DNA from: Martinezella lusitana | GTDB lineage: Bacteria; Pseudomonadota; Alphaproteobacteria; Rhizobiales; Rhizobiaceae | Assembly (NCBI RefSeq): GCF_900094565.1 | Contig: NZ_FMAF01000003.1 | Coordinates: 1-64,000, forward strand | Direction of reading: 5' to 3' | DNA length: 64,000 nucleotides | In this document: one piece after another, positions 1 to 64,000 of the stretch | Layout: every line of letters starts with the position of its first letter | How positions within the stretch are numbered: position 1 is the stretch's first letter | The notes under the pieces: model-generated | Seen by the model: the letters and a program-made list of their open reading frames with translations, nothing else | Databases searched by the model: none | What the model was told of the DNA's origin: nothing | Position numbers and translations under genes: made by a program

Positions 1-50
1 CTTGTACCTCACAACAGAATGCAGCCGCTGCCAACGCAGATACGCAGTTA

Positions 51-311
51 GTGCGGGTAACGCATCCGTTTCATCCTTTATTCCCACGGCAGTTGCCGTG
101 CGTCGGCAAGCGCTACAACCGGCATGGTGAACGCCTTTTGCTGCAGACCGAGGACGCCACTGTTTGGTCGGTTCCTCCGCAATGGACTGATCTTGTGAGC
201 TTGGATCCTGAGGTCGTCATGAGCAACGGACGATCGCTCTTGCGGGTGGTCGACTTAATGGAGTTGGCCACTCTGGTGAAGCGCCTTTCGAGCAAATCGG
301 AGCCGCGCTGA
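51..311 (+). CDS. DUF5372-like small protein of a recombinase element
   Basis: An 86-residue product if the GTG at 51 is the start. The same frame stays open to the first base of the window, so the gene may begin further left. The N-terminal VTHPFHPL segment followed by a short beta-rich body and a C-terminal helix matches my memory of the DUF5372 family, small proteins of unknown function that travel with serine recombinases in rhizobia. It lies about 200 bases ahead of an HTH protein and then the recombinase, all on the same strand, which supports membership of one mobile module. No catalytic motif is visible. The family name is from recognition only. Confidence 0.6.
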   Translation: MRVTHPFHPLFPRQLPCVGKRYNRHGERLLLQTEDATVWSVPPQWTDLVSLDPEVVMSNGRSLLRVVDLMELATLVKRLSSKSEPR

Positions 312-505
312 CGTGCGGAAGTGTAAGGATAAATATGCCGCATTTGTAAAGTGGATTATGCCGCAAGAGGTCGCCTTTATGAGAGGTTACGCCTGCAAAT
401 ACAAGCTATCACGTCAAATAGACTATAAGCATCGTCTTGACGAGGTAGCAAAATGCGTCATAATTAGCATTACGCTAACGCCGCTTCATGTCCTCGGAGC
501 CATTG

Positions 506-967
506 ATGTCTGCGAAGTACGACAGCAAGCGCACAAAGACGGATGTCCTCATCGAAGAGGGCACGTTCAATCCCACCCCCGAGAAGGTGCGCGATCCAAA
601 GTTTCGGGGCAGCGAGTTCTTCGATCCGCACGACGCCGTGCAGGTCAAATACGAGATGCTGCGTCGCGTCTCCATCGACAAGGTGTCGGTGACGGAGGCC
701 TCCGACGAGTACGGTGTTTCCAGGCCAACCTACTACCAGGCCAAGGTGAACTTCGACATGGCCGGGATTACCGGATTGGTGCCGACAAAGCCGGGCCCCC
801 GCGGTCCCCACAAGATCGACGACAAAATCCTGGCATTTCTGCAGGCGCAGCTCGCCCCAGGAGAACCCGTTCGCGCCCGGGAACTGGCCAAGCTGCTCCG
901 CCAGGAACTCGATATCGAGCTTCATCCCAGATCGATCGAGCGGGCTCTAAAAAAAAGCAGCAGGTAA
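506..967 (+). CDS. Helix-turn-helix accessory protein of the recombinase module
   Basis: The protein has 153 residues from the ATG at 506, chosen because CGGAG lies seven bases upstream; an in-frame ATG at 488 has no ribosome site. A helix-turn-helix is visible in the middle (VSVTEASDEYGVSRPTYYQA), followed by a proline-rich linker and a second winged-helix-like part (ARELAKLLRQELDIELHPRSIERAL). It resembles the first half of an IS481/IS630-type DNA-binding region without any DDE domain. It sits 292 bases ahead of the serine recombinase and probably helps recognise DNA or regulate the element. The precise role is unknown. Confidence 0.65.
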   Translation: MSAKYDSKRTKTDVLIEEGTFNPTPEKVRDPKFRGSEFFDPHDAVQVKYEMLRRVSIDKVSVTEASDEYGVSRPTYYQAKVNFDMAGITGLVPTKPGPRGPHKIDDKILAFLQAQLAPGEPVRARELAKLLRQELDIELHPRSIERALKKSSR

Positions 968-1259
968 ACATTGCCGCGACGGTGGCATGCCCGATCCAAC
1001 CGTCGACCATCGCGTCCCAGTACGAGATATTGCGCAAGGCTGCTTTCGGCGCAGCGCTGCCGCTTATGGCTCGTAGCGGCCTGATGCTCTTTCTGCGCCG
1101 GGGCATGTGGGGATGGGCTCAGGCGCTGACAGCAACAGCAAGCACCCCGCGAGAGCAGATTTACCCATCGTCAATTGCTTGGCCGCTGCACGGCGGGCAC
1201 AGCGCCGTTGTTCACGTCCTTGCGACAATCGCCATGAGCATCAACGATCGGAGATCACC

Positions 1260-3377
1260 ATGAATGTACATCTCAAAGTCCAGCCTCATCACCTCGAACG
1301 CGGCGCCTACCTGTACATCCGCCAGTCTTCAATGCGGCAAGTCGTTGAGAACGTCGAGAGCGCCAGGCGGCAATATGCGCTTCGGGGACGCGCTGTCGCC
1401 CTCGGCTGGCGCGACGAGCAGATTATCGTCATCGACAACGATCAAGGAGAGTCCGGTGCATCGGCGGCGTGGCGCGAAGGGTTTCAGCGGCTGGTCAGCG
1501 ATGTCGGCATGGGGCATGCCGGGATCGTCATGGGCCTGGAGGTCTCCCGTCTGGCGCGCAACAATGCCGACTGGCAGCGTCTGCTGGAGATCTGCGCCCT
1601 TGCCGACACCCTGATCCTCGACGAGGACGGCGTCTATGATCCGGCAAGTTTCAACGACCGGCTCCTGCTCGGCCTGAAGGGAACAATGAGTGAGGCCGAG
1701 CTGCATGTGATCAAAGCCCGGCTACGCGGCGGCATTCTCAATAAGGTGCGGCGCGGTGAGTTTCGTTGCCTCCTGCCGACCGGGCTGGTCTATGACCATT
1801 TCGGCAATGTGACTCTTGATCCAGACATGCAAGTCAGAGAAACGATCATTCATTTCTTTGAGATGTTCTCTCGCCTCGGGTCCGCCTCCCAGACCGTCAA
1901 GGTCTTTCGCAATGAAGGCCTATTGTTTCCATCGCGCCTACACAACGGCGACACGCTGTTTCGGCCGCTCACCGCATCGACGGCGATGCGTGTCCTGAAC
2001 AATCCTCGCTACGCTGGCGCCTATACCTATGGCCGACGACAGTTTCGACGCACCATCGACGGCAAAAAGACTCTGCGTGCGCGCGACATTGATGACTGGC
2101 CGGCCTGCATTCCCGATGCTCATCCCGGCTATATCAGCTGGGAGCGACATCAGGAGAATCTGAAGATCCTCAAGGCGAATGGCCGTGGATTTGAAGCGGC
2201 ACGAGCTTCAATCCCAAGGGAGGGACCGGCACTGCTGCAAGGCCGGGCCGTGTGTGGGCAGTGCGGCAGCCATCTTAGGGTTCGCTATGCGGCGCGGCGT
2301 GGCCGGCAGGAAGCCTGGTACATTTGTAATCGTGCCCGCATTTATCGTGGGGAGCCTATGTGTCAGTCGATCGCCGGGCCTCCCGTCGATGAAGCCATCG
2401 GTATGCTGATTGCTGAGCAGATGACGCCGGCGGCCGTCGAACTCGCTCTCGAAGTCCGCAAGGAGATCCAAGCCCGGCATGAAGAAGCAGACCGGCTGCG
2501 CTGTCGCGCAATCGAACGCGCCCAAACGGAAGCCGGGCTCGCTCAGCGCCGCTTCATGCTTGTCGATCCTAGTAACCGCCTCGTCGCCGACACGCTCGAA
2601 GGTGAATGGAACGAGAAGCTTCGCACGCTGGCCAGTGCCCGCGAAGAGCGCGAACGTGGCCGAGAGCACGATCAATTCATCCTCGATAAAGCTGTCCACG
2701 AACGGTTAGTCGCGATGACGGCCGACTTCAACCAGCTCTGGAAAGATCCGGATACCCCAAGCCGCGAACGCAAGCGATTGCTGGCCCACATCATTGAGGA
2801 TGTCACTCTCTTAAAGTTGCCAGCGGAAGGAACCACCAAGCTTCACGTTCGCTTCAAGGGCGGCAAAATCCAGACGCTCACCACCATCAGCCCAAAATCC
2901 TCTCCTCAGCAGATCAAGACAAAGCCCAGTATCATTGAACTGGTCGATAGGCTTCTCGACGATTACATTTATCCCGAGATCGCCGAGATTCTAAACGAGC
3001 AGGGACATCGCCCAGGTGGAACCGCACGTCGCGGCTGCCAGGACGCCCGCTTTACACCCCTCAAAGTCGCCTATCTCATCCACGAATATAAGCTGCGATC
3101 ACGATATGATCGACTGCGACAGCGGGGAATGCTGACAAGACAGGAAGCGGCAGCGCATCTCAATATCAGCGAGCAAACCGTCGCCAGATGGGCCAAATTT
3201 GGCCTCATCACCAGACATGCCTATAACGGGCACTATAGCCTGTACGAAATCGCCGATGGAGACCTGCCGCAAAAGCAATGCAGCCGATGGAATCCACTCG
3301 AAGATCGCGCTGCTGCGTATCGACAAATGCAAACTGAGCCAAGAACATCAACTGGCGAGGAAAGAGGTGTAGTATGA
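1260..3377 (+). CDS. Large serine recombinase
   Basis: This 705-residue site-specific recombinase would insert or excise the surrounding element through a phosphoserine intermediate. The start is the ATG at 1260, with GGAG at 1250-1253; an upstream in-frame ATG at 1107 adds 51 residues with no family resemblance. The resolvase domain covers about residues 15-170, with the catalytic serine in YIRQSS (Ser23) and the EVSRLARN motif near 94-101. A recombinase domain follows (about 190-310), then a zinc ribbon with Cys332, Cys335, Cys356 and Cys368, then a charged coiled coil (about 395-470). A MerR-like HTH (MLTRQEAAAHLNISEQTVAR) lies near 624-643. The C-terminal HTH is an extra over most large serine recombinases. 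The gene ends 13 bases before interrupted IS66 sequence. Confidence 0.9.
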   Translation: MNVHLKVQPHHLERGAYLYIRQSSMRQVVENVESARRQYALRGRAVALGWRDEQIIVIDNDQGESGASAAWREGFQRLVSDVGMGHAGIVMGLEVSRLARNNADWQRLLEICALADTLILDEDGVYDPASFNDRLLLGLKGTMSEAELHVIKARLRGGILNKVRRGEFRCLLPTGLVYDHFGNVTLDPDMQVRETIIHFFEMFSRLGSASQTVKVFRNEGLLFPSRLHNGDTLFRPLTASTAMRVLNNPRYAGAYTYGRRQFRRTIDGKKTLRARDIDDWPACIPDAHPGYISWERHQENLKILKANGRGFEAARASIPREGPALLQGRAVCGQCGSHLRVRYAARRGRQEAWYICNRARIYRGEPMCQSIAGPPVDEAIGMLIAEQMTPAAVELALEVRKEIQARHEEADRLRCRAIERAQTEAGLAQRRFMLVDPSNRLVADTLEGEWNEKLRTLASAREERERGREHDQFILDKAVHERLVAMTADFNQLWKDPDTPSRERKRLLAHIIEDVTLLKLPAEGTTKLHVRFKGGKIQTLTTISPKSSPQQIKTKPSIIELVDRLLDDYIYPEIAEILNEQGHRPGGTARRGCQDARFTPLKVAYLIHEYKLRSRYDRLRQRGMLTRQEAAAHLNISEQTVARWAKFGLITRHAYNGHYSLYEIADGDLPQKQCSRWNPLEDRAAAYRQMQTEPRTSTGEERGVV

Positions 3378-3389
3378 ACGCCGATCGTT

Positions 3390-3584
3390 CGCATAGAGGC
3401 AAACGCCCGAGCCATCCCACCAAACGATCTTGACCCGGTCCGCTCTCTTGGCCCGAAAGACATAGAGTGCACCGTTGAACGGATCACTGCCGGCATCCCG
3501 CACCAGCGAAAGCAGGCTGTCCGGACCCTTGCGAAAGTCGATCGGATGGCTCGCGAGAAAGACCTTCACGCCTGACGGGATCAT
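3390..3584 (-). pseudogene. tnpB: IS66 TnpB (Orf2), truncated at its C-terminus
   Basis: The first 65 codons are a clear IS66 Orf2: it opens MIPSGVKVFLASHPIDFRKG and reaches WWDGSGVCLYA. A full TnpB runs to about 115 residues; here the frame leaves the family after GVCLYA and reads 13 unrelated residues into the recombinase element before a stop at 3348. TnpB is an accessory protein of IS66 transposition. The start codon overlaps the stop of tnpA (ATGA), as is usual in IS66. The copy is broken by insertion and is presumably non-functional. Confidence 0.85.
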
Positions 3585-3967
3585 GCCGAGCGCACCGCTC
3601 GGATCACCCGCTGCAGATGGCCGTCGTCGATATCTGCGTCAGCCCGGATAACGATATCGCCGATGACAAGCTCGATCATCGAACGTCTGCCAATCGATCT
3701 GGTTTCTGTCTGAACAGCCCGATCTCGCGAGACCGATCGCTGTCCGTCTCGCGCATCACGGCGCCAGCCAAATAGTTGTGAGGGATGTATGCCGATGCGA
3801 TGCGCAATTGCCGACACGCTCGCGCCAGGCTCCATTGCCTCGGCCACAGCCCGCGCCTTAAAATCATCGGACCAGCGCCGCCGAAATTGTCGCGGAGCAC
3901 CCTCGAGCCGTTCCGGAACAGCCTCGATCATATGGAAGTTTCTAGTTCCAGAGCTAGGCGCAGACAT
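3581..3967 (-). CDS. tnpA: IS66 TnpA (Orf1)
   Basis: This 128-residue protein has an N-terminal helix-turn-helix of the transposase IS3/IS66 type (RRRWSDDFKARAVAEAM, then VSAIAHRIGIHPSQLFGWRR), at about residues 29-70. In IS66 elements this is the first of three genes (tnpA, tnpB, tnpC) and is thought to bind DNA. Its stop overlaps the start of tnpB. The gene looks intact, but with tnpB interrupted and the large tnpC absent from the window, the element cannot move by itself. Confidence 0.85.
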   Translation of the reverse strand: MSAPSSGTRNFHMIEAVPERLEGAPRQFRRRWSDDFKARAVAEAMEPGASVSAIAHRIGIHPSQLFGWRRDARDGQRSVSRDRAVQTETRSIGRRSMIELVIGDIVIRADADIDDGHLQRVIRAVRSA

Positions 3968-4207
3968 AGAAGCTCACAATTCGTGAATTCGTCTATCTGC
4001 ATTACCGGGATCAAGGCTATCGACGCCAGATGGGGTCTGCTTGCCGCTTACTGCCAAACTTCCCCGCTCCGCATTTAAAAACGGCGGCATTCGGCGGAGA
4101 AAAGTTCGTATTCTCTGGATGGTAAAGATGGCCGACGAACAGGCAGCACCGGCGGGGAGGCCGATGCTGCGCTGTGATTGTCCTTTGACGATCAGGACGC
4201 TTTGCGC

Positions 4208-4957
4208 TTACCGGTGACGGGCCTCGTAGAGCGCGACCGCGTCGGCACCGCCCGGAAACTGAAGGCGACCTGTTGTGTCGTGGGCTGCATCCCATATGGC
4301 CGCGGCGACATCCGTTTCCTTCGTCGTCATGGCGGGGTGCGCAAATTCCGCGAAGATCGGCGTCGCGAAGCCGGCATAGGCCGGCGGGATCAGATCCTCG
4401 ATCCGCACATCCGTATTCTGTGCGAAACGCGTCGTCGGGGCATAGCCGGGCTCGACCAGTCTGGCGCCGACATTGAAATAGCCAAGTTCATGCGCGAGCG
4501 AGCCGGTAAAACCCTCGATCGCCTGCTTGCTCGCGGTATAGGCCGCCGCCAGCGGCATGGCGGCGAGCGTCACGCTCGAGGTCACGTTGACGATCACGCC
4601 GGACCGGCGTTCACGCATCTGCGGTATGACGGCCTGGCACATAGCCATGACGCCGAACGTGTTGGTGGCGAAGACCTTGCGGATGTGCGCCATCGGCGTC
4701 GCCTCGAACGCGCCTACAACACCGATGCCGGCATTGTTGACCAGCACGTCAATGGGGCCGGCGGCCGCGACGGTGGCGGCGATGCTCTCGTCGCTTGTGA
4801 CATCGAGCCGCAGAATGCGCAGCCGGGCCGAGGCAGGGAAGAGGCTTGCGTCGGGGCGGCGCATCGTGGCGATCACATTCCAGCCCTTGTCGAGGAAATG
4901 GCGTGCCGTCTCCAGGCCGTAGCCAGAGGATGTGCCGGTGATCAGGATCGTTTGCAT
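4208..4957 (-). CDS. Short-chain dehydrogenase/reductase (SDR)
   Basis: A 249-residue classical SDR. The nucleotide-binding motif TGTSSGYG is near residue 8, the NNAG motif near 85, and the catalytic Tyr and Lys are in YTASK near 145-149; a Ser lies upstream in NVTSS. It should be an NAD(P)-dependent oxidoreductase of the cytoplasm; the substrate is unknown. The start is the ATG at 4957 because GGAGGT lies just ahead; a start four codons earlier would bury that site inside the gene. It lies 123 bases downstream of an AraC regulator in the same direction, which probably controls it. Confidence 0.85.
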   Translation of the reverse strand: MQTILITGTSSGYGLETARHFLDKGWNVIATMRRPDASLFPASARLRILRLDVTSDESIAATVAAAGPIDVLVNNAGIGVVGAFEATPMAHIRKVFATNTFGVMAMCQAVIPQMRERRSGVIVNVTSSVTLAAMPLAAAYTASKQAIEGFTGSLAHELGYFNVGARLVEPGYAPTTRFAQNTDVRIEDLIPPAYAGFATPIFAEFAHPAMTTKETDVAAAIWDAAHDTTGRLQFPGGADAVALYEARHR

Positions 4958-5080
4958 GGGAACCTCCATTCGTTTCGGATGGTTCCTTGATAGCGCCGAT
5001 CATCTGGACGAACTATAATTTATTATCCATTTATATTGTTCAATCGTCCAGGTCGGCAATAAACTCGCCCGCGCTTGATC

Positions 5081-5995
5081 TCAGGCGTGGCCGACGCTGC
5101 CATTCATCCGGGCAAATCTTCCTGGCGGGCAGCCAAGCCGCTTGCGGAACGCCGTGCTGAAGGCGCTGGCAGAATCGTAGCCGATGTCGTCGGCGATCCG
5201 GTCGAGCGTCTTTGCACCGCGCAGCAAGGCATCCTTGGCCAGCGCCATCCGCCAGCGGACGAGATATTCGATCGGACCGCAGCCGAGCACCGCACCAAAG
5301 CGCGCGGCAAAGGCGGAACGCGATTGGCCGGCGATTCGGGCAAGGCCTGCAACTGTCCAGTCTGCGCGCACATCGGCATGCATCGCCGCAAGCACGCGCG
5401 CGAGCGCCGGATCGCGCATGCCATGCAGCAGACCAGCGCGGTCTTCGCCCATAGTGGTTCCCTGCGAGCGAAGCGCCTCGATGAGAAGAACTTCAAGCAT
5501 GCGCTGGAGGATCATATCCTTGCCCGGCTCGTCGCCACGGCACTCCTCGGCGATGAGATCGATCAGCCGTCCGAGCCGAGCCGATCGCTCTTCTGATGGC
5601 GGAACATGGATCATGCGCGGCAACAGGGCGAGCAGCAGCGGCGCATTCGCCGCCTCGATACGAAACGTGCCGCCCAGCGCTATGAAATCCGCTTCACCCT
5701 CCTGCTCGCCATGGCGCACGGGCACATCCATCGGGTCTGTCGGTGTCCCGCCCAGGCCGGGACGACTGCTCAAGGTAAAGGCGGGGGTCGAGGGCAGCAG
5801 CAGAAATGCTCCCGTTTCCAGCTTCAAGGGCTCTTCGCCTTCAAATGCAATCCAGCATTCGCCCTTGAGAATCATCGTAAAGCCGGGGGCGTCATGCGCG
5901 GCATAGCGTACGGCCCAGGTGCCCCCGCCAGAAATGGGCTTCGAGATGGCCGTGTTCGGCCGAAGCAGGGCAATCACATCGCTGAGCGGGTCCAC
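5081..5995 (-). CDS. AraC family transcriptional regulator with cupin sensor domain
   Basis: A 304-residue protein with a GTG start. Residues about 5-190 form an AraC-binding/cupin-type ligand domain of the kind seen in many regulators beginning MDPLSDV. Residues about 205-300 carry the two helix-turn-helix motifs of AraC proteins (VAGLARIAGQSRSAFAARF, then LDRIADDIGYDSASAFSTAF). It precedes the SDR gene on the same strand and most likely activates it in response to a small molecule. The intergenic DNA on both sides (about 5010-5045 and 6000-6035) is very AT-rich compared with the neighbourhood, as expected for promoters. Confidence 0.88.
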   Translation of the reverse strand: MDPLSDVIALLRPNTAISKPISGGGTWAVRYAAHDAPGFTMILKGECWIAFEGEEPLKLETGAFLLLPSTPAFTLSSRPGLGGTPTDPMDVPVRHGEQEGEADFIALGGTFRIEAANAPLLLALLPRMIHVPPSEERSARLGRLIDLIAEECRGDEPGKDMILQRMLEVLLIEALRSQGTTMGEDRAGLLHGMRDPALARVLAAMHADVRADWTVAGLARIAGQSRSAFAARFGAVLGCGPIEYLVRWRMALAKDALLRGAKTLDRIADDIGYDSASAFSTAFRKRLGCPPGRFARMNGSVGHA

Positions 5996-6075
5996 GTGGA
6001 TGATCCATATAATATCGAGACAATTAATTATGGATCGTCCGAAGTGGCAAGTCCAGTGCCTGACGGCGGGCCTGG

Positions 6076-6831
6076 CTACAGCTTGCGATAGGCAAACATG
6101 CTCGTCTCATAAGGGAAGGAAATGTCACCGCCCTTTGAGAGTTCAGGGGTTCGCGCGATCAGCGCCCTTACCTGCTTTTCGACTTCCGCCTGTTTCTGCT
6201 GAGGCAAGGCCGCGATGAAGCTGACGGATAATGTCCGTTTGACAATGACCTGTTCTGCCGCTCCAACATGTGCGTTGCGGGCATGGCGCTCATCGATGAA
6301 CTCAAATCCAGGTGCGGGAAAGACACGGCGCCATTCCCCCGTCACATAGCGGGGCGTATTTCCCTCCCACTCATCCGTGATGGCGGACAGTTCAGCGACC
6401 CATGGCACGGTCTCGTCCCGCCCATTCCAAATGAGCCCCAGCACGCCGCCCGGCGCGAGAATCCGCCTGATCTCCTGCAAGGCGGCTGCGTTTGCGAACC
6501 AGTGGAATGCCTGCGCGCAGACGACGGCATCAACGGATGCGTCTGGCAAGGGGATAGCTTCCGCCGAACCGGCCAGAGCCTGGACCTCCGGAAAGTCGGC
6601 CGTAAATTGCTCGCGCATGGCATCGATAGGCTCAACCGCAACGAGGGTTCCTCCGCATTGCCGCAGCAAGGGCATGAACTTTCCTGTGCCGGCACCCAAT
6701 TCCAGAACTTTCCGGCCGGGTCCGACACCCACGATGCCGCGCAACCAGTCCAGCGCCTCGGGCGGATAGCCTGGTCGCCCGCCGACATAGGCCGCAGCAC
6801 CGGTCTTGTAGCCTTCAGATGATGTATGCAT
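6076..6831 (-). CDS. Class I SAM-dependent methyltransferase
   Basis: The product has 251 residues. The SAM-binding motif I (VLELGAGTGK) is near residues 41-50, the acidic end of strand beta-2 (VAVEPI) near 64-69, and motif IV appears as VDAVVCAQAFHW. This is the UbiE/Methyltransf_11 type fold, acting on an unknown small molecule. The start ATG at 6831 gives the usual family N-terminus (TGAAAYVGGRPGYP). It follows no gene closely enough to suggest an operon. Confidence 0.85.
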   Translation of the reverse strand: MHTSSEGYKTGAAAYVGGRPGYPPEALDWLRGIVGVGPGRKVLELGAGTGKFMPLLRQCGGTLVAVEPIDAMREQFTADFPEVQALAGSAEAIPLPDASVDAVVCAQAFHWFANAAALQEIRRILAPGGVLGLIWNGRDETVPWVAELSAITDEWEGNTPRYVTGEWRRVFPAPGFEFIDERHARNAHVGAAEQVIVKRTLSVSFIAALPQQKQAEVEKQVRALIARTPELSKGGDISFPYETSMFAYRKL

Positions 6832-7358
6832 TGCGATGGTCCTTGCTTGGTGGGATTTTGCCTGATCGTCAAGGCGAGTTGCATTTAGGCGGGCTTAGAG
6901 AGCTATGGCGTAGACGTAGTTATCATCATCACCCGGCGCGGTGCGCCAATAATTTCCTAATGCATTGAAAGCTCAAAACAGCTTAGCTTCCTAGACCTTG
7001 GAATGGCCCGCTACTTCACATGGCTAGAGCACAAAGGTTGGACACATTAGATGGTAGGAAGGTCTCGATGGGGTGCGTCAGCCGGACTCGCCCTTAACGA
7101 TCATTCCAATTGGTTAACACACCCATCTTGTGAAACGCGCGGCGATGTCCCACATTCGCCGCCCTCTAATGCTAATGCCGTACATCATGGTTGGTTGAAG
7201 GCATGAAGGCAACACCGAGTGCATTCTTTGGCGCTTGCCCATCCAGCACCCTAAAAGAAGTGTTCGCGACACCAAACTGGACCATGACCAGCAATCATTG
7301 CTAAACTCCCCTCGACGCCGACAGCCTCCCCCAATAACAAATCCCAGGCAGACCCCTC
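6832..7358. other. Intergenic region without a recognisable gene
   Basis: 527 bases with no convincing coding frame on either strand. Base composition is mixed and lower in GC than the flanks. It must hold the promoter of the methyltransferase (left) and of the cupin gene (right). A stretch around 7020-7115 looks like it might be decayed coding DNA, but I could not assign it. No repeat or RNA structure stood out. Confidence 0.4.
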
Positions 7359-7820
7359 ATGCCGAAGATCGACATTGCAGCCATAGCGAAACACAAAGGC
7401 GCCCGCTACCCCGCCCCATTCAACGCCCCCTGTGCCGAGCGCGTGCGGCAGCGGCTGGGCGAGGCCGGCGGCCTTACGGATTTCGGGGTCAATCTCATGC
7501 GGTTGCCGCCCGGCAATTGGTCGAGCCAGCGGCATTGGCATTCGGAGGAGGACGAATTCGTCTATGTGCTGGAGGGCGAGCTGACGTTGATCGAGGATGA
7601 GGGCGAGACGGTGCTGCGCGCCGGCGATTGCGCCGCCTTCCCGAAAGGCTCCGGAAACGGCCATCACATGATCAACAAGTCGGACACGACGGCGGTTTAT
7701 CTCGAAGCCGGCGCGCGCTCGCCGACCGACCTCATCACCTGCTCCGACATCGACATGATGAGCTCCAGCACCGACGGCCGGTTCGTGCACAAGGATGGCA
7801 TGCCCTATCCCGACGGCTAG
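7359..7820 (+). CDS. Cupin domain protein
   Basis: A 153-residue single-domain cupin. The first cupin motif is visible as HWHSEEDEFVYVLEGE near residues 53-68 (two His and a Glu as metal ligands) and the second as GDCAAFPKGSGNGHHMIN near 90-107. Such proteins bind a divalent metal and serve as sugar isomerases, dioxygenases or sensors; the substrate cannot be told. It stands alone between a methyltransferase and a GNAT gene on the opposite strand. The ribosome site is weak. Confidence 0.82.
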   Translation: MPKIDIAAIAKHKGARYPAPFNAPCAERVRQRLGEAGGLTDFGVNLMRLPPGNWSSQRHWHSEEDEFVYVLEGELTLIEDEGETVLRAGDCAAFPKGSGNGHHMINKSDTTAVYLEAGARSPTDLITCSDIDMMSSSTDGRFVHKDGMPYPDG

Positions 7821-7894
7821 GCCGCGGCGCGCAATGCGGCGACGGCGTGCGCCCGGATGGGAAATAATGACGACATCCTGGCCGTGAGTTCGAT

Positions 7895-8413
7895 CTATTC
7901 GACTATGGCGCTACTCGCGCGGGTCATCCGGCAGGACAAAAGATGCGTCGGCGCGCCATGCAGCATCACTTCCCGCTCGAAGTCGAAACCGCATTTTTCG
8001 AGCACGCGCCGGGAAGCCGCGTTGACGGGTCGAACGAGGCCGATTACTCGCTCGGCAAGCAAGTCGTCGCGCGAAAAGGCCAGAGCCTCCTTCACCAATT
8101 CCGTGGCATAGCCGCGTCCCCAGCAATCGGGATGCAGGTGATAGGAAAGATTGAGCCCCTCGAACTCCTTCGAGACGGTCACGCCACCGAACCCGATCGG
8201 CCGCCCTTCAGCCTCGATCGTCCAGCGTCCAAATCCGTGCACACGCCAGTGCGCCCGGTCACGGGAAAGGCGCCGGGCACTCTCCTCAGGTGAATCCGGC
8301 GTCGGATTCGGTCGATGGGCAACAAGCTCGGGACGGGCAAAAAGTGACGTGACGAAGGCAAGATCCCGGTCTTCCGGCATACGCAAAGACAGACGTTGAG
8401 TGTGCCGCACCAT
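7895..8413 (-). CDS. GNAT family N-acetyltransferase (RimJ/RimL type)
   Basis: A 172-residue protein of the Acetyltransf_3 type. The N-terminal TQRLSLRMPEDRD, the central FGGVTVSKEFEGLNLSYHLH and the acetyl-CoA binding loop CWGRGYATELVKEAL are characteristic, as is the late NAASRRVLEKCGF motif. Members acetylate ribosomal protein N-termini, antibiotics or small amines; the target here is unknown. Its stop is 74 bases past the end of the converging cupin gene. Confidence 0.85.
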   Translation of the reverse strand: MVRHTQRLSLRMPEDRDLAFVTSLFARPELVAHRPNPTPDSPEESARRLSRDRAHWRVHGFGRWTIEAEGRPIGFGGVTVSKEFEGLNLSYHLHPDCWGRGYATELVKEALAFSRDDLLAERVIGLVRPVNAASRRVLEKCGFDFEREVMLHGAPTHLLSCRMTRASSAIVE

Positions 8414-8429
8414 GAAGACCGCCTTCGGG

Positions 8430-9425
8430 TTACACCGCCTCGGCCAGGGCCGGCGGGTCGTAGCAGCAGGCGGCCGTGGAAACGCCTATGCTGCAGCCGC
8501 TCGCCTCCAGCGCTTCAGTCACCACGTCCACGAACAGGCGGCGCAACCAAACCGCCCGGCTGTCGGCCTGATCGATGCGCCGATAGAGCATCGTCACCGG
8601 GTCGGCCGGCAGTTCGAATGGCGGCACCGAAACCGTCAGATCATGCAGCTGCGCCATGCAGCGGGCGATGGATTCCGGGATGGTCGCAATGGCCGGAATG
8701 GCCCGCAATGTCATCGGCAGAGCGGAAAAACGCGGCGCGGTCGCCACGACCTGGCGACGATAACCGAGGCGCGCCAGAGCGGCATCCACGTTTGTGGATA
8801 TCGCGCCTTCAATGGAGACGGTCACATGCGGCGCACTGGCAAATTGCTTCAGTGTGAGCGGCGCGGGGCATTTGAGATGGCGGGGATCGTAGATGCAGAG
8901 CGATGCCTGCTCGAACAACGGCGCGCGAATATGCCAGGAGGCAGGCTCGTCATGCACGGAGATGCTGAAGTCATAGGCGCCCTCGTCCAGCAGGCGCGCA
9001 GCATCGCGTTTATCGAACGCCACGCTGACCAGCCGGGCATTCGGCGCCAGCTCACGCAGCCGCGCCACCAGCGGTCCGAAGAAGGACGATTCGAGATTGT
9101 CGCACATGCCGACGCGGAATTCGCCATGCCAGTCCGCCGGATCGAAGGCCGCCGGCGGGCGAATGGCGCGCTCGATGCCGGACAGCGCATCCTCGATCGC
9201 CGGCGCAATGGAAAGCGCCCGCGGCGTCGGCTGCAAACCGCGCCCGACGCGCACGAACAATTCGTCATCCAGCGTCTCGCGCAGCCGGCGTAACGCGGCG
9301 GAAAGGCCCGGCTGACCCAGCAACAGGCGCTCGGCCGCGCGGCTCACATTCCGCTCCTGCATCAGCACGGAAAAGGCGAGCAGCAGATTGAGATCGATTT
9401 TCCGAAGCGTTGCATCATTCATCAT
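8430..9425 (-). CDS. LysR family transcriptional regulator
   Basis: The protein has 331 residues. The N-terminal winged helix (LNLLLAFSVLMQERNVSRAAERLLLGQPGLSAAL shortened here to residues about 12-45) is typical of NodD-like LysR proteins that open with a LDLNLL motif. The substrate-binding domain covers about 95-310. It is transcribed divergently from the MFS transporter at 9546 across 120 bases, the standard LysR arrangement, so it most likely controls that exporter. An AT-rich stretch at about 9430-9480 is the likely operator and promoter region. Confidence 0.88.
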   Translation of the reverse strand: MMNDATLRKIDLNLLLAFSVLMQERNVSRAAERLLLGQPGLSAALRRLRETLDDELFVRVGRGLQPTPRALSIAPAIEDALSGIERAIRPPAAFDPADWHGEFRVGMCDNLESSFFGPLVARLRELAPNARLVSVAFDKRDAARLLDEGAYDFSISVHDEPASWHIRAPLFEQASLCIYDPRHLKCPAPLTLKQFASAPHVTVSIEGAISTNVDAALARLGYRRQVVATAPRFSALPMTLRAIPAIATIPESIARCMAQLHDLTVSVPPFELPADPVTMLYRRIDQADSRAVWLRRLFVDVVTEALEASGCSIGVSTAACCYDPPALAEAV

Positions 9426-9545
9426 CGCCAGTAATATCTGACATGGTTACTATCAATTTGCAATAGGGTTTGAACGTGTACATTTTCTCGTTCCCTGCCG
9501 TTTGCAACCTCCCAAGAGGCGGCAGCACAGAAAGGAACGATCCCG

Positions 9546-10946
9546 ATGACTTCTTCCCAAACCCGAAGCGGGGCTGGATTGGCGTTGCTGCTGCTTTGCG
9601 CCGCCAACTTCCTGGACGCCATGGACGTCTCCACCATTGGGGTGGCCCTGCCCGCAATCCAGAAAGAGCTCGGCATGCAGGCGACATCGCTGCAATGGGC
9701 CGTCAGCGCCTATGTGCTCGGCTATGGCGGCTTCCTGCTGCTCGGCGGCCGCGTTGCCGATCTCTTCGGCCACCGCCGCGTGTTTCTCTGGTCGCTCGGC
9801 GTCTTTGCTGCCGCGAGCATTGCCGGCGGCTTCGTCGATAGCGCGCCGACCCTGATCGCCGCACGCCTGATCAAGGGCATCGCCGCCGCCTTCACCGCGC
9901 CGGCAGCCCTCGCACTGCTGCTCTCCGTCTTCGGAGAAGGCAACGCCCGCGCCAAGGCGCTCGGCGTATTCTCCTCGACAGGCGCCGCCGGTTTCGTGCT
10001 CGGCATGGTGCTGGGTGGTGCTGCGACCATCATCAGCTGGCGCGCAACCATCGTCATGGGTGCTCCCGTCGCCATCCTCGCGCTGATTGTCGCGCCCTTC
10101 GTCCTGCCTGCCGATCACAAGCGAAGCGGCTCACGCGCCCGCTTCGACTGGGCAGGCGCAATCACCATCACCCCCGGACTGCTGCTCTTCGTCTTCGGCG
10201 TCACCAACGCCGCGGCCGACGGCTGGCAGGCATTTGCCACCTGGGGATCACTGGTGGCGGCACTGGCGCTGATCCTGCTGTTCCTGCTGGTCGAGTCACG
10301 CCATGCCGACCCAATGGTGCCGCTTGCCATGTTCCGCCGCGCCAAGCTCAGCCACGCCAATGCCGTCGCTGCGCTGTTCCAGGGTGCCTATGTCGGCTTC
10401 CAGTTCATTGCGACGCTTTACTACCAGAATGTCGTCGGCTGGTCGGCCTTCGCCACCGGCTTCGCCTTCGCCCTCGGTGGCGTCTGCGTGATGTTCCTCG
10501 CCCCTCGCTTCGCCACGATCGGGCAGGCCCGCGGCACGACTTTGCTAATGACGTTCGGCGTCGGACTACAAGCCATCAGCTATCTCTTCTGGGTGCTCTC
10601 GGTCGGCCAGATCGACACGATCGTGCTGGTCGCCATCTCGCAACTCCTGCTCGGCGTCGGCTATGCCATGACCTATCCGTCCATTCAGGTCGCGGCACTG
10701 TCCGATATCGAAGAGGATAAGTCCGGTCTGGCTTCGGGCATGCTCTTTGCCTCCTTCCAGATCGGCGGCGGTATTATCCTGGCGGCAGCCTCGGCTGTCT
10801 TCGGCGCAGCCCCCAGCTACGGTTGGAACCCCTATATCGCCGGCATCGGCTTCGTGACGATCCTGGCTGTCGCGATCACGCTGCTCGCCGCCGTCGGCCC
10901 GCGGACATCGGCCGCAAGAGCGGCAAACTACCAGGCCGCCGAATAG
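9546..10946 (+). CDS. MFS drug efflux transporter (DHA2 type)
   Basis: A 466-residue inner-membrane protein with about 14 hydrophobic segments. Motif A appears as GGRVADLFGHRRVF near residues 66-79, and an NFLDAMDVSTIGVALP motif of the DHA2 family lies in the first helix. It should export a small molecule or drug using the proton gradient. AGGAACGATCCCG sits directly before the ATG at 9546. It is divergent from a LysR regulator and ends in a shared hairpin before the converging sigma-factor gene. Confidence 0.87.
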   Translation: MTSSQTRSGAGLALLLLCAANFLDAMDVSTIGVALPAIQKELGMQATSLQWAVSAYVLGYGGFLLLGGRVADLFGHRRVFLWSLGVFAAASIAGGFVDSAPTLIAARLIKGIAAAFTAPAALALLLSVFGEGNARAKALGVFSSTGAAGFVLGMVLGGAATIISWRATIVMGAPVAILALIVAPFVLPADHKRSGSRARFDWAGAITITPGLLLFVFGVTNAAADGWQAFATWGSLVAALALILLFLLVESRHADPMVPLAMFRRAKLSHANAVAALFQGAYVGFQFIATLYYQNVVGWSAFATGFAFALGGVCVMFLAPRFATIGQARGTTLLMTFGVGLQAISYLFWVLSVGQIDTIVLVAISQLLLGVGYAMTYPSIQVAALSDIEEDKSGLASGMLFASFQIGGGIILAAASAVFGAAPSYGWNPYIAGIGFVTILAVAITLLAAVGPRTSAARAANYQAAE

Positions 10947-10960
10947 ACCCGAACACCACG

Positions 10961-10988
10961 ACCCGCTCGTCAAAGAGCGGGTTCATTC
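10961..10988 (+). terminator. Stem-loop between the MFS and sigma-factor genes
   Basis: ACCCGCTC (10961-10968) pairs perfectly with GAGCGGGT (10975-10982), followed on the plus strand by ttcattctt. It lies between two converging genes (stops at 10946 and 10992) and likely ends the MFS transcript. Confidence 0.6.
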
Positions 10989-10991
10989 TTC

Positions 10992-12299
10992 TCAGGTACA
11001 CGCAGCCTCGGCAGCGCGGCGCATCAGCAAATCCCGCTCTCTCTCATTTCCGGCAAGCGCCGCGGCCGCCTCGAAGGCGCAACGCGCCTCGTCATACCGG
11101 CCGAGCTTATAAAGAAGATCGCCGCGAACGCTGGGCAGGAGATGATAGCCTTTCAATGCGGGCTCATGCGCGAGTTGCTCGACGATCTCCAGCGCCGCCT
11201 CGGGGCCGTCGACCATGCCGATGGCGACGGCGCGGTTGAGCTCCACGACCGGAGAGCGCAGGATCGCGGCGAGCTCCGCATAGAGTTCGGCAATCCGTCT
11301 CCAATCGGTTTCCCCGGCTGTGTGAGCCCTCGCATGGCAGGCGACAATCGCCGCTTGAAGGGCATAGACGCCACCGGCGCCGCCCAGTTCCCGCACCCGC
11401 GCCAGCGCCTGCAAACCGCGATGGATCTGCAACTGATCCCAAAGCGCACGATTTTGATCGAGCAGCAGGATCGGATCACCGGCGGCGTCCGTCCGCGCCG
11501 CCGCGCGGGAAGCATTCAATTCCATCAGCGCAAGCAGCGCATGCGCTTCCGGCTCCTGCGGCGCTACCGACGTCAGCACCCGGCCCAATCGCAGCGCCTC
11601 GTTGCAGAGCTGCAACCGCAGCCAGTTTTCACCCCGCGCCGCCGTGTAACCTTCATTGAAGATCAGATAGACGACCTCCAGCACCGTGGCCAATCGCCGC
11701 GACAGCTCCTCGCCATGCGGCGTTTCGTAAGACAGTCCCGAGTCCGAAAGCGTCCGCTTGGCGCGGACGATGCGCTGGGCGATCGTCGCTTCCGACAGGA
11801 GAAACGCCCTGGCGATCTCCTCCGTCGTCAGTCCACAGACCATCCGCAAGGCCAGCGCGACGCGCGCCTCGCGAGACAGCAGCGGATGACAAGCAGTGAA
11901 AACCAGCCGCAGCATTTCATCGCCGATATCATCATCCAGGGCGGCATCGAGATCCGGCATGACTTGCTGATCCTCTTCCATGTCCCGGACGATCATGTCG
12001 TGCTTGCGATCGAGCATCTGACGACGGCGCAAATGATCAAGTGCCCGGCGTTTGGCCGTCGCCATGAGCCAGGCGCCGGGTCGCTCCGGGATGCCCGCCT
12101 CCGGCCAACGCTCCAGGGCGGCAACCAGAGCCTCCTGCGTCAGATCCTCGGCGAGCGGCACATCACGCAGCATCCTTGCCAGGCTTGTGATCAGCCTGGG
12201 CTGCTCGATCCGCCACGCGGCGAGGATCGTCCGGTGGGTGCCGGCGGCCGTCACGGCCGCCTCTCCCGATTGCAGATCATCAGTGCCCGACGGCCGCAT
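10992..12299 (-). CDS. ECF42-type RNA polymerase sigma factor with C-terminal helical domain
   Basis: A 435-residue product. Sigma-2 is seen as LAEDLTQEALVAALERWP with ATAKRRALDHLRRR, and sigma-4 as CGLTTEEIARAFLLSEATIAQRIVRAKR. A long C-terminal extension (about residues 190-435) with TPR-like repeats ends in YDEARCAFEAAAALAGNERER. This matches group ECF42, which has the extension instead of an anti-sigma factor and is genetically linked to DGPF proteins. One such gene lies directly upstream and overlaps by 20 bases. The start at 12299 was chosen because it begins just before the sigma-2 homology; an ATG ten codons earlier is an alternative. Confidence 0.88.
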   Translation of the reverse strand: MRPSGTDDLQSGEAAVTAAGTHRTILAAWRIEQPRLITSLARMLRDVPLAEDLTQEALVAALERWPEAGIPERPGAWLMATAKRRALDHLRRRQMLDRKHDMIVRDMEEDQQVMPDLDAALDDDIGDEMLRLVFTACHPLLSREARVALALRMVCGLTTEEIARAFLLSEATIAQRIVRAKRTLSDSGLSYETPHGEELSRRLATVLEVVYLIFNEGYTAARGENWLRLQLCNEALRLGRVLTSVAPQEPEAHALLALMELNASRAAARTDAAGDPILLLDQNRALWDQLQIHRGLQALARVRELGGAGGVYALQAAIVACHARAHTAGETDWRRIAELYAELAAILRSPVVELNRAVAIGMVDGPEAALEIVEQLAHEPALKGYHLLPSVRGDLLYKLGRYDEARCAFEAAAALAGNERERDLLMRRAAEAACT

Positions 12300-12678
12300 G
12301 GGGGAGCGGATCGCATACACCCTCCGCATGTGGTTCGAAGTAGGCGCGCACTTCGCATGTTCCCTCCCAGCCCGGCATGAAATCCTTGTGCAACTGCATG
12401 AACTCGACCGCCAGCGCCACGGCCTCTTCCTTGCTTTGCAGCTCGAAGATCGCATAGCCTCCGACGACTTCCTTGGCCTCCACGAAAGGCCCGTCGACAA
12501 CGCTCAGCTCGCGATCCCGTATGGTGACGCGAGCGCCGGTCGCAAGCGGCATCAAGCCCGCCGTATCGATCATGCGACCGGCTTTGATCTCCCGATCGGC
12601 AAGCTTGTTCATGGCATCGAGAAGCTCCGGTGTCGGTTGCATGAAATCGGTAGAAGTGACGATAGACATGAAACGCAT
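12280..12678 (-). CDS. DGPF/YCII domain protein, partner of the ECF42 sigma factor
   Basis: A 132-residue protein of the YCII-related (PhnB/DGPF) family; the motif VVDGPFVEAKEVVGGYAIFE is near the middle. DGPF proteins are the conserved partners of ECF42 sigma factors and are thought to be regulatory targets or signal-responsive enzymes; their chemistry is not established. The start at 12678 has GGAGGAAT upstream. The stop lies within the sigma-factor gene, so the two are translationally coupled. Confidence 0.85.
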   Translation of the reverse strand: MRFMSIVTSTDFMQPTPELLDAMNKLADREIKAGRMIDTAGLMPLATGARVTIRDRELSVVDGPFVEAKEVVGGYAIFELQSKEEAVALAVEFMQLHKDFMPGWEGTCEVRAYFEPHAEGVCDPLPHAAVGH

Positions 12679-13051
12679 GGGACGATTCCTCCAGAAACGA
12701 GCCGCCGGCACCATTGCCGCTCAAATGAACCCGCTCATATTGACGACGAAGCGGCCATCGGAAAATCGACAGGCGCTTTTAAAAAATTTGCGATCGCTTC
12801 CGAACGACAGAAAATCGAACCTCCAGGCCGGCCAATTTACCAATATCGACAGCATCGAAGCAACTTGCCTGGAACCGGAGAGGCTGGACTGGGCGACATC
12901 CTGATCCATCGCATTGCCTTTGTTGACTTCCCACAATCGTTGCAAGATTGTGGGGCCAAATTGGACCTGCGGACTTTGGAATATCCGACGCTTCCCCAGC
13001 AGCACGGATTTCCGTAATGCTCCGCAGACAACACGGCGGGAGCTCGTTTCT
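12679..13051. promoter_or_regulatory. Intergenic region with a 9-bp dyad ahead of the VOC gene
   Basis: 373 bases without a convincing gene. It must carry the promoter of the DGPF-sigma operon (leftwards) and of the VOC gene (rightwards). CCCACAATC (12930-12938) and GATTGTGGG (12946-12954) form a perfect inverted repeat with a 7-base spacer about 100 bases before the VOC start. No T-run follows, so an operator is more likely than a terminator. Frames crossing this region in both directions are short and lack family resemblance. Confidence 0.4.
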
Positions 13052-13429
13052 ATGTTCGACCATATCTCGATCGGCGTCAAAGACCTGGCGCGGGCGCAGC
13101 AGTTTTACGACGCAACACTTTCGACGCTTGGCTATGAACGCCTGAGCAATTTCGACGGCACCATCGGTTATGGCGCGGAACGGCCCCAGTTCTGGGTCAG
13201 CGAAGTGGAGCGGCCGGTGCCCGCCGATCGCGGTTCCGGCCTGCATTTCTGTTTCGTCGCTCCAAGCCGGGAAGCCGTCGACGCCTTCCATGCCGCCGGC
13301 CTTGCCAATGGCGGCGAAGACAACGGCAAGCCGGGTATAAGGCCAGATTACAGCCAGTTCTACTATGCAACTTTCGTGATCGATCCCGACGGCTATCGGC
13401 TGGAGGCCTATTTCAAGGTCGGCGAATAG
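13052..13429 (+). CDS. VOC family protein (glyoxalase/bleomycin resistance fold)
   Basis: A 125-residue single VOC domain: it opens MFDHISIGVKDLARAQQFYD and closes FVIDPDGYRLEAYFK, with the conserved late Glu. Family members bind a metal and act as glyoxalase-like lyases, dioxygenases or antibiotic-binding proteins; the role here is unknown. The start at 13052 has GGGAG about ten bases ahead. It stands alone. Confidence 0.85.
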   Translation: MFDHISIGVKDLARAQQFYDATLSTLGYERLSNFDGTIGYGAERPQFWVSEVERPVPADRGSGLHFCFVAPSREAVDAFHAAGLANGGEDNGKPGIRPDYSQFYYATFVIDPDGYRLEAYFKVGE

Positions 13430-13525
13430 ACGGCAATCCGCAATAAGCGGCGAAATGCAGCCAATCCGCCGACTCAACCTCGAATTAACTTAGCCAGCTA
13501 ATGGATTTTTCCAGGCATTTCTATC

Positions 13526-13543
13526 TTTCAGGTTGCTGTCAGG
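13526..13543 (+). promoter_or_regulatory. Direct-repeat box upstream of the PAP2 gene
   Basis: TTTCAGGTTGCTGTCAGG contains two TCAGG units 11 bases apart. The same arrangement, TTCAGGT-N3-YGTCAGR, occurs at 14849-14867 (minus strand, ahead of the response regulator) and at 14941-14958 (ahead of eptA). An 11-base tandem repeat is the usual layout of OmpR/PmrA-type response-regulator sites. It ends about 98 bases before the PAP2 start at 13642. Confidence 0.6.
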
Positions 13544-13641
13544 CTTCTGTTGTAAGGGCCGCCGTGGGGCGGCTATAGCGGTGATTTACAAAAACACTGG
13601 TGGGCGCTTGTCTTAGATTTGTTTATGACAGTGGCCGGCCG

Positions 13642-14409
13642 ATGTACGACAGTGACCTTGCATACACAAAACGCACGACGTCGGTAGGCACACCCCTCGC
13701 GGCATTTTTGGCGCTATTTGCGCTTTGGTGGCTGCTGCTGCTCGTCTTCAATCGCTTCCCCGGTATCGACCTGTGGGTAGCTCGGAGCGTTTTCACGGCC
13801 GCGCCCTGCGCATCATCGAGTGCCGCAGGCAAAATCTGCGGCACCTTTGCTCTTGCGAGGAATCCCCTTATCGAAGCGCTGCGTGATGTGACGTTGGTCC
13901 TTCCCTATATTGCCGTCGTTGTCTTGCTGGCTATCCTCGTCATGTTCTGGCGCAAACACGGCGCTCGTCGGCGAACGCTGAAAACGGATCAGTATATCGC
14001 CGCCCTGCTGTCATTGGGTATCGGTTGCGGCCTGATCGTCAATACGTTCCTGAAAGGATATGCCGGCAGACCGAGGCCGCGCAGCACGGACCTCTTTGGC
14101 GGCGGACTGGATTTCGTCCAGGCAGGTTCGTTCGCTGGCCGGTGCCTGGGAAATTGCTCCTTCGTTTCTGGAGAAGCTTCGTCCGGCGGTTGGCTCCTCT
14201 GTCTGGTGCTGCTGCTGCCGCAGCGCTGGCGCCTCCCGATCGGCATCCCACTCGCCATCGTCTCCGTAATCATGCCTATAATGCGCGTGCTCATGGGCGC
14301 CCATTACCTGTCGGACGCTATCCTCGGCTGGCTTCTGTCGTTGGTGGTCTTTGCGGCTGCGATGGCTGTCATGGATTTCACGCGCTCGGGATCATCCACG
14401 CAGTCTTGA
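13642..14409 (+). CDS. PAP2 family membrane phosphatase (lipid A phosphatase-like)
   Basis: A 255-residue inner-membrane protein with about six hydrophobic segments. The PAP2 signature is present in three parts: KGYAGRPRPRS (K-x6-RP), CSFVSGEASS and RVLMGAHYLSDAILG (R-x5-H-x3-D). The usual PSGH of the second motif reads VSGE, so Glu replaces the His. Neighbours and the box shared with eptA suggest it removes phosphate from lipid A or a related glycolipid in the periplasm, as LpxE/LpxF do. A GTG at 13600 is an alternative start; neither has a strong ribosome site. Confidence 0.8.
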   Translation: MYDSDLAYTKRTTSVGTPLAAFLALFALWWLLLLVFNRFPGIDLWVARSVFTAAPCASSSAAGKICGTFALARNPLIEALRDVTLVLPYIAVVVLLAILVMFWRKHGARRRTLKTDQYIAALLSLGIGCGLIVNTFLKGYAGRPRPRSTDLFGGGLDFVQAGSFAGRCLGNCSFVSGEASSGGWLLCLVLLLPQRWRLPIGIPLAIVSVIMPIMRVLMGAHYLSDAILGWLLSLVVFAAAMAVMDFTRSGSSTQS

Positions 14410-14421
14410 AAACAGCAGCGC

Positions 14422-14808
14422 TCATCCGGCATTGCGCAGACGAATCAGGCGACTGAGCCTGGCTGCCTTGCGGATGCGGGCTGTCATCTCGGCAAGCCCG
14501 AAAGGCTTTACGAGATAATCAACGGCCCCGATACCCATCGCCGTCATCTGGTCCGACAGCTGATCATAGGCGGACATAACGATCACCGGCGTCGAATCCG
14601 CCCGTGCTTCCGCATGCCTTAGCAATGTGAGGCCACTTCCATCGGGCAATCGGAGATCAAGAAGAATGACGTTGTAAGCTCGAGCCGTGACGGCGGCCGT
14701 TGCGGACTCCAGAGTCATCGACCAGTCCACCGACCAGCCTTCCGCGCACAGATGATCCTGTATCGCGTTGCCGATAGTGGGATTGTCCTCGACCAATAAG
14801 ACCCGCAC
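14422..14808 (-). CDS. Receiver-only response regulator (PmrA-like, output domain absent)
   Basis: 128 residues forming one complete receiver domain: acidic pocket Glu7/Asp8, phospho-acceptor Asp51 in LLDLRLPDGSG, Ser79 and Lys101 in YLVKPF. OmpR/PmrA proteins of this type run to about 220 residues with a C-terminal winged helix; here the frame stops after RLIRLRNAG. Its stop lies 12 bases from the end of the converging PAP2 gene, where the output domain would have been. No histidine kinase is nearby. Either the domain was lost in a rearrangement or the protein works as a stand-alone receiver. A copy of the shared box lies ahead of it. Confidence 0.82.
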   Translation of the reverse strand: MRVLLVEDNPTIGNAIQDHLCAEGWSVDWSMTLESATAAVTARAYNVILLDLRLPDGSGLTLLRHAEARADSTPVIVMSAYDQLSDQMTAMGIGAVDYLVKPFGLAEMTARIRKAARLSRLIRLRNAG

Positions 14809-14848
14809 GATTGCTCCCTCATTGCAATCAAGGAGCTATGATGAGGAT

Positions 14849-14867
14849 TTCTGACGGCGACCTGAAA
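14849..14867 (-). promoter_or_regulatory. Direct-repeat box upstream of the response regulator
   Basis: On the minus strand the sequence is TTTCAGGTCGCCGTCAGAA, the same TTCAGGT-N3-YGTCAGR pattern found ahead of the PAP2 and eptA genes. It ends about 40 bases before the response-regulator start, so the regulator is probably part of the regulon it belongs to. Confidence 0.58.
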
Positions 14868-14940
14868 TTCAGACGTCGGCGCGGCAAAAAGCAAAGATAA
14901 TAGGCGGCGGCCACAAAACAGCTGTGTTCAAGCGTCTGTC

Positions 14941-14958
14941 GTTCAGGTATTTGTCAGG
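14941..14958 (+). promoter_or_regulatory. Direct-repeat box upstream of eptA
   Basis: GTTCAGGTATTTGTCAGG repeats the TCAGG unit at an 11-base interval, as in the two other copies of this locus. It ends about 80 bases before the first plausible eptA start. Confidence 0.6.
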
Positions 14959-15037
14959 AACGGCCGCCATGGTCGCCGGCTTTAACACGCGAACCTGCGC
15001 CTTGCGCCACCGGGTTTTCCGGCCCCGCCGACAGCAC

Positions 15038-16717
15038 ATGCCTCGGAGAAAACCATTGAACGAAAAAAATATATCTTCTGGCCGACATTTCGTCAGGCCG
15101 GCCATCGGCAGTGTTACGCTATGCCTTATAGTCGCTCTTTATGTACTTCTCGTGACGAACCAGATGTTCTGGACCAAGGCCTACAGCTATTTCACGACCG
15201 AACCTGCTGCCTTCATTGCCTTCGTGGCCGGTATCTCTGCAGGCATTTTTGCATTCTTCACGCTGTTCTCCGCGAAATATGTCACGAAACCCGTCCTGAT
15301 CTTCTTCGTGCTTGTGGCGTCGGTATCCTCCTGGTTCAACGATCAGTTCGGCGTGATCATCGACAAGGAGATGATCCGCAATGCCGCCGTGTCGACGGGC
15401 GCTGAAGCCGGACACCTGATCACGGCGCGCTTTGCGATGCATGTGCTGCTGACGGGCATTCTGCCCTCGCTGGTGATCATCTGGGTGCGGATCGTCCATC
15501 GCCCCATTTTCAAGAAGCTTGTCCATAACACCGCCGTCATTCTCGCCTGCGTCGCCGTCTTCGTCGCTGCCGGCACCACCTTCTACAAGACTTATGCTGG
15601 CGTCGGTCGTGCCCATCGCGACCTCATGGATACCCTTAATCCGGTCATGCCGATCACCAGCGTGGTGCGCTACGCCATTGACACGCAAAGGGATGCAAAT
15701 GTCGTCGCAGGCCCATTGGGGACGGACGCCCGCAGGGTCGGCGTTGTTGATAACGGCAAGCCGCGCGTCACGATCATCGTGGCGGGCGAAACCGCGCGCG
15801 CGCAGAACTTTTCGCTCGGCGGCTATGCCAAGATGACCAATCCGGAGCTGGCGAAGCGCAATGTCGTCTACTTCCCCAATACCAGCAGCTGCGGCACGGC
15901 GACTGCAACCTCGATACCTTGCCTGTTCTCCGTCTATACGCGGGCGGAATACAGCCATCGCAAGGGGCTGGAGACGGAAAATCTGCTCGATGTGCTGACC
16001 CATGCCAAGGTCGGCGTGACTTGGCTGGACAATGACACCGGCAGCTACAATGTAACCGATCGCGTCCCCTACACCTATCTGCCGCCCTCGAACGATCCCC
16101 GCTTCTGCAAGGACGGGGAATGCAAGGACGAAATCCTCGTCGACAAGGTCGATGGCTGGCTGGACAAGGTGAAGGGCGATAGCGTCCTCGTGCTGCACCA
16201 ACTTGGCAGCCATGGCCCGGCCTACTATCAACGCTACCCCGAGGAGTTCCGCCGCTTCCGTCCGGATTGCCGCGCCAACGACTTCGGCTCCTGCTCGCAA
16301 GAAGAAATCACCAACGCCTACGACAATACGATCCTTTACACCGATCATATCGTCTCGATGATCATCGACAAGCTGAAGCAGCGCTCGAACTCGCTGTCCG
16401 GAGCTGTCCTTTATTTCTCGGATCACGGCGAGTCGCTCGGTGAGAATGGCATCTATCTGCATGGCGCGCCCTATATCATCGCGCCTGTACAGCAGACGCA
16501 GGTGCCGATGCTGGTGTGGATGGCCGACGATCTGGCAAAGGCGGGCGGCTACGACATGGCCTGTCTGTCCAAGCGCGCGCCTGAGGGCACGCACTCGCAC
16601 GACAACATCTTCCATAGTGTTCTTGGGATGATGGACATATCGACGAAAGTCTACGATCCGAGCCTGGACGTATTTGCCGCCTGCCGCACGCCGTCGAACA
16701 AGCTGGCGCAGAAGTGA
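15038..16717 (+). CDS. eptA: Phosphoethanolamine-lipid A transferase (EptA/PmrC-like)
   Basis: 559 residues from the ATG at 15038. Five hydrophobic segments fill roughly the first 180 residues, followed by a periplasmic sulfatase-fold domain. The catalytic Thr is in NTSSCGTATATSIPCLFS, the metal sites in TWLDNDTGSYN and in FSDHGESLGENGIYLHG, and there are several Cys that should form disulfides. It should transfer phosphoethanolamine from phosphatidylethanolamine to lipid A and lower affinity for cationic peptides. The start is uncertain: a TTG at 15056 has a good GGAG site eight bases ahead, while the ATG at 15038 has none. Context (PAP2 phosphatase, receiver protein, shared box) supports a lipid A remodelling unit. 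Confidence 0.9.
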   Translation: MPRRKPLNEKNISSGRHFVRPAIGSVTLCLIVALYVLLVTNQMFWTKAYSYFTTEPAAFIAFVAGISAGIFAFFTLFSAKYVTKPVLIFFVLVASVSSWFNDQFGVIIDKEMIRNAAVSTGAEAGHLITARFAMHVLLTGILPSLVIIWVRIVHRPIFKKLVHNTAVILACVAVFVAAGTTFYKTYAGVGRAHRDLMDTLNPVMPITSVVRYAIDTQRDANVVAGPLGTDARRVGVVDNGKPRVTIIVAGETARAQNFSLGGYAKMTNPELAKRNVVYFPNTSSCGTATATSIPCLFSVYTRAEYSHRKGLETENLLDVLTHAKVGVTWLDNDTGSYNVTDRVPYTYLPPSNDPRFCKDGECKDEILVDKVDGWLDKVKGDSVLVLHQLGSHGPAYYQRYPEEFRRFRPDCRANDFGSCSQEEITNAYDNTILYTDHIVSMIIDKLKQRSNSLSGAVLYFSDHGESLGENGIYLHGAPYIIAPVQQTQVPMLVWMADDLAKAGGYDMACLSKRAPEGTHSHDNIFHSVLGMMDISTKVYDPSLDVFAACRTPSNKLAQK

Positions 16718-16736
16718 TACGCGGCCCTCAGTAGCC

Positions 16737-16762
16737 GGCAGCCCCGTTTCGGTGGGGCTGCC
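16737..16762. terminator. Strong stem-loop between eptA and the converging cupin gene
   Basis: GGCAGCCCC (16737-16745) pairs perfectly with GGGGCTGCC (16754-16762). No long T-run follows on either strand, so it may be a bidirectional or imperfect terminator between the two converging genes. Confidence 0.5.
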
Positions 16763-16778
16763 AAACAATTGGGATTAT

Positions 16779-17156
16779 TCAAAGTCGCTTAGGCTGGCGG
16801 ATCGTCCGCTCGTTTTCCACATTGCCCGTATTGAGCGTCGTATTCGGCTCGAAGAGCACGACTTCGCACGTCGGTTCTGCGACCGGGCAATGTTCCACGC
16901 CATGCGGCACGATGATATATTCGCCCGGACCGAGGACGATATCGCCGCCGTTTTCCTCCCGCAGCTTCATGCGCAGAGTGCCCCTGACGACCAGGAACAG
17001 CTCGTCCTCCGCTTCATGATGATGCCAATGGAAGGCGCCATCCAGCTTGACGAGCTTGACCTGAAAATCGTTGATGTCGCCACCGACGCGCGGGCTCCAA
17101 GCCTCGTCGAAGGCTGCAAAAGCCTTGGTAAGATTGACCTTTTTCAGCGTGATCAT
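16779..17156 (-). CDS. Cupin domain protein
   Basis: A 125-residue cupin. The metal-binding motif HWHHHEAEDELFLVVRGTL covers residues about 44-62 and the second motif GPGEYIIVPHGVEHCP covers 76-91. It resembles the small cupins related to mannose-6-phosphate isomerase; function unknown. The start at 17156 is set by GGAGGAG seven bases ahead; a longer frame upstream has no similarity. It is divergent from the LLM oxidoreductase gene across about 210 bases. Confidence 0.85.
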   Translation of the reverse strand: MITLKKVNLTKAFAAFDEAWSPRVGGDINDFQVKLVKLDGAFHWHHHEAEDELFLVVRGTLRMKLREENGGDIVLGPGEYIIVPHGVEHCPVAEPTCEVVLFEPNTTLNTGNVENERTIRQPKRL

Positions 17157-17367
17157 GCGCTCCTCCTTCTCGCCAAGCAGCTTGATGTCGAAGCTAATAT
17201 TGGAGGCAGTATCGCCGAACGCAACGCCGACACTGCGGAATGCGGTCGATTGCCATTGCCATATCGAATTCCTCGAAGGTTTCAGCCGAAACTTTCCGGG
17301 TAGTTGACGATCCGGAACGGCGCTACATGCCCTCTCAATATTATTTGGACAGACGACGGGAAAAATC

Positions 17368-18405
17368 ATGACGACAAATAATGTCGAATTCGGACTCGAT
17401 ACCTTCGGCGACGTGACCTTTGACGACAACGGCGCGCCGCTGCCGCACGCGCAAGTCATCCGCAACGTCGTCGAGGAAGGCGTCCTTGCCGATCAGCGCG
17501 GCATCGATTTCTTCGGCATCGGCGAACATCACCGTGAGGACTTCGCCGTCTCCTCCCCCGAGACCATACTGGCCGCCATCGCTAGCCGCACCTCACACAT
17601 TCATCTGGGATCGGCCGTGACGGTTCTGAGCTCGGATGACCCGATCCGCGTCTTCCAACGCTTCTCCAGCCTCAATGCCATCTCGAACGGTCGGGCCGAG
17701 GTGATCCTCGGCCGGGGGTCGTTTACGGAATCCTTCCCGCTGTTCGGCTTCGAGCTGTCGCAATACGAACAGCTCTTCGAGGAGAAGCTGGACCTGTTCG
17801 CGGCGCTTTTATCCAAAGAGCCGGTGACCTGGCAGGGCAGCATCCGCCCGCCATTGCAAAACCAGCGGGTTTTCCCGACCATCGAGAGCGGCCATCTGAA
17901 GACATGGATCGGCGTCGGCGGCAGCCCGGAATCAGTTGTCCGTGCCGCCCAATATGATCTGCCGCTCATGCTGGCGATCATCGGCGGCAGCCCCTATCGC
18001 TTCCAGCCCTACGTCGATCTCTATCATCGGGCCTTCGCGCAACTGGGCAAGCCTGTGAGGCCGATCGGTATCCATTCGCCGGGCTATATCGCTGACACCG
18101 ACGATCAGGCCCGCGAGGAATTGTGGCCCTGCTACAAGGCTATGCGCGACCGGATCGGTCGCGAGCGCGGCTGGCCGCCCATGACCCGAAACGAATTCGA
18201 AAACGAGATCGAAAAAGGTTCGCTCTATGTCGGCTCGCCGGAAACGGTCGCCGCCAAGCTCGCCCCGGTCATCAAGACGCTCGGCATCAACCGCTTTCAA
18301 TTGAAGTACAGCGCCGGTGCGCTCGGCCACGACAAGTTGATGCGCTGCATCGAACTATACGGCCAGAAGGTCATCCCTGCTGTGCGCGCGGCATTGGCGG
18401 CATAA
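17368..18405 (+). CDS. LLM class flavin-dependent oxidoreductase
   Basis: A 345-residue luciferase-like monooxygenase. It opens FGLDTFGDV, carries FFGIGEHHREDF and LGSAVTVLSSDDP in the N-terminal half of the TIM barrel and GSPETVAAKL near the end, all typical of this family. Such enzymes use reduced FMN and oxygen to oxidise small molecules; the substrate is unknown. It is followed by an inverted repeat (18445-18480) and an RpiR-type regulator in the same direction. Confidence 0.88.
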   Translation: MTTNNVEFGLDTFGDVTFDDNGAPLPHAQVIRNVVEEGVLADQRGIDFFGIGEHHREDFAVSSPETILAAIASRTSHIHLGSAVTVLSSDDPIRVFQRFSSLNAISNGRAEVILGRGSFTESFPLFGFELSQYEQLFEEKLDLFAALLSKEPVTWQGSIRPPLQNQRVFPTIESGHLKTWIGVGGSPESVVRAAQYDLPLMLAIIGGSPYRFQPYVDLYHRAFAQLGKPVRPIGIHSPGYIADTDDQAREELWPCYKAMRDRIGRERGWPPMTRNEFENEIEKGSLYVGSPETVAAKLAPVIKTLGINRFQLKYSAGALGHDKLMRCIELYGQKVIPAVRAALAA

Positions 18406-18444
18406 TTCAAGACCGACCCGGCCGCCTTCCGTGATCGACTGGAA

Positions 18445-18480
18445 CAGCACATGCTTCGCTACGCGGCGAGGCATGTGCTG
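18445..18480. terminator. Inverted repeat after the LLM gene
   Basis: CAGCACATGC (18445-18454) and GCATGTGCTG (18471-18480) form a perfect 10-bp stem with a 16-base loop, 40 bases after the LLM stop. A short T-rich stretch follows. It probably ends or protects the LLM transcript. Confidence 0.45.
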
Positions 18481-18500
18481 AATCCTGTTGTCATCACTAA

Positions 18501-18542
18501 GTAGTAAATGCTACTAATATTAATAGGAGTAGCATTTACTAC
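18501..18542. promoter_or_regulatory. Perfect 15-bp inverted repeat before the RpiR regulator
   Basis: GTAGTAAATGCTACT (18501-18515) and AGTAGCATTTACTAC (18528-18542) are exact reverse complements with a 12-base AT-rich spacer. The right arm ends 17 bases before the ATG of the RpiR gene. Position and symmetry fit an autoregulatory operator; the half-site GTAGTAAATGCTAC is itself partly symmetric, as in RpiR-type operators. A hairpin hiding the start codon is an alternative. Confidence 0.6.
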
Positions 18543-18559
18543 GAAACAGAATTGCACGA

Positions 18560-19450
18560 ATGACGGAGAAGACGCAGGAGCGGCAGACCTTCGAAAGCCG
18601 GGTTCTCGCAGCGCTCGATGCGCTCGCCCCGGCGGAACAGCGCATCGCCCGTTTCTTCATCGACCAGAAGCAGGCGGTCCTGCTGAATTCCGCCGCCCAG
18701 ATTGCGGAGCGTGCCGGCGCCAGCGACGCGACCGTCGTGCGCACCGCACGTGCGCTTGGTTTCGAAAGCCTGTCTGCGCTGCGTGCCGCCTTGCTCTCCG
18801 AACTGACGGGCATGCCATCACCCGGCGACCGGATGGAGCGGACGCTGGCCGAGACGGGTGGCGATGCGCTTCGCCACGTGATGAGCATCCACGAAAAGGC
18901 ATTGGAGGCTTTGCGGGATCAGCAGTTCACCGTAAGCTTTGAGCGTTGCATCGATATTCTGGCTGGCGCGGCGCGGCGCCATGTCTTCGGTATCGGCCCC
19001 TCGGGCGCCATGGCGGACTATGCCAGCCTGCAATTCAACCGCATAGGCCTGCCGACGAACGCCCTCTCCGTCTCGGGCATTGCCTTGGCGGATCGCCTCC
19101 TGTGGGTCGGCAAAGGCGATGCGGTGCTGATGATGGCCTATGCGCCGCTCTATCGCGAAGTCGATATCCTCCTCGATCACGCCGCTCGGCATGACGTGCC
19201 GGTCATATTGATCAGCGACGACCTCGGCCCGCTGGTTGCAGGCAAGGTGGCGGAGATCCTTCCCCTGCCGCGTGGCAATGCCGATCATCTCGCCATGCAT
19301 GGCGGCACGATGGTTCTGATCGAAGCGATGATCGTTGCACTGGCAGCGAGGAACAAGGAAGCAGCCCTCGATAGCCTTGATCAACTCAGCATGCTGCGCG
19401 GTTCTATCGATAAGGCCTGGAGCAAACGCGGCACAAGGAAACGGAAGTGA
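18560..19450 (+). CDS. MurR/RpiR family transcriptional regulator
   Basis: The product has 296 residues. The N-terminal HTH_6 domain (LAPAEQRIARFFIDQ, then AAQIAERAGASDATVVRTARALGF) covers about 22-80, and a SIS sugar-isomerase fold covers about 125-265 (VFGIGPSGAMADYASLQFNRIG; VILISDDLGPLVAGKVAEILPLPR). Such regulators bind phosphosugars. The nearest downstream genes encode membrane proteins of unknown role, so the regulated pathway is not clear. The start has no strong ribosome site and is preceded closely by a perfect dyad. Confidence 0.87.
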   Translation: MTEKTQERQTFESRVLAALDALAPAEQRIARFFIDQKQAVLLNSAAQIAERAGASDATVVRTARALGFESLSALRAALLSELTGMPSPGDRMERTLAETGGDALRHVMSIHEKALEALRDQQFTVSFERCIDILAGAARRHVFGIGPSGAMADYASLQFNRIGLPTNALSVSGIALADRLLWVGKGDAVLMMAYAPLYREVDILLDHAARHDVPVILISDDLGPLVAGKVAEILPLPRGNADHLAMHGGTMVLIEAMIVALAARNKEAALDSLDQLSMLRGSIDKAWSKRGTRKRK

Positions 19451-19551
19451 ACGTCGAGGCGTCCGGCGAGCCAAGGCTCGCATCATGCGGCGGCCATTCG
19501 GCCTCGGGCGCAAGTTCACCCAGGGCACGAAGAAAATCTACGGAGAAGACC

Positions 19552-19596
19552 ATGCGAAATCAAAGTCCTCATCGTCATTCGGGAATCGTTTCATGA
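19552..19596 (+). CDS. Putative 14-residue leader peptide
   Basis: ATG at 19552 follows a clear CGGAG site and opens MRNQSPHRHSGIVS, ending in a TGA that overlaps the ATG of the next gene (ATGA at 19593-19596). The downstream ATG has no ribosome site of its own, so its translation may be coupled to this short frame. A role in sensing is only a guess. Alternatively the real start of the membrane protein is elsewhere. Confidence 0.35.
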   Translation: MRNQSPHRHSGIVS

Positions 19597-20348
19597 GTAG
19601 CCTCACACCCATTCTCTCCACGGTGACGGCATCCTTCCTTGGTTCTTTCGTCGAGGTCGTGGAAGCCTTCACCATCGTCCTTGCCGTCGGGGTCACGCGT
19701 AGCTGGCGCCCGGCGCTGACGGGTGCCGCGCTCGCGCTCGCCGTGCTGGCGGCCCTCGTCCTCATCTTCGGGCCGTTGCTCGCGCTCGTGCCCATCGAAA
19801 CGCTGCAATTCGTCGTCGGCGTTCTCCTGATCCTGTTCGGGATGCGCTGGCTGCGCAAAGCCATTCTCCGGTCCCTGGGCGTCATCGCCTTGCATGACGA
19901 GGAAGCGGCCTTCTCGAAGGAGACCGCATCCTTGAAAGCGCAATCCACGGATCGCCGCGCCGACTACCTTGCCGGCCTCGCCGCCTTCAAGGCGGTGCTG
20001 CTTGAGGGCGTCGAGGTGGTCTTCATCGTCATCGCCGTCGGCGGCGCGCATGGCCTGACGCTCTATGCCGGTCTCGGCGCCCTTGCCGCCTTCGTTCTGG
20101 TCATGCTGATCGGGCTGCTGGTGCATCGTCCGCTTGCCACCGTGCCGGAAAATACCCTCAAATTCGTCGTCGGCCTGATGCTCACCAGCTTCGGCATTTT
20201 CTGGACCGGTGAAGGCATCGGCACTCGCTGGCCGGGCGCGGATCTCGCCTTGATCGCCATCTTTGCGATCGTTTCGCTGGCCTCCTTCGCCATTCTTCGC
20301 GGCCTGCGCGGTTCCACCGGCACCCCCACAGCAAAGGCAGCCCAATGA
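19593..20348 (+). CDS. FTR1-like multi-pass membrane protein (COG4280 type)
   Basis: A 251-residue protein with about seven membrane segments. Two halves repeat a glutamate-bearing motif in a membrane helix: FVEVVEAFTIVLAVG near residues 15-29 and LLEGVEVVFIVIAVG near 133-147, reminiscent of the REGLE motifs of FTR1 iron permeases and of TerC/LysE-like folds. This suggests cation transport, but the substrate is unknown. The next gene overlaps by four bases, making a two-gene unit. Confidence 0.7.
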   Translation: MSSLTPILSTVTASFLGSFVEVVEAFTIVLAVGVTRSWRPALTGAALALAVLAALVLIFGPLLALVPIETLQFVVGVLLILFGMRWLRKAILRSLGVIALHDEEAAFSKETASLKAQSTDRRADYLAGLAAFKAVLLEGVEVVFIVIAVGGAHGLTLYAGLGALAAFVLVMLIGLLVHRPLATVPENTLKFVVGLMLTSFGIFWTGEGIGTRWPGADLALIAIFAIVSLASFAILRGLRGSTGTPTAKAAQ

Positions 20349-20551
20349 CCGTGCTCCGTATCGCCCTGTCCGAGCTCATCGGCATGTTCATCGACGACGG
20401 CAGCCTCGCGACCCTCTGCCTGATCCTCATCCTCGCAATTGCGGGCGCGGTTGAATTTCTCGCCATGCCACCGCTCGCGGGGGCAGTTCTCCTGCTGTTC
20501 GGCTGCCTCGCCATTCTGCTCTACAGCGTCCGCCGTGCGGTGAAGCGGTGA
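20345..20551 (+). CDS. Small two-helix membrane protein
   Basis: 68 residues with two hydrophobic stretches (about 20-40 and 42-62) and a basic C-terminus (RRAVKR). The start overlaps the stop of the FTR1-like gene (ATGA), so the two proteins are translationally coupled and may form a complex. No family recognised. Confidence 0.65.
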   Translation: MTVLRIALSELIGMFIDDGSLATLCLILILAIAGAVEFLAMPPLAGAVLLLFGCLAILLYSVRRAVKR

Positions 20552-20560
20552 TATTTCATG

Positions 20561-20594
20561 TTCCCCTGCGAGCCTCTTCGGGCCTGCAGGGGAA
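20561..20594 (+). terminator. Stem-loop after the FTR1-like pair
   Basis: TTCCCCTGC (20561-20569) pairs with GCAGGGGAA (20586-20594), ten bases after the small membrane protein. There is no T-run, so it may act as an RNA 3-prime end or attenuator. Confidence 0.45.
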
Positions 20595-20724
20595 GATGAC
20601 CGCCTCAATCGCGAATTCCGCCAAGCCCACCATTGTCGCGCATGTCGCCGGATCTCGCCCCTCGACAGGACCCTTCGCGGATGCGAAGAATTCGGCATCA
20701 TCAGCCAATTGGAGAAACGGTCAC

Positions 20725-21306
20725 ATGAGCAGCGCCCATCCCGAAGTCTATCTGGTGCGGCACGGGCAGACGGAGTGGAGCCTTTCCGGCAGGCACACGG
20801 GCCGAACCGACATTCCTTTGACCGCCGCCGGCGAAGAAGCCGCCCGCAAAGTCGCCGGGCGTCTGCCTGCCATCGATTTCGCCGCTGTCTGGTCGAGCCC
20901 GTCGCAACGCGCCCAGAATACCTGCGCGCTGGCGGGTTTCGGCGGTCGGCGCATTGTCAAGGACGATCTGGCGGAATGGGACTACGGCGCCTATGAGGGC
21001 ATCACCACCAAGGCGATCCTGGCCGAACGCCCCGACTGGCAACTCTTCCGCGACGGCTGCCTGAACGGCGAGACGGCAGCCGATGTCGGTGCGCGCGCCG
21101 ACCGGATCATCGACGAACTTCGCGCCATCGACGGCTCCGTCCTGATCTTCTCCAGCGCCCATTTCCTGCGGGTCTTTGCCACCCGTTGGGTCGGCCTGCC
21201 CCCGCAAGACGGCGCACGCCTGGTGCTCGACACGACAAGCATCAGCGTGCTCGGCTACGAACACGACCTGACCGAGCCGGTCATCCGTCGCTGGAACCAG
21301 GTCTAA
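20725..21306 (+). CDS. Histidine phosphatase family protein
   Basis: A 193-residue phosphoglycerate-mutase-like enzyme. The catalytic RHG motif is in VYLVRHGQTEWS near residue 12, and the second His is in FSSAHFLRVFATRW near 147. The SGRHTGRTDIPL and WDYGAYEG motifs fit the cobalamin phosphatase/GpmB group. It should dephosphorylate a small metabolite. The start at 20725 has GGAGAAAC ahead; a longer frame from 20548 is not supported. Confidence 0.85.
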   Translation: MSSAHPEVYLVRHGQTEWSLSGRHTGRTDIPLTAAGEEAARKVAGRLPAIDFAAVWSSPSQRAQNTCALAGFGGRRIVKDDLAEWDYGAYEGITTKAILAERPDWQLFRDGCLNGETAADVGARADRIIDELRAIDGSVLIFSSAHFLRVFATRWVGLPPQDGARLVLDTTSISVLGYEHDLTEPVIRRWNQV

Positions 21307-21327
21307 AGGACACACCAACTCCGCGTC

Positions 21328-22752
21328 TCAGGCAACTGCCGACATCGCAAGCAGCCTGGCAATCCTCTCCGCCGCCGCATTCGCCGCAGCGGCCTCCATG
21401 CGGGCGATACCGAACAACATCCCCGGCCGCGATGGCCCGAGATGCAGCGACGACATGGCCCGCAATGCGAAGCCGTGAGAATTGATGGAGCGAACGGCCG
21501 CGACGTCATCGACGGCGATGTCCCGGAACCAACTCGCCAGTTGCTGGCCTCCGTTGCCTTCGCCGACATCAAGCCACGCGCCGCAATGACGATTGAGGGC
21601 GGAGACAACAGCGGCCATGCGTTCCGCGTAAACGGCATTCATATGCCTGAGATGCGCGCGAAACCGGCCTTCGTCGATAAAGTCGGCAAGGGCTGCCTGG
21701 ATATGAACAGGCACGACCGCCCCTCTCAGCCGTTGCGCTGTCTCGACGGTCGCCACGAGCCTGGAAGGCACAACGGCATAGGCGACGCGCAGACCGGGCG
21801 CGAGCGTTTTCGAAAACGTGCCGAGATAGGCGACCACTTCGCCACGATCGATGCCCTGCAACGCGGCGATCGGGCGGGAGGCATACTGAAATTCACTGTC
21901 GTAATCGTCTTCCAGCACGATCGCGCCCGTGGCGCGGGCAAATTCGAGCAGCGCAAGGCGGCGTGACAGGCTCATGGTCACGCCGGTCGGATATTGATGC
22001 GAGGGTGTGACGTAGATCAGCCGCGGCGGCGGTCCGTCCGCCCGGGCAATATCGATGCCTTCCTCATCGCAGGGCACAGCCACCAGAGCGGCACCCGCCA
22101 TCCGGAGCAATGCGTGCGCGGTGGCGTAGCCGGGATCCTCGATCCATGCGAAGCCACCGTTCGGATGATCTGCCCAGAGCAGAACGCTCGCAAGCAGGCT
22201 GATCGCCGCGCCGGTCGAAGGCACGATCAACACCTGTTCGGGACGGGCGATCACGCCGCGCGTCGCCGAAATATGGTCGAGGATTGCAGCGCGCAATTCT
22301 GGAATGCCGCCATGGGCGCCATAACCGAGATCATGCACCCGAAGTGACCGGCCGCGGGCGCCGAGACATCGCGCCCAGGCGGCATGGGGGAAAGCGGAGA
22401 CATCTGGCACACCGGGCTCGAACAACCCACCCGTGGCGAACTCTGTGGTCTGGGACGAGTTGGGCGGTGGCGCTGCGACTTGCCCCTGCAGGGGTGGCGT
22501 CGAGAAAGCCGCAACGCGGGTTGCGGCACCTGTCGTCGATTGCAGATAGCCCTCCGCCTTCAGGCGGTCATAGGCGTTGACCACGGTTGAGCGCGCGACA
22601 CCGAGCGAGATGGCCAGCGCCCGCGTCGAGGGCACGCGTTGCCCCGCTGGCATCTGCCCATGAAGGATACGGTCGCGCATCGCGCGATAGACCTGCCCTT
22701 CCAGATCACCCGAGGTCCGGTCGAGCGCCGGCCATTGCGCTATAGATGTCAT
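21328..22752 (-). CDS. MocR family regulator (GntR domain fused to aminotransferase)
   Basis: A 474-residue protein. The GntR winged helix covers about 15-80 (VYRAMRDRILHGQMPAGQRVPSTR shortened; RSTVVNAYDRLKAEGYL). The rest is a fold-type I aminotransferase with the PLP lysine in YLGTFSKTLAPGLRVAY and EDDYDSEFQY upstream. MocR proteins sense PLP or an amino donor and control vitamin B6 or amino-acid genes. The gene is divergent from a PNPOx-fold protein across 94 bases, which is the likely target. The AACTGG repeats between them are the probable binding sites. Confidence 0.88.
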   Translation of the reverse strand: MTSIAQWPALDRTSGDLEGQVYRAMRDRILHGQMPAGQRVPSTRALAISLGVARSTVVNAYDRLKAEGYLQSTTGAATRVAAFSTPPLQGQVAAPPPNSSQTTEFATGGLFEPGVPDVSAFPHAAWARCLGARGRSLRVHDLGYGAHGGIPELRAAILDHISATRGVIARPEQVLIVPSTGAAISLLASVLLWADHPNGGFAWIEDPGYATAHALLRMAGAALVAVPCDEEGIDIARADGPPPRLIYVTPSHQYPTGVTMSLSRRLALLEFARATGAIVLEDDYDSEFQYASRPIAALQGIDRGEVVAYLGTFSKTLAPGLRVAYAVVPSRLVATVETAQRLRGAVVPVHIQAALADFIDEGRFRAHLRHMNAVYAERMAAVVSALNRHCGAWLDVGEGNGGQQLASWFRDIAVDDVAAVRSINSHGFALRAMSSLHLGPSRPGMLFGIARMEAAAANAAAERIARLLAMSAVA

Positions 22753-22760
22753 CAAGCTCC

Positions 22761-22789
22761 AACTGGTCTGTTAAAAATCGAGAAACTGG
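22761..22789. promoter_or_regulatory. Direct AACTGG repeats in the MocR/PNPOx intergenic region
   Basis: AACTGGTCTGTT starts at 22761 and AACTGGCTGTT starts at 22784, 23 bases apart in the same orientation. Direct repeats with a CTGG core at about two helical turns are typical of MocR/PdxR operators. They lie between the divergent MocR and PNPOx-fold genes. Confidence 0.5.
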
Positions 22790-22846
22790 CTGTTTATAGC
22801 CTACCTCTTTGCTGGCAGAGATCAACGATCAATCGATGAGGAAGAC

Positions 22847-23530
22847 ATGGCCGATCACTATCCGCCCGCCACAGAGGACTACCCGACTACTGAGCGCAGC
22901 CGCGTGCGGCGCAGCCCCCGCCGCGGCAGCCACGCCCGCGCCGAAGTCCACGCCATTCTGGATGCCTCTCCTCTCTGTCACGTCGGCTATGTCATCGATG
23001 GTGCGCCGTATGTGACACCGACCTTGCAGTGGCGCGAAGGCGAATACGTCTATTGGCACGGCTCGGCCGCCAGTCGCTTCCTGCGTGCGGCGGAAGACAT
23101 GCCGGTCTGCGTGACCTGCAGCATCATGGACGGCTACGTGCTCGGCCGCTCCGCCTTCAATCATTCGGTCAACTACCGCTCCGCCATGGTCTTCGGCACC
23201 GCACGCCTGGTTGATGACGTCGAAGAGAAAGCCGATGCCTTGCGCCGCCTTATCGAAGACCTGTTTCCCGGCCGCTGGGACAGCCTGAGGCCGATGACGG
23301 GGCAGGAAGCGAAGGCGACATCGGTCCTGCGGATGAAAATCGACGAGGCGACTGCCAAGGTCCGCAACGGCCCGCCGGGCGACATCGACGAAGCGGACTA
23401 CCCGGTCTGGGCCGGCGTCCTGCCCATAAGAAGCCAGCTGGCCCCGGCGCAAGCCGCGCCCGGCATGCCCGACGGGATCGCGCTACCGCAATCGCTCTCG
23501 GACCTGATAGGATCGGGCCGGATTCGCTGA
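22847..23530 (+). CDS. Pyridoxamine 5-phosphate oxidase-fold flavoprotein (NimA-like)
   Basis: A 227-residue protein of the FMN-binding split-barrel (Pyridox_ox_2) family: it has SPLCHVGYVIDGAPYVTPT, YWHGSAASRFLRA and SAFNHSVNYRSAMVFG. Members are often called nitroimidazole resistance or flavin-nucleotide-binding proteins. It is divergent from a MocR regulator and runs just ahead of a GNAT gene (29-base gap), a common pairing. A direct role in vitamin B6 metabolism is possible but not shown. Confidence 0.85.
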   Translation: MADHYPPATEDYPTTERSRVRRSPRRGSHARAEVHAILDASPLCHVGYVIDGAPYVTPTLQWREGEYVYWHGSAASRFLRAAEDMPVCVTCSIMDGYVLGRSAFNHSVNYRSAMVFGTARLVDDVEEKADALRRLIEDLFPGRWDSLRPMTGQEAKATSVLRMKIDEATAKVRNGPPGDIDEADYPVWAGVLPIRSQLAPAQAAPGMPDGIALPQSLSDLIGSGRIR

Positions 23531-23559
23531 GCTGCATTTGATGACCAAAGGACTTTGAC

Positions 23560-24222
23560 ATGGATCTTGCCAACTGGAGCGGCGTGCCACGCCCTGAAAG
23601 AATCACCCTCGAAGGTCGCTATGTGAGGATCGAACCGCTCGATCCGGCGCGCCATGGCGCGGAGCTGTTTGCCTCGGCACAGGCTCCCGGCGCCGAGGAT
23701 CGCTTCCGCTATCTGTTCGAGGATGCGCCTGCCGATTATGCTGCCTTTTCTCCCTGGCTCGAAAAATCTGCCTCCAGCACGGATCCCCTGTTCTTTGCGG
23801 TGATCGACAAGCGGACAGGCCGTGCCGAAGGTCGCCAGGCCTTGATGCGCATCGATAGCACGCACGGCGTCATCGAGATCGGCAGCATCCTCTGGGGGCC
23901 GGCGATCGCCCGCAGCCGCGCGACCACCGAAACCCTCTATCTCTTTGCATCCTACGTCTTCGATACGCTCGGCTACCGCCGTTTCGAATGGAAGTGCAAC
24001 AATCTCAATGAACCGTCGAAACGTGCCGCCGAACGCTTCGGCTTCACCTTCGAGGGCATTTTCCGTCAGCATATGGTCGCCAAGGGCCTGAACCGCGACA
24101 CCGCCTGGTTCGCGATGATCGATGCCGATTGGCCGAGACTGAAGGCCGGGTATGAGCGCTGGCTTAGCCCCGAGAATTTCGACGAAGCCGGGCAGCAGAA
24201 GAGCAAGCTGACGTTCGGCTAA
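23560..24222 (+). CDS. GNAT family N-acetyltransferase
   Basis: A 220-residue RimJ/RimL-type acetyltransferase. ITLEGRYVRIEPL opens the domain, and NNLNEPSKRAAERFGFTFEG is the late acetyl-CoA motif. FRQHMVAKGLNRDTAWFAMID is characteristic of a rhizobial subgroup. It follows the PNPOx-fold gene by 29 bases and is likely co-transcribed, so it may belong to the same MocR-controlled unit. Its target is unknown. Confidence 0.85.
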   Translation: MDLANWSGVPRPERITLEGRYVRIEPLDPARHGAELFASAQAPGAEDRFRYLFEDAPADYAAFSPWLEKSASSTDPLFFAVIDKRTGRAEGRQALMRIDSTHGVIEIGSILWGPAIARSRATTETLYLFASYVFDTLGYRRFEWKCNNLNEPSKRAAERFGFTFEGIFRQHMVAKGLNRDTAWFAMIDADWPRLKAGYERWLSPENFDEAGQQKSKLTFG

Positions 24223-24297
24223 CCAGCCAGAGCCCCTCTGGCGTGGTGTTTCGATGCCAAAGGGATTTTCGGCAGCACACGACGCGTTCGGTTTCCT

Positions 24298-24792
24298 CTA
24301 TGCAACCAAGAATGCGCTTTGCATCAGCTCGACAACATCCGAAACCATCGGCCCCGTCACCTGCTGTGGATTTGGTGCTTCGCAAAACTCCCGCCAGATA
24401 TAAAATGTCAGCTCGGCCCCATCCGTCTCCGGCTCGGCAGCAGGCCTGCCGAAGGAGGCGAGAACCCGATAGCGCTCATCCTTCCAGAACAGGGTCTCAA
24501 GCCAATCATAGACCGGTATGATATGGAAATGGATCGGATGCCCCGGCGAATGATCGTAACGGCCGATATAGACACGCTTGGGACGAAGCAGGGTTTCGAC
24601 TTCCCGCTGCGCCCTGGCAAGGAGAGGACCAAGCGATACAAGCGCTCCGGTCGGCAGATCGTACAATGCGTTGGTTCCCGACTTGGAGCCGACCATCAGG
24701 TAGCCCGGCAGGACCGTGTCGATGCGATGGTTCACGCGCCAATGTTCGGTCTCGTGAATTCTGTACTTGGAAGGAATATCCAATTCCGACAC
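24298..24792 (-). CDS. HIT-like family protein
   Basis: 164 residues. HSPGHPIHFHIIPVY near residues 82-96 contains the histidine triad (H-x-H-x) of the HIT superfamily, preceded by DTVLPGYLMVGSK. HIT proteins are nucleotide hydrolases or transferases; the substrate here cannot be told. It stands alone and converges on the GNAT gene. Confidence 0.78.
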   Translation of the reverse strand: MSELDIPSKYRIHETEHWRVNHRIDTVLPGYLMVGSKSGTNALYDLPTGALVSLGPLLARAQREVETLLRPKRVYIGRYDHSPGHPIHFHIIPVYDWLETLFWKDERYRVLASFGRPAAEPETDGAELTFYIWREFCEAPNPQQVTGPMVSDVVELMQSAFLVA

Positions 24793-25015
24793 CTTTTCAT
24801 TGCCGTCAGGGCAGCCTTCCCTAGAACAGTCGTTGGACGAGCCGGATTCCCGACGTAGAGCAACCGAGGATGGCGAACTCGATCGGTGTCAGCAATATAA
24901 TGAAACAAAAACACTTCTGTTCCACTCAAGATTCCGCTTCCGTGGCCGCAATCATCACGGTACATATCGCCTATATTCGCGCCAACCCACCTGATGACGA
25001 TCCGAGGATAGTGGC

Positions 25016-26011
25016 ATGACATTTCAGAGCAGTTCGCGTCTCTACGCTGCTGTTTCATCCCTGTTGTGGCCGGCCATCTTTTGCGCCGGACTGACGGGTT
25101 CGTATTTCGCGTTCCATTCGCAGATGCATCTGCTGTGGTTCAATGTCGTCTATCTCTCGGTCGTTGCGACAATCGCGCTCTTCGAGCGGCTCATGCCCTA
25201 TGAGGAGACTTGGCTCGATGCCGATGGCGAAACGTTCAACAACCTCGCGCATACGCTTCTGAGCAAGGGGGCCGTACAGATCGCGGCGGCCATCGGCACG
25301 TCATTTCCGATGGCGGTGGCAATCGTTGCGCAACCTTTCCTGAGCCACAAGGCAAATATCTGGCCGGATCAATTGCCGATGGCCTTGCAGGTCGTGCTGG
25401 GACTCATCATCGCCGAATTCGGCCTCTATCTCGCCCATCGCCTGGCCCACGAGCACCTGTCGCTCTGGCGTTTCCATGCCTTGCATCACAGCGTCGAACG
25501 CCTGTGGGTCATCAATACCGGGCGCTTTCATATCATCGACAGCCTGTTCAAGATCGCGCTCAGCCAGATCCCGCTCTATCTGCTCGGCGCGCCGCTGCCG
25601 GTCTTCCTGTGGATCGGCGCCGTCACGGCCTTTATCGGCCTTCTGACCCATTGCAACATCGATGTGCGCACCGGCCCGCTCGACTGGATCCTGTCGACTC
25701 CGCGCCTTCACCGTTGGCATCACTCCAAGCTGCTTGCCGAGGGCAACACCAATTACGGCGAGAACCTTGTCATCTGGGACCAGATCCTCGGCACCTATTA
25801 TAATCCGCCGCGCCCCTCCTCCATCGACATCGGCATCACCGGCAAGGTCGCCGACAGTTTCCTCGCCCAGCTTGTGCAACCCTTTTCCAAGAAGGGCGCC
25901 AAGCAGATCATCGGCAAGAAGCCGAAGGAATTGCGGGACAAGGAAGAGCTGGCTGCAAAGGCGGCTGCCGCCCGCGAGCAAGCCAACGAACCGATCCGCA
26001 AATCCAGCTAG
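25016..26011 (+). CDS. Fatty acid hydroxylase / sterol desaturase family membrane protein
   Basis: A 331-residue inner-membrane di-iron enzyme. Histidine clusters are visible as HRLAHEH (about 142-148), FHALHH (about 154-159) and LHRWHHSK (about 238-245), with several membrane helices around them. These fit the FA_hydroxylase superfamily, which hydroxylates or desaturates lipids with oxygen. The C-terminal tail is Lys/Ala-rich and probably cytoplasmic. It lies 226 bases before the E1-lipoyl-ketosynthase fusion in the same direction; with the LpxO-like hydroxylase beyond, a shared lipid-modifying role is conceivable but unproven. Confidence 0.85.
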   Translation: MTFQSSSRLYAAVSSLLWPAIFCAGLTGSYFAFHSQMHLLWFNVVYLSVVATIALFERLMPYEETWLDADGETFNNLAHTLLSKGAVQIAAAIGTSFPMAVAIVAQPFLSHKANIWPDQLPMALQVVLGLIIAEFGLYLAHRLAHEHLSLWRFHALHHSVERLWVINTGRFHIIDSLFKIALSQIPLYLLGAPLPVFLWIGAVTAFIGLLTHCNIDVRTGPLDWILSTPRLHRWHHSKLLAEGNTNYGENLVIWDQILGTYYNPPRPSSIDIGITGKVADSFLAQLVQPFSKKGAKQIIGKKPKELRDKEELAAKAAAAREQANEPIRKSS

Positions 26012-26237
26012 CAACCCCTCCGGATCGTTGCACCAATCCGAATTTCCGGGTGGGCAAAATGTCGAACTCGCTCAGCAAAGGGCATCGGCTGCCACGAATC
26101 CCGGCCGGGCGAAAGCACGTAAATCCATTTCAATTCTAGAGGATATTGTCATTTAACGTGTATTGAAAAAGGCACCCGGGGGGGTTACCTAGGTCCACAC
26201 AAATTATTCATGATGAAAGATTAGGAAAATCATTGAG

Positions 26238-29200
26238 ATGGAAGGGAGGTTTACCACAGAATACCTCAAGCAACTCCATAGAATATTTTTTGTTTCTAGA
26301 GAAATAGATAGGCTTGAGCGAGAATTCATTAAGCAAGGCATAGCACATTTTCATGTCTCCGGCGCCGGGCACGAGTCGACGGCGCTGCTCAACGAATTCC
26401 TCCATGACGACGACTGGCTGCATCTGCACTATCGCGACAAGGCCCTGATGCTGGCGCGCGGCATGCCCATTCGTGAGTTCTTCTCGAGCCTGCTCGCCAC
26501 AGCCAATTCCCATTCCGCCGGCCGGCAGATGAGTGCGCATCTATCCTCACGCGCGCTCAACATTACCTCCATCGTCGGCCCGGTCGGCAACAATGCGCTG
26601 CATGCGGTCGGTGTCGCCGCATCGCTGAAATACAAGCCCGGCATGCCGATCGCCATCTGCTGCGTCGGCGACGGTACGACCCAGCAGGGCGAATTCCTCG
26701 AAGCCGTGGCAGAAGCGGTTCGCAGCCAGTATCCGATTGTCTTCATCGTCGAGGACAACAGTTTCTCCATCTCGACACGGACCAGCAAGCAGACCTTCTT
26801 CGATCTGCCCGATGGCCCCGCATCCTCCTTCTACGGCATCGACATCATCCGCACTGACGGCGACGATCTGCCGGCCTCGCGAGAGGCCTTCCGCAAGGCC
26901 GTTCGCCACAGCCGCAACAACCGTACGCCGAGCATCGTGCTTCTCAATCTCGAGCGCCTGTCCGACCATACCAATGCCGACGACCAGAAGACCTATCGCA
27001 CCCTGTTGGAGATCGAATCGGGCTCTTCCCGCGATCCACTTCCAAACTTGCGGGCGATGCTTCAAAAAGCGGGCGTCAGCGCTGATGCGCTCGAGAAGAT
27101 CGAACAGGAACTGACAGCAGAAGTGCAGGCGGAAGCCGCACTCGCCCGCAAGGAAGATGCACCCGAGGTCGAGCCGGATGCAAAAGCCCCATACCCCGCC
27201 TCTTTCGCCAAAACGGCGGAGTATCGCGGCCTCGAGCGCGAAGCAACGCTGACCATGCGCGAGGCGCTGAACGGCGTGCTCGACAGGCAATTGGCCGCCA
27301 ATCCCGAAGTCGTGCTGTTCGGCCAGGATATCGAAGATCCCAAGGGCGATGTCTTCGGCGTCACCCGCGGCCTCAGCACCAAATATCCCGAACGCGTTCG
27401 CAACGCAGCACTCACCGAATCCACCATCGTCGGCACCGCCGTCGGCCGGGCGCTCGCCGGGCAACGGCCGGTCGCCTTCCTGCAATTCGCCGATTTCCTG
27501 CCGCTCGCCTATAACCAGATCGTCTCGGAAATGGGCAGCATGTACTGGCGCACCAAGGGCGCCTGGGAATCTCCCGTGATCCTGATGGTGAGCTGCGGCG
27601 GCTACAAGCCCGGCCTCGGGCCATTCCACGCGCAGAGCTTCGAAAGCATGCTGGCCCATACGCCCGGCATCGATGTCGTCATGCCCTCCAGTGCCGGCGA
27701 TGCCGCCGGCCTGCTGAATGCCGCGTTCGAATCGAGGCGCCCCACCGTTTTCCTCTATCCGAAAGCGGTGCTCAACAATTCCGACGGCCGCACCTCGACC
27801 GATCTCGACAAGCATTTCGTCCGTCCGGGCCTGTCGCGCTACGTTGCCCGCGGCCGCGACCTGACACTGGTCAGCTACGGCAACACGGTGTCTCTCTGTG
27901 CCAACGCCGCCAAGGCCTTCGAAGCGCAGGGTTTTTCCGTCGAGGTGATCGACCTCCGTTCCATCTCGCCGTGGGATGAAAGGGAAGTGCTGGCAAGCGC
28001 CAAGCGCACGAGACGGCTGATCGTCGTGCATGAAGACAACCGCACTGTCGGCATGGGCGCCGAGATCGTCGCCACCGTCACCGAAAAGGCCGACGTTCCC
28101 GTCGTCGTCCGCAGGCTTGCCCGCTCGGACGCGCATGTTCCCTTCAATTTCCGCAACCAGCTCGAAATGCTGCCGTCCTACAGCAAGCTCGTCGACCTGA
28201 TGGCCGAGGTTCTCGAATGCGAGGTCACCTGGCACGAAGAGGATGATAGCGGCCCGACCGCCGCCATCAAGGCAATCGGCTCCGGTCCCGCCGACGAGAA
28301 CGTGTTGATCACCGATCTCCTGGTCAAGCCGGGCGACACGATCGAGGTCGGTCAGCTCGTGGCCGTCGTCGAGGCGACGAAGGCCTCGGTGGAAATCTGT
28401 GCCAATATCGGCGGAGTCGTGCTCGAGGTCTTCGCAAGGATCGGTGACCAGATCGCCACCGACAGCACGCTTCTGACCGTTGACGCCAACCGGGATACGA
28501 GCGAACAGAACTTCGCTCTCGCCTCGGAGACGCAAAACAAGTTCGTGCTGCGCCGCCTGAAATCGCACTCCATTCCGGCACTGCGCCGTCATTCCGGCAG
28601 TTTCTCGGAAATAGCCGTCAGCGGCATCGGCTTTGCGACCGGCGCCCGCCGGGTCGCCAACGAAGACATCATCCATCATTGGCCGAACCGGCGCGCCGAC
28701 GAAATCTTTGCACTGACAGGCATCAAGAGCCGGTTCTGGGTCGGTCCGGGAGAAGGCACGTTGAGCCTTGCGACAGCGGCCGTTCGCGATCTGCTGCGCC
28801 AGACCCAGATGTCGATCCACGACATCGATCTGGTCATCGCCGCGACGGGCACGCCCGATATCGCCACGCCGTCCCTTGCAAGCCGCGTCGCCGTTGCGGT
28901 CGCCGAAGACGGCGTGCGGCCGTCCCTTGCCGCCTACGATATGGGCGCCGCCTGTTCCGGCTATCTCTACGCGCTGCAGCAGGCCTACGATTTCATCGCG
29001 CAGCAGAATGACGCGAAGGTGCTGATCGTCACCTCGGAAGTGCTGTCTCCGCTGCTCGACATGAAGGATTTCTCCACCGCCATCCTGTTCGGCGACGCCG
29101 CCACCGCCAGCCTCGTGACCACCCGCGACATGGCGCGCAGCCCGCTATTTGCGGCGAGCCGCCCGACCATCAGCGGCCGCCCGGAACCGGGCGATCTTCT

Positions 29201-29561
29201 CTTCGTCCCTCTGCCGGATGAAGGCGTCATCGCCATGAACGGCCGCGCGGTCTTCACCGAGGCGGTGCACTCCATGTCCCGCTCGATCGAGGACGCTTGT
29301 GTCGACGCCGGCATTGAACTCGCCAATCTCGATCTGCTGGTGCCGCATCAGGCCAACCAGCGCATCATCGACACCATCGCCAAGCGCAGCGGCCGCCCGG
29401 CACTGAGCGTCATCGAGAACTACGGCAACACCAGCTCTTCGAGCATCCCGCTTGCCATGCTTCACGTCGCCAACGAACGGCCCGAGCCACTCAATCTCGG
29501 CCTCGTCGCTTTCGGCGGCGGCATGACATCGGGCGCGGCAATCGTGCGCACGATAAAATAG
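26238..29561 (+). CDS. Fusion: 2-oxoacid dehydrogenase E1 alpha + E1 beta + lipoyl domain + FabH-like ketosynthase
   Basis: 1107 residues in one open frame. Residues 1-300: thiamine-diphosphate E1 alpha, with GDGTTQQGE at 144-152 and EDN at 172-174 in place of NN. Residues 335-665: E1 beta, with the FGQDIEDPKGDVFGVTRGL and ALTESTIVG motifs. Residues 680-750: lipoyl domain, with candidate lipoyl-lysine Lys715 in VEATKAS. Residues 790-1107: ketoacyl-ACP synthase III, with Cys906 (GAACSG), His1037 (PHQAN) and Asn1064 (YGNTSSSS) all present. E2 acyltransferase, E3 and subunit-binding domains are missing. The simplest reading is decarboxylation of a 2-oxoacid, transfer of the acyl group to the in-cis lipoyl arm and delivery to the ketosynthase Cys for condensation, without free acyl-CoA. 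The first 42 codons are AT-rich and unlike the rest. Confidence 0.9.
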   Translation: MEGRFTTEYLKQLHRIFFVSREIDRLEREFIKQGIAHFHVSGAGHESTALLNEFLHDDDWLHLHYRDKALMLARGMPIREFFSSLLATANSHSAGRQMSAHLSSRALNITSIVGPVGNNALHAVGVAASLKYKPGMPIAICCVGDGTTQQGEFLEAVAEAVRSQYPIVFIVEDNSFSISTRTSKQTFFDLPDGPASSFYGIDIIRTDGDDLPASREAFRKAVRHSRNNRTPSIVLLNLERLSDHTNADDQKTYRTLLEIESGSSRDPLPNLRAMLQKAGVSADALEKIEQELTAEVQAEAALARKEDAPEVEPDAKAPYPASFAKTAEYRGLEREATLTMREALNGVLDRQLAANPEVVLFGQDIEDPKGDVFGVTRGLSTKYPERVRNAALTESTIVGTAVGRALAGQRPVAFLQFADFLPLAYNQIVSEMGSMYWRTKGAWESPVILMVSCGGYKPGLGPFHAQSFESMLAHTPGIDVVMPSSAGDAAGLLNAAFESRRPTVFLYPKAVLNNSDGRTSTDLDKHFVRPGLSRYVARGRDLTLVSYGNTVSLCANAAKAFEAQGFSVEVIDLRSISPWDEREVLASAKRTRRLIVVHEDNRTVGMGAEIVATVTEKADVPVVVRRLARSDAHVPFNFRNQLEMLPSYSKLVDLMAEVLECEVTWHEEDDSGPTAAIKAIGSGPADENVLITDLLVKPGDTIEVGQLVAVVEATKASVEICANIGGVVLEVFARIGDQIATDSTLLTVDANRDTSEQNFALASETQNKFVLRRLKSHSIPALRRHSGSFSEIAVSGIGFATGARRVANEDIIHHWPNRRADEIFALTGIKSRFWVGPGEGTLSLATAAVRDLLRQTQMSIHDIDLVIAATGTPDIATPSLASRVAVAVAEDGVRPSLAAYDMGAACSGYLYALQQAYDFIAQQNDAKVLIVTSEVLSPLLDMKDFSTAILFGDAATASLVTTRDMARSPLFAASRPTISGRPEPGDLLFVPLPDEGVIAMNGRAVFTEAVHSMSRSIEDACVDAGIELANLDLLVPHQANQRIIDTIAKRSGRPALSVIENYGNTSSSSIPLAMLHVANERPEPLNLGLVAFGGGMTSGAAIVRTIK

Positions 29562-29564
29562 TCA

Positions 29565-29900
29565 TCGCAGCAGCGGTTGCTGCCATTGCAGCCATCGCAG
29601 CCGAACAGGCAATCGCCGAACGCGAAGTCATGGCCAAGCAGGTGCGCGAGTCCGCCAACGTCGGCTCGACCCGTCCTGTCCAGCAGCATGAGACGGAGGC
29701 TCGCGCGACAACCGGATCGTCGCGCAGGAAAGCACCATTGCGGTCGCCAGCAAGAGCCGCGAGGAGTCGGAAGCTAGGCGAAAGCCGAAGCCGCACGCGC
29801 ACTCGCCATCGCCTGCTCAAGGAAGCCGGCTTCGATGGTGACAATGCCATCTCGACGCTGCCTGGCAATCTGGGCGGCAAAACCGCTACCACGCAGTCAA
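29565..29900 (+). pseudogene. Decayed coding remnant, possibly flotillin/YqiK-like
   Basis: 472 bases separate the fusion gene and the next gene (29562-30033). Pieces in different frames look like a coiled-coil membrane protein: IAAEQAIAEREVMAKQVRES in one frame and RIVAQESTIAVASKSREESE in another. The latter recalls flotillin/YqiK proteins, which have DRDLAVAAKSQEVSEA-like segments. No frame is continuous, so this is probably a frameshifted fragment. The family assignment is from memory and weak. Confidence 0.3.
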
Positions 29901-29972
29901 GCGATGATAATGACGAAGATACCGAAGAGGCGGATAAGCCAGCTCAACCGCTGAGCCTGAGCGACCAAAAGC

Positions 29973-30008
29973 AAAACCCCGGAATCCGCAGTGGGTTCCG
30001 GGGTTTTT
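29973..30008. terminator. Bidirectional intrinsic terminator
   Basis: AAAACCCCGGAA (29973-29984) and TTCCGGGGTTTT (29996-30007) form a perfect 12-bp stem, with T-runs on both strands. It lies 25 bases after the stop of the LpxO-like gene on the minus strand and also ends rightward transcription. Confidence 0.8.
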
Positions 30009-30033
30009 CGTAGAATTCACAAGCCAGGCTGGA

Positions 30034-30879
30034 TTATGCCCTTGGGCGATTTCTCAGCGCCTCTGCCTCGGCATAGAACTTCTTTTCCCATTCCTTGTGG
30101 TTGTCGAGACCTTCCTTGATGAACGGCGTGAAGATCGCCAGGTTCATCAAGGCCCAGTTGACAAAGCGGGCCGGGAATTTCAGCGGCTTGACGAAATCGA
30201 CGAAGAGCACCACGCGGGTCTTGTCGGTGTGGTTCCAGGCTTCATGCTCGTAGGCGTCGTCAAAGATCAGCGCCTTGCCTTCCTGCCAATGGCAAATCTG
30301 CTTGTCGACGCGAATGGCGAGCTGGTCTTGTGGTTCTGGCACGATGAGGCCGAGATGCAGGCGCAACACGCCGTTATAGGGGCCGCGATGCGCGGGAAGA
30401 TGCTTGCCGGGCTCGAAAATGGAGAACATGGCGGTCGTCAGCCCGGGGATTTTCTGTACCGCCGCCCAGGTGTTCGGGCATGCCTTAATGTTTTGCTCGG
30501 ACTTCACGCCGAAACCGAGAAGGAAGAAGGTCTTCCAGCGGGTGTCGGTCGAGATGGTCTTCACATCGGTGGAGATGTCCTGGAATGTCGGCAGCTCGCT
30601 CTGGCGCAGCAGCACCTTTTCGAGCTCCGCGCGGATCGCCGGATAATCCTTCTCGATCTCGGCCGCCCAGGGGAAGGTCGCGCTGTTGTAGACCGGCGGA
30701 TTGCCGAGCTTGGCATATTTCAGATTGAGGCCTTCGGCCCAGGCAACGATGCCCATGAAAAAACGTGTCAGGGCGCTCGGGCGGTCCATCGGCGCGATGC
30801 CGGTTGTGCCAAAGGTTTGTTCCGGAGCATGAGATTCGGTGGAAGTGGGAGCAGGTGCGCTCAAGGGGCTCTCCGTCAT
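30034..30879 (-). CDS. Aspartyl/asparaginyl beta-hydroxylase family protein (LpxO-like)
   Basis: A 281-residue 2-oxoglutarate/iron-dependent oxygenase. HRGPYNGVLRLHLGL near residues 167-181 gives the first His and an Arg; DDAYEHEAWNHTDKTRVVLFVD gives the second His and the co-substrate Arg when read as DAYEHEAW and RVVLF. The family includes LpxO, which hydroxylates lipid A acyl chains. A hydrophobic stretch near residues 38-55 and another near the end could hold it to the membrane. About 300 bases separate it from the next gene on the right, and no operon partner is visible. Confidence 0.8.
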   Translation of the reverse strand: MTESPLSAPAPTSTESHAPEQTFGTTGIAPMDRPSALTRFFMGIVAWAEGLNLKYAKLGNPPVYNSATFPWAAEIEKDYPAIRAELEKVLLRQSELPTFQDISTDVKTISTDTRWKTFFLLGFGVKSEQNIKACPNTWAAVQKIPGLTTAMFSIFEPGKHLPAHRGPYNGVLRLHLGLIVPEPQDQLAIRVDKQICHWQEGKALIFDDAYEHEAWNHTDKTRVVLFVDFVKPLKFPARFVNWALMNLAIFTPFIKEGLDNHKEWEKKFYAEAEALRNRPRA

Positions 30880-31177
30880 GTCTGTCTTTAGGGCGGTCAG
30901 GGAGGAAGGCTGCCTCAGGGGGAATCTGCACGGAAATTCCGGGGGAGCAACAGGTTCGACGCTTTCAATGCTCGCCCGCCCGTTCCTGATTGACGCCGGA
31001 CTCCTCTGTTATGCGATGATCATAATAAGCGTTTATATGAGTTGATTAGTCGAATTTCGCAAGAGAGTCCGTTCACAACGAGCGGTGATTTGTCGTGGAT
31101 TGAATCTCCGGTGATTTCTCGAAGAAATTCACCCCAGAATTGGCAAAAATACGGCACGACAGACCTGAGCCATCCGC

Positions 31178-31567
31178 CTAGATGGTTTGAGCCAGAATTA
31201 TTAGCCGGACAACGGCAAATCCGGCAATCAGGGCCCCTAGCGACAGAAAAACGGACAGGCCGACATAAGCCACGAAGGGCATCCATTGGCCGCGCTCCCA
31301 AAGCACGACGCTCTCCAGCGCAAACGTTGAAAACGTCGTGAACCCGCCCAGAATGCCTGTTGTCAGAAAAAGCCGAAGCTCCTGCGACACTCCGCCACGG
31401 AAGGCGAAATATTCCGTCAGCACCCCCATGATGAACGCGCCGACGACATTGATGATAAGCGTACCGAACGGAAATTCGCCCCCGAACAGACGAGCAGCAA
31501 GCTCGTTGACGCCGAGACGGAAAGCGCCACCCAATCCGGCGCCAAGAAAAACGACAAGATAGATCAC
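31178..31567 (-). CDS. crcB: Fluoride channel CrcB/Fluc
   Basis: A 129-residue inner-membrane protein with four helices. The family motifs are INVVGAFIMG (near 39-48) and GGFTTFSTF (near 74-82). Fluc proteins form dual-topology dimers that let fluoride leave the cell. It is the second gene of a unit behind the CLC-type transporter, 107 bases downstream, and both would be controlled by the fluoride riboswitch at 33155-33262. Confidence 0.93.
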   Translation of the reverse strand: MIYLVVFLGAGLGGAFRLGVNELAARLFGGEFPFGTLIINVVGAFIMGVLTEYFAFRGGVSQELRLFLTTGILGGFTTFSTFALESVVLWERGQWMPFVAYVGLSVFLSLGALIAGFAVVRLIILAQTI

Positions 31568-31674
31568 GACAATCTCCCGCTGCGGTTAAGCGCCGATATT
31601 CACGTCCACGACATTGCCGATCAAAACATCTTGATCATCAGCTTCGCAATGCTCGAGACAATCGCAAAGCGACC

Positions 31675-33081
31675 TTATTGAATGTCCCGCTCCTGTTGTA
31701 GCGGCGGCGGGGCCTGATTGTTTTTGCGATCATCTTCACTGCGTCCATTCATGGCGATGTCGCGAATATGGCGAAGAGGGATACCGGAGGGAATGTGGCC
31801 GGAGGCCGCGCTCTTTGCGATGCCGAGACGCTGCGACAAATAGATGCTGGTATGGCCGCTGCAGATGTAGGCAAGAAAACAGGCGACGGCGAGATAGACC
31901 GTATGCGTCGCGCCGAAGAGCTCGATGCCCATGATCATGCAGGCGAGCGGCGTGTTGGTGGCCCCGGCAAAGACGGCGACGAAACCCAGACCTGCAAAGA
32001 GATCGGCCGGCGCGCCGAGGATCGCCGCAAGCGCATTGCCGAGTGCGGCACCGATAAAGAACAGCGGCGTCACTTCCCCGCCCTTGAAGCCGGCGCTGAG
32101 GGTAACGATCGTGAAAACTGCCTTCCAGAACCAGCTCCAATAATCGACATCAGCCGGATCGAAGAAGCCGAGGATCGTCGCGTCGGCAGGATTGGGCGAC
32201 CAGACGCCAAGCCCGAGATATTCCCGGGTGCCAAGCAGATAGACGAGACCGATCAGCACGGCACTGGCGATGACAGGCCGCAGCGGCGCGTAAGCACAGA
32301 GCTTCTTGAAGGCCGCAGACGCTATATGCGAGATCTCGCTGAAGCAGCGCGCCATCAGGCCGAAGAGCACGCCGGCGACGCCGACTTTGACAAGCAGCAG
32401 CGCATCGAGATGGAACGTGCTCGCCGGCGTGCCTGAGAGATAGCCGATATGGTACTGGATATGCTCGATGCCCCAGGCATGGCAGGTCCAATCGGCTGTT
32501 ATCGCGGCCGCAAGGCTCGGGATCAGCGCTTCATACTGCATGCGCCCGATCGTCAGCACCTCAAGCGCAAAGACAGCACCCGCGATCGGCGTCCCGAAGA
32601 CCGCGCCAAAGCCTGCAGCTATGCCCGCCATGAGGAGTATGCGGATCTCGGCATGACTGAGGCGGAAAACCCTCGCGAAGGCGCTCGCAATGCTGCCGCC
32701 GAGCTGCACCGCCGTTCCCTCGCGCCCCGCCGAGCCACCAACCAAATGCGTCAGAACAGTCGACACGAGAATGAAGGGCGCCATGCGCAGCGGCACGCCG
32801 CCGCCAGGCTCGTGGATCTGGTCGACGATCAGGTTGTTGCCGCCTTCCGCGCCGCGGCCGAAGCGCTGATAGACCAACACCATCAGGAAACCGGCAACGG
32901 GCATCAGGAAGATCAGCCAGGGATGTTCGAAACGCGCCGCCGTTGCCCTATCCAGGCTCCACAGAAACAGTGCGCAGAGCGAACCGACGGCTACCGCCAT
33001 CGGCACGACAAGCGCTACCCATTTGAACAGGCCGCGAAATTGCTGAAAACGATGTTGAAAGAACAGAGATGCGGACATCAT
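31675..33081 (-). CDS. CLC-type fluoride/proton antiporter (CLC-F, EriC-like)
   Basis: 468 residues with more than ten membrane helices. GREGTAVQ at 119-126 is the conserved CLC loop. The first anion-binding segment reads GNNLI at 81-85 instead of the chloride-type GSGIP, as I recall for the CLC-F clade that exports fluoride. [21 protein letters not shown] is recognisable later as [11 protein letters not shown]. The C-terminus is hydrophilic. It is preceded by a fluoride riboswitch and followed by crcB, which settles the substrate as fluoride. Confidence 0.9.
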
Positions 33082-33154
33082 TTCGCCCCTCCCGCAGCAC
33101 CGAAATTGGCTCTGTCGGGGACAATGGATATGAAATCTGAAAGAGATAACGGCA

Positions 33155-33262
33155 ATAAAAAAGACATGACTCTACTCCCTCGCCTTTCGAGGCGCTTTGA
33201 GTAGGAGTCATCAGCTTCCCTGGAAAATTCAAGGCAGCGGTTCGGCCACCATGGCCCGGCAG
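33155..33262 (-). promoter_or_regulatory. Fluoride riboswitch (crcB motif) with overlapping intrinsic terminator
   Basis: On the minus strand, reading down from 33262, the RNA has GGCCATGGTGGCC, then GAACCGCTGCC, then GGGAAGCTGATGACTCCTAC, which are the conserved blocks of the crcB aptamer. The end of the aptamer, GACTCCTACTC (33210-33200 region), can instead pair with GAGTAGAGTC (33176-33167 region), with the GCGCCTCGAAAGGCG hairpin between them and TCTTTTTTATT (33163-33153) after. This gives a terminator that fluoride binding should prevent, switching on the CLC-F and crcB genes 70 bases downstream. Confidence 0.88.
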
Positions 33263-33340
33263 AAATCCATTACCGTTGGATTTTTCATACAGACAGGAAA
33301 GCGCCTCTGTCAATCCGGGCGCCCGCCAACTCTGTTTCCA

Positions 33341-34165
33341 TCAATCGGCCTTGGCGATCATTTCGATCGGCGCAATCAGGCCGCTTCCGACCGACATGCC
33401 GACATTGCCCACGCGCTCCGCCGCCCTCGGCCCCATCAGTGCGCCGAGGCTCAGCGTCTGACCGCCAACGGCAGCGCTGGCACGCATCTCCTGCGCCATC
33501 CGGATCGCCAGAGCGCTGCGGTCCTGCTCGGATTCCACGGTGAAGCCGGCCTCTTTGAGCAGTTGACGATAGGTTTCGGGGCTGCGGACGAAGCTCGTTT
33601 CCGGCGTCATCGCCCAGGGCATCGGATAGGGCAGCGCGCCGTCGCGCATCTGCATGACTTCGTAGAGACCAAACCGGCCGCCGGGCTTCAGCACACGCCG
33701 CGCCTCGGCAAACAGACGCGCCTTGTCCTCGATGTTCATGCCGACATGGATCAGCGTCGCTCGGTCGAAGCTTTGGTCGGCAAAGGGAAGCGCCAGAGCA
33801 CTCGCCTGCCGAAACGACACCTGCGCGGCCATGCCGCAACGCTCGGTCAGGACATTGGCGACCTTGACGAATTCATCGGTCAGATCGACGCCGGTGACCG
33901 CGCAGCCATAGGTGCTGGCGATATAGCGCGCCGGCCCGCCAAGCCCTGATCCGATGTCGATGAGCCGCAGACCATCACTCACGTCGAGGTCCCGAGCAAA
34001 CTCCCGCGTGGCTTCGCGCCGCCCGAGATGGAATTCATCGATCCCAGCAAGGTCGTCGATACTGAGATGATCGATATCCTTGCCGCCCGCGGTAAGTGCC
34101 GCAAGGAGCGTCTCCTCCAGTGATCCATGCGTATAGTGGCTAGCAACCTTTTCTTCGGTGGACAT
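33341..34165 (-). CDS. Class I SAM-dependent methyltransferase
   Basis: A 274-residue enzyme. The SAM motif LIDIGSGLGGPARYIAS is near residues 65-81, with GVDLTDEFVKVAN after it and LKPGGRFGLYEVMQM later. It resembles the sarcosine/dimethylglycine and cyclopropane-type methyltransferases; the substrate is unknown. The start at 34165 is set by the GGAGGAGGTG site just ahead; a frame five codons longer would overlap that site. It lies between the fluoride unit and the ThuB-like gene and does not obviously belong to either. Confidence 0.83.
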   Translation of the reverse strand: MSTEEKVASHYTHGSLEETLLAALTAGGKDIDHLSIDDLAGIDEFHLGRREATREFARDLDVSDGLRLIDIGSGLGGPARYIASTYGCAVTGVDLTDEFVKVANVLTERCGMAAQVSFRQASALALPFADQSFDRATLIHVGMNIEDKARLFAEARRVLKPGGRFGLYEVMQMRDGALPYPMPWAMTPETSFVRSPETYRQLLKEAGFTVESEQDRSALAIRMAQEMRASAAVGGQTLSLGALMGPRAAERVGNVGMSVGSGLIAPIEMIAKAD

Positions 34166-34322
34166 AACACCTCCTCCCACAACCTCGTATCCGGAGCTTT
34201 CATGGAGGAATGCTGCGCCTGCCTCCGTATCCCGTCAAGCAATTGCGATAATATGGGTGGACCTTAATGAAGCGGCCGCCCGAAGGCGGCCGTTTGAATG
34301 TCGAGATGAAGCCGAGACGGCG

Positions 34323-35366
34323 TCAAACCTTCAGTTCGCGCCGCTCCGTCTCCGTCACCATGGCGAGATCCAGCACGCGCTGCAAGTTGGCAGCGTGGCG
34401 GAAGCTCGGGTCCTGGCTGCTGCCGGTCATAACAGCCTCGGCGAAGCGCTGATAGTTGGTCAACACCGGCGGCACCTCGATGACCCTCCACGTCGCCGTT
34501 TCGGTGTCATCGCCAAGGCAGCCGCGCAGTTCGGAACCATTCGGGCTATGAGACACCTCAAGGCCGCCGCGCTCGCCATAGATACGCAGCTTCAGCTCGT
34601 TCAGATGTCCTGTCGCCCAACGACTCGCGTGCACCACACCGAGCGCACCGTTGGCAAAATCGACCGACATCGAAAAGCTGTCGTTCGCATCCAGCGTATA
34701 CTCGCCGATGCGCTCGTCCGGCGCCTTGTTGAAGGTCTTCAGCCGGGCGAAGACATGGTCGATATCGGTCGCCGCGCCATAGGCGGCGAAATCGAGAATA
34801 TGGATGCCGATATCGCCAAGAACGCCGTTGGAGCCATGACCGGTGGACAGCCTCCAGAGCCACTTGGATTCGCTGCGCCAATCGCCCCATGCCCTGGAGA
34901 CGAGCCAGCTCTGCAGATAGGATGCTTCCACATGCTTCACTGTGCCGATCTCGCCCGAGATCACCATCTCGCGCGCCTTCTGCAGTTGCGCGACATTGCG
35001 ATAGGTCAGGTTGACCATGTTGACGACGCCTGCCCTTTCGGCCGCCTCCGTCATCTCAAGCGCTTTTTCATAGTTCTCCGCGAGCGGCTTCTCGCAAAGA
35101 ACGTGCTTGCCGGCGACAAGCAGCGGCAGGGTCGTCGGATGATGGGCCTTGTCGGGCGTGACGTTGGTCACCGCATCGAATTCATTCCAGGCCAGCGCCT
35201 CATCCAGCGACGAGAAGCGGTTCCTGATGTCGAACGTATCGCAAAAGGCTGTGAGCCTCGTCGCATCCGTATCGACGGCGCCAACGATCTCGACGCCGGG
35301 AATACGGGCGAAATGCTCCACATGGTTCTTCGCCATGCCGCCCGTGCCAACTACTATGAGACGCAT
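34323..35366 (-). CDS. Gfo/Idh/MocA family dehydrogenase (ThuB-like)
   Basis: A 347-residue NAD(P)-dependent dehydrogenase. The Rossmann motif VVGTGGMAKNHVEHF is at the N-terminus, and the family motif with the conserved Lys is CEKPLAEN near residues 92-99. GHGSNGVLGDIGIHILD holds the catalytic Asp and His. It follows thuA by 8 bases. ThuA/ThuB pairs in Sinorhizobium oxidise disaccharides to 3-keto sugars, and this pair probably does the same. Two such dehydrogenases occur in this region (see 42791). Confidence 0.85.
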   Translation of the reverse strand: MRLIVVGTGGMAKNHVEHFARIPGVEIVGAVDTDATRLTAFCDTFDIRNRFSSLDEALAWNEFDAVTNVTPDKAHHPTTLPLLVAGKHVLCEKPLAENYEKALEMTEAAERAGVVNMVNLTYRNVAQLQKAREMVISGEIGTVKHVEASYLQSWLVSRAWGDWRSESKWLWRLSTGHGSNGVLGDIGIHILDFAAYGAATDIDHVFARLKTFNKAPDERIGEYTLDANDSFSMSVDFANGALGVVHASRWATGHLNELKLRIYGERGGLEVSHSPNGSELRGCLGDDTETATWRVIEVPPVLTNYQRFAEAVMTGSSQDPSFRHAANLQRVLDLAMVTETERRELKV

Positions 35367-35374
35367 ATTATACC

Positions 35375-36160
35375 TCAGCGATAACCGGCTTCGCCGGCTT
35401 GGTGCAGTCTTGGGCCACGCTCGACGATCGGCTCCAGCGCCTTTTCGACCGGCACATTCGGCGCATCGTGGATACTCGCCTGCGTGCCGAGCGGATTATG
35501 GGCCCATTTCACGGAGTTGATCAGCACCTTGTGGACGGTGTCGTTGTGATAGGTCGGGTAAGTCTCGTGGCCGGGGCGGAAATAGAAGATATTGCCCGCG
35601 CCACGGCGCCAGGTCATGCCGGAACGGAAGACTTCGCCGCCCTGGAACCAGGAGATGAACACCGTTTCCAGCGGCTCGGGAACGGAGAACTGCTCGCCGT
35701 ACATTTCCTCGTTTTCGAGCTCGAAATGCTCGCCAAGTCCGGCCGCGATCGGGTGACGCGGATTGATGACCCAGAGGCGTTCGCGCTCGCCGGCCTCGCG
35801 CCACTTCAACGCGCAGGGCGTGCCCATCAGCCGCTTGAACACTTTCGAGAAATGACCGGAATGCAGGACGATGAGACCCATGCCTTCCCAGACGCGCCTG
35901 GCTACGCGCTCGACGATCTCGTCCTTGACGGCGCCGTGGTCCTTGTGGCCCCACCAAAGCAGGACATCGGTATCCTTCAGCCGGGCCTCGCTGAGGCCAT
36001 GCTCCGGCTCCTGCAACGTTGCAGTAGTCGCCTCAATACCAGCATCGGCATTCAGCGCCTTGGCGATCGTCGTATGCATACCTTCCGGATAAATCTCGGC
36101 GACGACCTTGTTTGTTTGCTCATGGATGTTCTCGCCCCAAACGACGGCACGAATAGTCAT
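35375..36160 (-). CDS. thuA: ThuA family protein (trehalose utilisation)
   Basis: A 261-residue glutamine-amidotransferase-like (flavodoxin-fold) protein: WGENIHEQ at the start, [12 protein letters not shown] near 67-78, and [46 protein letters not shown] recognisable by RSGMTWRRG and FRPGHETYP. The family acts with ThuB in disaccharide catabolism through 3-keto intermediates. The upstream region carries two palindromic sites at 36205-36234, suggesting its own LacI-type control. It precedes the ThuB-like gene with almost no gap. Confidence 0.88.
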
Positions 36161-36204
36161 TACGGCACTCCTCTTATACCATTGAAATTGAATAGGTTAT
36201 TCGG

Positions 36205-36234
36205 TCCAAAGCGCTTTGGAAAAGCGCCGCTTTT
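36205..36234. promoter_or_regulatory. Two adjacent palindromes ahead of thuA
   Basis: TCCAAAGCGCTTTGGA (36205-36220) is a perfect 16-bp palindrome. Next to it AAAAGCG-C-CGCTTTT (36220-36234) is a second dyad with an odd centre. Their centres are about 15 bases apart. The AAAGCGCTTT core is of the LacI/GalR type. They lie 45-75 bases before the thuA start and differ from the operator at 43880, so another LacI-type regulator may act here. Confidence 0.6.
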
Positions 36235-36323
36235 AAAGCCTCCAGCAGCCATCCTGCGCAAGACATAGTGCGTCCCCGGTGATTTGACAAAGGCAAAAAC
36301 GGCCATGGATAACACCTGCTTTT

Positions 36324-36665
36324 TCAGTGCGACACGGATTTTGAAAAGAGATTGACGACAAGGACGCCGGCGATGATCAGCACCAGGCCGACGATGGCGG
36401 CAAGATCGAGTTTCTGGCGGAAAAACACCAGCCCAACAGCTGAAATCAACACGATGCCGAGCCCACTCCAGATGGCGTAGGCAATGCCCACCGGAATGAC
36501 CCGCAGCGTTACCGAAAGACAATAGAAGGCGGCGGTGTAGCAGACTACCAGCACGGCCGTCGGGCCGAAGCGGGTGAACTGCTGCGACATCTGCAATGCC
36601 GTCGTACCGATCACTTCCAGCACGATCGCAACCAGCAGCATTGCATAGACCGATGCATTCGCCAT
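36324..36665 (-). CDS. Small multidrug resistance (SMR) efflux protein, EmrE-like
   Basis: A 113-residue protein with four membrane helices. The essential Glu is in VAIVLEVIGTTALQMS near residue 17, and AYAIWSGLGIVLIS is the signature of the third helix. It functions as a dimer that exports cationic compounds or guanidinium in exchange for protons. It follows a TetR regulator by 19 bases, a local regulator-pump unit. The pair interrupts the sugar transport and thuAB genes. Confidence 0.9.
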   Translation of the reverse strand: MANASVYAMLLVAIVLEVIGTTALQMSQQFTRFGPTAVLVVCYTAAFYCLSVTLRVIPVGIAYAIWSGLGIVLISAVGLVFFRQKLDLAAIVGLVLIIAGVLVVNLFSKSVSH

Positions 36666-36684
36666 TCCGTCTTCTCCGATGTTC

Positions 36685-37248
36685 CTAAAGTTGCGTGAGC
36701 TCGATCAGCCGCTCGACCAACCTGTGGCGGGCGCTCTCGTCCATGTCCTGACTGCCGAGCAAGTCCGCCAGCCAGATCCCGTCGGTCGCGAGCCTGACGA
36801 TTGCCGCATCCACTGAGGAGTCCGTTCCGACATATTCCTCGCTACGCTCGCGCACCCAGTCATGCCAGCGCTGGCGCAATTGCGGCTCGCTGAGCAGCAC
36901 CATCGTCACCTGCGCCCAATCTTTCGTTCCCTGCGGCTGGTCGCGCAGCGAAAGGCAGGCGTGGAGATAGCCGCGAGTAAAGCGTCCGTGCGGCAGTGGA
37001 TCGGCGCGCATCGCCTCCTCTATCGCCGCATCCAGCCGCTCGATCAGGCTGTCGAACAGGGCTTCGAGGAGCATGTTCTTGCTGGGAAAATGATGCAGCA
37101 ATCCGCCCTTGCTGACACCCGACGCGCCGGAAACGGCGTCCAACGTCACCGCCGTCATCCCCTTTTCCGAGGCCAGCCGCGCGGCCACCTCCAGCAATTG
37201 CCGGCGGACGAACAGAGGCTGCTTTTTCCTATGGTGCGCAGTGGACAT
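36685..37248 (-). CDS. TetR family transcriptional regulator
   Basis: 187 residues. The HTH is SEKGMTAVTLDAVSGASGVSKGGLLHHFPSKNMLL, given here by its parts TLDAVSGASGVSKG and LLHHFPSK (about 25-55), followed by a C-terminal domain of the TetR_C_6/YcdC type. It should repress the SMR gene that follows it. The start at 37248 fits the typical short N-terminal arm; an upstream in-frame ATG at 37266 is an alternative. TATG-rich sequence just ahead (about 37255-37275) may be its operator. Confidence 0.85.
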   Translation of the reverse strand: MSTAHHRKKQPLFVRRQLLEVAARLASEKGMTAVTLDAVSGASGVSKGGLLHHFPSKNMLLEALFDSLIERLDAAIEEAMRADPLPHGRFTRGYLHACLSLRDQPQGTKDWAQVTMVLLSEPQLRQRWHDWVRERSEEYVGTDSSVDAAIVRLATDGIWLADLLGSQDMDESARHRLVERLIELTQL

Positions 37249-37343
37249 GGCGGCATAACATACCAATTAGACGGTTTCGTCAACGAACTATTCGGCAGCC
37301 CTAAATTTCATGAATTCCAGACATCATCCGGGCCATTCTCTCC

Positions 37344-38432
37344 TCAATTCACGCAATGATGCGCGACATCATTCTCATCGAAGATCGACACCTTTGCCGC
37401 ATCGACGGCGAAGGCAATCGGCGAACCGGCAATGACGGTGGTCATGCCCGGATCCGTGCCGATGATCTTCGAACCGTCCTTGAGCCGAACATGAACGAGC
37501 GAGCGGTCGCCCAGGCGCTCTACCGTCTCGACGTGACCGGCAATGCTACCTTTTTCCGCTGCCGTGACCACCAGATGCTCCGGGCGGATGCCGAGCGTCA
37601 AAGCAGAGCCTCCGATACCGTTGAGCGGCACCGCCGTGTTGATGACCGAGCCATCCGGCAAAGTCGCAGTTGCAAGGCCGCCTGCTTCGCCGACGCTAGC
37701 CATGGTAATAAAGTTCATTCCGGGAGAGCCGACGAACTGCGCGACATAGCGGGTTGCCGGGCGCGTATAGATCTCGACAGGCGTGGCCACCTGTTCGATC
37801 TTCTTGTTGTTGAGCAGCACGATACGGTCGGCAAGCGTCATCGCCTCCACCTGGTCGTGCGTCACGAACACCATGGTCGCTCCCAGCCGCTCATGCAGCT
37901 GCGCCAGCTCGACGCGCGTGCGAGTCCGCAGGCCGGCGTCGAGATTGGACAGCGGCTCGTCAAACAGGAAGACATCGGGCTCGCGCACGATGGCGCGGCC
38001 GATCGCTACGCGCTGGCGCTGGCCCCCCGACAGCGCCGAAGGCTTGCGATCCAGAAGATGCGGCATCTCTAGAATCTTCGCCGCAGCCTCGATGCGTCGT
38101 TCGATCTCGGCCTTCGGCGTTTTGATGTTGCGCAGGCCGAAGGACATGTTGTCGCGAACGGTCATATGCGGATAGAGCGCGTAGGATTGGAATACCATCG
38201 ATACGCCGCGCTCGCCAGGCGGCAGCTGATCGACCCGCCGCCCGCCGATCCAGATCTCACCGCTGGTGATCGACTCCAGGCCCGCGATCATCCGCAGCAA
38301 CGTCGACTTGCCGCAGCCGGAGCCGCCGAGGAACACGACGAACTCCCCGCGCTCGATCGTCAGATCGATGTCGTTGAGAACCTGCACGGCACCAAAATGC
38401 TTGGTGAGGGACTTGATGTTGATTCCTGCCAC
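37344..38432 (-). CDS. Sugar ABC transporter ATP-binding protein (MalK/UgpC type)
   Basis: A 362-residue ATPase. Walker A is GGSGCGKST near residues 36-44, the signature LSGGQRQRVAIGRA near 134-147, Walker B VFLFDEPLSNLD near 154-165, and the H-loop FVTHDQVEAMTLADR follows. The C-terminal TOBE/OB domain (about 235-355) is that of CUT1 sugar importers. It is the last gene of a transporter set (binding protein, two permeases, ATPase) that reads leftwards. In Sinorhizobium the thuEFGK genes lead directly into thuAB; here a TetR/SMR pair lies between. Confidence 0.92.
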   Translation of the reverse strand: MAGINIKSLTKHFGAVQVLNDIDLTIERGEFVVFLGGSGCGKSTLLRMIAGLESITSGEIWIGGRRVDQLPPGERGVSMVFQSYALYPHMTVRDNMSFGLRNIKTPKAEIERRIEAAAKILEMPHLLDRKPSALSGGQRQRVAIGRAIVREPDVFLFDEPLSNLDAGLRTRTRVELAQLHERLGATMVFVTHDQVEAMTLADRIVLLNNKKIEQVATPVEIYTRPATRYVAQFVGSPGMNFITMASVGEAGGLATATLPDGSVINTAVPLNGIGGSALTLGIRPEHLVVTAAEKGSIAGHVETVERLGDRSLVHVRLKDGSKIIGTDPGMTTVIAGSPIAFAVDAAKVSIFDENDVAHHCVN

Positions 38433-38479
38433 TTTCTCCTCCTGCTGAAAACTTGAATTTTGCCAGATCTGCCATTCAT

Positions 38480-38517
38480 CCCGTCCCGGCCCTTCGGATT
38501 ATTGCCGAGGGGACGGG
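38480..38517. terminator. Stem-loop between permease and ATPase genes
   Basis: CCCGTCCC (38480-38487) pairs with GGGACGGG (38510-38517), with CCTTCGG/CCGAGG inside extending it. It sits in the 100-base gap between the MalG-like permease and the ATPase. It may lower expression of the ATPase relative to the permeases or stabilise RNA ends. Confidence 0.45.
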
Positions 38518-38532
38518 ACTTTCCGCATTGGT

Positions 38533-39408
38533 TTATTTGACGGCACCGACGGCAACGCCCCTTGTGAGCGTACGCTGGAAAATCAGGAAGAAGATCACCG
38601 TTGGCGTGATGCCGAGCAAGGAGGCCGCCGCAATCGCTGTTGGTTCCTGCGTATTCGATCCCGACAGCACGCCCATGGCGACGGAGACCGTCTGGTTGTT
38701 GTTGGAGACCAGGAACACCAGGGGGATCAGAAACTCGTTCCAGGTCCAGATGAAGAAGAAGGTCGCGAGCACGGCGAGCGTGGGCCGCATCACGGGGACG
38801 ATCACCAACCAAAGGATTTGCCAGCGGCTCGCATTGTCGATCTGCGCCGCTTCGATGATCTCGCGCGGAAATGTCGCCATGACCGATGAGAGAAGAAAGG
38901 TGCCGAAAGCGGTATGCAGGACGCCGAGGATCAGGATCACCGAGAGCATCGAGTCGAACAGCCCAACCTGCTTTGCCATGTAGTAAAGCGGATAAACCAG
39001 CGCTTCCTGCGGCGCCATGATGGCGATCAGCAAGAGAACCAGCAAGGCCTGCCCGCCACGCACCCGCCCGATGCCGATGGCATAGGCGTTGAGCAGGCTG
39101 AGGACGACAGCCAGTATGGCTGTGCATCCACTGATAAGGATGCTGTTGAAGAGCTTCCGGGGGAAATCGACTGTCGCCCAGAAGTTCTTGAGCGCCGTCA
39201 GGTCGAAGCTCTGCGGGAAGGCGAGCGGACCATTGGCGGCATAATCCGAAGGCGTCTTGATGGCGTTGAAAGCCGCCAGGAAGAACGGAAACAACGTTCC
39301 TGCCAGGAAGACGAGCAGGATAGCCAGAACGATCCAGCGGCCAACCCCCTTTCCTTGGCGATGATGCACCGAAGCAACCGAGTTAGAGAGCGAAGACGTA
39401 GCTGTCAT
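38533..39408 (-). CDS. Sugar ABC transporter permease (MalG type)
   Basis: A 291-residue membrane protein with six helices. The EAA loop is IIEAAQIDNASRWQILWLVIVPVMRPTL, visible as EAAQIDNASRWQ and the following PVMRP near residues 186-210. It forms the channel with the partner permease at 39410, whose stop almost touches this start. It belongs to the CUT1 class that imports oligosaccharides or their derivatives. Confidence 0.9.
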   Translation of the reverse strand: MTATSSLSNSVASVHHRQGKGVGRWIVLAILLVFLAGTLFPFFLAAFNAIKTPSDYAANGPLAFPQSFDLTALKNFWATVDFPRKLFNSILISGCTAILAVVLSLLNAYAIGIGRVRGGQALLVLLLIAIMAPQEALVYPLYYMAKQVGLFDSMLSVILILGVLHTAFGTFLLSSVMATFPREIIEAAQIDNASRWQILWLVIVPVMRPTLAVLATFFFIWTWNEFLIPLVFLVSNNNQTVSVAMGVLSGSNTQEPTAIAAASLLGITPTVIFFLIFQRTLTRGVAVGAVK

Positions 39409-39409
39409 A

Positions 39410-40315
39410 TTAGTGCCCTCCCTCGGACTGTTTCGATTGCATGCGCAGGAACACGATGCCGAGCACGATGGTCACGATTGTCTGTAGCGTCGCGATCGAT
39501 GCGGCATAACCGACGCGGTTCGTTGTGAAGAAATGATAGTAGGAAAGATAAGACGGAACCGTCGTCGCATTGTCCGGGCCGCCTGATGTCAGGACATAGA
39601 TTGGCGCAAAAACCTTGAGGGCCGCGATCAGCGTCGTGAGAGCGACCACGAAAATCTCGGGCATGAGCATGGGAATGGTGATGGAGCGGAAGCGACCGAA
39701 CCAGCTCGCATTGTCGAGCTCGGCGGCTTCGTAAAGCGACGGATCGACGCGCGCCAATCCGGACATGAAGACGACAAGGCAATAGCCGACCTGAACCCAG
39801 ACGATGACAGCTGAAACCGCCCAAAGGGCATAGTTTGCATCCCCCAGCCAGTTCTTCGCCATGAAATCAAGGCCGATCGCCCTCAGCACCGCGTTGATGA
39901 TGCCGATGGGATTGAGGATCCATCCCCATAGAATACCAACCGCGGTCAGCGGCAGGATTTGCGGCAGGTAGAAGCCGGCGCGAAAGAAACTCGACCATGT
40001 CTCGCTGAACTGCGCACTGATATAGTCGAACAGCACTGCCGCCAGCACCAGCCCCAGAAGAATGGGCACGATCGTCATCGAGATGATGAACAGCAGCGTA
40101 TGCTGGATCGAGCCCCAGAAGGCGGCATCCTGGAGCAGCCTCTGATAGTTCTCAAATCCAACATAGCGAGGCGGGATGACGCCGCCCTTCCATGTCGTGA
40201 AGCTGATCGCGAAATTGGCAATCAGCGGAATGAGCACCACTACCGCAAACCCCAGCATGCCGGGGATCATGTAGAAATAGTACCCCGCTTTGCCGGCGCT
40301 CCTCGAATTCTCCAT
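39410..40315 (-). CDS. Sugar ABC transporter permease (MalF type)
   Basis: A 301-residue membrane protein with six helices. The EAA motif is YEAAELDNASWFGRFRSITIP near residues 193-213. The start MENSRSAGKAGYYFYMIPGML is typical of CUT1 permeases. It lies 71 bases after the binding-protein gene and one base before the second permease gene. Confidence 0.9.
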   Translation of the reverse strand: MENSRSAGKAGYYFYMIPGMLGFAVVVLIPLIANFAISFTTWKGGVIPPRYVGFENYQRLLQDAAFWGSIQHTLLFIISMTIVPILLGLVLAAVLFDYISAQFSETWSSFFRAGFYLPQILPLTAVGILWGWILNPIGIINAVLRAIGLDFMAKNWLGDANYALWAVSAVIVWVQVGYCLVVFMSGLARVDPSLYEAAELDNASWFGRFRSITIPMLMPEIFVVALTTLIAALKVFAPIYVLTSGGPDNATTVPSYLSYYHFFTTNRVGYAASIATLQTIVTIVLGIVFLRMQSKQSEGGH

Positions 40316-40386
40316 CGAATTCCTCCAGTCCGATACGGCGAGGCGGCATGAAAGCCGTCCCGCCGTTGTGATTGTCGCCGATGGTG

Positions 40387-41655
40387 TTATTGGGCCGCCT
40401 GCACGTCGTCATAGGCCTTCTTCAGGCGTACGACGAATTGATCAGGCGTGGTCGAGCCATTGACCAGGCCGGTCGTCGCCTGGATCAGCAGTTCGTAATA
40501 GCCAGGCACCGGCCAGTCCGGGTAGAAGCCGAGGCCACCCTTGCCGGAGATCTGGTTGAAGAGCTCGACGTTGCGCTTGCCGACTTCGTCGGTGACCGAG
40601 GCCGGATCGGCGGCAATGGCAACACCACCGAGATTGGCCTGCATGTTCTGGTTTTCCTTGCGCAGGACGAGATCGATGAACTCGTACGAGAGATCCTTGT
40701 TCTTGGCGCTCTTCGGCACCATGAACAGGTTGCCGGTCGAACCCACGCTGTACTTCGGGGTCGGGAAGATGAACTGACTCCACTTGAAGTTCTTGATCGA
40801 ACTCGCGAAGTTGCCGTTGTTCCAGGTGCCGCTGACAAACATCGGAGCTGTGCCCGATGAGAAGAGATTGTCGGCGCCGCCGGTACCCTTCAGGCCGGTC
40901 GAATCCTTCGAAATATAACCCTTGCTCACCCAGTCGGCGATCTTCTGAGCGGCAAACAGGAAGGGCTTGGTATCAAGCGGCGCCTTGAGCCCCTGATAGT
41001 TCTTGACCCAGGTGTCGTCAGCCTGCGTCAGTGCAAGCGTATAGACCAGATGCTGTGCGTTGGAATCCACCGTACCATAGGCAAGCGGCGTAATGCCCTT
41101 CTTCTTGAAAGTGTCCAATGCAGCTTCGAACTCGTCCAGCGTGGTCGGCACTTTCACGCCGTTAGCCTGGAACATGTCGATATTGTAGAAAACCGAAACG
41201 AATTCGCCATAGACGGGAATGCCGATAATTGGGCCCGAACCGTAGATGCCGTTCCCATCGTATTTGCTGAGCTGGCTATTGGTTTCGTTGAGGATCTTAT
41301 CCCAGCCTCGCGACTTGAATTGATCGTCGAGTGGCGTCAGCAGACCTTGCGAGGCGACGAGGCCAGCCGTGGCATTGCCCTTGTTGTACTCCAGAACATC
41401 AGGTGCCTGATCCGAGTTGAGGATGAGGCTGCCTGCCTTCTGCAATTGTTCGAAAGTCTTCTGTTCGAAATTGATCGTAACGTCGGGATGCTTTGCTTTC
41501 AGTTCTTCCAGCGCCTTGGTCCATGCCTTGGCCTGCGAAGTATCCGGCAGTTCGAACCACCAGACGTTAAATGTCTTGCTCTGCGCTTGCGCCACACCGG
41601 CGGCAAGCAGAAGCGACATGCCGGCGGAGATCGCCAGCTTCGAAAAAATATTCAT
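40387..41655 (-). CDS. Sugar ABC transporter substrate-binding protein
   Basis: 422 residues. A signal peptide (MNIFSKLAISAGMSLLLAAG, cut after AQA near residue 24) leads into a family 1 solute-binding fold: FNVWWFELPD, then FEQKTFEQLQKAGSLIL and APDVLEYNKGN. It captures a sugar in the periplasm for the two permeases. The ligand is not evident; the linked ThuA/ThuB-like proteins suggest a disaccharide or a similar polyol. The start at 41655 has GGAGGAG ahead. Confidence 0.9.
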   Translation of the reverse strand: MNIFSKLAISAGMSLLLAAGVAQAQSKTFNVWWFELPDTSQAKAWTKALEELKAKHPDVTINFEQKTFEQLQKAGSLILNSDQAPDVLEYNKGNATAGLVASQGLLTPLDDQFKSRGWDKILNETNSQLSKYDGNGIYGSGPIIGIPVYGEFVSVFYNIDMFQANGVKVPTTLDEFEAALDTFKKKGITPLAYGTVDSNAQHLVYTLALTQADDTWVKNYQGLKAPLDTKPFLFAAQKIADWVSKGYISKDSTGLKGTGGADNLFSSGTAPMFVSGTWNNGNFASSIKNFKWSQFIFPTPKYSVGSTGNLFMVPKSAKNKDLSYEFIDLVLRKENQNMQANLGGVAIAADPASVTDEVGKRNVELFNQISGKGGLGFYPDWPVPGYYELLIQATTGLVNGSTTPDQFVVRLKKAYDDVQAAQ

Positions 41656-41810
41656 ACATTCTCCTCCACCATGCGAACCTTGACGGTATCTGTCCGATGA
41701 CATGGCCCGCGCTGCCATCGGCGTTTTCCTCTCACCTGCGCCAAGCGCCCGCCTGTCCCATGAGACAAGGTGCGGACGCTCGACAGTTCCTCCGTTGGGG
41801 TATCCCGTCA

Positions 41811-41837
41811 TGCCCTGAGCGTCGATCACTCAGGGCA
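41811..41837. terminator. Stem-loop between isomerase and binding-protein genes
   Basis: TGCCCTGAG (41811-41819) pairs perfectly with CTCAGGGCA (41829-41837). There is no T-run on the minus strand, so it more likely protects or processes the operon RNA ahead of the highly expressed binding-protein gene than ends transcription. Confidence 0.45.
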
Positions 41838-41892
41838 TTTCATTAACGCACAACTTGCTTCCTAAATCGATGCAGTTTTGCGGATGCATGCA

Positions 41893-42786
41893 TTACTCGA
41901 TGAAGTCCCCACCCCGGCTTGCCTTGAGATAGTTCAGGCCATGAACCTGGCCAGTCATTTCGAGCGCATCGCGATAGACCGGGTCATGCCAGCCCTCAAT
42001 GTCGATGGAGCCGGACCAGCCGGCCAAGCGCAGCTCGGAAATGATGTCGGTCCAGTTGCTGTCACCAAAGCCCGGCGTGCGCATGAAGACGAACTGCTCC
42101 TTGCCGAAGATGCCGTGCTCCTTGATGACATCCCAGCGGATCGTCGCATCCTTGCCGTGGACGTGGAAAATCTTTTTGGCCCACTTGCGGATCTGCGGCA
42201 GCGGTTCGATCAGATAGACCATCTGATGGCACGGCTCCCATTCCAACCCGATATTGTCGTCCGGAGTCTCGTTGAACATCAGTTCCCAGGCATCGGGATT
42301 ATGCGCGATGTTCCAATCGCCGGTCGCCCAGTTGCCGTCCATGGCGCAGTTCTCGAAGGCAATCCTGATGCCCTTGTCGGCGGCCCGCTTGGCAAGCTCG
42401 CTCCACACCTGCTTGTAGCGCGGCAGGCTGTCAGTGAGCGGCTTGTTGCGGATGCGCCCGGTAAAACCGGCAACGCAGGTCGCGCCGAAATGGTGGGCGT
42501 TGTCGATGCAGTCCTTCCAGCCCTGCAGCGTCTGCAGGTCCATCTCGCGCTCTTCAAGCGGATTGCCGAACATGCCGAGTGTCGAGATGGTGATGTCGCG
42601 GCCGCCGATGGCGTCGAGGCAGCGCTTGCCGAGCTCGCCGAGGTTCTGGCCGTTGGTCGTCTGCCAGAAGAAGGGTTCGAAGCTCTCGAAACCGAGATCG
42701 GCGATCTTGGCGATACCCTGGGCGGCATCCTCGTTCGTCGCCCTGATCATCGTGCCGATGCGGATGGCCTTTGCCGGATTAGTCAT
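41893..42786 (-). CDS. Sugar phosphate isomerase/epimerase (TIM barrel)
   Basis: A 297-residue xylose-isomerase-like TIM barrel. Metal ligands are suggested by IAFENCAMDG near residues 146-155, LEWEPCHQM near 187-195, FHVHGKDA and DIEGWHDP near the end. Family members isomerise or epimerise sugars, or cleave 3-keto glycosides. It lies 4 bases after a Gfo/Idh dehydrogenase, a pair that fits oxidation of a sugar to a keto form followed by further conversion. Confidence 0.87.
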   Translation of the reverse strand: MTNPAKAIRIGTMIRATNEDAAQGIAKIADLGFESFEPFFWQTTNGQNLGELGKRCLDAIGGRDITISTLGMFGNPLEEREMDLQTLQGWKDCIDNAHHFGATCVAGFTGRIRNKPLTDSLPRYKQVWSELAKRAADKGIRIAFENCAMDGNWATGDWNIAHNPDAWELMFNETPDDNIGLEWEPCHQMVYLIEPLPQIRKWAKKIFHVHGKDATIRWDVIKEHGIFGKEQFVFMRTPGFGDSNWTDIISELRLAGWSGSIDIEGWHDPVYRDALEMTGQVHGLNYLKASRGGDFIE

Positions 42787-42790
42787 GATG

Positions 42791-43834
42791 TCACTGTCCT
42801 TGTGCTGAAATGTCGACGCGCCGGCCCGTCTTGGCGCTCTCGATAGCGCCGAGAACCATGGCGAGGCTGCGGATGTTGTCGCGGCTTTCGGTTTCGGGCG
42901 GCTTGCCCGTCTTTATCGCCTCGATGAAGGAGGCGATGACGCTGGCATGACCATGCGTCTCCTCCTCATGCTTCGGGCCGGGAACCTCGATTGGGGTGAA
43001 GCCATGCAGCAGCCCCGGCTCATGGCCGGCAATGGTGGCCTCGAAATCCTCCTCGCCATCCCAGGTCAGCATGCCCTTGCTGCCGGTCAGCCGCCACTGG
43101 CTTTCCCAGCTCGTGCGCCGTCCCTCAGCGCACCAGGAGCCCCGATAGCTGAAGACGACATCGTCGGAAAAGTCGAAGAGCGCATGAGCCGATGCACCAT
43201 GCTTGTACCAGGAGCCCACAGGGTTCTTCTCGAGGCAATAGACCGAGACCGGCACTTTGCCGGAAACGAAACGGGCGGCATCGAAGGTATGGATCGCCAT
43301 GTCGAGCAGCAGCACATTGTCCATTTCCTCGCGGAAGCCGCCGAAATGCGGCCCGAGGAAGAAATCGCAATGAATACCCGTGAGTTCGCCGATTGCTCCC
43401 TCTTCCACGAAGCGCCGCAGGCGGCGAATGCCCGAGATGAAACGGCGGTTCTGGATGATGGCATGGACCTTGCCCGCCTTAGCGGCAAGATCGATCAGCG
43501 CCGCACCCTCGGCGAGCGACGTCGCCATCGGCTTTTCGCTGAGCACGTGGCAACCGGCTTTCAGCGCCGTCGAGACCACACCGAAACGCGCGGCCGGAAT
43601 GACGACGTCAAAGACCAGGTCGGCCTTGGTCGCGGCGATGACCTCGGCCAGATCCGAGCCGATGACGGCATTGTCGAGGGAAAACTCCTTGGCAAGATTC
43701 TCCGCGGTCGACCGGTTGAGATCAACCAGGCCCACGATCTGAATGGATTGGGCAAGCGATGGCGTCGAGGCGATGGCTTTAAGCCAGCCCTTGGACATAG
43801 CTCCGCACCCGCACAAAATGGCATTAAATTTCAC
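42791..43834 (-). CDS. Gfo/Idh/MocA family dehydrogenase
   Basis: A 347-residue NAD(P)-dependent dehydrogenase. The N-terminal Rossmann motif is AILCGCGAMSKGW, and the catalytic Lys lies in SEKPMATSL near residues 96-104. DMAIHTFDAARF carries the conserved Asp/His pair. It is the first gene of a leftward operon (dehydrogenase, isomerase, binding protein, permeases, ATPase) and is divergent from the LacI gene. A palindromic operator lies in the gap at 43880-43893. Confidence 0.87.
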   Translation of the reverse strand: MKFNAILCGCGAMSKGWLKAIASTPSLAQSIQIVGLVDLNRSTAENLAKEFSLDNAVIGSDLAEVIAATKADLVFDVVIPAARFGVVSTALKAGCHVLSEKPMATSLAEGAALIDLAAKAGKVHAIIQNRRFISGIRRLRRFVEEGAIGELTGIHCDFFLGPHFGGFREEMDNVLLLDMAIHTFDAARFVSGKVPVSVYCLEKNPVGSWYKHGASAHALFDFSDDVVFSYRGSWCAEGRRTSWESQWRLTGSKGMLTWDGEEDFEATIAGHEPGLLHGFTPIEVPGPKHEEETHGHASVIASFIEAIKTGKPPETESRDNIRSLAMVLGAIESAKTGRRVDISAQGQ

Positions 43835-43879
43835 GATATCCTCCAGCGGCCGGTGTCGAACCCCTCATGACACGCGCTC

Positions 43880-43893
43880 CGTAAACGTTTACG
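43880..43893. promoter_or_regulatory. LacI-type operator in the divergent promoter region
   Basis: CGTAAACGTTTACG is a perfect 14-bp palindrome with the central CG typical of LacI/GalR operators. It lies 46 bases before the dehydrogenase start and 50 bases before the LacI start, so the LacI protein probably represses both directions. The surrounding DNA is AT-rich. Confidence 0.78.
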
Positions 43894-43942
43894 ATACTAT
43901 GCGAAAAGATTTTCCTGTGTCAATAGAGGAGGACAACGGAAA

Positions 43943-45013
43943 ATGGCGCATGGAGGAAAACCGCAGCCGATGAAGGGAATTCGTCAGCTTGCCGACCATC
44001 TCGATATCTCGATCGGCACAGTATCACGCGCGTTGAACGGCAAGCCTGATGTCAACGAGGAGACCCGCAAGCGCGTACTCGCCGCCGCCGAACAGCTAGG
44101 CTATGTGGCCAACCAATCGGGGCGCAGCCTGCGGCAAGGCACGACAAACGTCATCGGCTTGATGATCCAATCCAGCAGGGAAACGGTTGAAAACAGCGAC
44201 AACTTCTTTCTGACCGTGACGGGCGGGCTGCAGAGCGTGTTTTCGCGCCACAACCTCGATCTGATCATGCTCCCCTGCCCGAACGATGAAGATCCCTACG
44301 AGTATCTGAAGCGCATGGTAGCGAGACGCGTCGTCGATGCGATGATCATTTCGGAGACGCAGCGCATCGACAAGCGCTTTGATCTGCTCGCCAAAGCGAA
44401 GATCCCTTTCGCAGCACTTGGCCGCAGCCTCTCGGGCGCGCAGCATCCCTGGGCCGACCTTGATTTTGACGGCGTTGCCAATTGCGCTGTCGACCGGCTC
44501 GTCGCGCATGGGCACCGCCGCATTGCCATCAGCACTCCCGCCAGCGACATCAACCTCGGCTTCGTCTTCGTGGAGGGTTATCGTCGCGCGCTGGAGCGGC
44601 ACGGCATCTCCTACGACCCGGCGCTGGTCATCCGGGCCAAATCGAGCGAACAGGGCGGCTATCAGGTCGCCGACGAACTGCTTCGCGTCGACGACAGGCC
44701 GACGGCCGTGATCCTGATCTACGAATTGATGGCCATCGGCCTCTATAGGCGGATGATGGAGACCGGCATCATTCCGGGGCGCGATATTGCCGTCGTGGGC
44801 TTTCGCGAGGCGCCGCGCGCCAAGTTCCTGCAACCACCGCTCACCTGCTTTCGCACATCCCTGCACGATCTCGGTGTCGAACTGGCCGAAATCCTGCTCT
44901 CCAGCATGCCCGCCTACAGCCACATCTACCCCAAGACGAGGCGCCAGACGATCTGGCCGCTCGAACTCGTTCCCGGGGAAAGCGATGCTTTTCAACGGAC
45001 GAGCATCAAATAA
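43943..45013 (+). CDS. LacI family transcriptional regulator
   Basis: 356 residues. The HTH KGIRQLADHLDISIGTVSRALNG opens the protein, seen as IRQLADHLDISIGTVSRAL at about 12-30, with the hinge VNEETRKRVLAAAEQLGYVANQ after it. A periplasmic-binding-like domain (about 70-340) senses a sugar. It is divergent from the sugar catabolic operon and likely represses it through the palindrome at 43880. The start at 43943 has GGAGGA ahead; an internal ATG at 43970 is possible. Confidence 0.92.
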   Translation: MAHGGKPQPMKGIRQLADHLDISIGTVSRALNGKPDVNEETRKRVLAAAEQLGYVANQSGRSLRQGTTNVIGLMIQSSRETVENSDNFFLTVTGGLQSVFSRHNLDLIMLPCPNDEDPYEYLKRMVARRVVDAMIISETQRIDKRFDLLAKAKIPFAALGRSLSGAQHPWADLDFDGVANCAVDRLVAHGHRRIAISTPASDINLGFVFVEGYRRALERHGISYDPALVIRAKSSEQGGYQVADELLRVDDRPTAVILIYELMAIGLYRRMMETGIIPGRDIAVVGFREAPRAKFLQPPLTCFRTSLHDLGVELAEILLSSMPAYSHIYPKTRRQTIWPLELVPGESDAFQRTSIK

Positions 45014-45103
45014 AGCAGCGCTGAAACGCCGCACCGGCCCTGCCGACGGTTGCGGCACCTTCTGTCAGTTGCCATGTAGGATATCGCAAACAGGGATCAT
45101 GGC

Positions 45104-45493
45104 TTGAGCGAAGAAACCATCACACTTTACGAGGCGATCGGCGGCGATCGGACCGTGCGGGCGCTGACGGCGCGCTTCTACGAGCTGATGGACACGCTGC
45201 CGGAAGCGGCCAACTGCCGGGCCGTCCATCCGCCGAGCCTCGAAGGCTCCCAGGAGAAATTCTACGAATATCTGACCGGCTATCTTGGCGGGCCGCAGCT
45301 CTACATCGAGAAGCGCGGCCATCCGCGCCTGCGCAGCCGGCATTTCGTCGCCGCCATCGGCCCCAGGGAGCGCGACGAGTGGCTGCTGTGCTTCCGCCGC
45401 GCCATGGACGAGACCATCGACAACGAGAAGCTGAGAGCGATCATCTGGGAGCCGATCGAGCGGCTGGCTTTCCACATGCAGAACCGGGAATGA
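45104..45493 (+). CDS. Group II truncated hemoglobin (TrHbO)
   Basis: A 129-residue globin with a TTG start; ATG two bases upstream of the frame gives only two codons. The proximal His is probably His80 in HPRLRSRHFVAAIG, the B10 Tyr is Tyr26, and the G8 Trp is Trp93 (DEWLLCF), which are marks of group II. Such proteins bind oxygen or handle peroxide and nitric oxide. It leads into a DUF423 gene 7 bases later and lies near the heme genes. Confidence 0.9.
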   Translation: MSEETITLYEAIGGDRTVRALTARFYELMDTLPEAANCRAVHPPSLEGSQEKFYEYLTGYLGGPQLYIEKRGHPRLRSRHFVAAIGPRERDEWLLCFRRAMDETIDNEKLRAIIWEPIERLAFHMQNRE

Positions 45494-45500
45494 GGAAGAC

Positions 45501-45878
45501 ATGAGCATTGACGCCATAATCCGTCCAGCTACCCTGTTTGTCGCCGGTATCCTCGGCGGCGGCGGCGTTGCGCTCGCAGCGGCGGCTACCCACGGCGGCG
45601 ATACGCATTTTCTCGGCGCCGCCTCCACCATGTGCCTCGCCCACGCCCCTGCCCTGCTGGCGCTTTACGCCGGCTATGACCGCATTCGTACGGCACCGCT
45701 CGCCGCCCTGCTGCTGGGACTTGGAACGCTGATCTTCGCCGGCGATCTGATCAGCCGCCACTTCGGCGGCAGCTCACTGTTTCCCCTGGCCGCTCCGACG
45801 GGAGGATTCGGCATGATTTCGGGCTGGGCGGCGATAGCGCTGGGCGCCTTCTTCAGGATGGGCCGGGCAAAAGCATGA
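45501..45878 (+). CDS. DUF423 family membrane protein
   Basis: 125 residues with four membrane segments. The family signature is weak at the start but GTLIFAGDLISRHFGG and LAAPTGGFGMISGWAAIALG fit DUF423 (YgdD). Function unknown. It follows the hemoglobin gene with a 7-base gap and a GAGGAAG site, so the two are co-transcribed. Confidence 0.75.
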   Translation: MSIDAIIRPATLFVAGILGGGGVALAAAATHGGDTHFLGAASTMCLAHAPALLALYAGYDRIRTAPLAALLLGLGTLIFAGDLISRHFGGSSLFPLAAPTGGFGMISGWAAIALGAFFRMGRAKA

Positions 45879-45927
45879 ACGGGCAGCGCAAATTACCGCT
45901 AGCATGGGCAAGCTAAGCTACGCCCTC

Positions 45928-46242
45928 TCAAATCCCGGAAACCACAGTGAAGCCTTCGAATTGCGGCGGGCCCCAATAGAGCCTCTTGTTTTCACCCGCG
46001 CTGCGGTGTGCCAGACGGAAGTTTTCGGATTTCGTCCAGTTGAGGAAATCCTCTTCGCTGCGCCAGGTGGTGTGCGACGAAAACAGCGTGTAGCCCTCAT
46101 CCATATTCGTCTTGCCACGCAGGAGACGAAACTCGAGAAAGCCGAGCACTTCGGACAGTTGCGAATCCCGCTCCCGCCACACCGTTTCGAAATCGCTCTC
46201 CAAACCGATGACGACTTTGAAGCGGTTCATGGCGATGTACAT
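45928..46242 (-). CDS. Heme-degrading monooxygenase (HmuQ/HmuD, IsdG-like)
   Basis: A 104-residue ABM-fold protein. Asn6, the Trp residues 60 and 69 and His79 sit where the Asn-Trp-His catalytic set of IsdG enzymes is expected. In Bradyrhizobium the HmuQ/HmuD proteins of this type open heme and release iron. It lies near TonB and the Hmu uptake system. It converges on the DUF423 gene and is 18 bases past the stop of the gene to its right, so it is likely the last gene of a three-gene unit. Confidence 0.8.
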   Translation of the reverse strand: MYIAMNRFKVVIGLESDFETVWRERDSQLSEVLGFLEFRLLRGKTNMDEGYTLFSSHTTWRSEEDFLNWTKSENFRLAHRSAGENKRLYWGPPQFEGFTVVSGI

Positions 46243-46260
46243 GGCAACCTCGTTGGACGA

Positions 46261-46539
46261 TCAGACCTTCTTGCGACGGGCGACAGTCTTATTCACGCCC
46301 GGTGCAAAGGCAATGACATTCGCGCCGTCCCGGGTTGCTTCGACCAATGGGCGATCCGGCGTCTCGCCCGGAAACCGTGCCTTCCAGGCAGGAAAGGTCG
46401 TTACGTTCGGCGCGCGCCGCTGTTCCTCGGCGCGACGCATCAGCAGTTCGTACAGTTCGGGCACCAGCCCGTCGCTGTTCTGCGCGGCCAGCTTGTGCAG
46501 GCCGATCAGCATAAACCCCTCGGGGTCACCATCGATCAT
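46261..46539 (-). CDS. Conserved small protein of the heme region
   Basis: 92 residues, hydrophilic, with a basic C-terminus (VNKTVARRKKV). The start at 46539 overlaps the stop of the DUF2325 gene (ATGA), so the two are translationally coupled; a longer frame is a shadow of that gene. No domain recognised. It lies between the DUF2325 and heme monooxygenase genes and is probably part of their operon. Confidence 0.65.
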   Translation of the reverse strand: MIDGDPEGFMLIGLHKLAAQNSDGLVPELYELLMRRAEEQRRAPNVTTFPAWKARFPGETPDRPLVEATRDGANVIAFAPGVNKTVARRKKV

Positions 46540-46934
46540 TGGGAAACGTCTCGTTCTTTCATGGTCTGTAGCGCCCGCTCGAGGCTGGACTTGCTGCCGT
46601 TGCGCAAGGGAATGAACGCCTTGCCGAATTTCTTGCAGCCAGTCTTCACCCGCAGGCAGGCATCGTGGCTGATACAATCGATCGGGCAGAAGACGCAATC
46701 GACGGAAGGCAACACCGTATCGATGCGCGAGACTGCCTCACGCAAGCCGCCATCATGATGGATCAGCTCAGCTCCGAAGTTGCTGGCGATCTGGCGCAGA
46801 TGCGCCACCTGGCAATCGCGCCCGCCGACATAGAGGAAACTGCGCCCGTCGAGACTGGATTTCCCCGGAACCTCCGCCGGCGCCTGTGCCTGGCGGCTCT
46901 CGCGGCCAAAATCCTTCTTCCCCTTACGCGCCAT
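46536..46934 (-). CDS. Cys-rich DUF2325 family protein
   Basis: 132 residues. The DUF2325 pattern is present: FLYVGGRDCQVAHLRQIA, then ELIHHDGG, then VDCVFCPIDCISHDAC. Cys41, Cys80, Cys83, Cys87, Cys93 and Cys100 with His60/His61 could bind a metal, an iron-sulfur cluster or heme. It is the first gene of a unit leading to a heme monooxygenase, suggesting iron or heme handling. The function of the family is not established. Confidence 0.78.
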   Translation of the reverse strand: MARKGKKDFGRESRQAQAPAEVPGKSSLDGRSFLYVGGRDCQVAHLRQIASNFGAELIHHDGGLREAVSRIDTVLPSVDCVFCPIDCISHDACLRVKTGCKKFGKAFIPLRNGSKSSLERALQTMKERDVSQ

Positions 46935-47092
46935 GCATCACCCGTTTGCTGGTTGCTCTCGAGCACTCGATTCCATCGAGCGCGAGGCGACCATATTAAA
47001 CATGAGTTTTAGAGTAAAGTATAAAGTTGAGGTTTTTCATCATATTTCAATGCAGCCGATAGGCCGTTCCGCTTTCAGCCGGTCTCTAGGGG

Positions 47093-48346
47093 CTAGCGCC
47101 CTGTAACCTGAACTTCCTGGGTGAAGGACCAACTCGGCTTGCCCCATTCTGGCGGCAATGGCGGGAACGGCGCGGCTCGCCGAATACCGTCGGTAACAGC
47201 CTCATCCAACTCAGGAATGCCCGAACTCCGCGCGATCGACAGTGAGGTCAAGTCACCACTCGAACCAATCGTAAGGCGAACGCGCACTGTAATGCCGCCT
47301 TCGTATTTCGACGAAAGGCGCACGGCACGACGGATACGCGATTGAACTTTGCCCGGATAGTTGGCAACCGCAGCGCTGCCCGAGCCCGTTCGGCGAGCAT
47401 TCGATTGTGAATTCGTATCGGATTGCGCCGTCTCGGTACCGTCGACAGACCCTTTCTTCGAATCCTGCTGGCTCTCACCCCTCGATCCCGACTTCGCCTT
47501 CACAATCTTTGCGACCGGCTTCTTGATTTCCTTCGGCTTCTCGACAGGCTTCGGCTTTTCAACAGGCGTTACGACTTCCGGTGCCGGCTGGACCGGTTGA
47601 GCCTCAACCGCCTCGCTATTGACGGGCTGAACCGGGTCGACCGGCTGCACCACGGTCATCTCGGCCGGCGCCTGTGTCGCCAATATCTGCGGCTGCTCGG
47701 AGGTTACTGTCTCGGGCTGGGTCTGCTCGTCCGGCTGGACGGCTTCAGCCGTTTCGACCGGCTGCGTTTCCGCGGTTTGCGGCTGAACGACATCGGGCTG
47801 AGGCACAGGGGTCTCTTCAGGCGTAACTTCGGTGGGTTGAACCGCCTGTGGCTGAACAGCCTCTGCCGTCACCTGCTCCGGCTCGGGCTGCTGATTGTCT
47901 TCGCCCGCCGCCATCTGATCGGCATCGGAATTGCCGATCATGATAACGCTGACGGTATCGCCCGCTTCCTCCTGCGCATCTTCCGGCGCCGCAATGAAGG
48001 TTAGCAGCAATATTACGACAACAACGGCATGAAACAGGCAGGACCCCATGCCGGAGAAAAGAAGGGACGTTGTGCGTGCCGCTATGGTCTTGCTCGGCCT
48101 CTCGGGCAGCGCATCCATCGGCAGCGGTTCCGCCGTCTCAGCGGAAGCGGGTTCTGCAGGATGGTTCGGAAAAGAGCCGATCTGCGTAAAGCGGCTATAA
48201 TGCATCACCGCTTCGCCGGCCGGCGGTCGCGATACGCCCTCGAAGCCGGTCAGTTCGTGCCCTGGAAGCACACTCGGATAATTGTCATTCATGCCACCGC
48301 CGGCGCGGCGCCGCTCCATGGAAACCTTGGCCGAGCGCGTCGCCAT
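47093..48346 (-). CDS. tonB: TonB family energy-transducing protein
   Basis: A 417-residue protein. One membrane anchor (about residues 93-118, LFSGMGSCLFHAVVVVILLL) follows a cytoplasmic N-terminus longer than usual. A long periplasmic linker rich in Pro, Gln, Val and Glu (about 150-290) spans the envelope. The C-terminal TonB domain begins near NYPGKVQSRIRRAVRL and includes GSSGDLTSLSIARSSGIPELDE. It passes proton-motive energy to outer-membrane receptors, here most likely for heme. The start ATG at 48346 follows the upstream gene by 4 bases; an internal ATG (MNDNYPSV) is possible. Confidence 0.9.
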   Translation of the reverse strand: MATRSAKVSMERRRAGGGMNDNYPSVLPGHELTGFEGVSRPPAGEAVMHYSRFTQIGSFPNHPAEPASAETAEPLPMDALPERPSKTIAARTTSLLFSGMGSCLFHAVVVVILLLTFIAAPEDAQEEAGDTVSVIMIGNSDADQMAAGEDNQQPEPEQVTAEAVQPQAVQPTEVTPEETPVPQPDVVQPQTAETQPVETAEAVQPDEQTQPETVTSEQPQILATQAPAEMTVVQPVDPVQPVNSEAVEAQPVQPAPEVVTPVEKPKPVEKPKEIKKPVAKIVKAKSGSRGESQQDSKKGSVDGTETAQSDTNSQSNARRTGSGSAAVANYPGKVQSRIRRAVRLSSKYEGGITVRVRLTIGSSGDLTSLSIARSSGIPELDEAVTDGIRRAAPFPPLPPEWGKPSWSFTQEVQVTGR

Positions 48347-48350
48347 GGCC

Positions 48351-48800
48351 TCAGCCTTCGAAAGGAACTGATGTCTGCGAGCGGGTCGTCAACGCGGCCT
48401 TGCACTCGCCCGCCGCAGGGCCATCGCACACGGGCGTGTCGTTGATGATGATGCGGGAGACGGTCTCGCACTTCACGCCGGGCATATCGAATTGCCGCAC
48501 CCGCTTCTTGCCGAGCGGCAGGTCGCGGAAGTCAAGCACGGTGACGCGATCGACCGCGTTCTTGTCGTTGAAAAAGGCAAGCTCGAAGGAGATCTTGTTG
48601 ATCGGCGCCGCCATGTCGTTTTCGGCGACGAAGGTCATCATGCATCCCTTCTGGGACGGCGCCAGCGCATTGAGTTCGACGTTGAGCTTGCGCGCGGCCG
48701 TTGCCGGAGCCGCGCCTGCATCCTGGGCAAAGGCCGGGACGCAAGATGCCGCGGCCAAAAGCCCCGAAGTAACGAGTGCCAAAATCGTTTTCGTCAGCAT
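48351..48800 (-). CDS. Secreted conserved protein in the tonB operon
   Basis: A 149-residue protein with a signal peptide (MLTKTILALVTSGLLAAASC, cut after AFAQ near residue 26). The mature part has Cys in KGCMMTF, GVKCETV and TPVCDGPAAGEC, so two disulfides are likely. No known domain recognised. It lies 4 bases ahead of tonB and is divergent from hmuP; periplasmic placement and context suggest a role in TonB-dependent uptake. Confidence 0.75.
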   Translation of the reverse strand: MLTKTILALVTSGLLAAASCVPAFAQDAGAAPATAARKLNVELNALAPSQKGCMMTFVAENDMAAPINKISFELAFFNDKNAVDRVTVLDFRDLPLGKKRVRQFDMPGVKCETVSRIIINDTPVCDGPAAGECKAALTTRSQTSVPFEG

Positions 48801-48926
48801 CGCCCATGTCTCCCGAATATGTCCTGACAAGCACCTGCCCGGGCCTTCCGCCTAAGCGTGCATCGCCGAAATTTTTAAACTTGACTTTATCAGTCTTCTA
48901 TTGCGTCTTTATGGAACCATGAGTAT

Positions 48927-49169
48927 GTGAGTCAAGTTAAATTTGGCCGCAACGCTGTTCGGCCTCCGATGAATTTTCAGGCAAAACTAAACAGGATGAT
49001 CGCTGAGAAGACCCCAACGCAGCCGGCGCATTACGCGGCCGCCCAAGACATACGAATTGTCGAGAGCACGGATATTTTCCGGGGCCAGACCGAAATCATG
49101 ATCAAGCACGAAGGCGTCATCTACCGCATGAAGATCACGCGCCAAGGCAAGCTCATACTCAACAAATAG
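48927..49169 (+). CDS. hmuP: Hemin uptake protein HmuP
   Basis: 80 residues with a GTG start; an ATG at 48969 is an alternative. The C-terminal half IRIVESTDIFRGQTEIMIKH and YRMKITRQGKLILNK is the HmuP signature. In Bradyrhizobium and Sinorhizobium HmuP is needed for expression of the heme receptor gene and is thought to act as a regulator. It leads hmuSTUV with a 9-base gap. A TGA-N5-TCA dyad (TGACTTTATCA) lies upstream, but I could not match it to a known iron box. Confidence 0.9.
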   Translation: MSQVKFGRNAVRPPMNFQAKLNRMIAEKTPTQPAHYAAAQDIRIVESTDIFRGQTEIMIKHEGVIYRMKITRQGKLILNK

Positions 49170-49178
49170 GCATGACAA

Positions 49179-50234
49179 ATGACTGAGACGACCAGACCGA
49201 CCCCCGCCGCCATTCGCGCCTTCCGCGCAGAAAACCCGAAGATGCGAGAGCGCGACATCGCCGCCCGCCTCGATATTTCCGAAGCCGCCCTGGTCGCGGC
49301 CGAAGTCGGCATCTCGGCCATCCGCATCGATGCCGACGCCAACCGCTTTCTCGAGCGGGTCGCCTCGCTCGGCGAAGTCATGGCCCTGTCGCGCAATGAG
49401 AGCGCCGTGCATGAAAAGATCGGCGTCTACGAAAACATCAAGTCCGGCGTGCAGGCCGCGATCGTTCTCGGCGAGAATATCGATCTGCGTATCTTCCCGA
49501 AGCGTTGGGCGCATGCCTTCGCCGTCACCAAGATCGATGGCGACCAGAAGAAGCTGAGCCTGCAGTTCTTCGACAAGGCAGGCGACGCGGTTCACAAGGT
49601 GCATCTGCGCCCTGATTCGAACGTCGACGCCTATCACACCATCGTTGCCGAACTGCGGGTCGAAGATCAGTCGCAGGAGTTTGCCGAGGATCGCTCCGGC
49701 TATGACAATGGCGAAACCGATGGCGACGTAAGCCGCGACGAACTGCGCGATCACTGGAGCCGCATGACGGACACGCACGAATTCTTCGGCATGCTGAAGA
49801 AGCTGAAGATCGGCCGTCAGGACGCCATCCGCACCGTCGGCGACGACTATGCCTGGAAGCTGGAAACCGGCGCGGTCGGTGAAATGATGCAGGCTTCGGT
49901 GCGCGAAGGCCTGCCGATCATGTGCTTCGTCGCCAACGAAGGCACCGTCCAGATCCACTCTGGTCCGATCTTCAACGTGCAGACCATGGGCCCTTGGATC
50001 AACGTCATGGACCCGACCTTCCACCTGCATCTGCGACAGGATCATATTGCCGAGGCCTGGGCCGTGCGCAAGCCGACCAAGGACGGCCACGTCACTTCGC
50101 TGGAAGCCTACAACGCCAAGGGTGAGATGATCATCCAGTTCTTCGGCAAGCGGAAGGAAGGCTTCGACGAACGCCGCGATTGGCGCGCGATCATCGAAAA
50201 TCTGACGAGAGCCGGCGCCAGCGTCGCTGCATGA
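49179..50234 (+). CDS. hmuS: Hemin-degrading factor HmuS
   Basis: A 351-residue cytoplasmic heme-binding protein made of two similar halves, as in HemS/ChuS: FRAENPKMRERDIAARLDIS opens it, and VHEKIGVYENIKSGVQAAIV and GPIFNVQTMGPWINVMDPTFHLHLR are family motifs recognisable by VYENIKSG and WINVMDPTFHLHL. It receives heme after import and delivers or degrades it. It is the second gene of the hmu operon. Confidence 0.93.
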   Translation: MTETTRPTPAAIRAFRAENPKMRERDIAARLDISEAALVAAEVGISAIRIDADANRFLERVASLGEVMALSRNESAVHEKIGVYENIKSGVQAAIVLGENIDLRIFPKRWAHAFAVTKIDGDQKKLSLQFFDKAGDAVHKVHLRPDSNVDAYHTIVAELRVEDQSQEFAEDRSGYDNGETDGDVSRDELRDHWSRMTDTHEFFGMLKKLKIGRQDAIRTVGDDYAWKLETGAVGEMMQASVREGLPIMCFVANEGTVQIHSGPIFNVQTMGPWINVMDPTFHLHLRQDHIAEAWAVRKPTKDGHVTSLEAYNAKGEMIIQFFGKRKEGFDERRDWRAIIENLTRAGASVAA

Positions 50235-50244
50235 GAGATGGCTT

Positions 50245-51180
50245 ATGACGATATTTAGGAATTTCAAGCGCATCAGACCGTGGGAAGTCACCCTGACCTT
50301 GGTGGTGATGGCCTTGCCTCTCGTGCCGGCAAGCCCGATCGCCGGATTTAGCAGCCTCGTGCGGCACGCCCATGCCACAGAGACGACCAAGAAGCTGGAT
50401 ACCACGCGCCTCGTCTCCATCGGCGGCGACGTCACCGAGATCATCTATGCGCTCGGCGAGGAGAAGCGGCTGATCGCCCGCGATTCCACCAGCCTCTATC
50501 CGAAGGAAGCGACCACGCTGCCCGATGTCGGCTATATGCGAGCCCTGTCCCCCGAAGGGATCCTCGCCGTCAACCCGACCGCGATCATCGCCGTCGAAGG
50601 CTCCGGCCCGCCGGAAGCGCTGGCCGTGCTGCGCAATGCCAGCCTGCCCTTCGAGACCGTGCCGCAGACCTATGATCGCGACGGCATCCTGAAGAAGATC
50701 GACGTCGTCGGCTCCCTGCTCGGCGTGCCGGAAAAGACGAAGGCCCTGGAAGACAAGGTCGCCGCCGATCTGGATGCCGCCATTGCCGATTCCGCCAAGC
50801 GCCCCGAGGCCGAGCGCAAGCGGGTGCTCTTCGTGCTCAGTAATCAGAACGGCAAGATCCTCGCTTCGGGCACCGATACCGCCGCCGACGGCATCATCAA
50901 GCTTGCCGGCGCCGTCAACGCGATCACCGGCTTCACCGGCTACAAATCACTGACGGACGAAGCAATCATCGACGCCAAGCCTGATGTCATCCTCATCATG
51001 GATCGCGAGGGCCCGTTGTCGATGACGAATGACGATCTCCTCAAGCAGCCGGCGATTTCCTTGACGCCCGCCGCCAGCCATAAGGCGATCGTGCGCATGG
51101 ACGGCCTGCATCTGCTCGGGTTCGGACCGCGCACCGCCAGCGCCGTTCGCGAGCTCAACGCAGCCGTCTACGGAGGCTGA
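50245..51180 (+). CDS. hmuT: Heme ABC transporter periplasmic binding protein HmuT
   Basis: A 311-residue secreted protein. A hydrophobic stretch (about 16-33) with AHA near 48 gives a long signal peptide. The cluster A binding fold shows RLVSIGGDVTEIIYALG, DVGYMRALSPEGILAVNPTAIIA recognisable as GYMRALSPEGILA, and GIIKLAGAVNA. It binds heme for HmuUV. The start at 50245 lies ten bases after hmuS, and the stop abuts hmuU. Confidence 0.93.
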   Translation: MTIFRNFKRIRPWEVTLTLVVMALPLVPASPIAGFSSLVRHAHATETTKKLDTTRLVSIGGDVTEIIYALGEEKRLIARDSTSLYPKEATTLPDVGYMRALSPEGILAVNPTAIIAVEGSGPPEALAVLRNASLPFETVPQTYDRDGILKKIDVVGSLLGVPEKTKALEDKVAADLDAAIADSAKRPEAERKRVLFVLSNQNGKILASGTDTAADGIIKLAGAVNAITGFTGYKSLTDEAIIDAKPDVILIMDREGPLSMTNDDLLKQPAISLTPAASHKAIVRMDGLHLLGFGPRTASAVRELNAAVYGG

Positions 51181-51181
51181 G

Positions 51182-52291
51182 GTGGCATTCAACGATACCG
51201 TGACGGGGCTGAAGCAGATGTCGCAACGTACGACATACCGTCGCGATGGGGATCGCACCGCGCTTGCTGTTCTCGTCCTCGTCGGCCTCGTTCTCGTTTC
51301 GGCTATTGCTTTTGCCTTCTCGATCACGACAGGCGCATCGAATGCTTCGATCATCGATGTGATCGTCAGCATGGCGACCGGCAGTGCCGACAGCGCGCTG
51401 AGCAATCGCGACCGCATCGTCATCTTCGACATACGCCTGCCCCGCGCCATCCTCGGCTTCCTGATCGGCGGCGGGCTGGCGGTCTCGGGTGCGGTCATGC
51501 AAGGGCTGTTCCGCAACCCGCTGGCCGACCCCGGCCTGATCGGCGTTTCCGCCGGCTCCAGCCTCGGCGCGGTGGCCATGATCGTGCTCGGTGGCGGTGG
51601 CCTTGCCCCGGTCGCCCACCTCTTCGGCATTTTTTCCCTGCCGATCGCCGCCTTCATCGGTGGCCTGGTGACGACGGTGCTGCTCTACAGGGTGGCGACC
51701 CGGCATGGCCAGACATCCATAGCCACCCTGCTGTTGGCCGGCATCGCCCTCGGCTCGCTTGCCCTGGCGGCTACGGGAATCCTGATCTACATGGCCGACG
51801 ACCGGCAATTGCGCGATCTTACCTTCTGGAGCATGGGATCGCTTGCCGGCTCGACCTGGAGCAAGGTGATCGGTGCCGGACCGATCATTGTTCTTTCCCT
51901 CTTGCCGCTCCCCTTCATGGCACGTGGCCTCAACGCTCTGACACTCGGCGAAGCAGCGGCGTTCCACATGGGTGTCGCCGTGCAGCGGTTGAAAAATGTC
52001 GCGATCGTCAGCGTGGCTGCGGCCGTCGGCGCCTCCGTCGCCGTCAGCGGCGGCATCGGCTTCGTCGGCATCGTCGTGCCGCACATACTGCGCATGATAA
52101 TCGGGCCGGATCATCGCTTCCTGTTGCCGGCCTCCGCGCTGCTCGGCGGCTCGTTGCTGATCGTTGCCGATGTGGTTGCCCGCACCATCGTTTCCCCGGC
52201 CGAACTGCCGATCGGCATTCTGACAGCCGGCGTCGGCGGACCATTCTTCCTGTGGATGCTGTTGCGGCAGCGCTCGCGCCTCAGCCTGTGA
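51182..52291 (+). CDS. hmuU: Heme ABC transporter permease HmuU
   Basis: A FecCD-type permease of 369 residues from the GTG at 51182, or 357 from the ATG at 51218. About nine membrane helices are visible; IRLPRAILGFLIGGGLAVSGAVMQ reads here as DIRLPRAILGFLIGGGLAVS, followed by NPLADPGLIGVSAGSSLGAV. GGIGFVGIVVPHILRM is the loop that meets the ATPase. It moves heme across the inner membrane with HmuV. Confidence 0.92.
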   Translation: MAFNDTVTGLKQMSQRTTYRRDGDRTALAVLVLVGLVLVSAIAFAFSITTGASNASIIDVIVSMATGSADSALSNRDRIVIFDIRLPRAILGFLIGGGLAVSGAVMQGLFRNPLADPGLIGVSAGSSLGAVAMIVLGGGGLAPVAHLFGIFSLPIAAFIGGLVTTVLLYRVATRHGQTSIATLLLAGIALGSLALAATGILIYMADDRQLRDLTFWSMGSLAGSTWSKVIGAGPIIVLSLLPLPFMARGLNALTLGEAAAFHMGVAVQRLKNVAIVSVAAAVGASVAVSGGIGFVGIVVPHILRMIIGPDHRFLLPASALLGGSLLIVADVVARTIVSPAELPIGILTAGVGGPFFLWMLLRQRSRLSL

Positions 52292-52298
52292 GCCAGCG

Positions 52299-53090
52299 AT
52301 GATCGATGTTTCCAATCTCGTCGTCCGGCTCGGCGGCAAGGCCGTCGTGAAGGAAGTCTCTTTTGCGGCTGAGCCGGGAACGCTGACGGCGATCTGCGGA
52401 CCGAACGGCTCTGGCAAGACGACGACGATGAAGGCAATTTCAGGCGAGCTGGCCTATCAGGGTTCGGTGCATATGAACGGCTCGGAAATCGGTAGCCTGC
52501 AGGCGTGGCAGCTCGCCGAAATGCGAGGCGTGCTGCCGCAGGCAAGCTCCATCTCCTTTCCTTTCACGGTTCGCGAAATCGTCCGCATGGGCCTGACTAC
52601 CGGCCGCAACAGTCGTCCGGAACAGGCTGACCGCATAGCCGCGGACGCACTGGCCCGCGTCGATCTCATCGGGTTCGAGGGACGCTTCTACCAGGAGCTT
52701 TCCGGCGGCGAACAGCAGCGCGTGCAGCTCGCCCGCGTGCTTTGCCAGATTTCCGAGCCCGTCATCGAGGGCAAGCCCTGCTGGCTGCTCCTGGACGAGC
52801 CGGTTTCCAGCCTGGACATCAGCCACCAGCTGACCATTATGACGCTCGCCCGCCAATTTTGCCGACGCGGCGGCGGCGTTATCGCTGTCATGCACGATCT
52901 TAATCTGACCGCCCTCTTCGCCGACCAGATGGTTCTGCTCAAGGAAGGCCAGCTGCGGGCCGCCGGCCCGGTCAAGGAGGTCTTGCAAGACCGGCATCTG
53001 CAGGATATCTTCGGCTGCAATCTAAGGGTCAATCGCATTCCCGCCGACGGTGTACCCTTCGTCCTCGCCCACAGCGCCCTCCCCGGCTGA
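52299..53090 (+). CDS. hmuV: Heme ABC transporter ATPase HmuV
   Basis: A 263-residue ATPase. Walker A is GPNGSGKTT near residues 33-41, the signature ELSGGEQQRVQLARVL near 134-149, and Walker B LLLDEPVSSLD near 165-175, with the H-loop AVMHDLNL after it. It powers HmuU and closes the hmuPSTUV operon. No outer-membrane heme receptor gene is in the window. Confidence 0.93.
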   Translation: MIDVSNLVVRLGGKAVVKEVSFAAEPGTLTAICGPNGSGKTTTMKAISGELAYQGSVHMNGSEIGSLQAWQLAEMRGVLPQASSISFPFTVREIVRMGLTTGRNSRPEQADRIAADALARVDLIGFEGRFYQELSGGEQQRVQLARVLCQISEPVIEGKPCWLLLDEPVSSLDISHQLTIMTLARQFCRRGGGVIAVMHDLNLTALFADQMVLLKEGQLRAAGPVKEVLQDRHLQDIFGCNLRVNRIPADGVPFVLAHSALPG

Positions 53091-53113
53091 GCTTCCCTTA
53101 AGTCACGCGCTTT

Positions 53114-53139
53114 GGAACTTTTCATTGCATCCACGCGTT
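53114..53139 (+). promoter_or_regulatory. EcfG-type promoter ahead of the DUF883-like gene
   Basis: GGAAC (53114-53118), a 17-base spacer and CGTT (53136-53139) match the alphaproteobacterial general stress sigma consensus. The gene start at 53271 is about 130 bases downstream, leaving a long leader. The EcfG gene lies 1 kb away. Confidence 0.75.
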
Positions 53140-53270
53140 GAGGTATAGTGATGGGAATAAATGTTCCGCACGCTCACCCACCTAGTGCGCCGCGCAATAT
53201 CCGATCATAATGATAGGTGGCGCTCCATCGGCGCCAAGCAACGCAATAAACGACGAAAGGGAGCTCAAAC

Positions 53271-53618
53271 ATGGCTTCATCCATTCTCCATTCGACGCGC
53301 AAGCGTAACGGCAGCAGCCTGCACGATGTCGAGGCAAGCATCGAAGACCAGATCGAATCCCTGCGCGAGGAAGTTGCAGCCTTTGCCAAACTGATTGGCA
53401 ATAATGGTGCAAAGCAGGGCAAGAAATTGCGCGCGAGGGCCGAGTCGGGATTCGACGACCTGACGGTTCGCGGCGAGGAATTGCTACGCGACCTGCAAAA
53501 GGGTTATACACGGGGCTCTCGCGAAGTCCGCAGGACCGTTCGCCAGCATCCGGTCGCCACGGTCGGCGCGGCTGCGGCATTCGGACTTGCAATCGCTCTG
53601 CTTCTGTCACGCCGCTAG
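53271..53618 (+). CDS. DUF883/ElaB-like membrane-anchored protein
   Basis: 115 residues. An amphipathic helical body with a coiled-coil part (about 20-50, IEDQIESLREEVAAFAKL) is followed by HPVATVGAAAAFGLAIALLLSRR, a C-terminal glycine/alanine-rich membrane anchor seen in YqjD/ElaB proteins as PVATVGAAAAFGLAIALL. Such proteins bind ribosomes or membranes in stationary phase. An EcfG-type promoter lies upstream, which fits stress induction. Together with the next gene it forms a small operon. Confidence 0.8.
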   Translation: MASSILHSTRKRNGSSLHDVEASIEDQIESLREEVAAFAKLIGNNGAKQGKKLRARAESGFDDLTVRGEELLRDLQKGYTRGSREVRRTVRQHPVATVGAAAAFGLAIALLLSRR

Positions 53619-53627
53619 GAAGTTGGC

Positions 53628-54032
53628 ATGCTCGCTCCGATTCTCGGCCTGCTCTTGTCCGGCTCTATCAATCGCACCGTTGCGCGAACCAAGCGCAACG
53701 GTATTTTCATCGCCATAGCAGTCCTTCTTCTGCTGACGGGCTACGCCTTTGGGCTGATCGCCGCCGCGATATCGCTGGCGACCATCTATGGCGCCGCAGT
53801 CGCGGCACTTCTGATCGCCGCAGGCGCACTCTTGCTAGGTTTGATTGTCTTAGTCGTCATGGCGATCGTCAACAAACAGGAGCAACGCCGAGCCCGCGAA
53901 CGGCGGCTCGCATTGGAATCTGCAGCAGCAGCGGTACTCGGCCTTGTCAGGAAGCAACCGCTGATGACAGCGGCCATTGCCGCCGCGCTCGTGTTTGGCA
54001 ATGTATTCGGATCGAGCGACGACGACGATTGA
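53628..54032 (+). CDS. Small membrane protein, stress operon
   Basis: 134 residues with two long hydrophobic stretches (about 26-50 and 52-80), a basic amphipathic segment (QEQRRARERRLALE) and a third hydrophobic stretch before an acidic tail (SSDDDD). It resembles the phage-holin/YqjE partner often linked with ElaB/YqjD-like proteins, but I cannot assign the family. It follows the DUF883-like gene by 9 bases. Confidence 0.65.
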   Translation: MLAPILGLLLSGSINRTVARTKRNGIFIAIAVLLLLTGYAFGLIAAAISLATIYGAAVAALLIAAGALLLGLIVLVVMAIVNKQEQRRARERRLALESAAAAVLGLVRKQPLMTAAIAAALVFGNVFGSSDDDD

Positions 54033-54043
54033 CGCCTCACGTA

Positions 54044-54071
54044 GAAAAAAGCCGACGCAGGGGCCGGCTTT
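54044..54071 (-). terminator. Intrinsic terminator on the minus strand
   Basis: AAAGCCG (54048-54054) pairs with CGGCTTT (54065-54071), and on the minus strand a run of T (54050-54045) follows the stem. It would end the nepR-ecfG transcript about 80 bases past the ecfG stop. Confidence 0.6.
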
Positions 54072-54114
54072 GAGAAACGCATCAGGTGTAAAACATAATG
54101 AAAAATGGGAGGAC

Positions 54115-54146
54115 GCCCGGCTGTATCAAATACTGCCGGGCTTTTT
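54115..54146 (+). terminator. Intrinsic terminator on the plus strand
   Basis: GCCCGGC (54115-54121) pairs with GCCGGGC (54135-54141), followed by TTTTT (54142-54146). It ends the DUF883-like operon and sits just before the converging ecfG stop. Confidence 0.72.
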
Positions 54147-54150
54147 GCTA

Positions 54151-54702
54151 TCAGAAAGCGAATGCCTTGGAGGTAAGCGGCGCCGACGTCGCATCAGGCC
54201 CAAAGTCAGCTTCACCGGAGATGTCGAGCAATTCCTGCAGGCGCTGGCGAGCGCGGTTGACGCGGCTTTTGATCGTGCCGATGGCGCAGCCGCAGATCTC
54301 CGCAGCCTCTTCATAGGAAAAGCCGGAAGCGCCCACCAGGATGATGGCTTCCCGCTGATCCGGCGGCAATTGATCCAGCGCCTTGCGAAAGTCCTGCAGG
54401 TCGAGCGCGCCGTATTGCGAGGGATGTGTCGCCATCGATTCAGTAAAGATGCCGTCGCTGTCTTGTACCTCGCGCCCGCTCTTGCGCATCTGGCTATAAA
54501 GTTCGTTGCGCAGGATGGTGAAGAGCCAGGCCTTCATATTCGTGCCCATCTCGAAATGATCCTGCTTGGCCCAAGCCTTCATGATTGTGTCCTGCACAAG
54601 ATCATCGGCACGGTCATGGCGCCCGGTCAGCGAAATGGCGAAAGCACGAAGACTCGGCAGAGCCGCGAGAAGTTCGCGCTTGAAGCTCGATTGCGTTTCC
54701 AT
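54151..54702 (-). CDS. ecfG: General stress sigma factor EcfG
   Basis: A 183-residue ECF15-type sigma factor. Sigma-2 is shown by DRADDLVQDTIMKAWAKQD and NMKAWLFTILRNELYSQMRK, sigma-4 by LPPDQREAIILVGASGFSYEEA and CGCAIGTIKSRVNRARQRL. It directs RNA polymerase to GGAAC-N16/17-CGTT promoters under stress and is held inactive by NepR. The start ATG at 54702 was chosen for its spacing from nepR; a GTG three codons earlier is possible. It lies in the order nepR-ecfG, divergent from phyR, the standard layout. Confidence 0.93.
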   Translation of the reverse strand: METQSSFKRELLAALPSLRAFAISLTGRHDRADDLVQDTIMKAWAKQDHFEMGTNMKAWLFTILRNELYSQMRKSGREVQDSDGIFTESMATHPSQYGALDLQDFRKALDQLPPDQREAIILVGASGFSYEEAAEICGCAIGTIKSRVNRARQRLQELLDISGEADFGPDATSAPLTSKAFAF

Positions 54703-54713
54703 CACGCCCACCC

Positions 54714-54920
54714 CTATTCGGACACCTTTACGGAAGCCATGCGCTCTGCCTGATCCAACTTCTCAAGCAGATCAAGAAAGCGATCGGGAATGACTTCGTC
54801 CTGCATAGCAGCGTAGAAGGAACGCAGGCGGTTGCCGATCTGATTGTTGGGGTCGAGGATATCCATCACGCGTAGGTCTGATGCCTTGTTGTCCGCTTCC
54901 TCATTATTCTGAATTGTCAT
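54714..54920 (-). CDS. nepR: Anti-sigma factor NepR
   Basis: 68 residues. The NepR core IGNRLRSFYAAMQDEVIPDRFLDLLEKLD reads here as NRLRSFYAAMQDEVIPDRF followed by LDLLEKLD. It binds EcfG in unstressed cells and is removed by phosphorylated PhyR. It is the first gene of the nepR-ecfG operon; an EcfG-like promoter about 140 bases upstream allows autoregulation. Confidence 0.93.
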   Translation of the reverse strand: MTIQNNEEADNKASDLRVMDILDPNNQIGNRLRSFYAAMQDEVIPDRFLDLLEKLDQAERMASVKVSE

Positions 54921-55058
54921 TTAACCTGCTCGCTTCTCATGTGTCGCGTTCGTGGGTCGGGTATGCTTCCTGCCTCCCGTCCGGAAGACCGGCAAACCTC
55001 TCCAGAACTGTTTCCTAACGAATCGTAAAGGATGAAGCCAACCGTTTGTAAGCATTGT

Positions 55059-55083
55059 AATGCGACTGGCTAAAAAAAGTTCC
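55059..55083 (-). promoter_or_regulatory. EcfG-like promoter of nepR-ecfG
   Basis: On the minus strand GGAAC (55083-55079) is followed by 16 bases and CATT (55062-55059), one base off the CGTT consensus. It reads towards nepR (start 54920), giving a leader of about 130 bases. It is nearly back to back with the phyR promoter. Confidence 0.6.
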
Positions 55084-55091
55084 GACAAAGA

Positions 55092-55116
55092 GGAACTTTT
55101 TTACTCAACTGACGTT
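55092..55116 (+). promoter_or_regulatory. EcfG promoter of phyR
   Basis: GGAAC (55092-55096), a 16-base spacer and CGTT (55113-55116) match the consensus exactly. The phyR start is 65 bases downstream. It gives positive feedback on the anti-anti-sigma factor. Confidence 0.85.
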
Positions 55117-55180
55117 TGTTAGTCATTGCGGCCTCCGGGCTGTATTTTAATTAGAATGTGATAAAAGGCGGGAGCCATTG

Positions 55181-55975
55181 ATGACACTTTCCACACGCAT
55201 TGCGCCGCACCTTCCGTATTTGCGTCGCTACTCACGTGCTTTAACCGGAACGCAGACGTCAGGAGACGCCTATGTTGCTGCGGTTTTGGAAGCTATCATC
55301 GCCGATATTTCCATATTCCCGGATACGGACAACGACCGCGTTGCACTCTATAAACTGTTCACAAAGCTGTTCGGTTCCCTGACCCTACAGATTCCTGAAC
55401 CGAATTCGCCCTACGCATGGGAACAGCGCGCCTCGGTAAACCTGTCCAAGGTCTCTCCGGTTGCGCGTCAGGCGTTTCTACTTGCCTCCGTTGAAAGTTT
55501 CCGTCTCGGCGAGATCGCCGATATTCTCGATGTATCGGAAAGCGACACGATGCATCTGCTTGATGTGGCATCGCAGGAAATTTCGCGGCAGGTAGCGACC
55601 GATATTATGATCATCGAGGATGAGCCGCTGATCGCCATGGATATCGAGCAGATGGTGGAAAGCCTTGGGCATCGGGTCACGGGCATCGCTCGCACCCATG
55701 CCGAAGCGGTCGCGCTGCATAATGCCACCAAGCCCAGCATGGTGCTTGCCGATATTCAGCTTGCCGACGGCAGCTCGGGTATCGATGCCGTCAACGATAT
55801 CCTCAAGACTGCAAACATCCCGGTCATCTTCATCACCGCGTTTCCAGAACGCCTTCTGACCGGCGAGCGACCGGAGCCGACCTTCCTCGTCACCAAGCCC
55901 TTCAATCCGGACATGGTGAAGGCTCTTATCAGCCAGGCTCTTTTCTTTAACGAAACCACAAAGGTGGCCGCCTGA
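55181..55975 (+). CDS. phyR: Anti-anti-sigma response regulator PhyR
   Basis: 264 residues. The N-terminal part (1-135) mimics an ECF sigma factor (LPYLRRYSRALTGTQTSGDA; LGEIADILDVSES), and the C-terminal part is a receiver domain with Glu146/Asp147, phospho-acceptor Asp191 in VLADIQLADG and Lys239. When phosphorylated it binds NepR and frees EcfG. The start ATG at 55181 follows GGGAG; a TTG one codon earlier is less likely. It is divergent from nepR-ecfG. Confidence 0.95.
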   Translation: MTLSTRIAPHLPYLRRYSRALTGTQTSGDAYVAAVLEAIIADISIFPDTDNDRVALYKLFTKLFGSLTLQIPEPNSPYAWEQRASVNLSKVSPVARQAFLLASVESFRLGEIADILDVSESDTMHLLDVASQEISRQVATDIMIIEDEPLIAMDIEQMVESLGHRVTGIARTHAEAVALHNATKPSMVLADIQLADGSSGIDAVNDILKTANIPVIFITAFPERLLTGERPEPTFLVTKPFNPDMVKALISQALFFNETTKVAA

Positions 55976-55996
55976 TTCAATTGAAACCTCCGTCGC

Positions 55997-56021
55997 GGAA
56001 CAAAGGTGATAGCCGGACGTT
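55997..56021 (+). promoter_or_regulatory. EcfG promoter of the histidine kinase gene
   Basis: GGAAC (55997-56001), 16 bases and CGTT (56018-56021) match the consensus exactly, 123 bases before the kinase start at 56144 and just after the phyR stop. Confidence 0.8.
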
Positions 56022-56143
56022 TTGGTCCGCGGCGATCGGTTTACCGACTGTTATCCCGCACGATTTTATAGATCGGTCCGAGTTCTTCCGATTGAGAATG
56101 TCCCCGTCGGTGGACATCTCGAAATTCGAGTGAAAGGCACGCC

Positions 56144-57154
56144 GTGAATACGTCTGAACCATTGTCCGGCGCGCCTTTGAGTTTGGAAGGCAAAGCCGCT
56201 CTGATGGAGCGGGCGCTTGCTAGCGCCAATGTATCCGTCCTGTTTCAGGACACGACACTCGCAATCCGCTATGCCGACAACCTGCCCGAGCACCTCATGC
56301 CATCTTTGCTGATCGGCGGCAACGATTACCATTTGTTCGGCGACAAGGATGGCGAGCATCTTACGCTGCTGAAGCGGGGCGTGCTTGAAAACGGCAGGGC
56401 CGTGACCGCCGAAGTAGAAATTGCAAGCGGCGACGGCGTGCGCATCTATGAGCTGAAAATGGAACGCGTTGGTGGCCGCAAGGCGCAAGGCGTGCTGTCC
56501 GTCATCTCCGAAGTCACGGAAAGCCGCCACCGCGAAAAAGTTCTGAAGTCGCTGCTGCGCGAACTGTCGCACCGCTCCAAGAATCTCCTGGCGATCATTC
56601 AGGGGATTGCGACGCAGACGGCGCGCCACACGCTTTCCCTCGATAATTTCCTGATCAAATTCCGCGGCCGCCTGCAATCCCTGTCGAATTCGCAGGATCT
56701 CATTACCGACTCCAGCTGGCGCGGCGCATACTTGTTCGAGCTTGCCGAGAAGCAGTTCGCTCCCTATTGGCCCGATGCCGGCGTCCCCATGCCGATCTAC
56801 GGCATCAATGCACATCTGACACCCAATGCCGCCGTGCATCTCGGGCTTGCCCTGCATGAACTGATCGTCAACTCCGCGTCGCACGGCGCCATTTCAGCGG
56901 GGGCAACCAGCATCACGCTGAATTGCAAGGAAGCCGAGCTGGACGGGAAGAAAGCCATAGAAGTGGCTTGGCTGGAGCGTTTCCACGCGCCTGCCGACCA
57001 TGAATTTGAGGATAACAGTTTCAGCCGCACGGTGCTCGAACGAGTCGTGCCGACTTCCATGAACGGGCGTGCCCAGTTCACCATCAGCGACGGCAATATC
57101 GGCTATCACCTCACCATTCCCGAGACAGAGTATGAAATACTGAGACGCCGCTGA
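56144..57154 (+). CDS. HWE/HisKA_2-type sensor histidine kinase (PhyK-like)
   Basis: A 336-residue cytoplasmic kinase without membrane segments. An N-terminal PAS-like domain (about 20-125) precedes the dimerisation domain with the phospho-acceptor His143 in LSHRSKNLLAIIQGIA. The ATPase part has LALHELIVNSASHG near 225-238. The H-R-x-K-N box and the adjacent phyR gene mark it as a candidate PhyR kinase. Its signal is unknown. It has its own EcfG promoter, adding feedback. Confidence 0.88.
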   Translation: MNTSEPLSGAPLSLEGKAALMERALASANVSVLFQDTTLAIRYADNLPEHLMPSLLIGGNDYHLFGDKDGEHLTLLKRGVLENGRAVTAEVEIASGDGVRIYELKMERVGGRKAQGVLSVISEVTESRHREKVLKSLLRELSHRSKNLLAIIQGIATQTARHTLSLDNFLIKFRGRLQSLSNSQDLITDSSWRGAYLFELAEKQFAPYWPDAGVPMPIYGINAHLTPNAAVHLGLALHELIVNSASHGAISAGATSITLNCKEAELDGKKAIEVAWLERFHAPADHEFEDNSFSRTVLERVVPTSMNGRAQFTISDGNIGYHLTIPETEYEILRRR

Positions 57155-57160
57155 CGGCGT

Positions 57161-57197
57161 CAAGAAAACAGCCAGTGCGAGGGCGACGCACTGGCTG
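57161..57197 (-). terminator. Intrinsic terminator of the candidate small RNA
   Basis: On the minus strand CAGCCAGTGCG (57197-57187) pairs perfectly with CGCACTGGCTG (57179-57169), then TTTTCTT follows. On the plus strand the same stem lies 14 bases after the kinase stop and may also end that transcript. Confidence 0.8.
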
Positions 57198-57284
57198 CTT
57201 TACACTCATCGGGAGGGGACCGTGAGTAGAAGTCCGATGATGGCTTTGGGCGCGCATCAGGAGATGCGATCATCATCCGGACGC
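57163..57284 (-). ncRNA. Candidate EcfG-dependent small RNA (GsrN-like)
   Basis: On the minus strand an exact EcfG promoter (57291-57315) is followed by about 120 bases without a coding frame, ending in a strong intrinsic terminator (57197 down to 57161). Within it CGCATC-TCCT-GATGCG (57268-57253) is a perfect hairpin with a UCCU loop, enclosed by a GATGATG/CATCATC stem; a second CCCCTCCC stretch lies unpaired near 57218-57211. UCCU loops pair with ribosome sites. The location beside the stress locus and this design recall the GsrN RNA of Caulobacter. The 5-prime end is inferred from the promoter. Confidence 0.68.
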
Positions 57285-57290
57285 TAGGTA

Positions 57291-57315
57291 AACGGGGCAG
57301 CAGGGCCTTGGTTCC
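57291..57315 (-). promoter_or_regulatory. EcfG promoter of the candidate small RNA
   Basis: Reading leftwards, GGAAC (57315-57311), 16 bases (57310-57295) and CGTT (57294-57291) match the consensus exactly. No protein gene lies downstream on this strand before phyK, which is antisense. Confidence 0.78.
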
Positions 57316-57626
57316 ACGCGATCACGAAAAAAATCATTTTTTCTTCACATCCATCGCAACCGCGAAATGACGCCGGCTACGTTCCGGCGGCTGTCCCGCG
57401 CCATGGCGAAACCGCGCAGCCTTCGAACGCCCTCATCTGAAGATCACAAGAAAACCTGTCAAAGCATATAGTTGAACGACCCGACGCAGTCCTCCCGGAC
57501 GCTTGCCCGCCACGGCCGAAATGTGTGCCCAGGCAATTTCAAGGGTCAAAATTTTACCGTTTGATAAATTTTTTATCCTGAGTTACCGTTCTTGCCACTA
57601 GCCGTTTACTATAAGAGGGAACTTCA
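57316..57626. other. Promoter region of the pyrimidine operon
   Basis: 311 bases between the small-RNA promoter and preT. No gene is seen. The last 90 bases are AT-rich and should hold the preT promoter. TTTACCGTTTGATAAA (57553-57568) is a weak match to the RutR consensus TTGACCA-N2-TGGTCAA. Confidence 0.4.
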
Positions 57627-58985
57627 ATGGGACGACTGGAAACTGGGATTCATAAAGGCAGGCTGACGCCCGCCGAATATGATGCAAACTTTTCCGATCT
57701 TCACCCGCGCCTGAACAATCACGAGGCGCTGGTCGCAGCCGACCGCTGTTATTTCTGCTACGACGCGCCGTGCATGACGGCCTGTCCCACCTCCATCGAC
57801 ATTCCGATGTTTATCCGCCAGATTTCGACAGGCAATCCGATCGGCTCGGCCAAGACGATCTTCGATCAGAACATCCTCGGCGGCATGTGCGCCCGCGTCT
57901 GTCCCACCGAACAGCTCTGCGAGCAGGCTTGCGTGCGCAACACCGCCGAAGAGCGTCCGGTCGAGATCGGCCGGCTGCAGCGCTATGCGACAGATGCCGC
58001 AATGGCTGAGAACAAGCAGTTCTATGCCCGTGCCGCCACGACCGGCAAGAAGATCGCCGTCATCGGCGCCGGTCCGGCCGGTCTTGCCTGCGCCCATCGC
58101 CTCGCCGTGAAGGGCCATGAAGTCACTATCTTCGACGCTCGCGAAAAGGCCGGCGGCCTCAACGAATACGGTATCGCCACCTACAAGGCAGTCGACGATT
58201 TCGCCCAGAAGGAAGTCGAATACGTGCTCGCCATCGGCGGCATCGAGGTGAAGAATGGCCAGGCGCTCGGCCGCGACTTCAGCCTGTCCGACCTCTCCCA
58301 GCAATATGACGCCGTCTTCCTCGGCCTCGGTCTTGCCGGCGTCAACGCATTGCGCGCCGAAGGCGAGGATCTCGACGGCGTCGCCGACGCCGTTGCTTAT
58401 ATCGCCGATCTGCGCCAGGCAAACGACAAGGCCGATATCGCCATCGGCCGCCGCGTCGTCGTTCTCGGCGGCGGCATGACCGCAATCGATGCGGCCGTGC
58501 AGGCAAAACTGCTCGGCGCCGAGGAGGTGACCATCTGTTATCGCCGCGGCAAGGAATACATGAACGCCTCGGAATACGAGCAGGATCTCGCCGCCTCCAA
58601 GGGCGTCATTATCCGCCACTGGCTCGCCCCGAAGCGCATTCTCGACAAGGACGGCAAGGTCGCCGGCATCGAGGTTGAATATACCGAGCTGCGCGACGGC
58701 AAGCTCACCGGCACCGGCGATGTCGGCGTCATCGCCGCGGACCAGATCTTCAAGGCGATCGGCCAGACCTTCGAGGCCTCCGGCCTCGGCGCCCTGCGCA
58801 TGGAAGCCGGCCGCATCGCCATCGACGGCGAAAGCCGGACCTCGGTCGAAGGCGTATGGGCCGGCGGTGACTGCGTGCTCGGCGGCGACGATCTGACGGT
58901 TTCAGCCGTCGCCCAGGGCCGCGACGCGGCCGAATCCATCAACCATGCGCTCGCTGCCGCCCAGTCGGCCGCCGCAGTCGCCTGA
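57627..58985 (+). CDS. preT: NAD-dependent dihydropyrimidine dehydrogenase subunit PreT
   Basis: A 452-residue GltD-like subunit. Two Cys clusters (Cys41, 44, 49, 53 and Cys88, 92, 98, 102) hold 4Fe-4S centres near the N-terminus. The FAD motif IGAGPAGLACAHR is near 145-157, and the NAD-site motif LGGGMTAIDAA follows later. It passes electrons from NADH to PreA, which reduces uracil or thymine to the dihydro form. preA follows 13 bases later. AGAGGGAAC precedes the start. Confidence 0.93.
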   Translation: MGRLETGIHKGRLTPAEYDANFSDLHPRLNNHEALVAADRCYFCYDAPCMTACPTSIDIPMFIRQISTGNPIGSAKTIFDQNILGGMCARVCPTEQLCEQACVRNTAEERPVEIGRLQRYATDAAMAENKQFYARAATTGKKIAVIGAGPAGLACAHRLAVKGHEVTIFDAREKAGGLNEYGIATYKAVDDFAQKEVEYVLAIGGIEVKNGQALGRDFSLSDLSQQYDAVFLGLGLAGVNALRAEGEDLDGVADAVAYIADLRQANDKADIAIGRRVVVLGGGMTAIDAAVQAKLLGAEEVTICYRRGKEYMNASEYEQDLAASKGVIIRHWLAPKRILDKDGKVAGIEVEYTELRDGKLTGTGDVGVIAADQIFKAIGQTFEASGLGALRMEAGRIAIDGESRTSVEGVWAGGDCVLGGDDLTVSAVAQGRDAAESINHALAAAQSAAAVA

Positions 58986-58998
58986 AAGGAGAATCGAA

Positions 58999-60312
58999 AT
59001 GGCTGATCTCCGCAATAATTTCATCGGCATCAAGTCTCCGAACCCGTTCTGGCTGGCCTCCGCGCCGCCGACCGATAAGGCCTACAACGTCGAACGCGCC
59101 TTCAAGGCCGGCTGGGGCGGTGTCGTCTGGAAGACGCTCGGCGAGGAAGGCCCGCCGGTCGTCAATGTCAACGGCCCGCGCTACGGCGCGATCTGGGGCG
59201 CCGACCGCCGCCTGCTCGGCTTGAACAACATCGAGCTGATCACCGACCGCGACCTCCATACCAACCTGCGCGAAATGAAGCAGGTTAAGAAGAACTGGCC
59301 TGATCGTGCCTTGATTGCCTCGATCATGGTTCCCTGCGTCGAGGATGCATGGAAGGCGATCCTGCCGTTGGTGGAGGACACCGAAGCAGACGGCATCGAA
59401 TTGAACTTCGGCTGTCCGCACGGCATGTCGGAGCGAGGCATGGGTGCTGCGGTCGGACAGGTGCCGGAATATATCGAAATGGTCGTGCGCTGGTGTAAGC
59501 AATACACCCGCATGCCCGTCATCACCAAGCTGACGCCGAACATCACCGACATCCGCAAGCCCGCCCGCGCCGCCAAGGCCGGCGGCACTGATGCCGTATC
59601 GCTGATCAACACGATCAACTCGATCGTATCAGTCGATCTCGACAATTTCGCACCGAACCCGACCGTCGGCGGCAAGGGCAGCCATGGCGGCTATTGCGGC
59701 CCGGCGGTCAAGCCGATCGCGCTCAACATGGTGGCCGAGATCGCCCGCGATGCCGAAACCTACGGCCTGCCGATATCAGGCATCGGCGGCATCACCACAT
59801 GGCGCGATGCGGCCGAATTCCTGGCGCTTGGCGCCGGCAATGTGCAGGTCTGCACGGCGGCGATGACCTATGGCTTCAAGATCGTCGAAGAGATGATCAC
59901 GGGCCTTTCAGACTGGATGGACGAGAAGGGCCACCGCAGTCTGGACGACATCATCGCCCGCGCCGTGCCGAATGTCTCCGACTGGCAGTATCTCAACCTC
60001 AATTACATCGCCAAGGCCAAGATCGACCAGGATGCCTGCATCAAGTGCGGCCGTTGCTACATTGCCTGTGAGGATACCTCGCACCAGGCAATCACCAACA
60101 TGGTTGATGGCGTCAGGCATTTCGAGGTGATGGACGAGGAATGCGTCGGCTGCAACCTCTGCGTCAGCGTCTGTCCGGTCGAGAACTGCATCACCATGGA
60201 GGAACTGCCGGCCGGCAGCCTCGACAAGCGCACCGGCAAGATCGTCGATCCGAACTACGCCAACTGGACGACCCATCCGAACAATCCGATGGCGCAGCAA
60301 GCGGCGGAGTAA
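58999..60312 (+). CDS. preA: NAD-dependent dihydropyrimidine dehydrogenase subunit PreA
   Basis: 437 residues. The FMN barrel covers about 1-320 with the catalytic Cys in ELNFGCPHGMSERGMG. Two ferredoxin-type 4Fe-4S clusters lie at the C-terminus (CIKCGRCYIAC and CVGCNLCVSVCPVENC). It catalyses the first step of reductive pyrimidine breakdown with PreT. The start at 58999 has AAAGGAG ahead. The other steps of the pathway are encoded at 61348 and 62839. Confidence 0.94.
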   Translation: MADLRNNFIGIKSPNPFWLASAPPTDKAYNVERAFKAGWGGVVWKTLGEEGPPVVNVNGPRYGAIWGADRRLLGLNNIELITDRDLHTNLREMKQVKKNWPDRALIASIMVPCVEDAWKAILPLVEDTEADGIELNFGCPHGMSERGMGAAVGQVPEYIEMVVRWCKQYTRMPVITKLTPNITDIRKPARAAKAGGTDAVSLINTINSIVSVDLDNFAPNPTVGGKGSHGGYCGPAVKPIALNMVAEIARDAETYGLPISGIGGITTWRDAAEFLALGAGNVQVCTAAMTYGFKIVEEMITGLSDWMDEKGHRSLDDIIARAVPNVSDWQYLNLNYIAKAKIDQDACIKCGRCYIACEDTSHQAITNMVDGVRHFEVMDEECVGCNLCVSVCPVENCITMEELPAGSLDKRTGKIVDPNYANWTTHPNNPMAQQAAE

Positions 60313-60336
60313 GCCTCTCTCCACCAGTCAACATTG

Positions 60337-60360
60337 CACCCACGTCCAACGACGTGGGTG
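60337..60360. terminator. Perfect stem-loop after preA
   Basis: CACCCACGTC (60337-60346) pairs with GACGTGGGTG (60351-60360) around a 4-base loop, 25 bases after preA and 43 before the converging TetR-type stop. No T-run follows on either strand. Confidence 0.5.
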
Positions 60361-60402
60361 TAAAAAGCCAGGGCGGTAGAGAGTGGCGGTAAAAATGCCC
60401 AA

Positions 60403-61047
60403 TTATGGTTGGCGGATGCCGAGCCCATCGACGAAGAGCTTTTCCAGATAGCGCGCAGCATCCTCGAACCGCCCCTCGCCCGAATGCTCTTGCCCGAGCA
60501 CCGCGCGCACCTGCACGTCGAAGTCAGCATAATGCTGCGTCGTCGACCAGATGGAGAAGATCAGGTGATAGGGGTCGCATTTGGCGATCTTGCCGGCCTT
60601 GGCCCAGGCACGGATGACCTCCGCCTTCTCGTCGACAAGGCTCTTCAGCGGCCCGCGCAGCTCATCCTCGACATGCGGCGCCCCCTGCAGCATCTCATTG
60701 GCGAAGAGCCTGCTTTCGCGCGGGAAATCGCGGGCCATTTCGAGCTTGCGGCGGATGTAGGAGCGGATCTCGCTTTCAGGATTGCCGTTGGCATCGAAGG
60801 CACGCAACGGCTCCAGCCAGGTAAACAGCACCCGGTCTATCAGCGCCCGATGCATGGCCTCTTTCGTGCGGAAATAATAGAGCAAATTGGGCTTCGACAT
60901 GCCCGCCACTTCGGCGATCTGATCGATGGTCGAGCCGCGAAAGCCGCTTACGGAAAATACATCGAGTGCGGCCTCGAGTATGATTTCCTCTTTTTCTTCC
61001 TGAATCCGGGTGCGGCGTTGGGTGCGGGCGGCTCTGGGGATGGCCAT
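60403..61047 (-). CDS. rutR: TetR family regulator, RutR-like
   Basis: 214 residues. The HTH FRGSTIDQIAEVAGMSKPNLLYYF reads as TIDQIAEVAGMSKPNLLYYF near residues 40-59. The C-terminal domain (TetR_C_2 type: NEMLQGAPHVEDEL; IFSIWSTTQHYADF) is that of RutR, which senses uracil. It lies between preTA and the two hydrolase genes of the pathway, and a near-consensus RutR site is in the gap to its right. It likely represses both units until pyrimidines are present. Confidence 0.88.
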   Translation of the reverse strand: MAIPRAARTQRRTRIQEEKEEIILEAALDVFSVSGFRGSTIDQIAEVAGMSKPNLLYYFRTKEAMHRALIDRVLFTWLEPLRAFDANGNPESEIRSYIRRKLEMARDFPRESRLFANEMLQGAPHVEDELRGPLKSLVDEKAEVIRAWAKAGKIAKCDPYHLIFSIWSTTQHYADFDVQVRAVLGQEHSGEGRFEDAARYLEKLFVDGLGIRQP

Positions 61048-61192
61048 ATCTGCTCTGTTTCTCCTTGAAATCCAAGCCTTTCGGCCAAGCTCTCATTCAC
61101 CCTGTCAGCGCTTTGAATTTAGGCAATCGCCTGAAATTTTATCGGAATTTTTCGTGCTTTTCGTCTTGAGCCGCGCCACGGAAGTTGTAATG

Positions 61193-61208
61193 TTTACCAA
61201 TCGGTCAA
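61193..61208. promoter_or_regulatory. RutR-type operator
   Basis: TTTACCAATCGGTCAA differs by one base in each half from the RutR consensus TTGACCA-N2-TGGTCAA. It lies between the divergent rutR-like gene (start 61047) and the amidohydrolase gene (start 61348), so it can control both. Confidence 0.75.
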
Positions 61209-61347
61209 ATTATCTGTCAGATGTCTCTTAAAGGCAACTGGCGATTTCCCGAGGCGATAAAAACAAGTAGACGCTTCGGGTAGACCATCGGGAACAATCG
61301 GGCATGCACCTTGCATGCCCCGGGACGAAACAGGTGAGGATTGCATC

Positions 61348-62601
61348 ATGGTGGCAGCGCCAGGCGAGAACATGCGTATCAATGGCGATCGCCTTTGGGA
61401 CGCATTGATGGACATGGCGAAGATCGGCCCCGGCATTGCCGGCGGCAATAATCGTCAAACGCTGACCGATGCCGACGCCGAAGGACGCAGCCTTTTCAGG
61501 ACATGGTGCGAAGACGCCGGCATGAAAGTCGGTGTCGACAAGATGGGCACCATATTTGCGACCCGCGCCGGCACCGATCCAAACGCACTACCGGTCTATG
61601 TCGGCTCGCATCTCGATACCCAGCCGACCGGCGGCAAATATGACGGCGTGCTCGGCGTGCTCGGCGCCCTCGAAGTCGTTCGCACCATGAACGATCTCGG
61701 CATCCGGACCAAGCATCCGATCGTGGTCACCAACTGGGCCAATGAAGAGGGCGCACGCTTTGCTCCCGCTATGCTCGCCTCGGGCGTCTTTGCCGGCGTA
61801 CACTCGCTTGACTATGCCTATGGCCGTAAGGATCCGGAGGGCAAGACCTATGGCGAGGAGCTGAAGCGCATCGGCTGGCTCGGCGACGAAGAGGTCGGTG
61901 CCCGCAAGATGCACGCCTATTTCGAATATCATATCGAACAGGGCCCGATCCTCGAGGCCGAAGAGAAAACCATCGGCGTCGTCACGCACTGTCAGGGCCT
62001 GTGGTGGCTGGAATTCACGCTGACCGGCAAGGAAGCTCATACCGGCTCGACGCCGATGAACATGCGCGTCAATGCCGGTCTCGCCATGGCGCGGATCGTC
62101 GAGATGGTGCAGAGCGTGGCGATGGAGAACCAGCCGGGCGCCGTCGGCGGCGTCGGCCAGGTGTTCTTCTCGCCGAACTCGCGCAACGTGCTTCCCGGCA
62201 AGGTGGTCTTCACCGTCGACATCCGCACGCCCGACAAGGCGAAGCTCGATCGCATGCGCGCCAAGATCGAGGCCGAGGCGCCTGCCATCTGCGACGCCCT
62301 CGGCGTCGGCTGCTCCGTCGAGGCCATCGGCCATTTCGAGCCTGTGACCTTCGACCCGAAGCTAGTAACCGCGGTGCGTAGCGCCGCCGAGAGGCTCGGC
62401 TACAGCCATATGAACATCATCTCCGGCGCCGGCCACGATGCCTGCTGGGCCGCCAAGGTGGCGCCGGCCACCATGGTCATGTGCCCCTGCGTCGGCGGCC
62501 TGTCGCACAACGAGGCCGAGGAGATTTCCAAGGAATGGGCGACCGCCGGCGCGGATGTGCTGTTCCATGCGGTCGTCGAGACGGCGGAGATCTTGGCTTG
62601 A
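61348..62601 (+). CDS. M20-family N-carbamoyl-beta-alanine amidohydrolase
   Basis: A 417-residue zinc hydrolase. Metal ligands are in VGSHLDTQPTGGKYDGVLGV (His and Asp, seen as GSHLDTQPTGGKYDG), TNWANEEGARF and FEYHIEQGPILE; GAGHDACWAAKVAP holds the last His. This Zn-dependent hydantoinase/carbamoylase group releases beta-alanine from N-carbamoyl-beta-alanine, the third step of reductive pyrimidine breakdown. The start at 61348 has AGGTGAGG ahead. It is followed by the dihydropyrimidinase gene. Confidence 0.88.
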   Translation: MVAAPGENMRINGDRLWDALMDMAKIGPGIAGGNNRQTLTDADAEGRSLFRTWCEDAGMKVGVDKMGTIFATRAGTDPNALPVYVGSHLDTQPTGGKYDGVLGVLGALEVVRTMNDLGIRTKHPIVVTNWANEEGARFAPAMLASGVFAGVHSLDYAYGRKDPEGKTYGEELKRIGWLGDEEVGARKMHAYFEYHIEQGPILEAEEKTIGVVTHCQGLWWLEFTLTGKEAHTGSTPMNMRVNAGLAMARIVEMVQSVAMENQPGAVGGVGQVFFSPNSRNVLPGKVVFTVDIRTPDKAKLDRMRAKIEAEAPAICDALGVGCSVEAIGHFEPVTFDPKLVTAVRSAAERLGYSHMNIISGAGHDACWAAKVAPATMVMCPCVGGLSHNEAEEISKEWATAGADVLFHAVVETAEILA

Positions 62602-62630
62602 TCACGGCTCGCGCCCAGCCATCCCCCGTG

Positions 62631-62796
62631 TCCGCCCTTCGGCACCTTCTCCCCGAGGGGAGAAGGGGATTTCCGCCGCAGCGCCATCTTTCTCAAGGAA
62701 CCGTTGGTACAATCAGAAATTGTTTATCGCCGAAGACTCGCCACACCTCTCCTTCTCCCCTCGGGGAGAAAGTGGCCCGAAGGGTCGGATGAGGTG
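62631..62796. repeat. Pair of rhizobial intergenic palindromic repeats
   Basis: The first copy (62631-62666) contains CCTTCTCCCCGAGGGGAGAAGG, given here as the stem CTTCTCCCC/GGGGAGAAG. The second copy (about 62749-62796) is in the other orientation: CTTCTCCCC/TCGGGGAGAA then GTGGCCCGAAGGGTCGGATGAG. This GACCCTTCGGGCCACCTTCTC pattern is widespread between genes of rhizobia (RIME/REP-like). The two copies face each other around about 80 bases. Confidence 0.72.
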
Positions 62797-62838
62797 GCGC
62801 CACGGATGCCAGCCTCTTAAGAACAGGGAACAAACGTC

Positions 62839-64000
62839 ATGAGCACAGTCATCAAGGGTGGAACCATCGTCACGGCCGACCTGACCTATAAGGCCGATAT
62901 CAAGGTCGAAGGCGGGAAGATCGTCGAGATCGGGCAGAACCTGTCGGGCAACGAGGTGCTGGATGCCTCCGGCTGTTATGTCATGCCGGGCGGCATCGAT
63001 CCGCATACGCATCTCGAAATGCCGTTCATGGGCACCTATTCCTCCGACGATTTCGAGAGCGGCACCCGCGCAGCGCTCGCCGGCGGCACGACGATGGTGG
63101 TCGATTTCGCCCTGCCCTCGCCCGGCCAATCGCTGCTCGAAGCGCTGACCATGTGGGACAACAAGTCGACGCGGGCGAATTGCGACTATTCCTTCCACAT
63201 GGCGATCACCTGGTGGGGAGAACAGGTCTTCAACGAGATGGAGGCCATTGTTCGCGACAAGGGCATCAACACCTTCAAGCACTTCATGGCCTATAAGGGC
63301 GCGCTGATGGTGGATGACGACGAGATGTTCTCGTCCTTCCAGCGCTGTGCCGAGCTCGGCGCATTGCCGCTCGTCCATGCCGAAAACGGCGACGTGGTCG
63401 CGCAGATGCAGGCAAAGCTGCTGGCCGAAGGCAATAACGGGCCGGAGGCACATGCCTACTCCCGTCCGGCCGAGGTCGAAGGCGAGGCGACGAACCGCGC
63501 CATCATGATCGCCGATATGGCCGGCTCGCCCGTCTACATCGTCCACACCTCCTGCGAACAGGCCCACGAAGCCATCCGCCGCGCCCGCCAGAAGGGCATG
63601 CGCGTCTATGGCGAGCCACTGGTCCAGCACCTGACGCTCGATGAAAGCGAATATGCCAACCCCGATTGGGATCACGCCGCCCGCCGCGTCATGTCGCCCC
63701 CCTTCCGCAACAAGCAGCATCAGGACAGCCTCTGGGCTGGCCTCGCCTCGGGCTCGCTGCAGGTGGTCGCAACCGACCACTGCGCCTTTACGACAGAGCA
63801 GAAGCGCTTCGGCCTTAACGATTTCACCAAGATTCCGAACGGCACCGGCGGCCTCGAGGATCGCCTGCCGATGCTCTGGACCCATGGCGTCAAGACCGGT
63901 CGCTTGACCATGAACGAGTTCGTCGCCGTCACCTCCACCAACATCGCCAAGATCCTCAACATCTATCCGAAGAAGGGCGCGATCCTCGTTGGCGCCGATG
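62839..64000 (+). CDS. hydA: Dihydropyrimidinase (D-hydantoinase), cut by the window end
   Basis: At least 387 residues; the frame runs off the right edge, and the family is about 480 long. The metal motif GGIDPHTHLEMPFMG is near residues 52-66, the carboxylated Lys should be in TFKHFMAYKG near 146-155, and later metal ligands are in PLVHAENGD and VATDHCAF. It opens dihydrouracil to N-carbamoyl-beta-alanine, the step between PreTA and the amidohydrolase upstream. The start ATG at 62839 follows AGGGAAC. Confidence 0.93.
   Translation, partial: MSTVIKGGTIVTADLTYKADIKVEGGKIVEIGQNLSGNEVLDASGCYVMPGGIDPHTHLEMPFMGTYSSDDFESGTRAALAGGTTMVVDFALPSPGQSLLEALTMWDNKSTRANCDYSFHMAITWWGEQVFNEMEAIVRDKGINTFKHFMAYKGALMVDDDEMFSSFQRCAELGALPLVHAENGDVVAQMQAKLLAEGNNGPEAHAYSRPAEVEGEATNRAIMIADMAGSPVYIVHTSCEQAHEAIRRARQKGMRVYGEPLVQHLTLDESEYANPDWDHAARRVMSPPFRNKQHQDSLWAGLASGSLQVVATDHCAFTTEQKRFGLNDFTKIPNGTGGLEDRLPMLWTHGVKTGRLTMNEFVAVTSTNIAKILNIYPKKGAILVGAD

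Follow-up and report, generated by a model that had tools for sequence, protein, structure and literature searches.

A single gene of Martinezella lusitana joins the E1 part of a 2-oxoacid dehydrogenase and a lipoyl domain to a FabH-like ketosynthase (KAS III), and the fusion, judged from its residues, probably forms a self-contained module that starts fatty-acid-type chains independently of CoA. The gene occupies positions 26238..29561 on the forward strand of the window, i.e., the whole stretch of 64,000 nucleotides analysed (contig NZ_FMAF01000003.1), and reads open from ATG to stop over 1107 amino acids; it is conserved in 64 proteins. The single frame with four domains, proposed in a preliminary description of this DNA, was confirmed by Pfam matches above the gathering cut-offs. 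The E1-alpha domain (residues 19-311, 26292..27170; E1_dh, 3.1e-45) is followed by E1-beta (residues 337-644, 27246..28169; Transket_pyr at 337-512 and Transketolase_C at 535-644), a lipoyl domain (residues 687-747, 28296..28478; Biotin_lipoyl, 1.5e-10) and a KAS III domain (residues 791-1104, 28608..29549; ACP_syn_III at 900-966 and ACP_syn_III_C at 1023-1104). Residues 750-790 (28485..28607), between the lipoyl and KAS III domains, are probably a flexible linker, with pLDDT below 50 at 754-767 and 775-790; the full-length structure model is moderate (mean pLDDT 69.1, pTM 0.56) and does not give the relative domain placement. As the preliminary description had also stated, E2 (PF00198) and E3 catalytic domains are missing from the protein (Pfam, E 0.001), and no Pfam match to a peripheral-subunit-binding domain was obtained in the chain.

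A frameshift or an assembly split can be ruled out. Thirty-one loci of the Rhizobium tropici group keep this frame uninterrupted (90-99% identity), and a diverged frame is open in 14 more (11 Devosia-type, 2 Rhodobacter-type, and 1 Pirellulaceae), one of which lacks the first residues at a contig end (L038); the two remaining loci of this 47-locus set of relatives are of the E2 type (L051) or cut (L053). All domains and the linker show dN/dS values of 0.04-0.16 against five Rhizobium loci. A reverse-strand ORF (26547-28820) that overlaps the gene is presumed to be its shadow; no Rfam match was found in 24800-31200.

The E1 part bears the hallmarks of the alpha2-beta2 type of 2-oxoacid dehydrogenase E1: the ThDP motif, GDG at 144-146 with Asn174 (G144, G146, and N174 each in 64/64 proteins, D145 in 63/64), the catalytic His in H-x3-DD (E1-alpha His244, 64/64), and Glu394 and His464 of E1-beta (each 64/64). 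Lys715 (28380..28382), the predicted lipoylation site, is likewise kept in all 64 and lies where it had been placed from the sequence, in a hairpin turn of the model between predicted strands 707-712 and 717-721. Its surroundings here read EATKA; 16 of the 64 proteins have Asp directly before the Lys, matching the usual DKA signature at this position. Biotin instead of lipoate on this lysine is not favoured, as E-x-[TDE]-K occurs in 64/64 and no Met stands beside the Lys. Two E3 matches above the cut-off are located elsewhere in the genome.

The nearest solved folds to the KAS III domain are FabH (Z 33.1) and, tied with it, BioZ (32.5); the NCBIfam scores remain below the cut-offs (PRK09352 at 791-1105, 229.7 bits against 249; fabH, 187.7 against 292.1). 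The catalytic triad reported earlier is intact, consisting of the nucleophile Cys906 (28953..28955), His1037 (29346..29348), and Asn1064 (29427..29429), each present in 64/64 fused domains. The roles of the FabH CoA-site residues, including the adenine clamp formed by Trp32 and Arg151, are given in the available part of PMC4606726. Both clamp residues are absent from all 64 fused domains, whereas 16 and 17, respectively, of 17 separate KAS III proteins (16 aligned matches and E. coli FabH) retain them. T28 is also lost (0/64 vs 15/17), while R36 (17/64 vs 16/17) and a basic residue at K214 (13/64 vs 16/17) are kept in a minority. The pantetheine-contacting Asn (E. coli N247) and the ACP-docking Arg (E. 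coli R249) are kept in 64/64. As the fused domains form one clade, the loss of the CoA site should be counted as one kept event and not as 64 independent ones; the missing clamp is also compatible with acyl-ACP as the donor. The pocket residue F87 corresponds to Thr in all 64 fused domains and in 2 of the 17 separate proteins, which suggests a starter other than acetyl. A separate FabH-like KAS III is encoded in each of the 19 KAS-fusion genomes examined, which makes the fused copy seem a specialised addition to the starter enzymes; the fused domain as the sole KAS III was rejected on the same count.

Five relatives with the same E1 and lipoyl module bear an E2 acyltransferase at the position of KAS III. 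Four are single chains from the planctomycete sample (E1-alpha/E1-beta/lipoyl/E2 acyltransferase), and a Verrucomicrobiales MAG encodes the same type of chain (L051/L119), 52% identical over residues 13-748. Since E2 occupies the same site in these sister proteins, the ketosynthase appears to take the place of the usual acyl acceptor. The preliminary description had suggested that the lipoyl arm hands the acyl group to the ketosynthase without CoA. Such a hand-over would lead one to expect KAS III in the E2 position and a dispensable CoA site; both were found, and together with the retained catalytic residues they lend the proposal support at the level of sequence. The E2 type is nested within the KAS-type group on the evidence of a single MAG contig.

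The same domain order, which the preliminary description had proposed to seek in other genomes, is present in 64 distinct proteins with identity down to 42%. Their hosts are Alphaproteobacteria and members of the phyla to which a verrucomicrobial and a planctomycete genome belong; the architecture thus spans at least three phyla. Left out of the residue counts were the E2-type chains (L051/L119, L116, L117, L118, and L120), those cut by contig ends (L053 and L115), and G1406 (cut) and G1265. The fused KAS domains constitute one clade with support 100/100 (tree, 26 rows used), which points to a single joining event, kept since. Streptomyces plasmids encode E1 fusions beside peptide synthetases, annotated as E1 only and found in a different context. 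No account of this architecture, or of an acyl-lipoyl group feeding a ketosynthase, was found in the open-access literature searched.

In the proposed mechanism, the E1 part would bind ThDP, probably as an (alpha-beta)2 dimer, and would decarboxylate a 2-oxoacid and reductively acylate the lipoyl group on Lys715. Swinging on its linker, the acyl-dihydrolipoyl arm would then reach the fused KAS III, where Cys906 would accept the acyl group, so that KAS III fills the role of the E2 acyltransferase of ordinary complexes. His1037 and Asn1064 would drive decarboxylative condensation with malonyl-ACP, and the resulting 3-oxoacyl-ACP could be elongated by ordinary FAS II; a shared E3 acting in trans would re-oxidise the lipoyl group. 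The domain order, the intact active sites, the exchange of E2, the loss of the clamp, and the remote E3 genes are read directly from the sequences, and it is from these that lipoylation, acyl transfer, and the identity of the acceptor are predicted.

Ornithine lipid genes surround the fusion. The hydroxylase gene olsE (25016..26011, NF052566 above cut-off) lies upstream on the same strand, and the acyl 2-hydroxylase gene olsC (30034..30879, reverse strand, NF052565 above cut-off) is convergent with the fusion gene; olsE is upstream in 31/31 Rhizobium tropici-group loci, and olsC occurs within the fetched stretch of 29/31. They possibly provide a lipid context, which the mechanism does not require. 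Comparison of two locus sets yielded no shared operon partner adjoining the fusion across groups. Within each set, sharing of neighbours is confined to close relatives, barring low-identity matches (a MocR-type regulator, for example, common to L045 and the Rhizobium loci at 32-33%); a comparison of one set with the other left 27 loose matches, and the 25 listed have 28-50% identity and lie at least 1.3 kb from the fusion. The neighbours in the verrucomicrobial sample include RNase G, FtsW, PBP2, and MreB/C/D (L101 and L107), a PTS enzyme I type protein and an ammonium transporter (L102), a radical SAM protein (L106), and an Lnt-N-terminal-like protein with a PlsC-type acyltransferase (L098), and those scanned in the Devosia-type L048 are an M23 peptidase, an AhpC-type protein, a release factor, and NAD kinase. 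No biosynthetic cluster naming a product was seen among the selection of neighbours scanned. A partner ACP gene was not detected by phmmer with E. coli AcpP (ORFs of 50-160 aa, 1e-3) in window positions 16000-40000 and 70 loci, a search that could miss a distant ACP.

A branched-chain 2-oxoacid is mildly favoured as the substrate, the weakest of our inferences, and the acyl product may be branched or otherwise unusual. For both E1 halves, the best match among solved structures is the Thermus branched-chain E1, a weak substrate hint; further down, branched-chain and pyruvate E1s are not separated by score. Of 17 verrucomicrobial-sample fusion genomes, 5 gave no match to another E1 of this type at 1e-8, a similarly weak hint, and 12 do have another E1. 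Rhizobium and Devosia make mainly straight-chain acids and are not known for branched ones. Iso/anteiso acids are abundant in described Verrucomicrobiota according to the available parts of PMC12193912 and PMC9328018, again a weak hint. The same chemistry could run on pyruvate, starting straight-chain fatty acids without acetyl-CoA; this seems unlikely, if worth serious consideration. The E1 also matches pyruvate dehydrogenase profiles, below their cut-offs, and solved pyruvate dehydrogenase E1s nearly as well as the branched-chain enzyme, and the straight-chain acids of Rhizobium and Devosia would agree with it; Thr in place of F87 in 64/64 argues against an acetyl-only pocket, however, and the presence of a separate FabH-like protein also speaks against this reading.

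Asn and His of KAS III are needed for malonyl decarboxylation, and their retention in all 64 proteins (Asn1064 and His1037) speaks against a KAS III that only moves the lipoyl-bound acyl group to ACP or another acceptor without condensation, as QncL/NapD or KAS III-family acyltransferases do. The location of the Rhizobium gene between the lipid-modifying olsE and olsC and the E1-like acyl transfer to ACP by QncN/QncL/QncM (cited in PMC6335953, as far as its available text goes) would suit such a transferase; QncL, however, retains in that text an acyltransferase catalytic domain, absent from the fusion, and we regard the reading as improbable. Slightly less credible still are independent halves, fused for co-expression only, in which E1-lipoyl works with an E2 acting in trans while KAS III takes its primer from acyl-ACP. 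An acyl-ACP donor would need no adenine clamp either, but KAS III occupies the E2 position of the sister proteins, the chain has no matched peripheral-subunit-binding domain, and no partner gene common to the groups stands beside the fusion. Decay, accidental fusion, or an assembly artefact is refuted for practical purposes by the catalytic residues kept in 64 distinct proteins and by the dN/dS of 0.04-0.16 in all domains against the five loci.

Among known systems, BCKDH/Bkd with FabH (starter pathway in the available parts of PMC6461809 and PMC6167442) shares with the fusion the E1 active site, the lipoyl arm, and a Cys-His-Asn KAS III, and the same starter type is expected. There the proteins are separate and E2 makes acyl-CoA, whereas the fusion is one chain with neither E2 nor the CoA-adenine clamp; the likeness to BCKDH itself is one of E1 sequence resemblance only. 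The KAS III domain resembles FabH and BioZ in its fold, triad, and Arg249; unlike FabH, it is joined to E1-lipoyl, has lost Trp32 and Arg151, carries Thr at F87, and scores below the NCBIfam cut-offs. NapB/NapD, the counterpart of the Qnc system, supply the C2 unit for naphthyridinomycin; both systems use a ketose, and the Qnc-type acyl transfer runs via a lipoyl intermediate. In the accessible portion of PMC6335953, QncN/QncL/QncM supply the C2 unit for quinocarcin and, like the fusion, combine E1-like proteins and a lipoyl domain with passage of the acyl group to an acceptor other than CoA, here a carrier protein. As far as the sources at hand describe them, the Qnc/Nap systems keep an acyltransferase domain, use a separate ACP, act in peptide assembly, and have no ketosynthase domain, whereas the fusion has no E2 catalytic domain and no ACP gene found nearby. 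Actinobacterial OdhA/KGD 2-oxoglutarate dehydrogenase also unites E1 and an acyl acceptor in one chain, but this acceptor is, in the part of PMC10415282 available, a succinyl transferase of the E2 type and not a KAS III.

CoA is the usual carrier for the starter step of fatty acid synthesis, and known start routes are acyl-CoA-fed FabH and malonyl-ACP decarboxylation. We lean towards a further route, in which the lipoyl arm of a 2-oxoacid dehydrogenase acylates a ketosynthase directly, with no acyl-CoA starter; it may supply part of the iso/anteiso lipids of Verrucomicrobiota and may have spread to Alphaproteobacteria. If so, release as acyl-CoA would not be the only fate open to the acyl group in 2-oxoacid dehydrogenases, and the acceptor domain would be exchangeable, E2 for a ketosynthase. 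Branched-lipid pathways in such genomes, drawn as BCKDH and FabH in the portions of the literature at hand, would have to be reread, and a single gene could be used as a tool for supplying fatty acid or polyketide synthesis with starters of choice. Lipids in several phyla would then have a CoA-free starter step.

The fusion gene (26238-29561, plus strand) is a single open frame of 1107 amino acids, in which a Pfam search identifies, from N- to C-terminus, E1_dh, Transket_pyr, Transketolase_C, Biotin_lipoyl, ACP_syn_III and ACP_syn_III_C, and neither E2 nor E3 domains. Frame and Pfam results agree with the preliminary description in coordinates, domains, Lys715 and catalytic triad. The genome falls within the Rhizobium tropici/lusitanum group; among named loci the nearest is L007 (Rhizobium lusitanum Opo-234, 99%). 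It also encodes an E1 pair apart from the fusion, as well as a separate FabH-like protein that shares 36% identity with the fused KAS domain. Among 64 fusion proteins, His244, Glu394, His464 and Lys715 (window protein numbering) are each present in 64/64, the ThDP motif is retained apart from one D145E, and 16 have Asp before the Lys715 position, the residue found there in the usual signature of lipoyl domains. Confidence in the full-length model is moderate (mean pLDDT 69.1, pTM 0.56), and the model does not inform domain placement; it puts Lys715 in the turn joining predicted strands 707-712 and 717-721, and pLDDT falls below 50 over 311-336, 754-767 and 775-790, as a swinging arm would need. 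Modelled alone, the KAS domain fares better (mean pLDDT 78.7, pTM 0.85) and matches FabH structures with Z about 33.

From a superposition of CoA-bound E. coli FabH, PMC4606726 describes the CoA adenine as stacked between Trp32 and Arg151 and bonded to Thr28, with Arg36 and two Asn in contact with the phosphopantetheine. The 64 fused KAS domains were compared with 17 separate ones, namely E. coli FabH and 16 taken from the same or related genomes; a smaller control set was also compared. T28, W32 and R151 occur in none of the 64 fused domains versus 15, 16 and 17 of the 17 separate ones, and R36 in 17/64 versus 16/17 (positions 32, 36 and 151 are Glu822, Leu826 and Phe945 in the window protein). 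The catalytic Cys, His and Asn, as well as N247, are invariant in both sets (64/64 and 17/17). R249 is present in 64/64 versus 16/17, a basic residue at K214 in 13/64 versus 16/17, and Thr at the F87 position (Thr877) in 64/64 versus 2/17; the roles of these three positions are those generally ascribed to them in FabH. The adenine side is thus lost, and the parts useful to an ACP arm are mostly retained. The fused domains form one fully supported clade (26 of the 64 used in the tree), so that the change represents one old event retained under selection.

A scan of genome contigs with exact peptide patterns from a single protein, which distant relatives escape, yielded 47 loci. The Rhizobium tropici group accounts for 31; a further 11 are Devosia-type (Rhizobium cauense among them), two are Rhodobacter-type, one is from Pirellulaceae, one is from a Verrucomicrobiales MAG and has a different C-terminus (L051), and one is cut (L053). 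In overlapping whole-genome samples that include the own genome, matches were found in 4/394 of the family at 1e-100, and in 2/397 of the order and 1/385 of the class at 1e-140. The phyla of the Pirellulaceae and Verrucomicrobiales genomes gave 7/199 and 20/194, labelled here Planctomycetota and Verrucomicrobiota after the samples' centre genomes, although the database phylum may exceed the classical one. Seventeen of the 20 are complete and include KAS III; one match (G1406) reaches through the KAS end with its start cut off, one (G1468) is cut ahead of the KAS region, and one is L051. Two of the seven planctomycete matches are KAS-type and five cover E1 alone. The patchy alphaproteobacterial distribution suggests horizontal transfer, possibly from Verrucomicrobiota. 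The Rhizobium cauense copy (L045, 9974-13297) is Devosia-type, with 60% to the Rhizobium tropici group and up to 86% to Devosia-type loci, which likewise points to horizontal transfer.

The E1-lipoyl module has been joined to two kinds of acyl acceptor at one position. All four loci fetched from the five E1-only planctomycete matches (L116, L117, L118 and L120) encode E1-alpha, E1-beta, lipoyl and 2-oxoacid_dh acyltransferase domains in a single chain, as does the Verrucomicrobiales locus L051/L119. These E2-type proteins carry DHRPFNG or DHRVVNG, the usual form of the motif being DHRxxDG. In an E1-part tree of 38 rows, made by a quick method with several long branches flagged, the four planctomycete proteins fall outside the KAS-type group, within which L119, one MAG contig, is placed. 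This shared position is the strongest argument for KAS III accepting the acyl group carried by the lipoyl arm. The earlier proposal that the arm feeds KAS III without CoA is supported by two sequence tests, the E2/KAS III swap and the loss of the CoA adenine site; the transfer itself is a proposed step.

As to candidate substrates, the top solved match of both E1 halves is a Thermus branched-chain E1, below which branched-chain and pyruvate E1s nearly tie and a Pseudomonas branched-chain E1-alpha comes last. Described Verrucomicrobiota are reported to contain abundant anteiso-C15:0, iso-C15:0 and iso-C14:0 (PMC12193912), and 92% of Akkermansia muciniphila PE fatty acids to be branched, through a pathway depicted with BCKDH and FabH (PMC9328018). 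At 1e-8, another E1 of this type was found in 12 of the 17 verrucomicrobial-sample fusion genomes and not in the other five; the completeness of the 17 is not stated.

Upstream of the fusion lies olsE (ornithine lipid hydroxylase) in 31/31 Rhizobium tropici-group loci, and olsC (ornithine lipid acyl 2-hydroxylase) lies downstream within the fetched stretch in 29/31; elsewhere neighbours vary, and most of those scanned have housekeeping or envelope functions. A search for ACP genes near the fusion found none. Between fusion and olsC, L007 has a PspA-YqiJ-flotillin cassette, shrunk in the window to a flotillin remnant (29593-29947) matching two separate parts of the L007 gene; PspA, YqiJ and most flotillin sequence are absent. 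L008 matches as L007 does, and L015 has no match over the remnant. On Streptomyces plasmids (L057, L058), an E1-alpha/beta fusion that shares about 37-39% identity with the window's E1 directly precedes a peptide synthetase.

Searches of an open-access library found no description of lipoyl-to-ketosynthase transfer, which would be new as far as they show. By its predicted domains, the fusion would be a variation on both 2-oxoacid dehydrogenases and fatty-acid initiation enzymes. As FabH-independent initiation through malonyl-ACP decarboxylation is already reported in E. coli (PMC8666670), the fusion would constitute a further initiation route.
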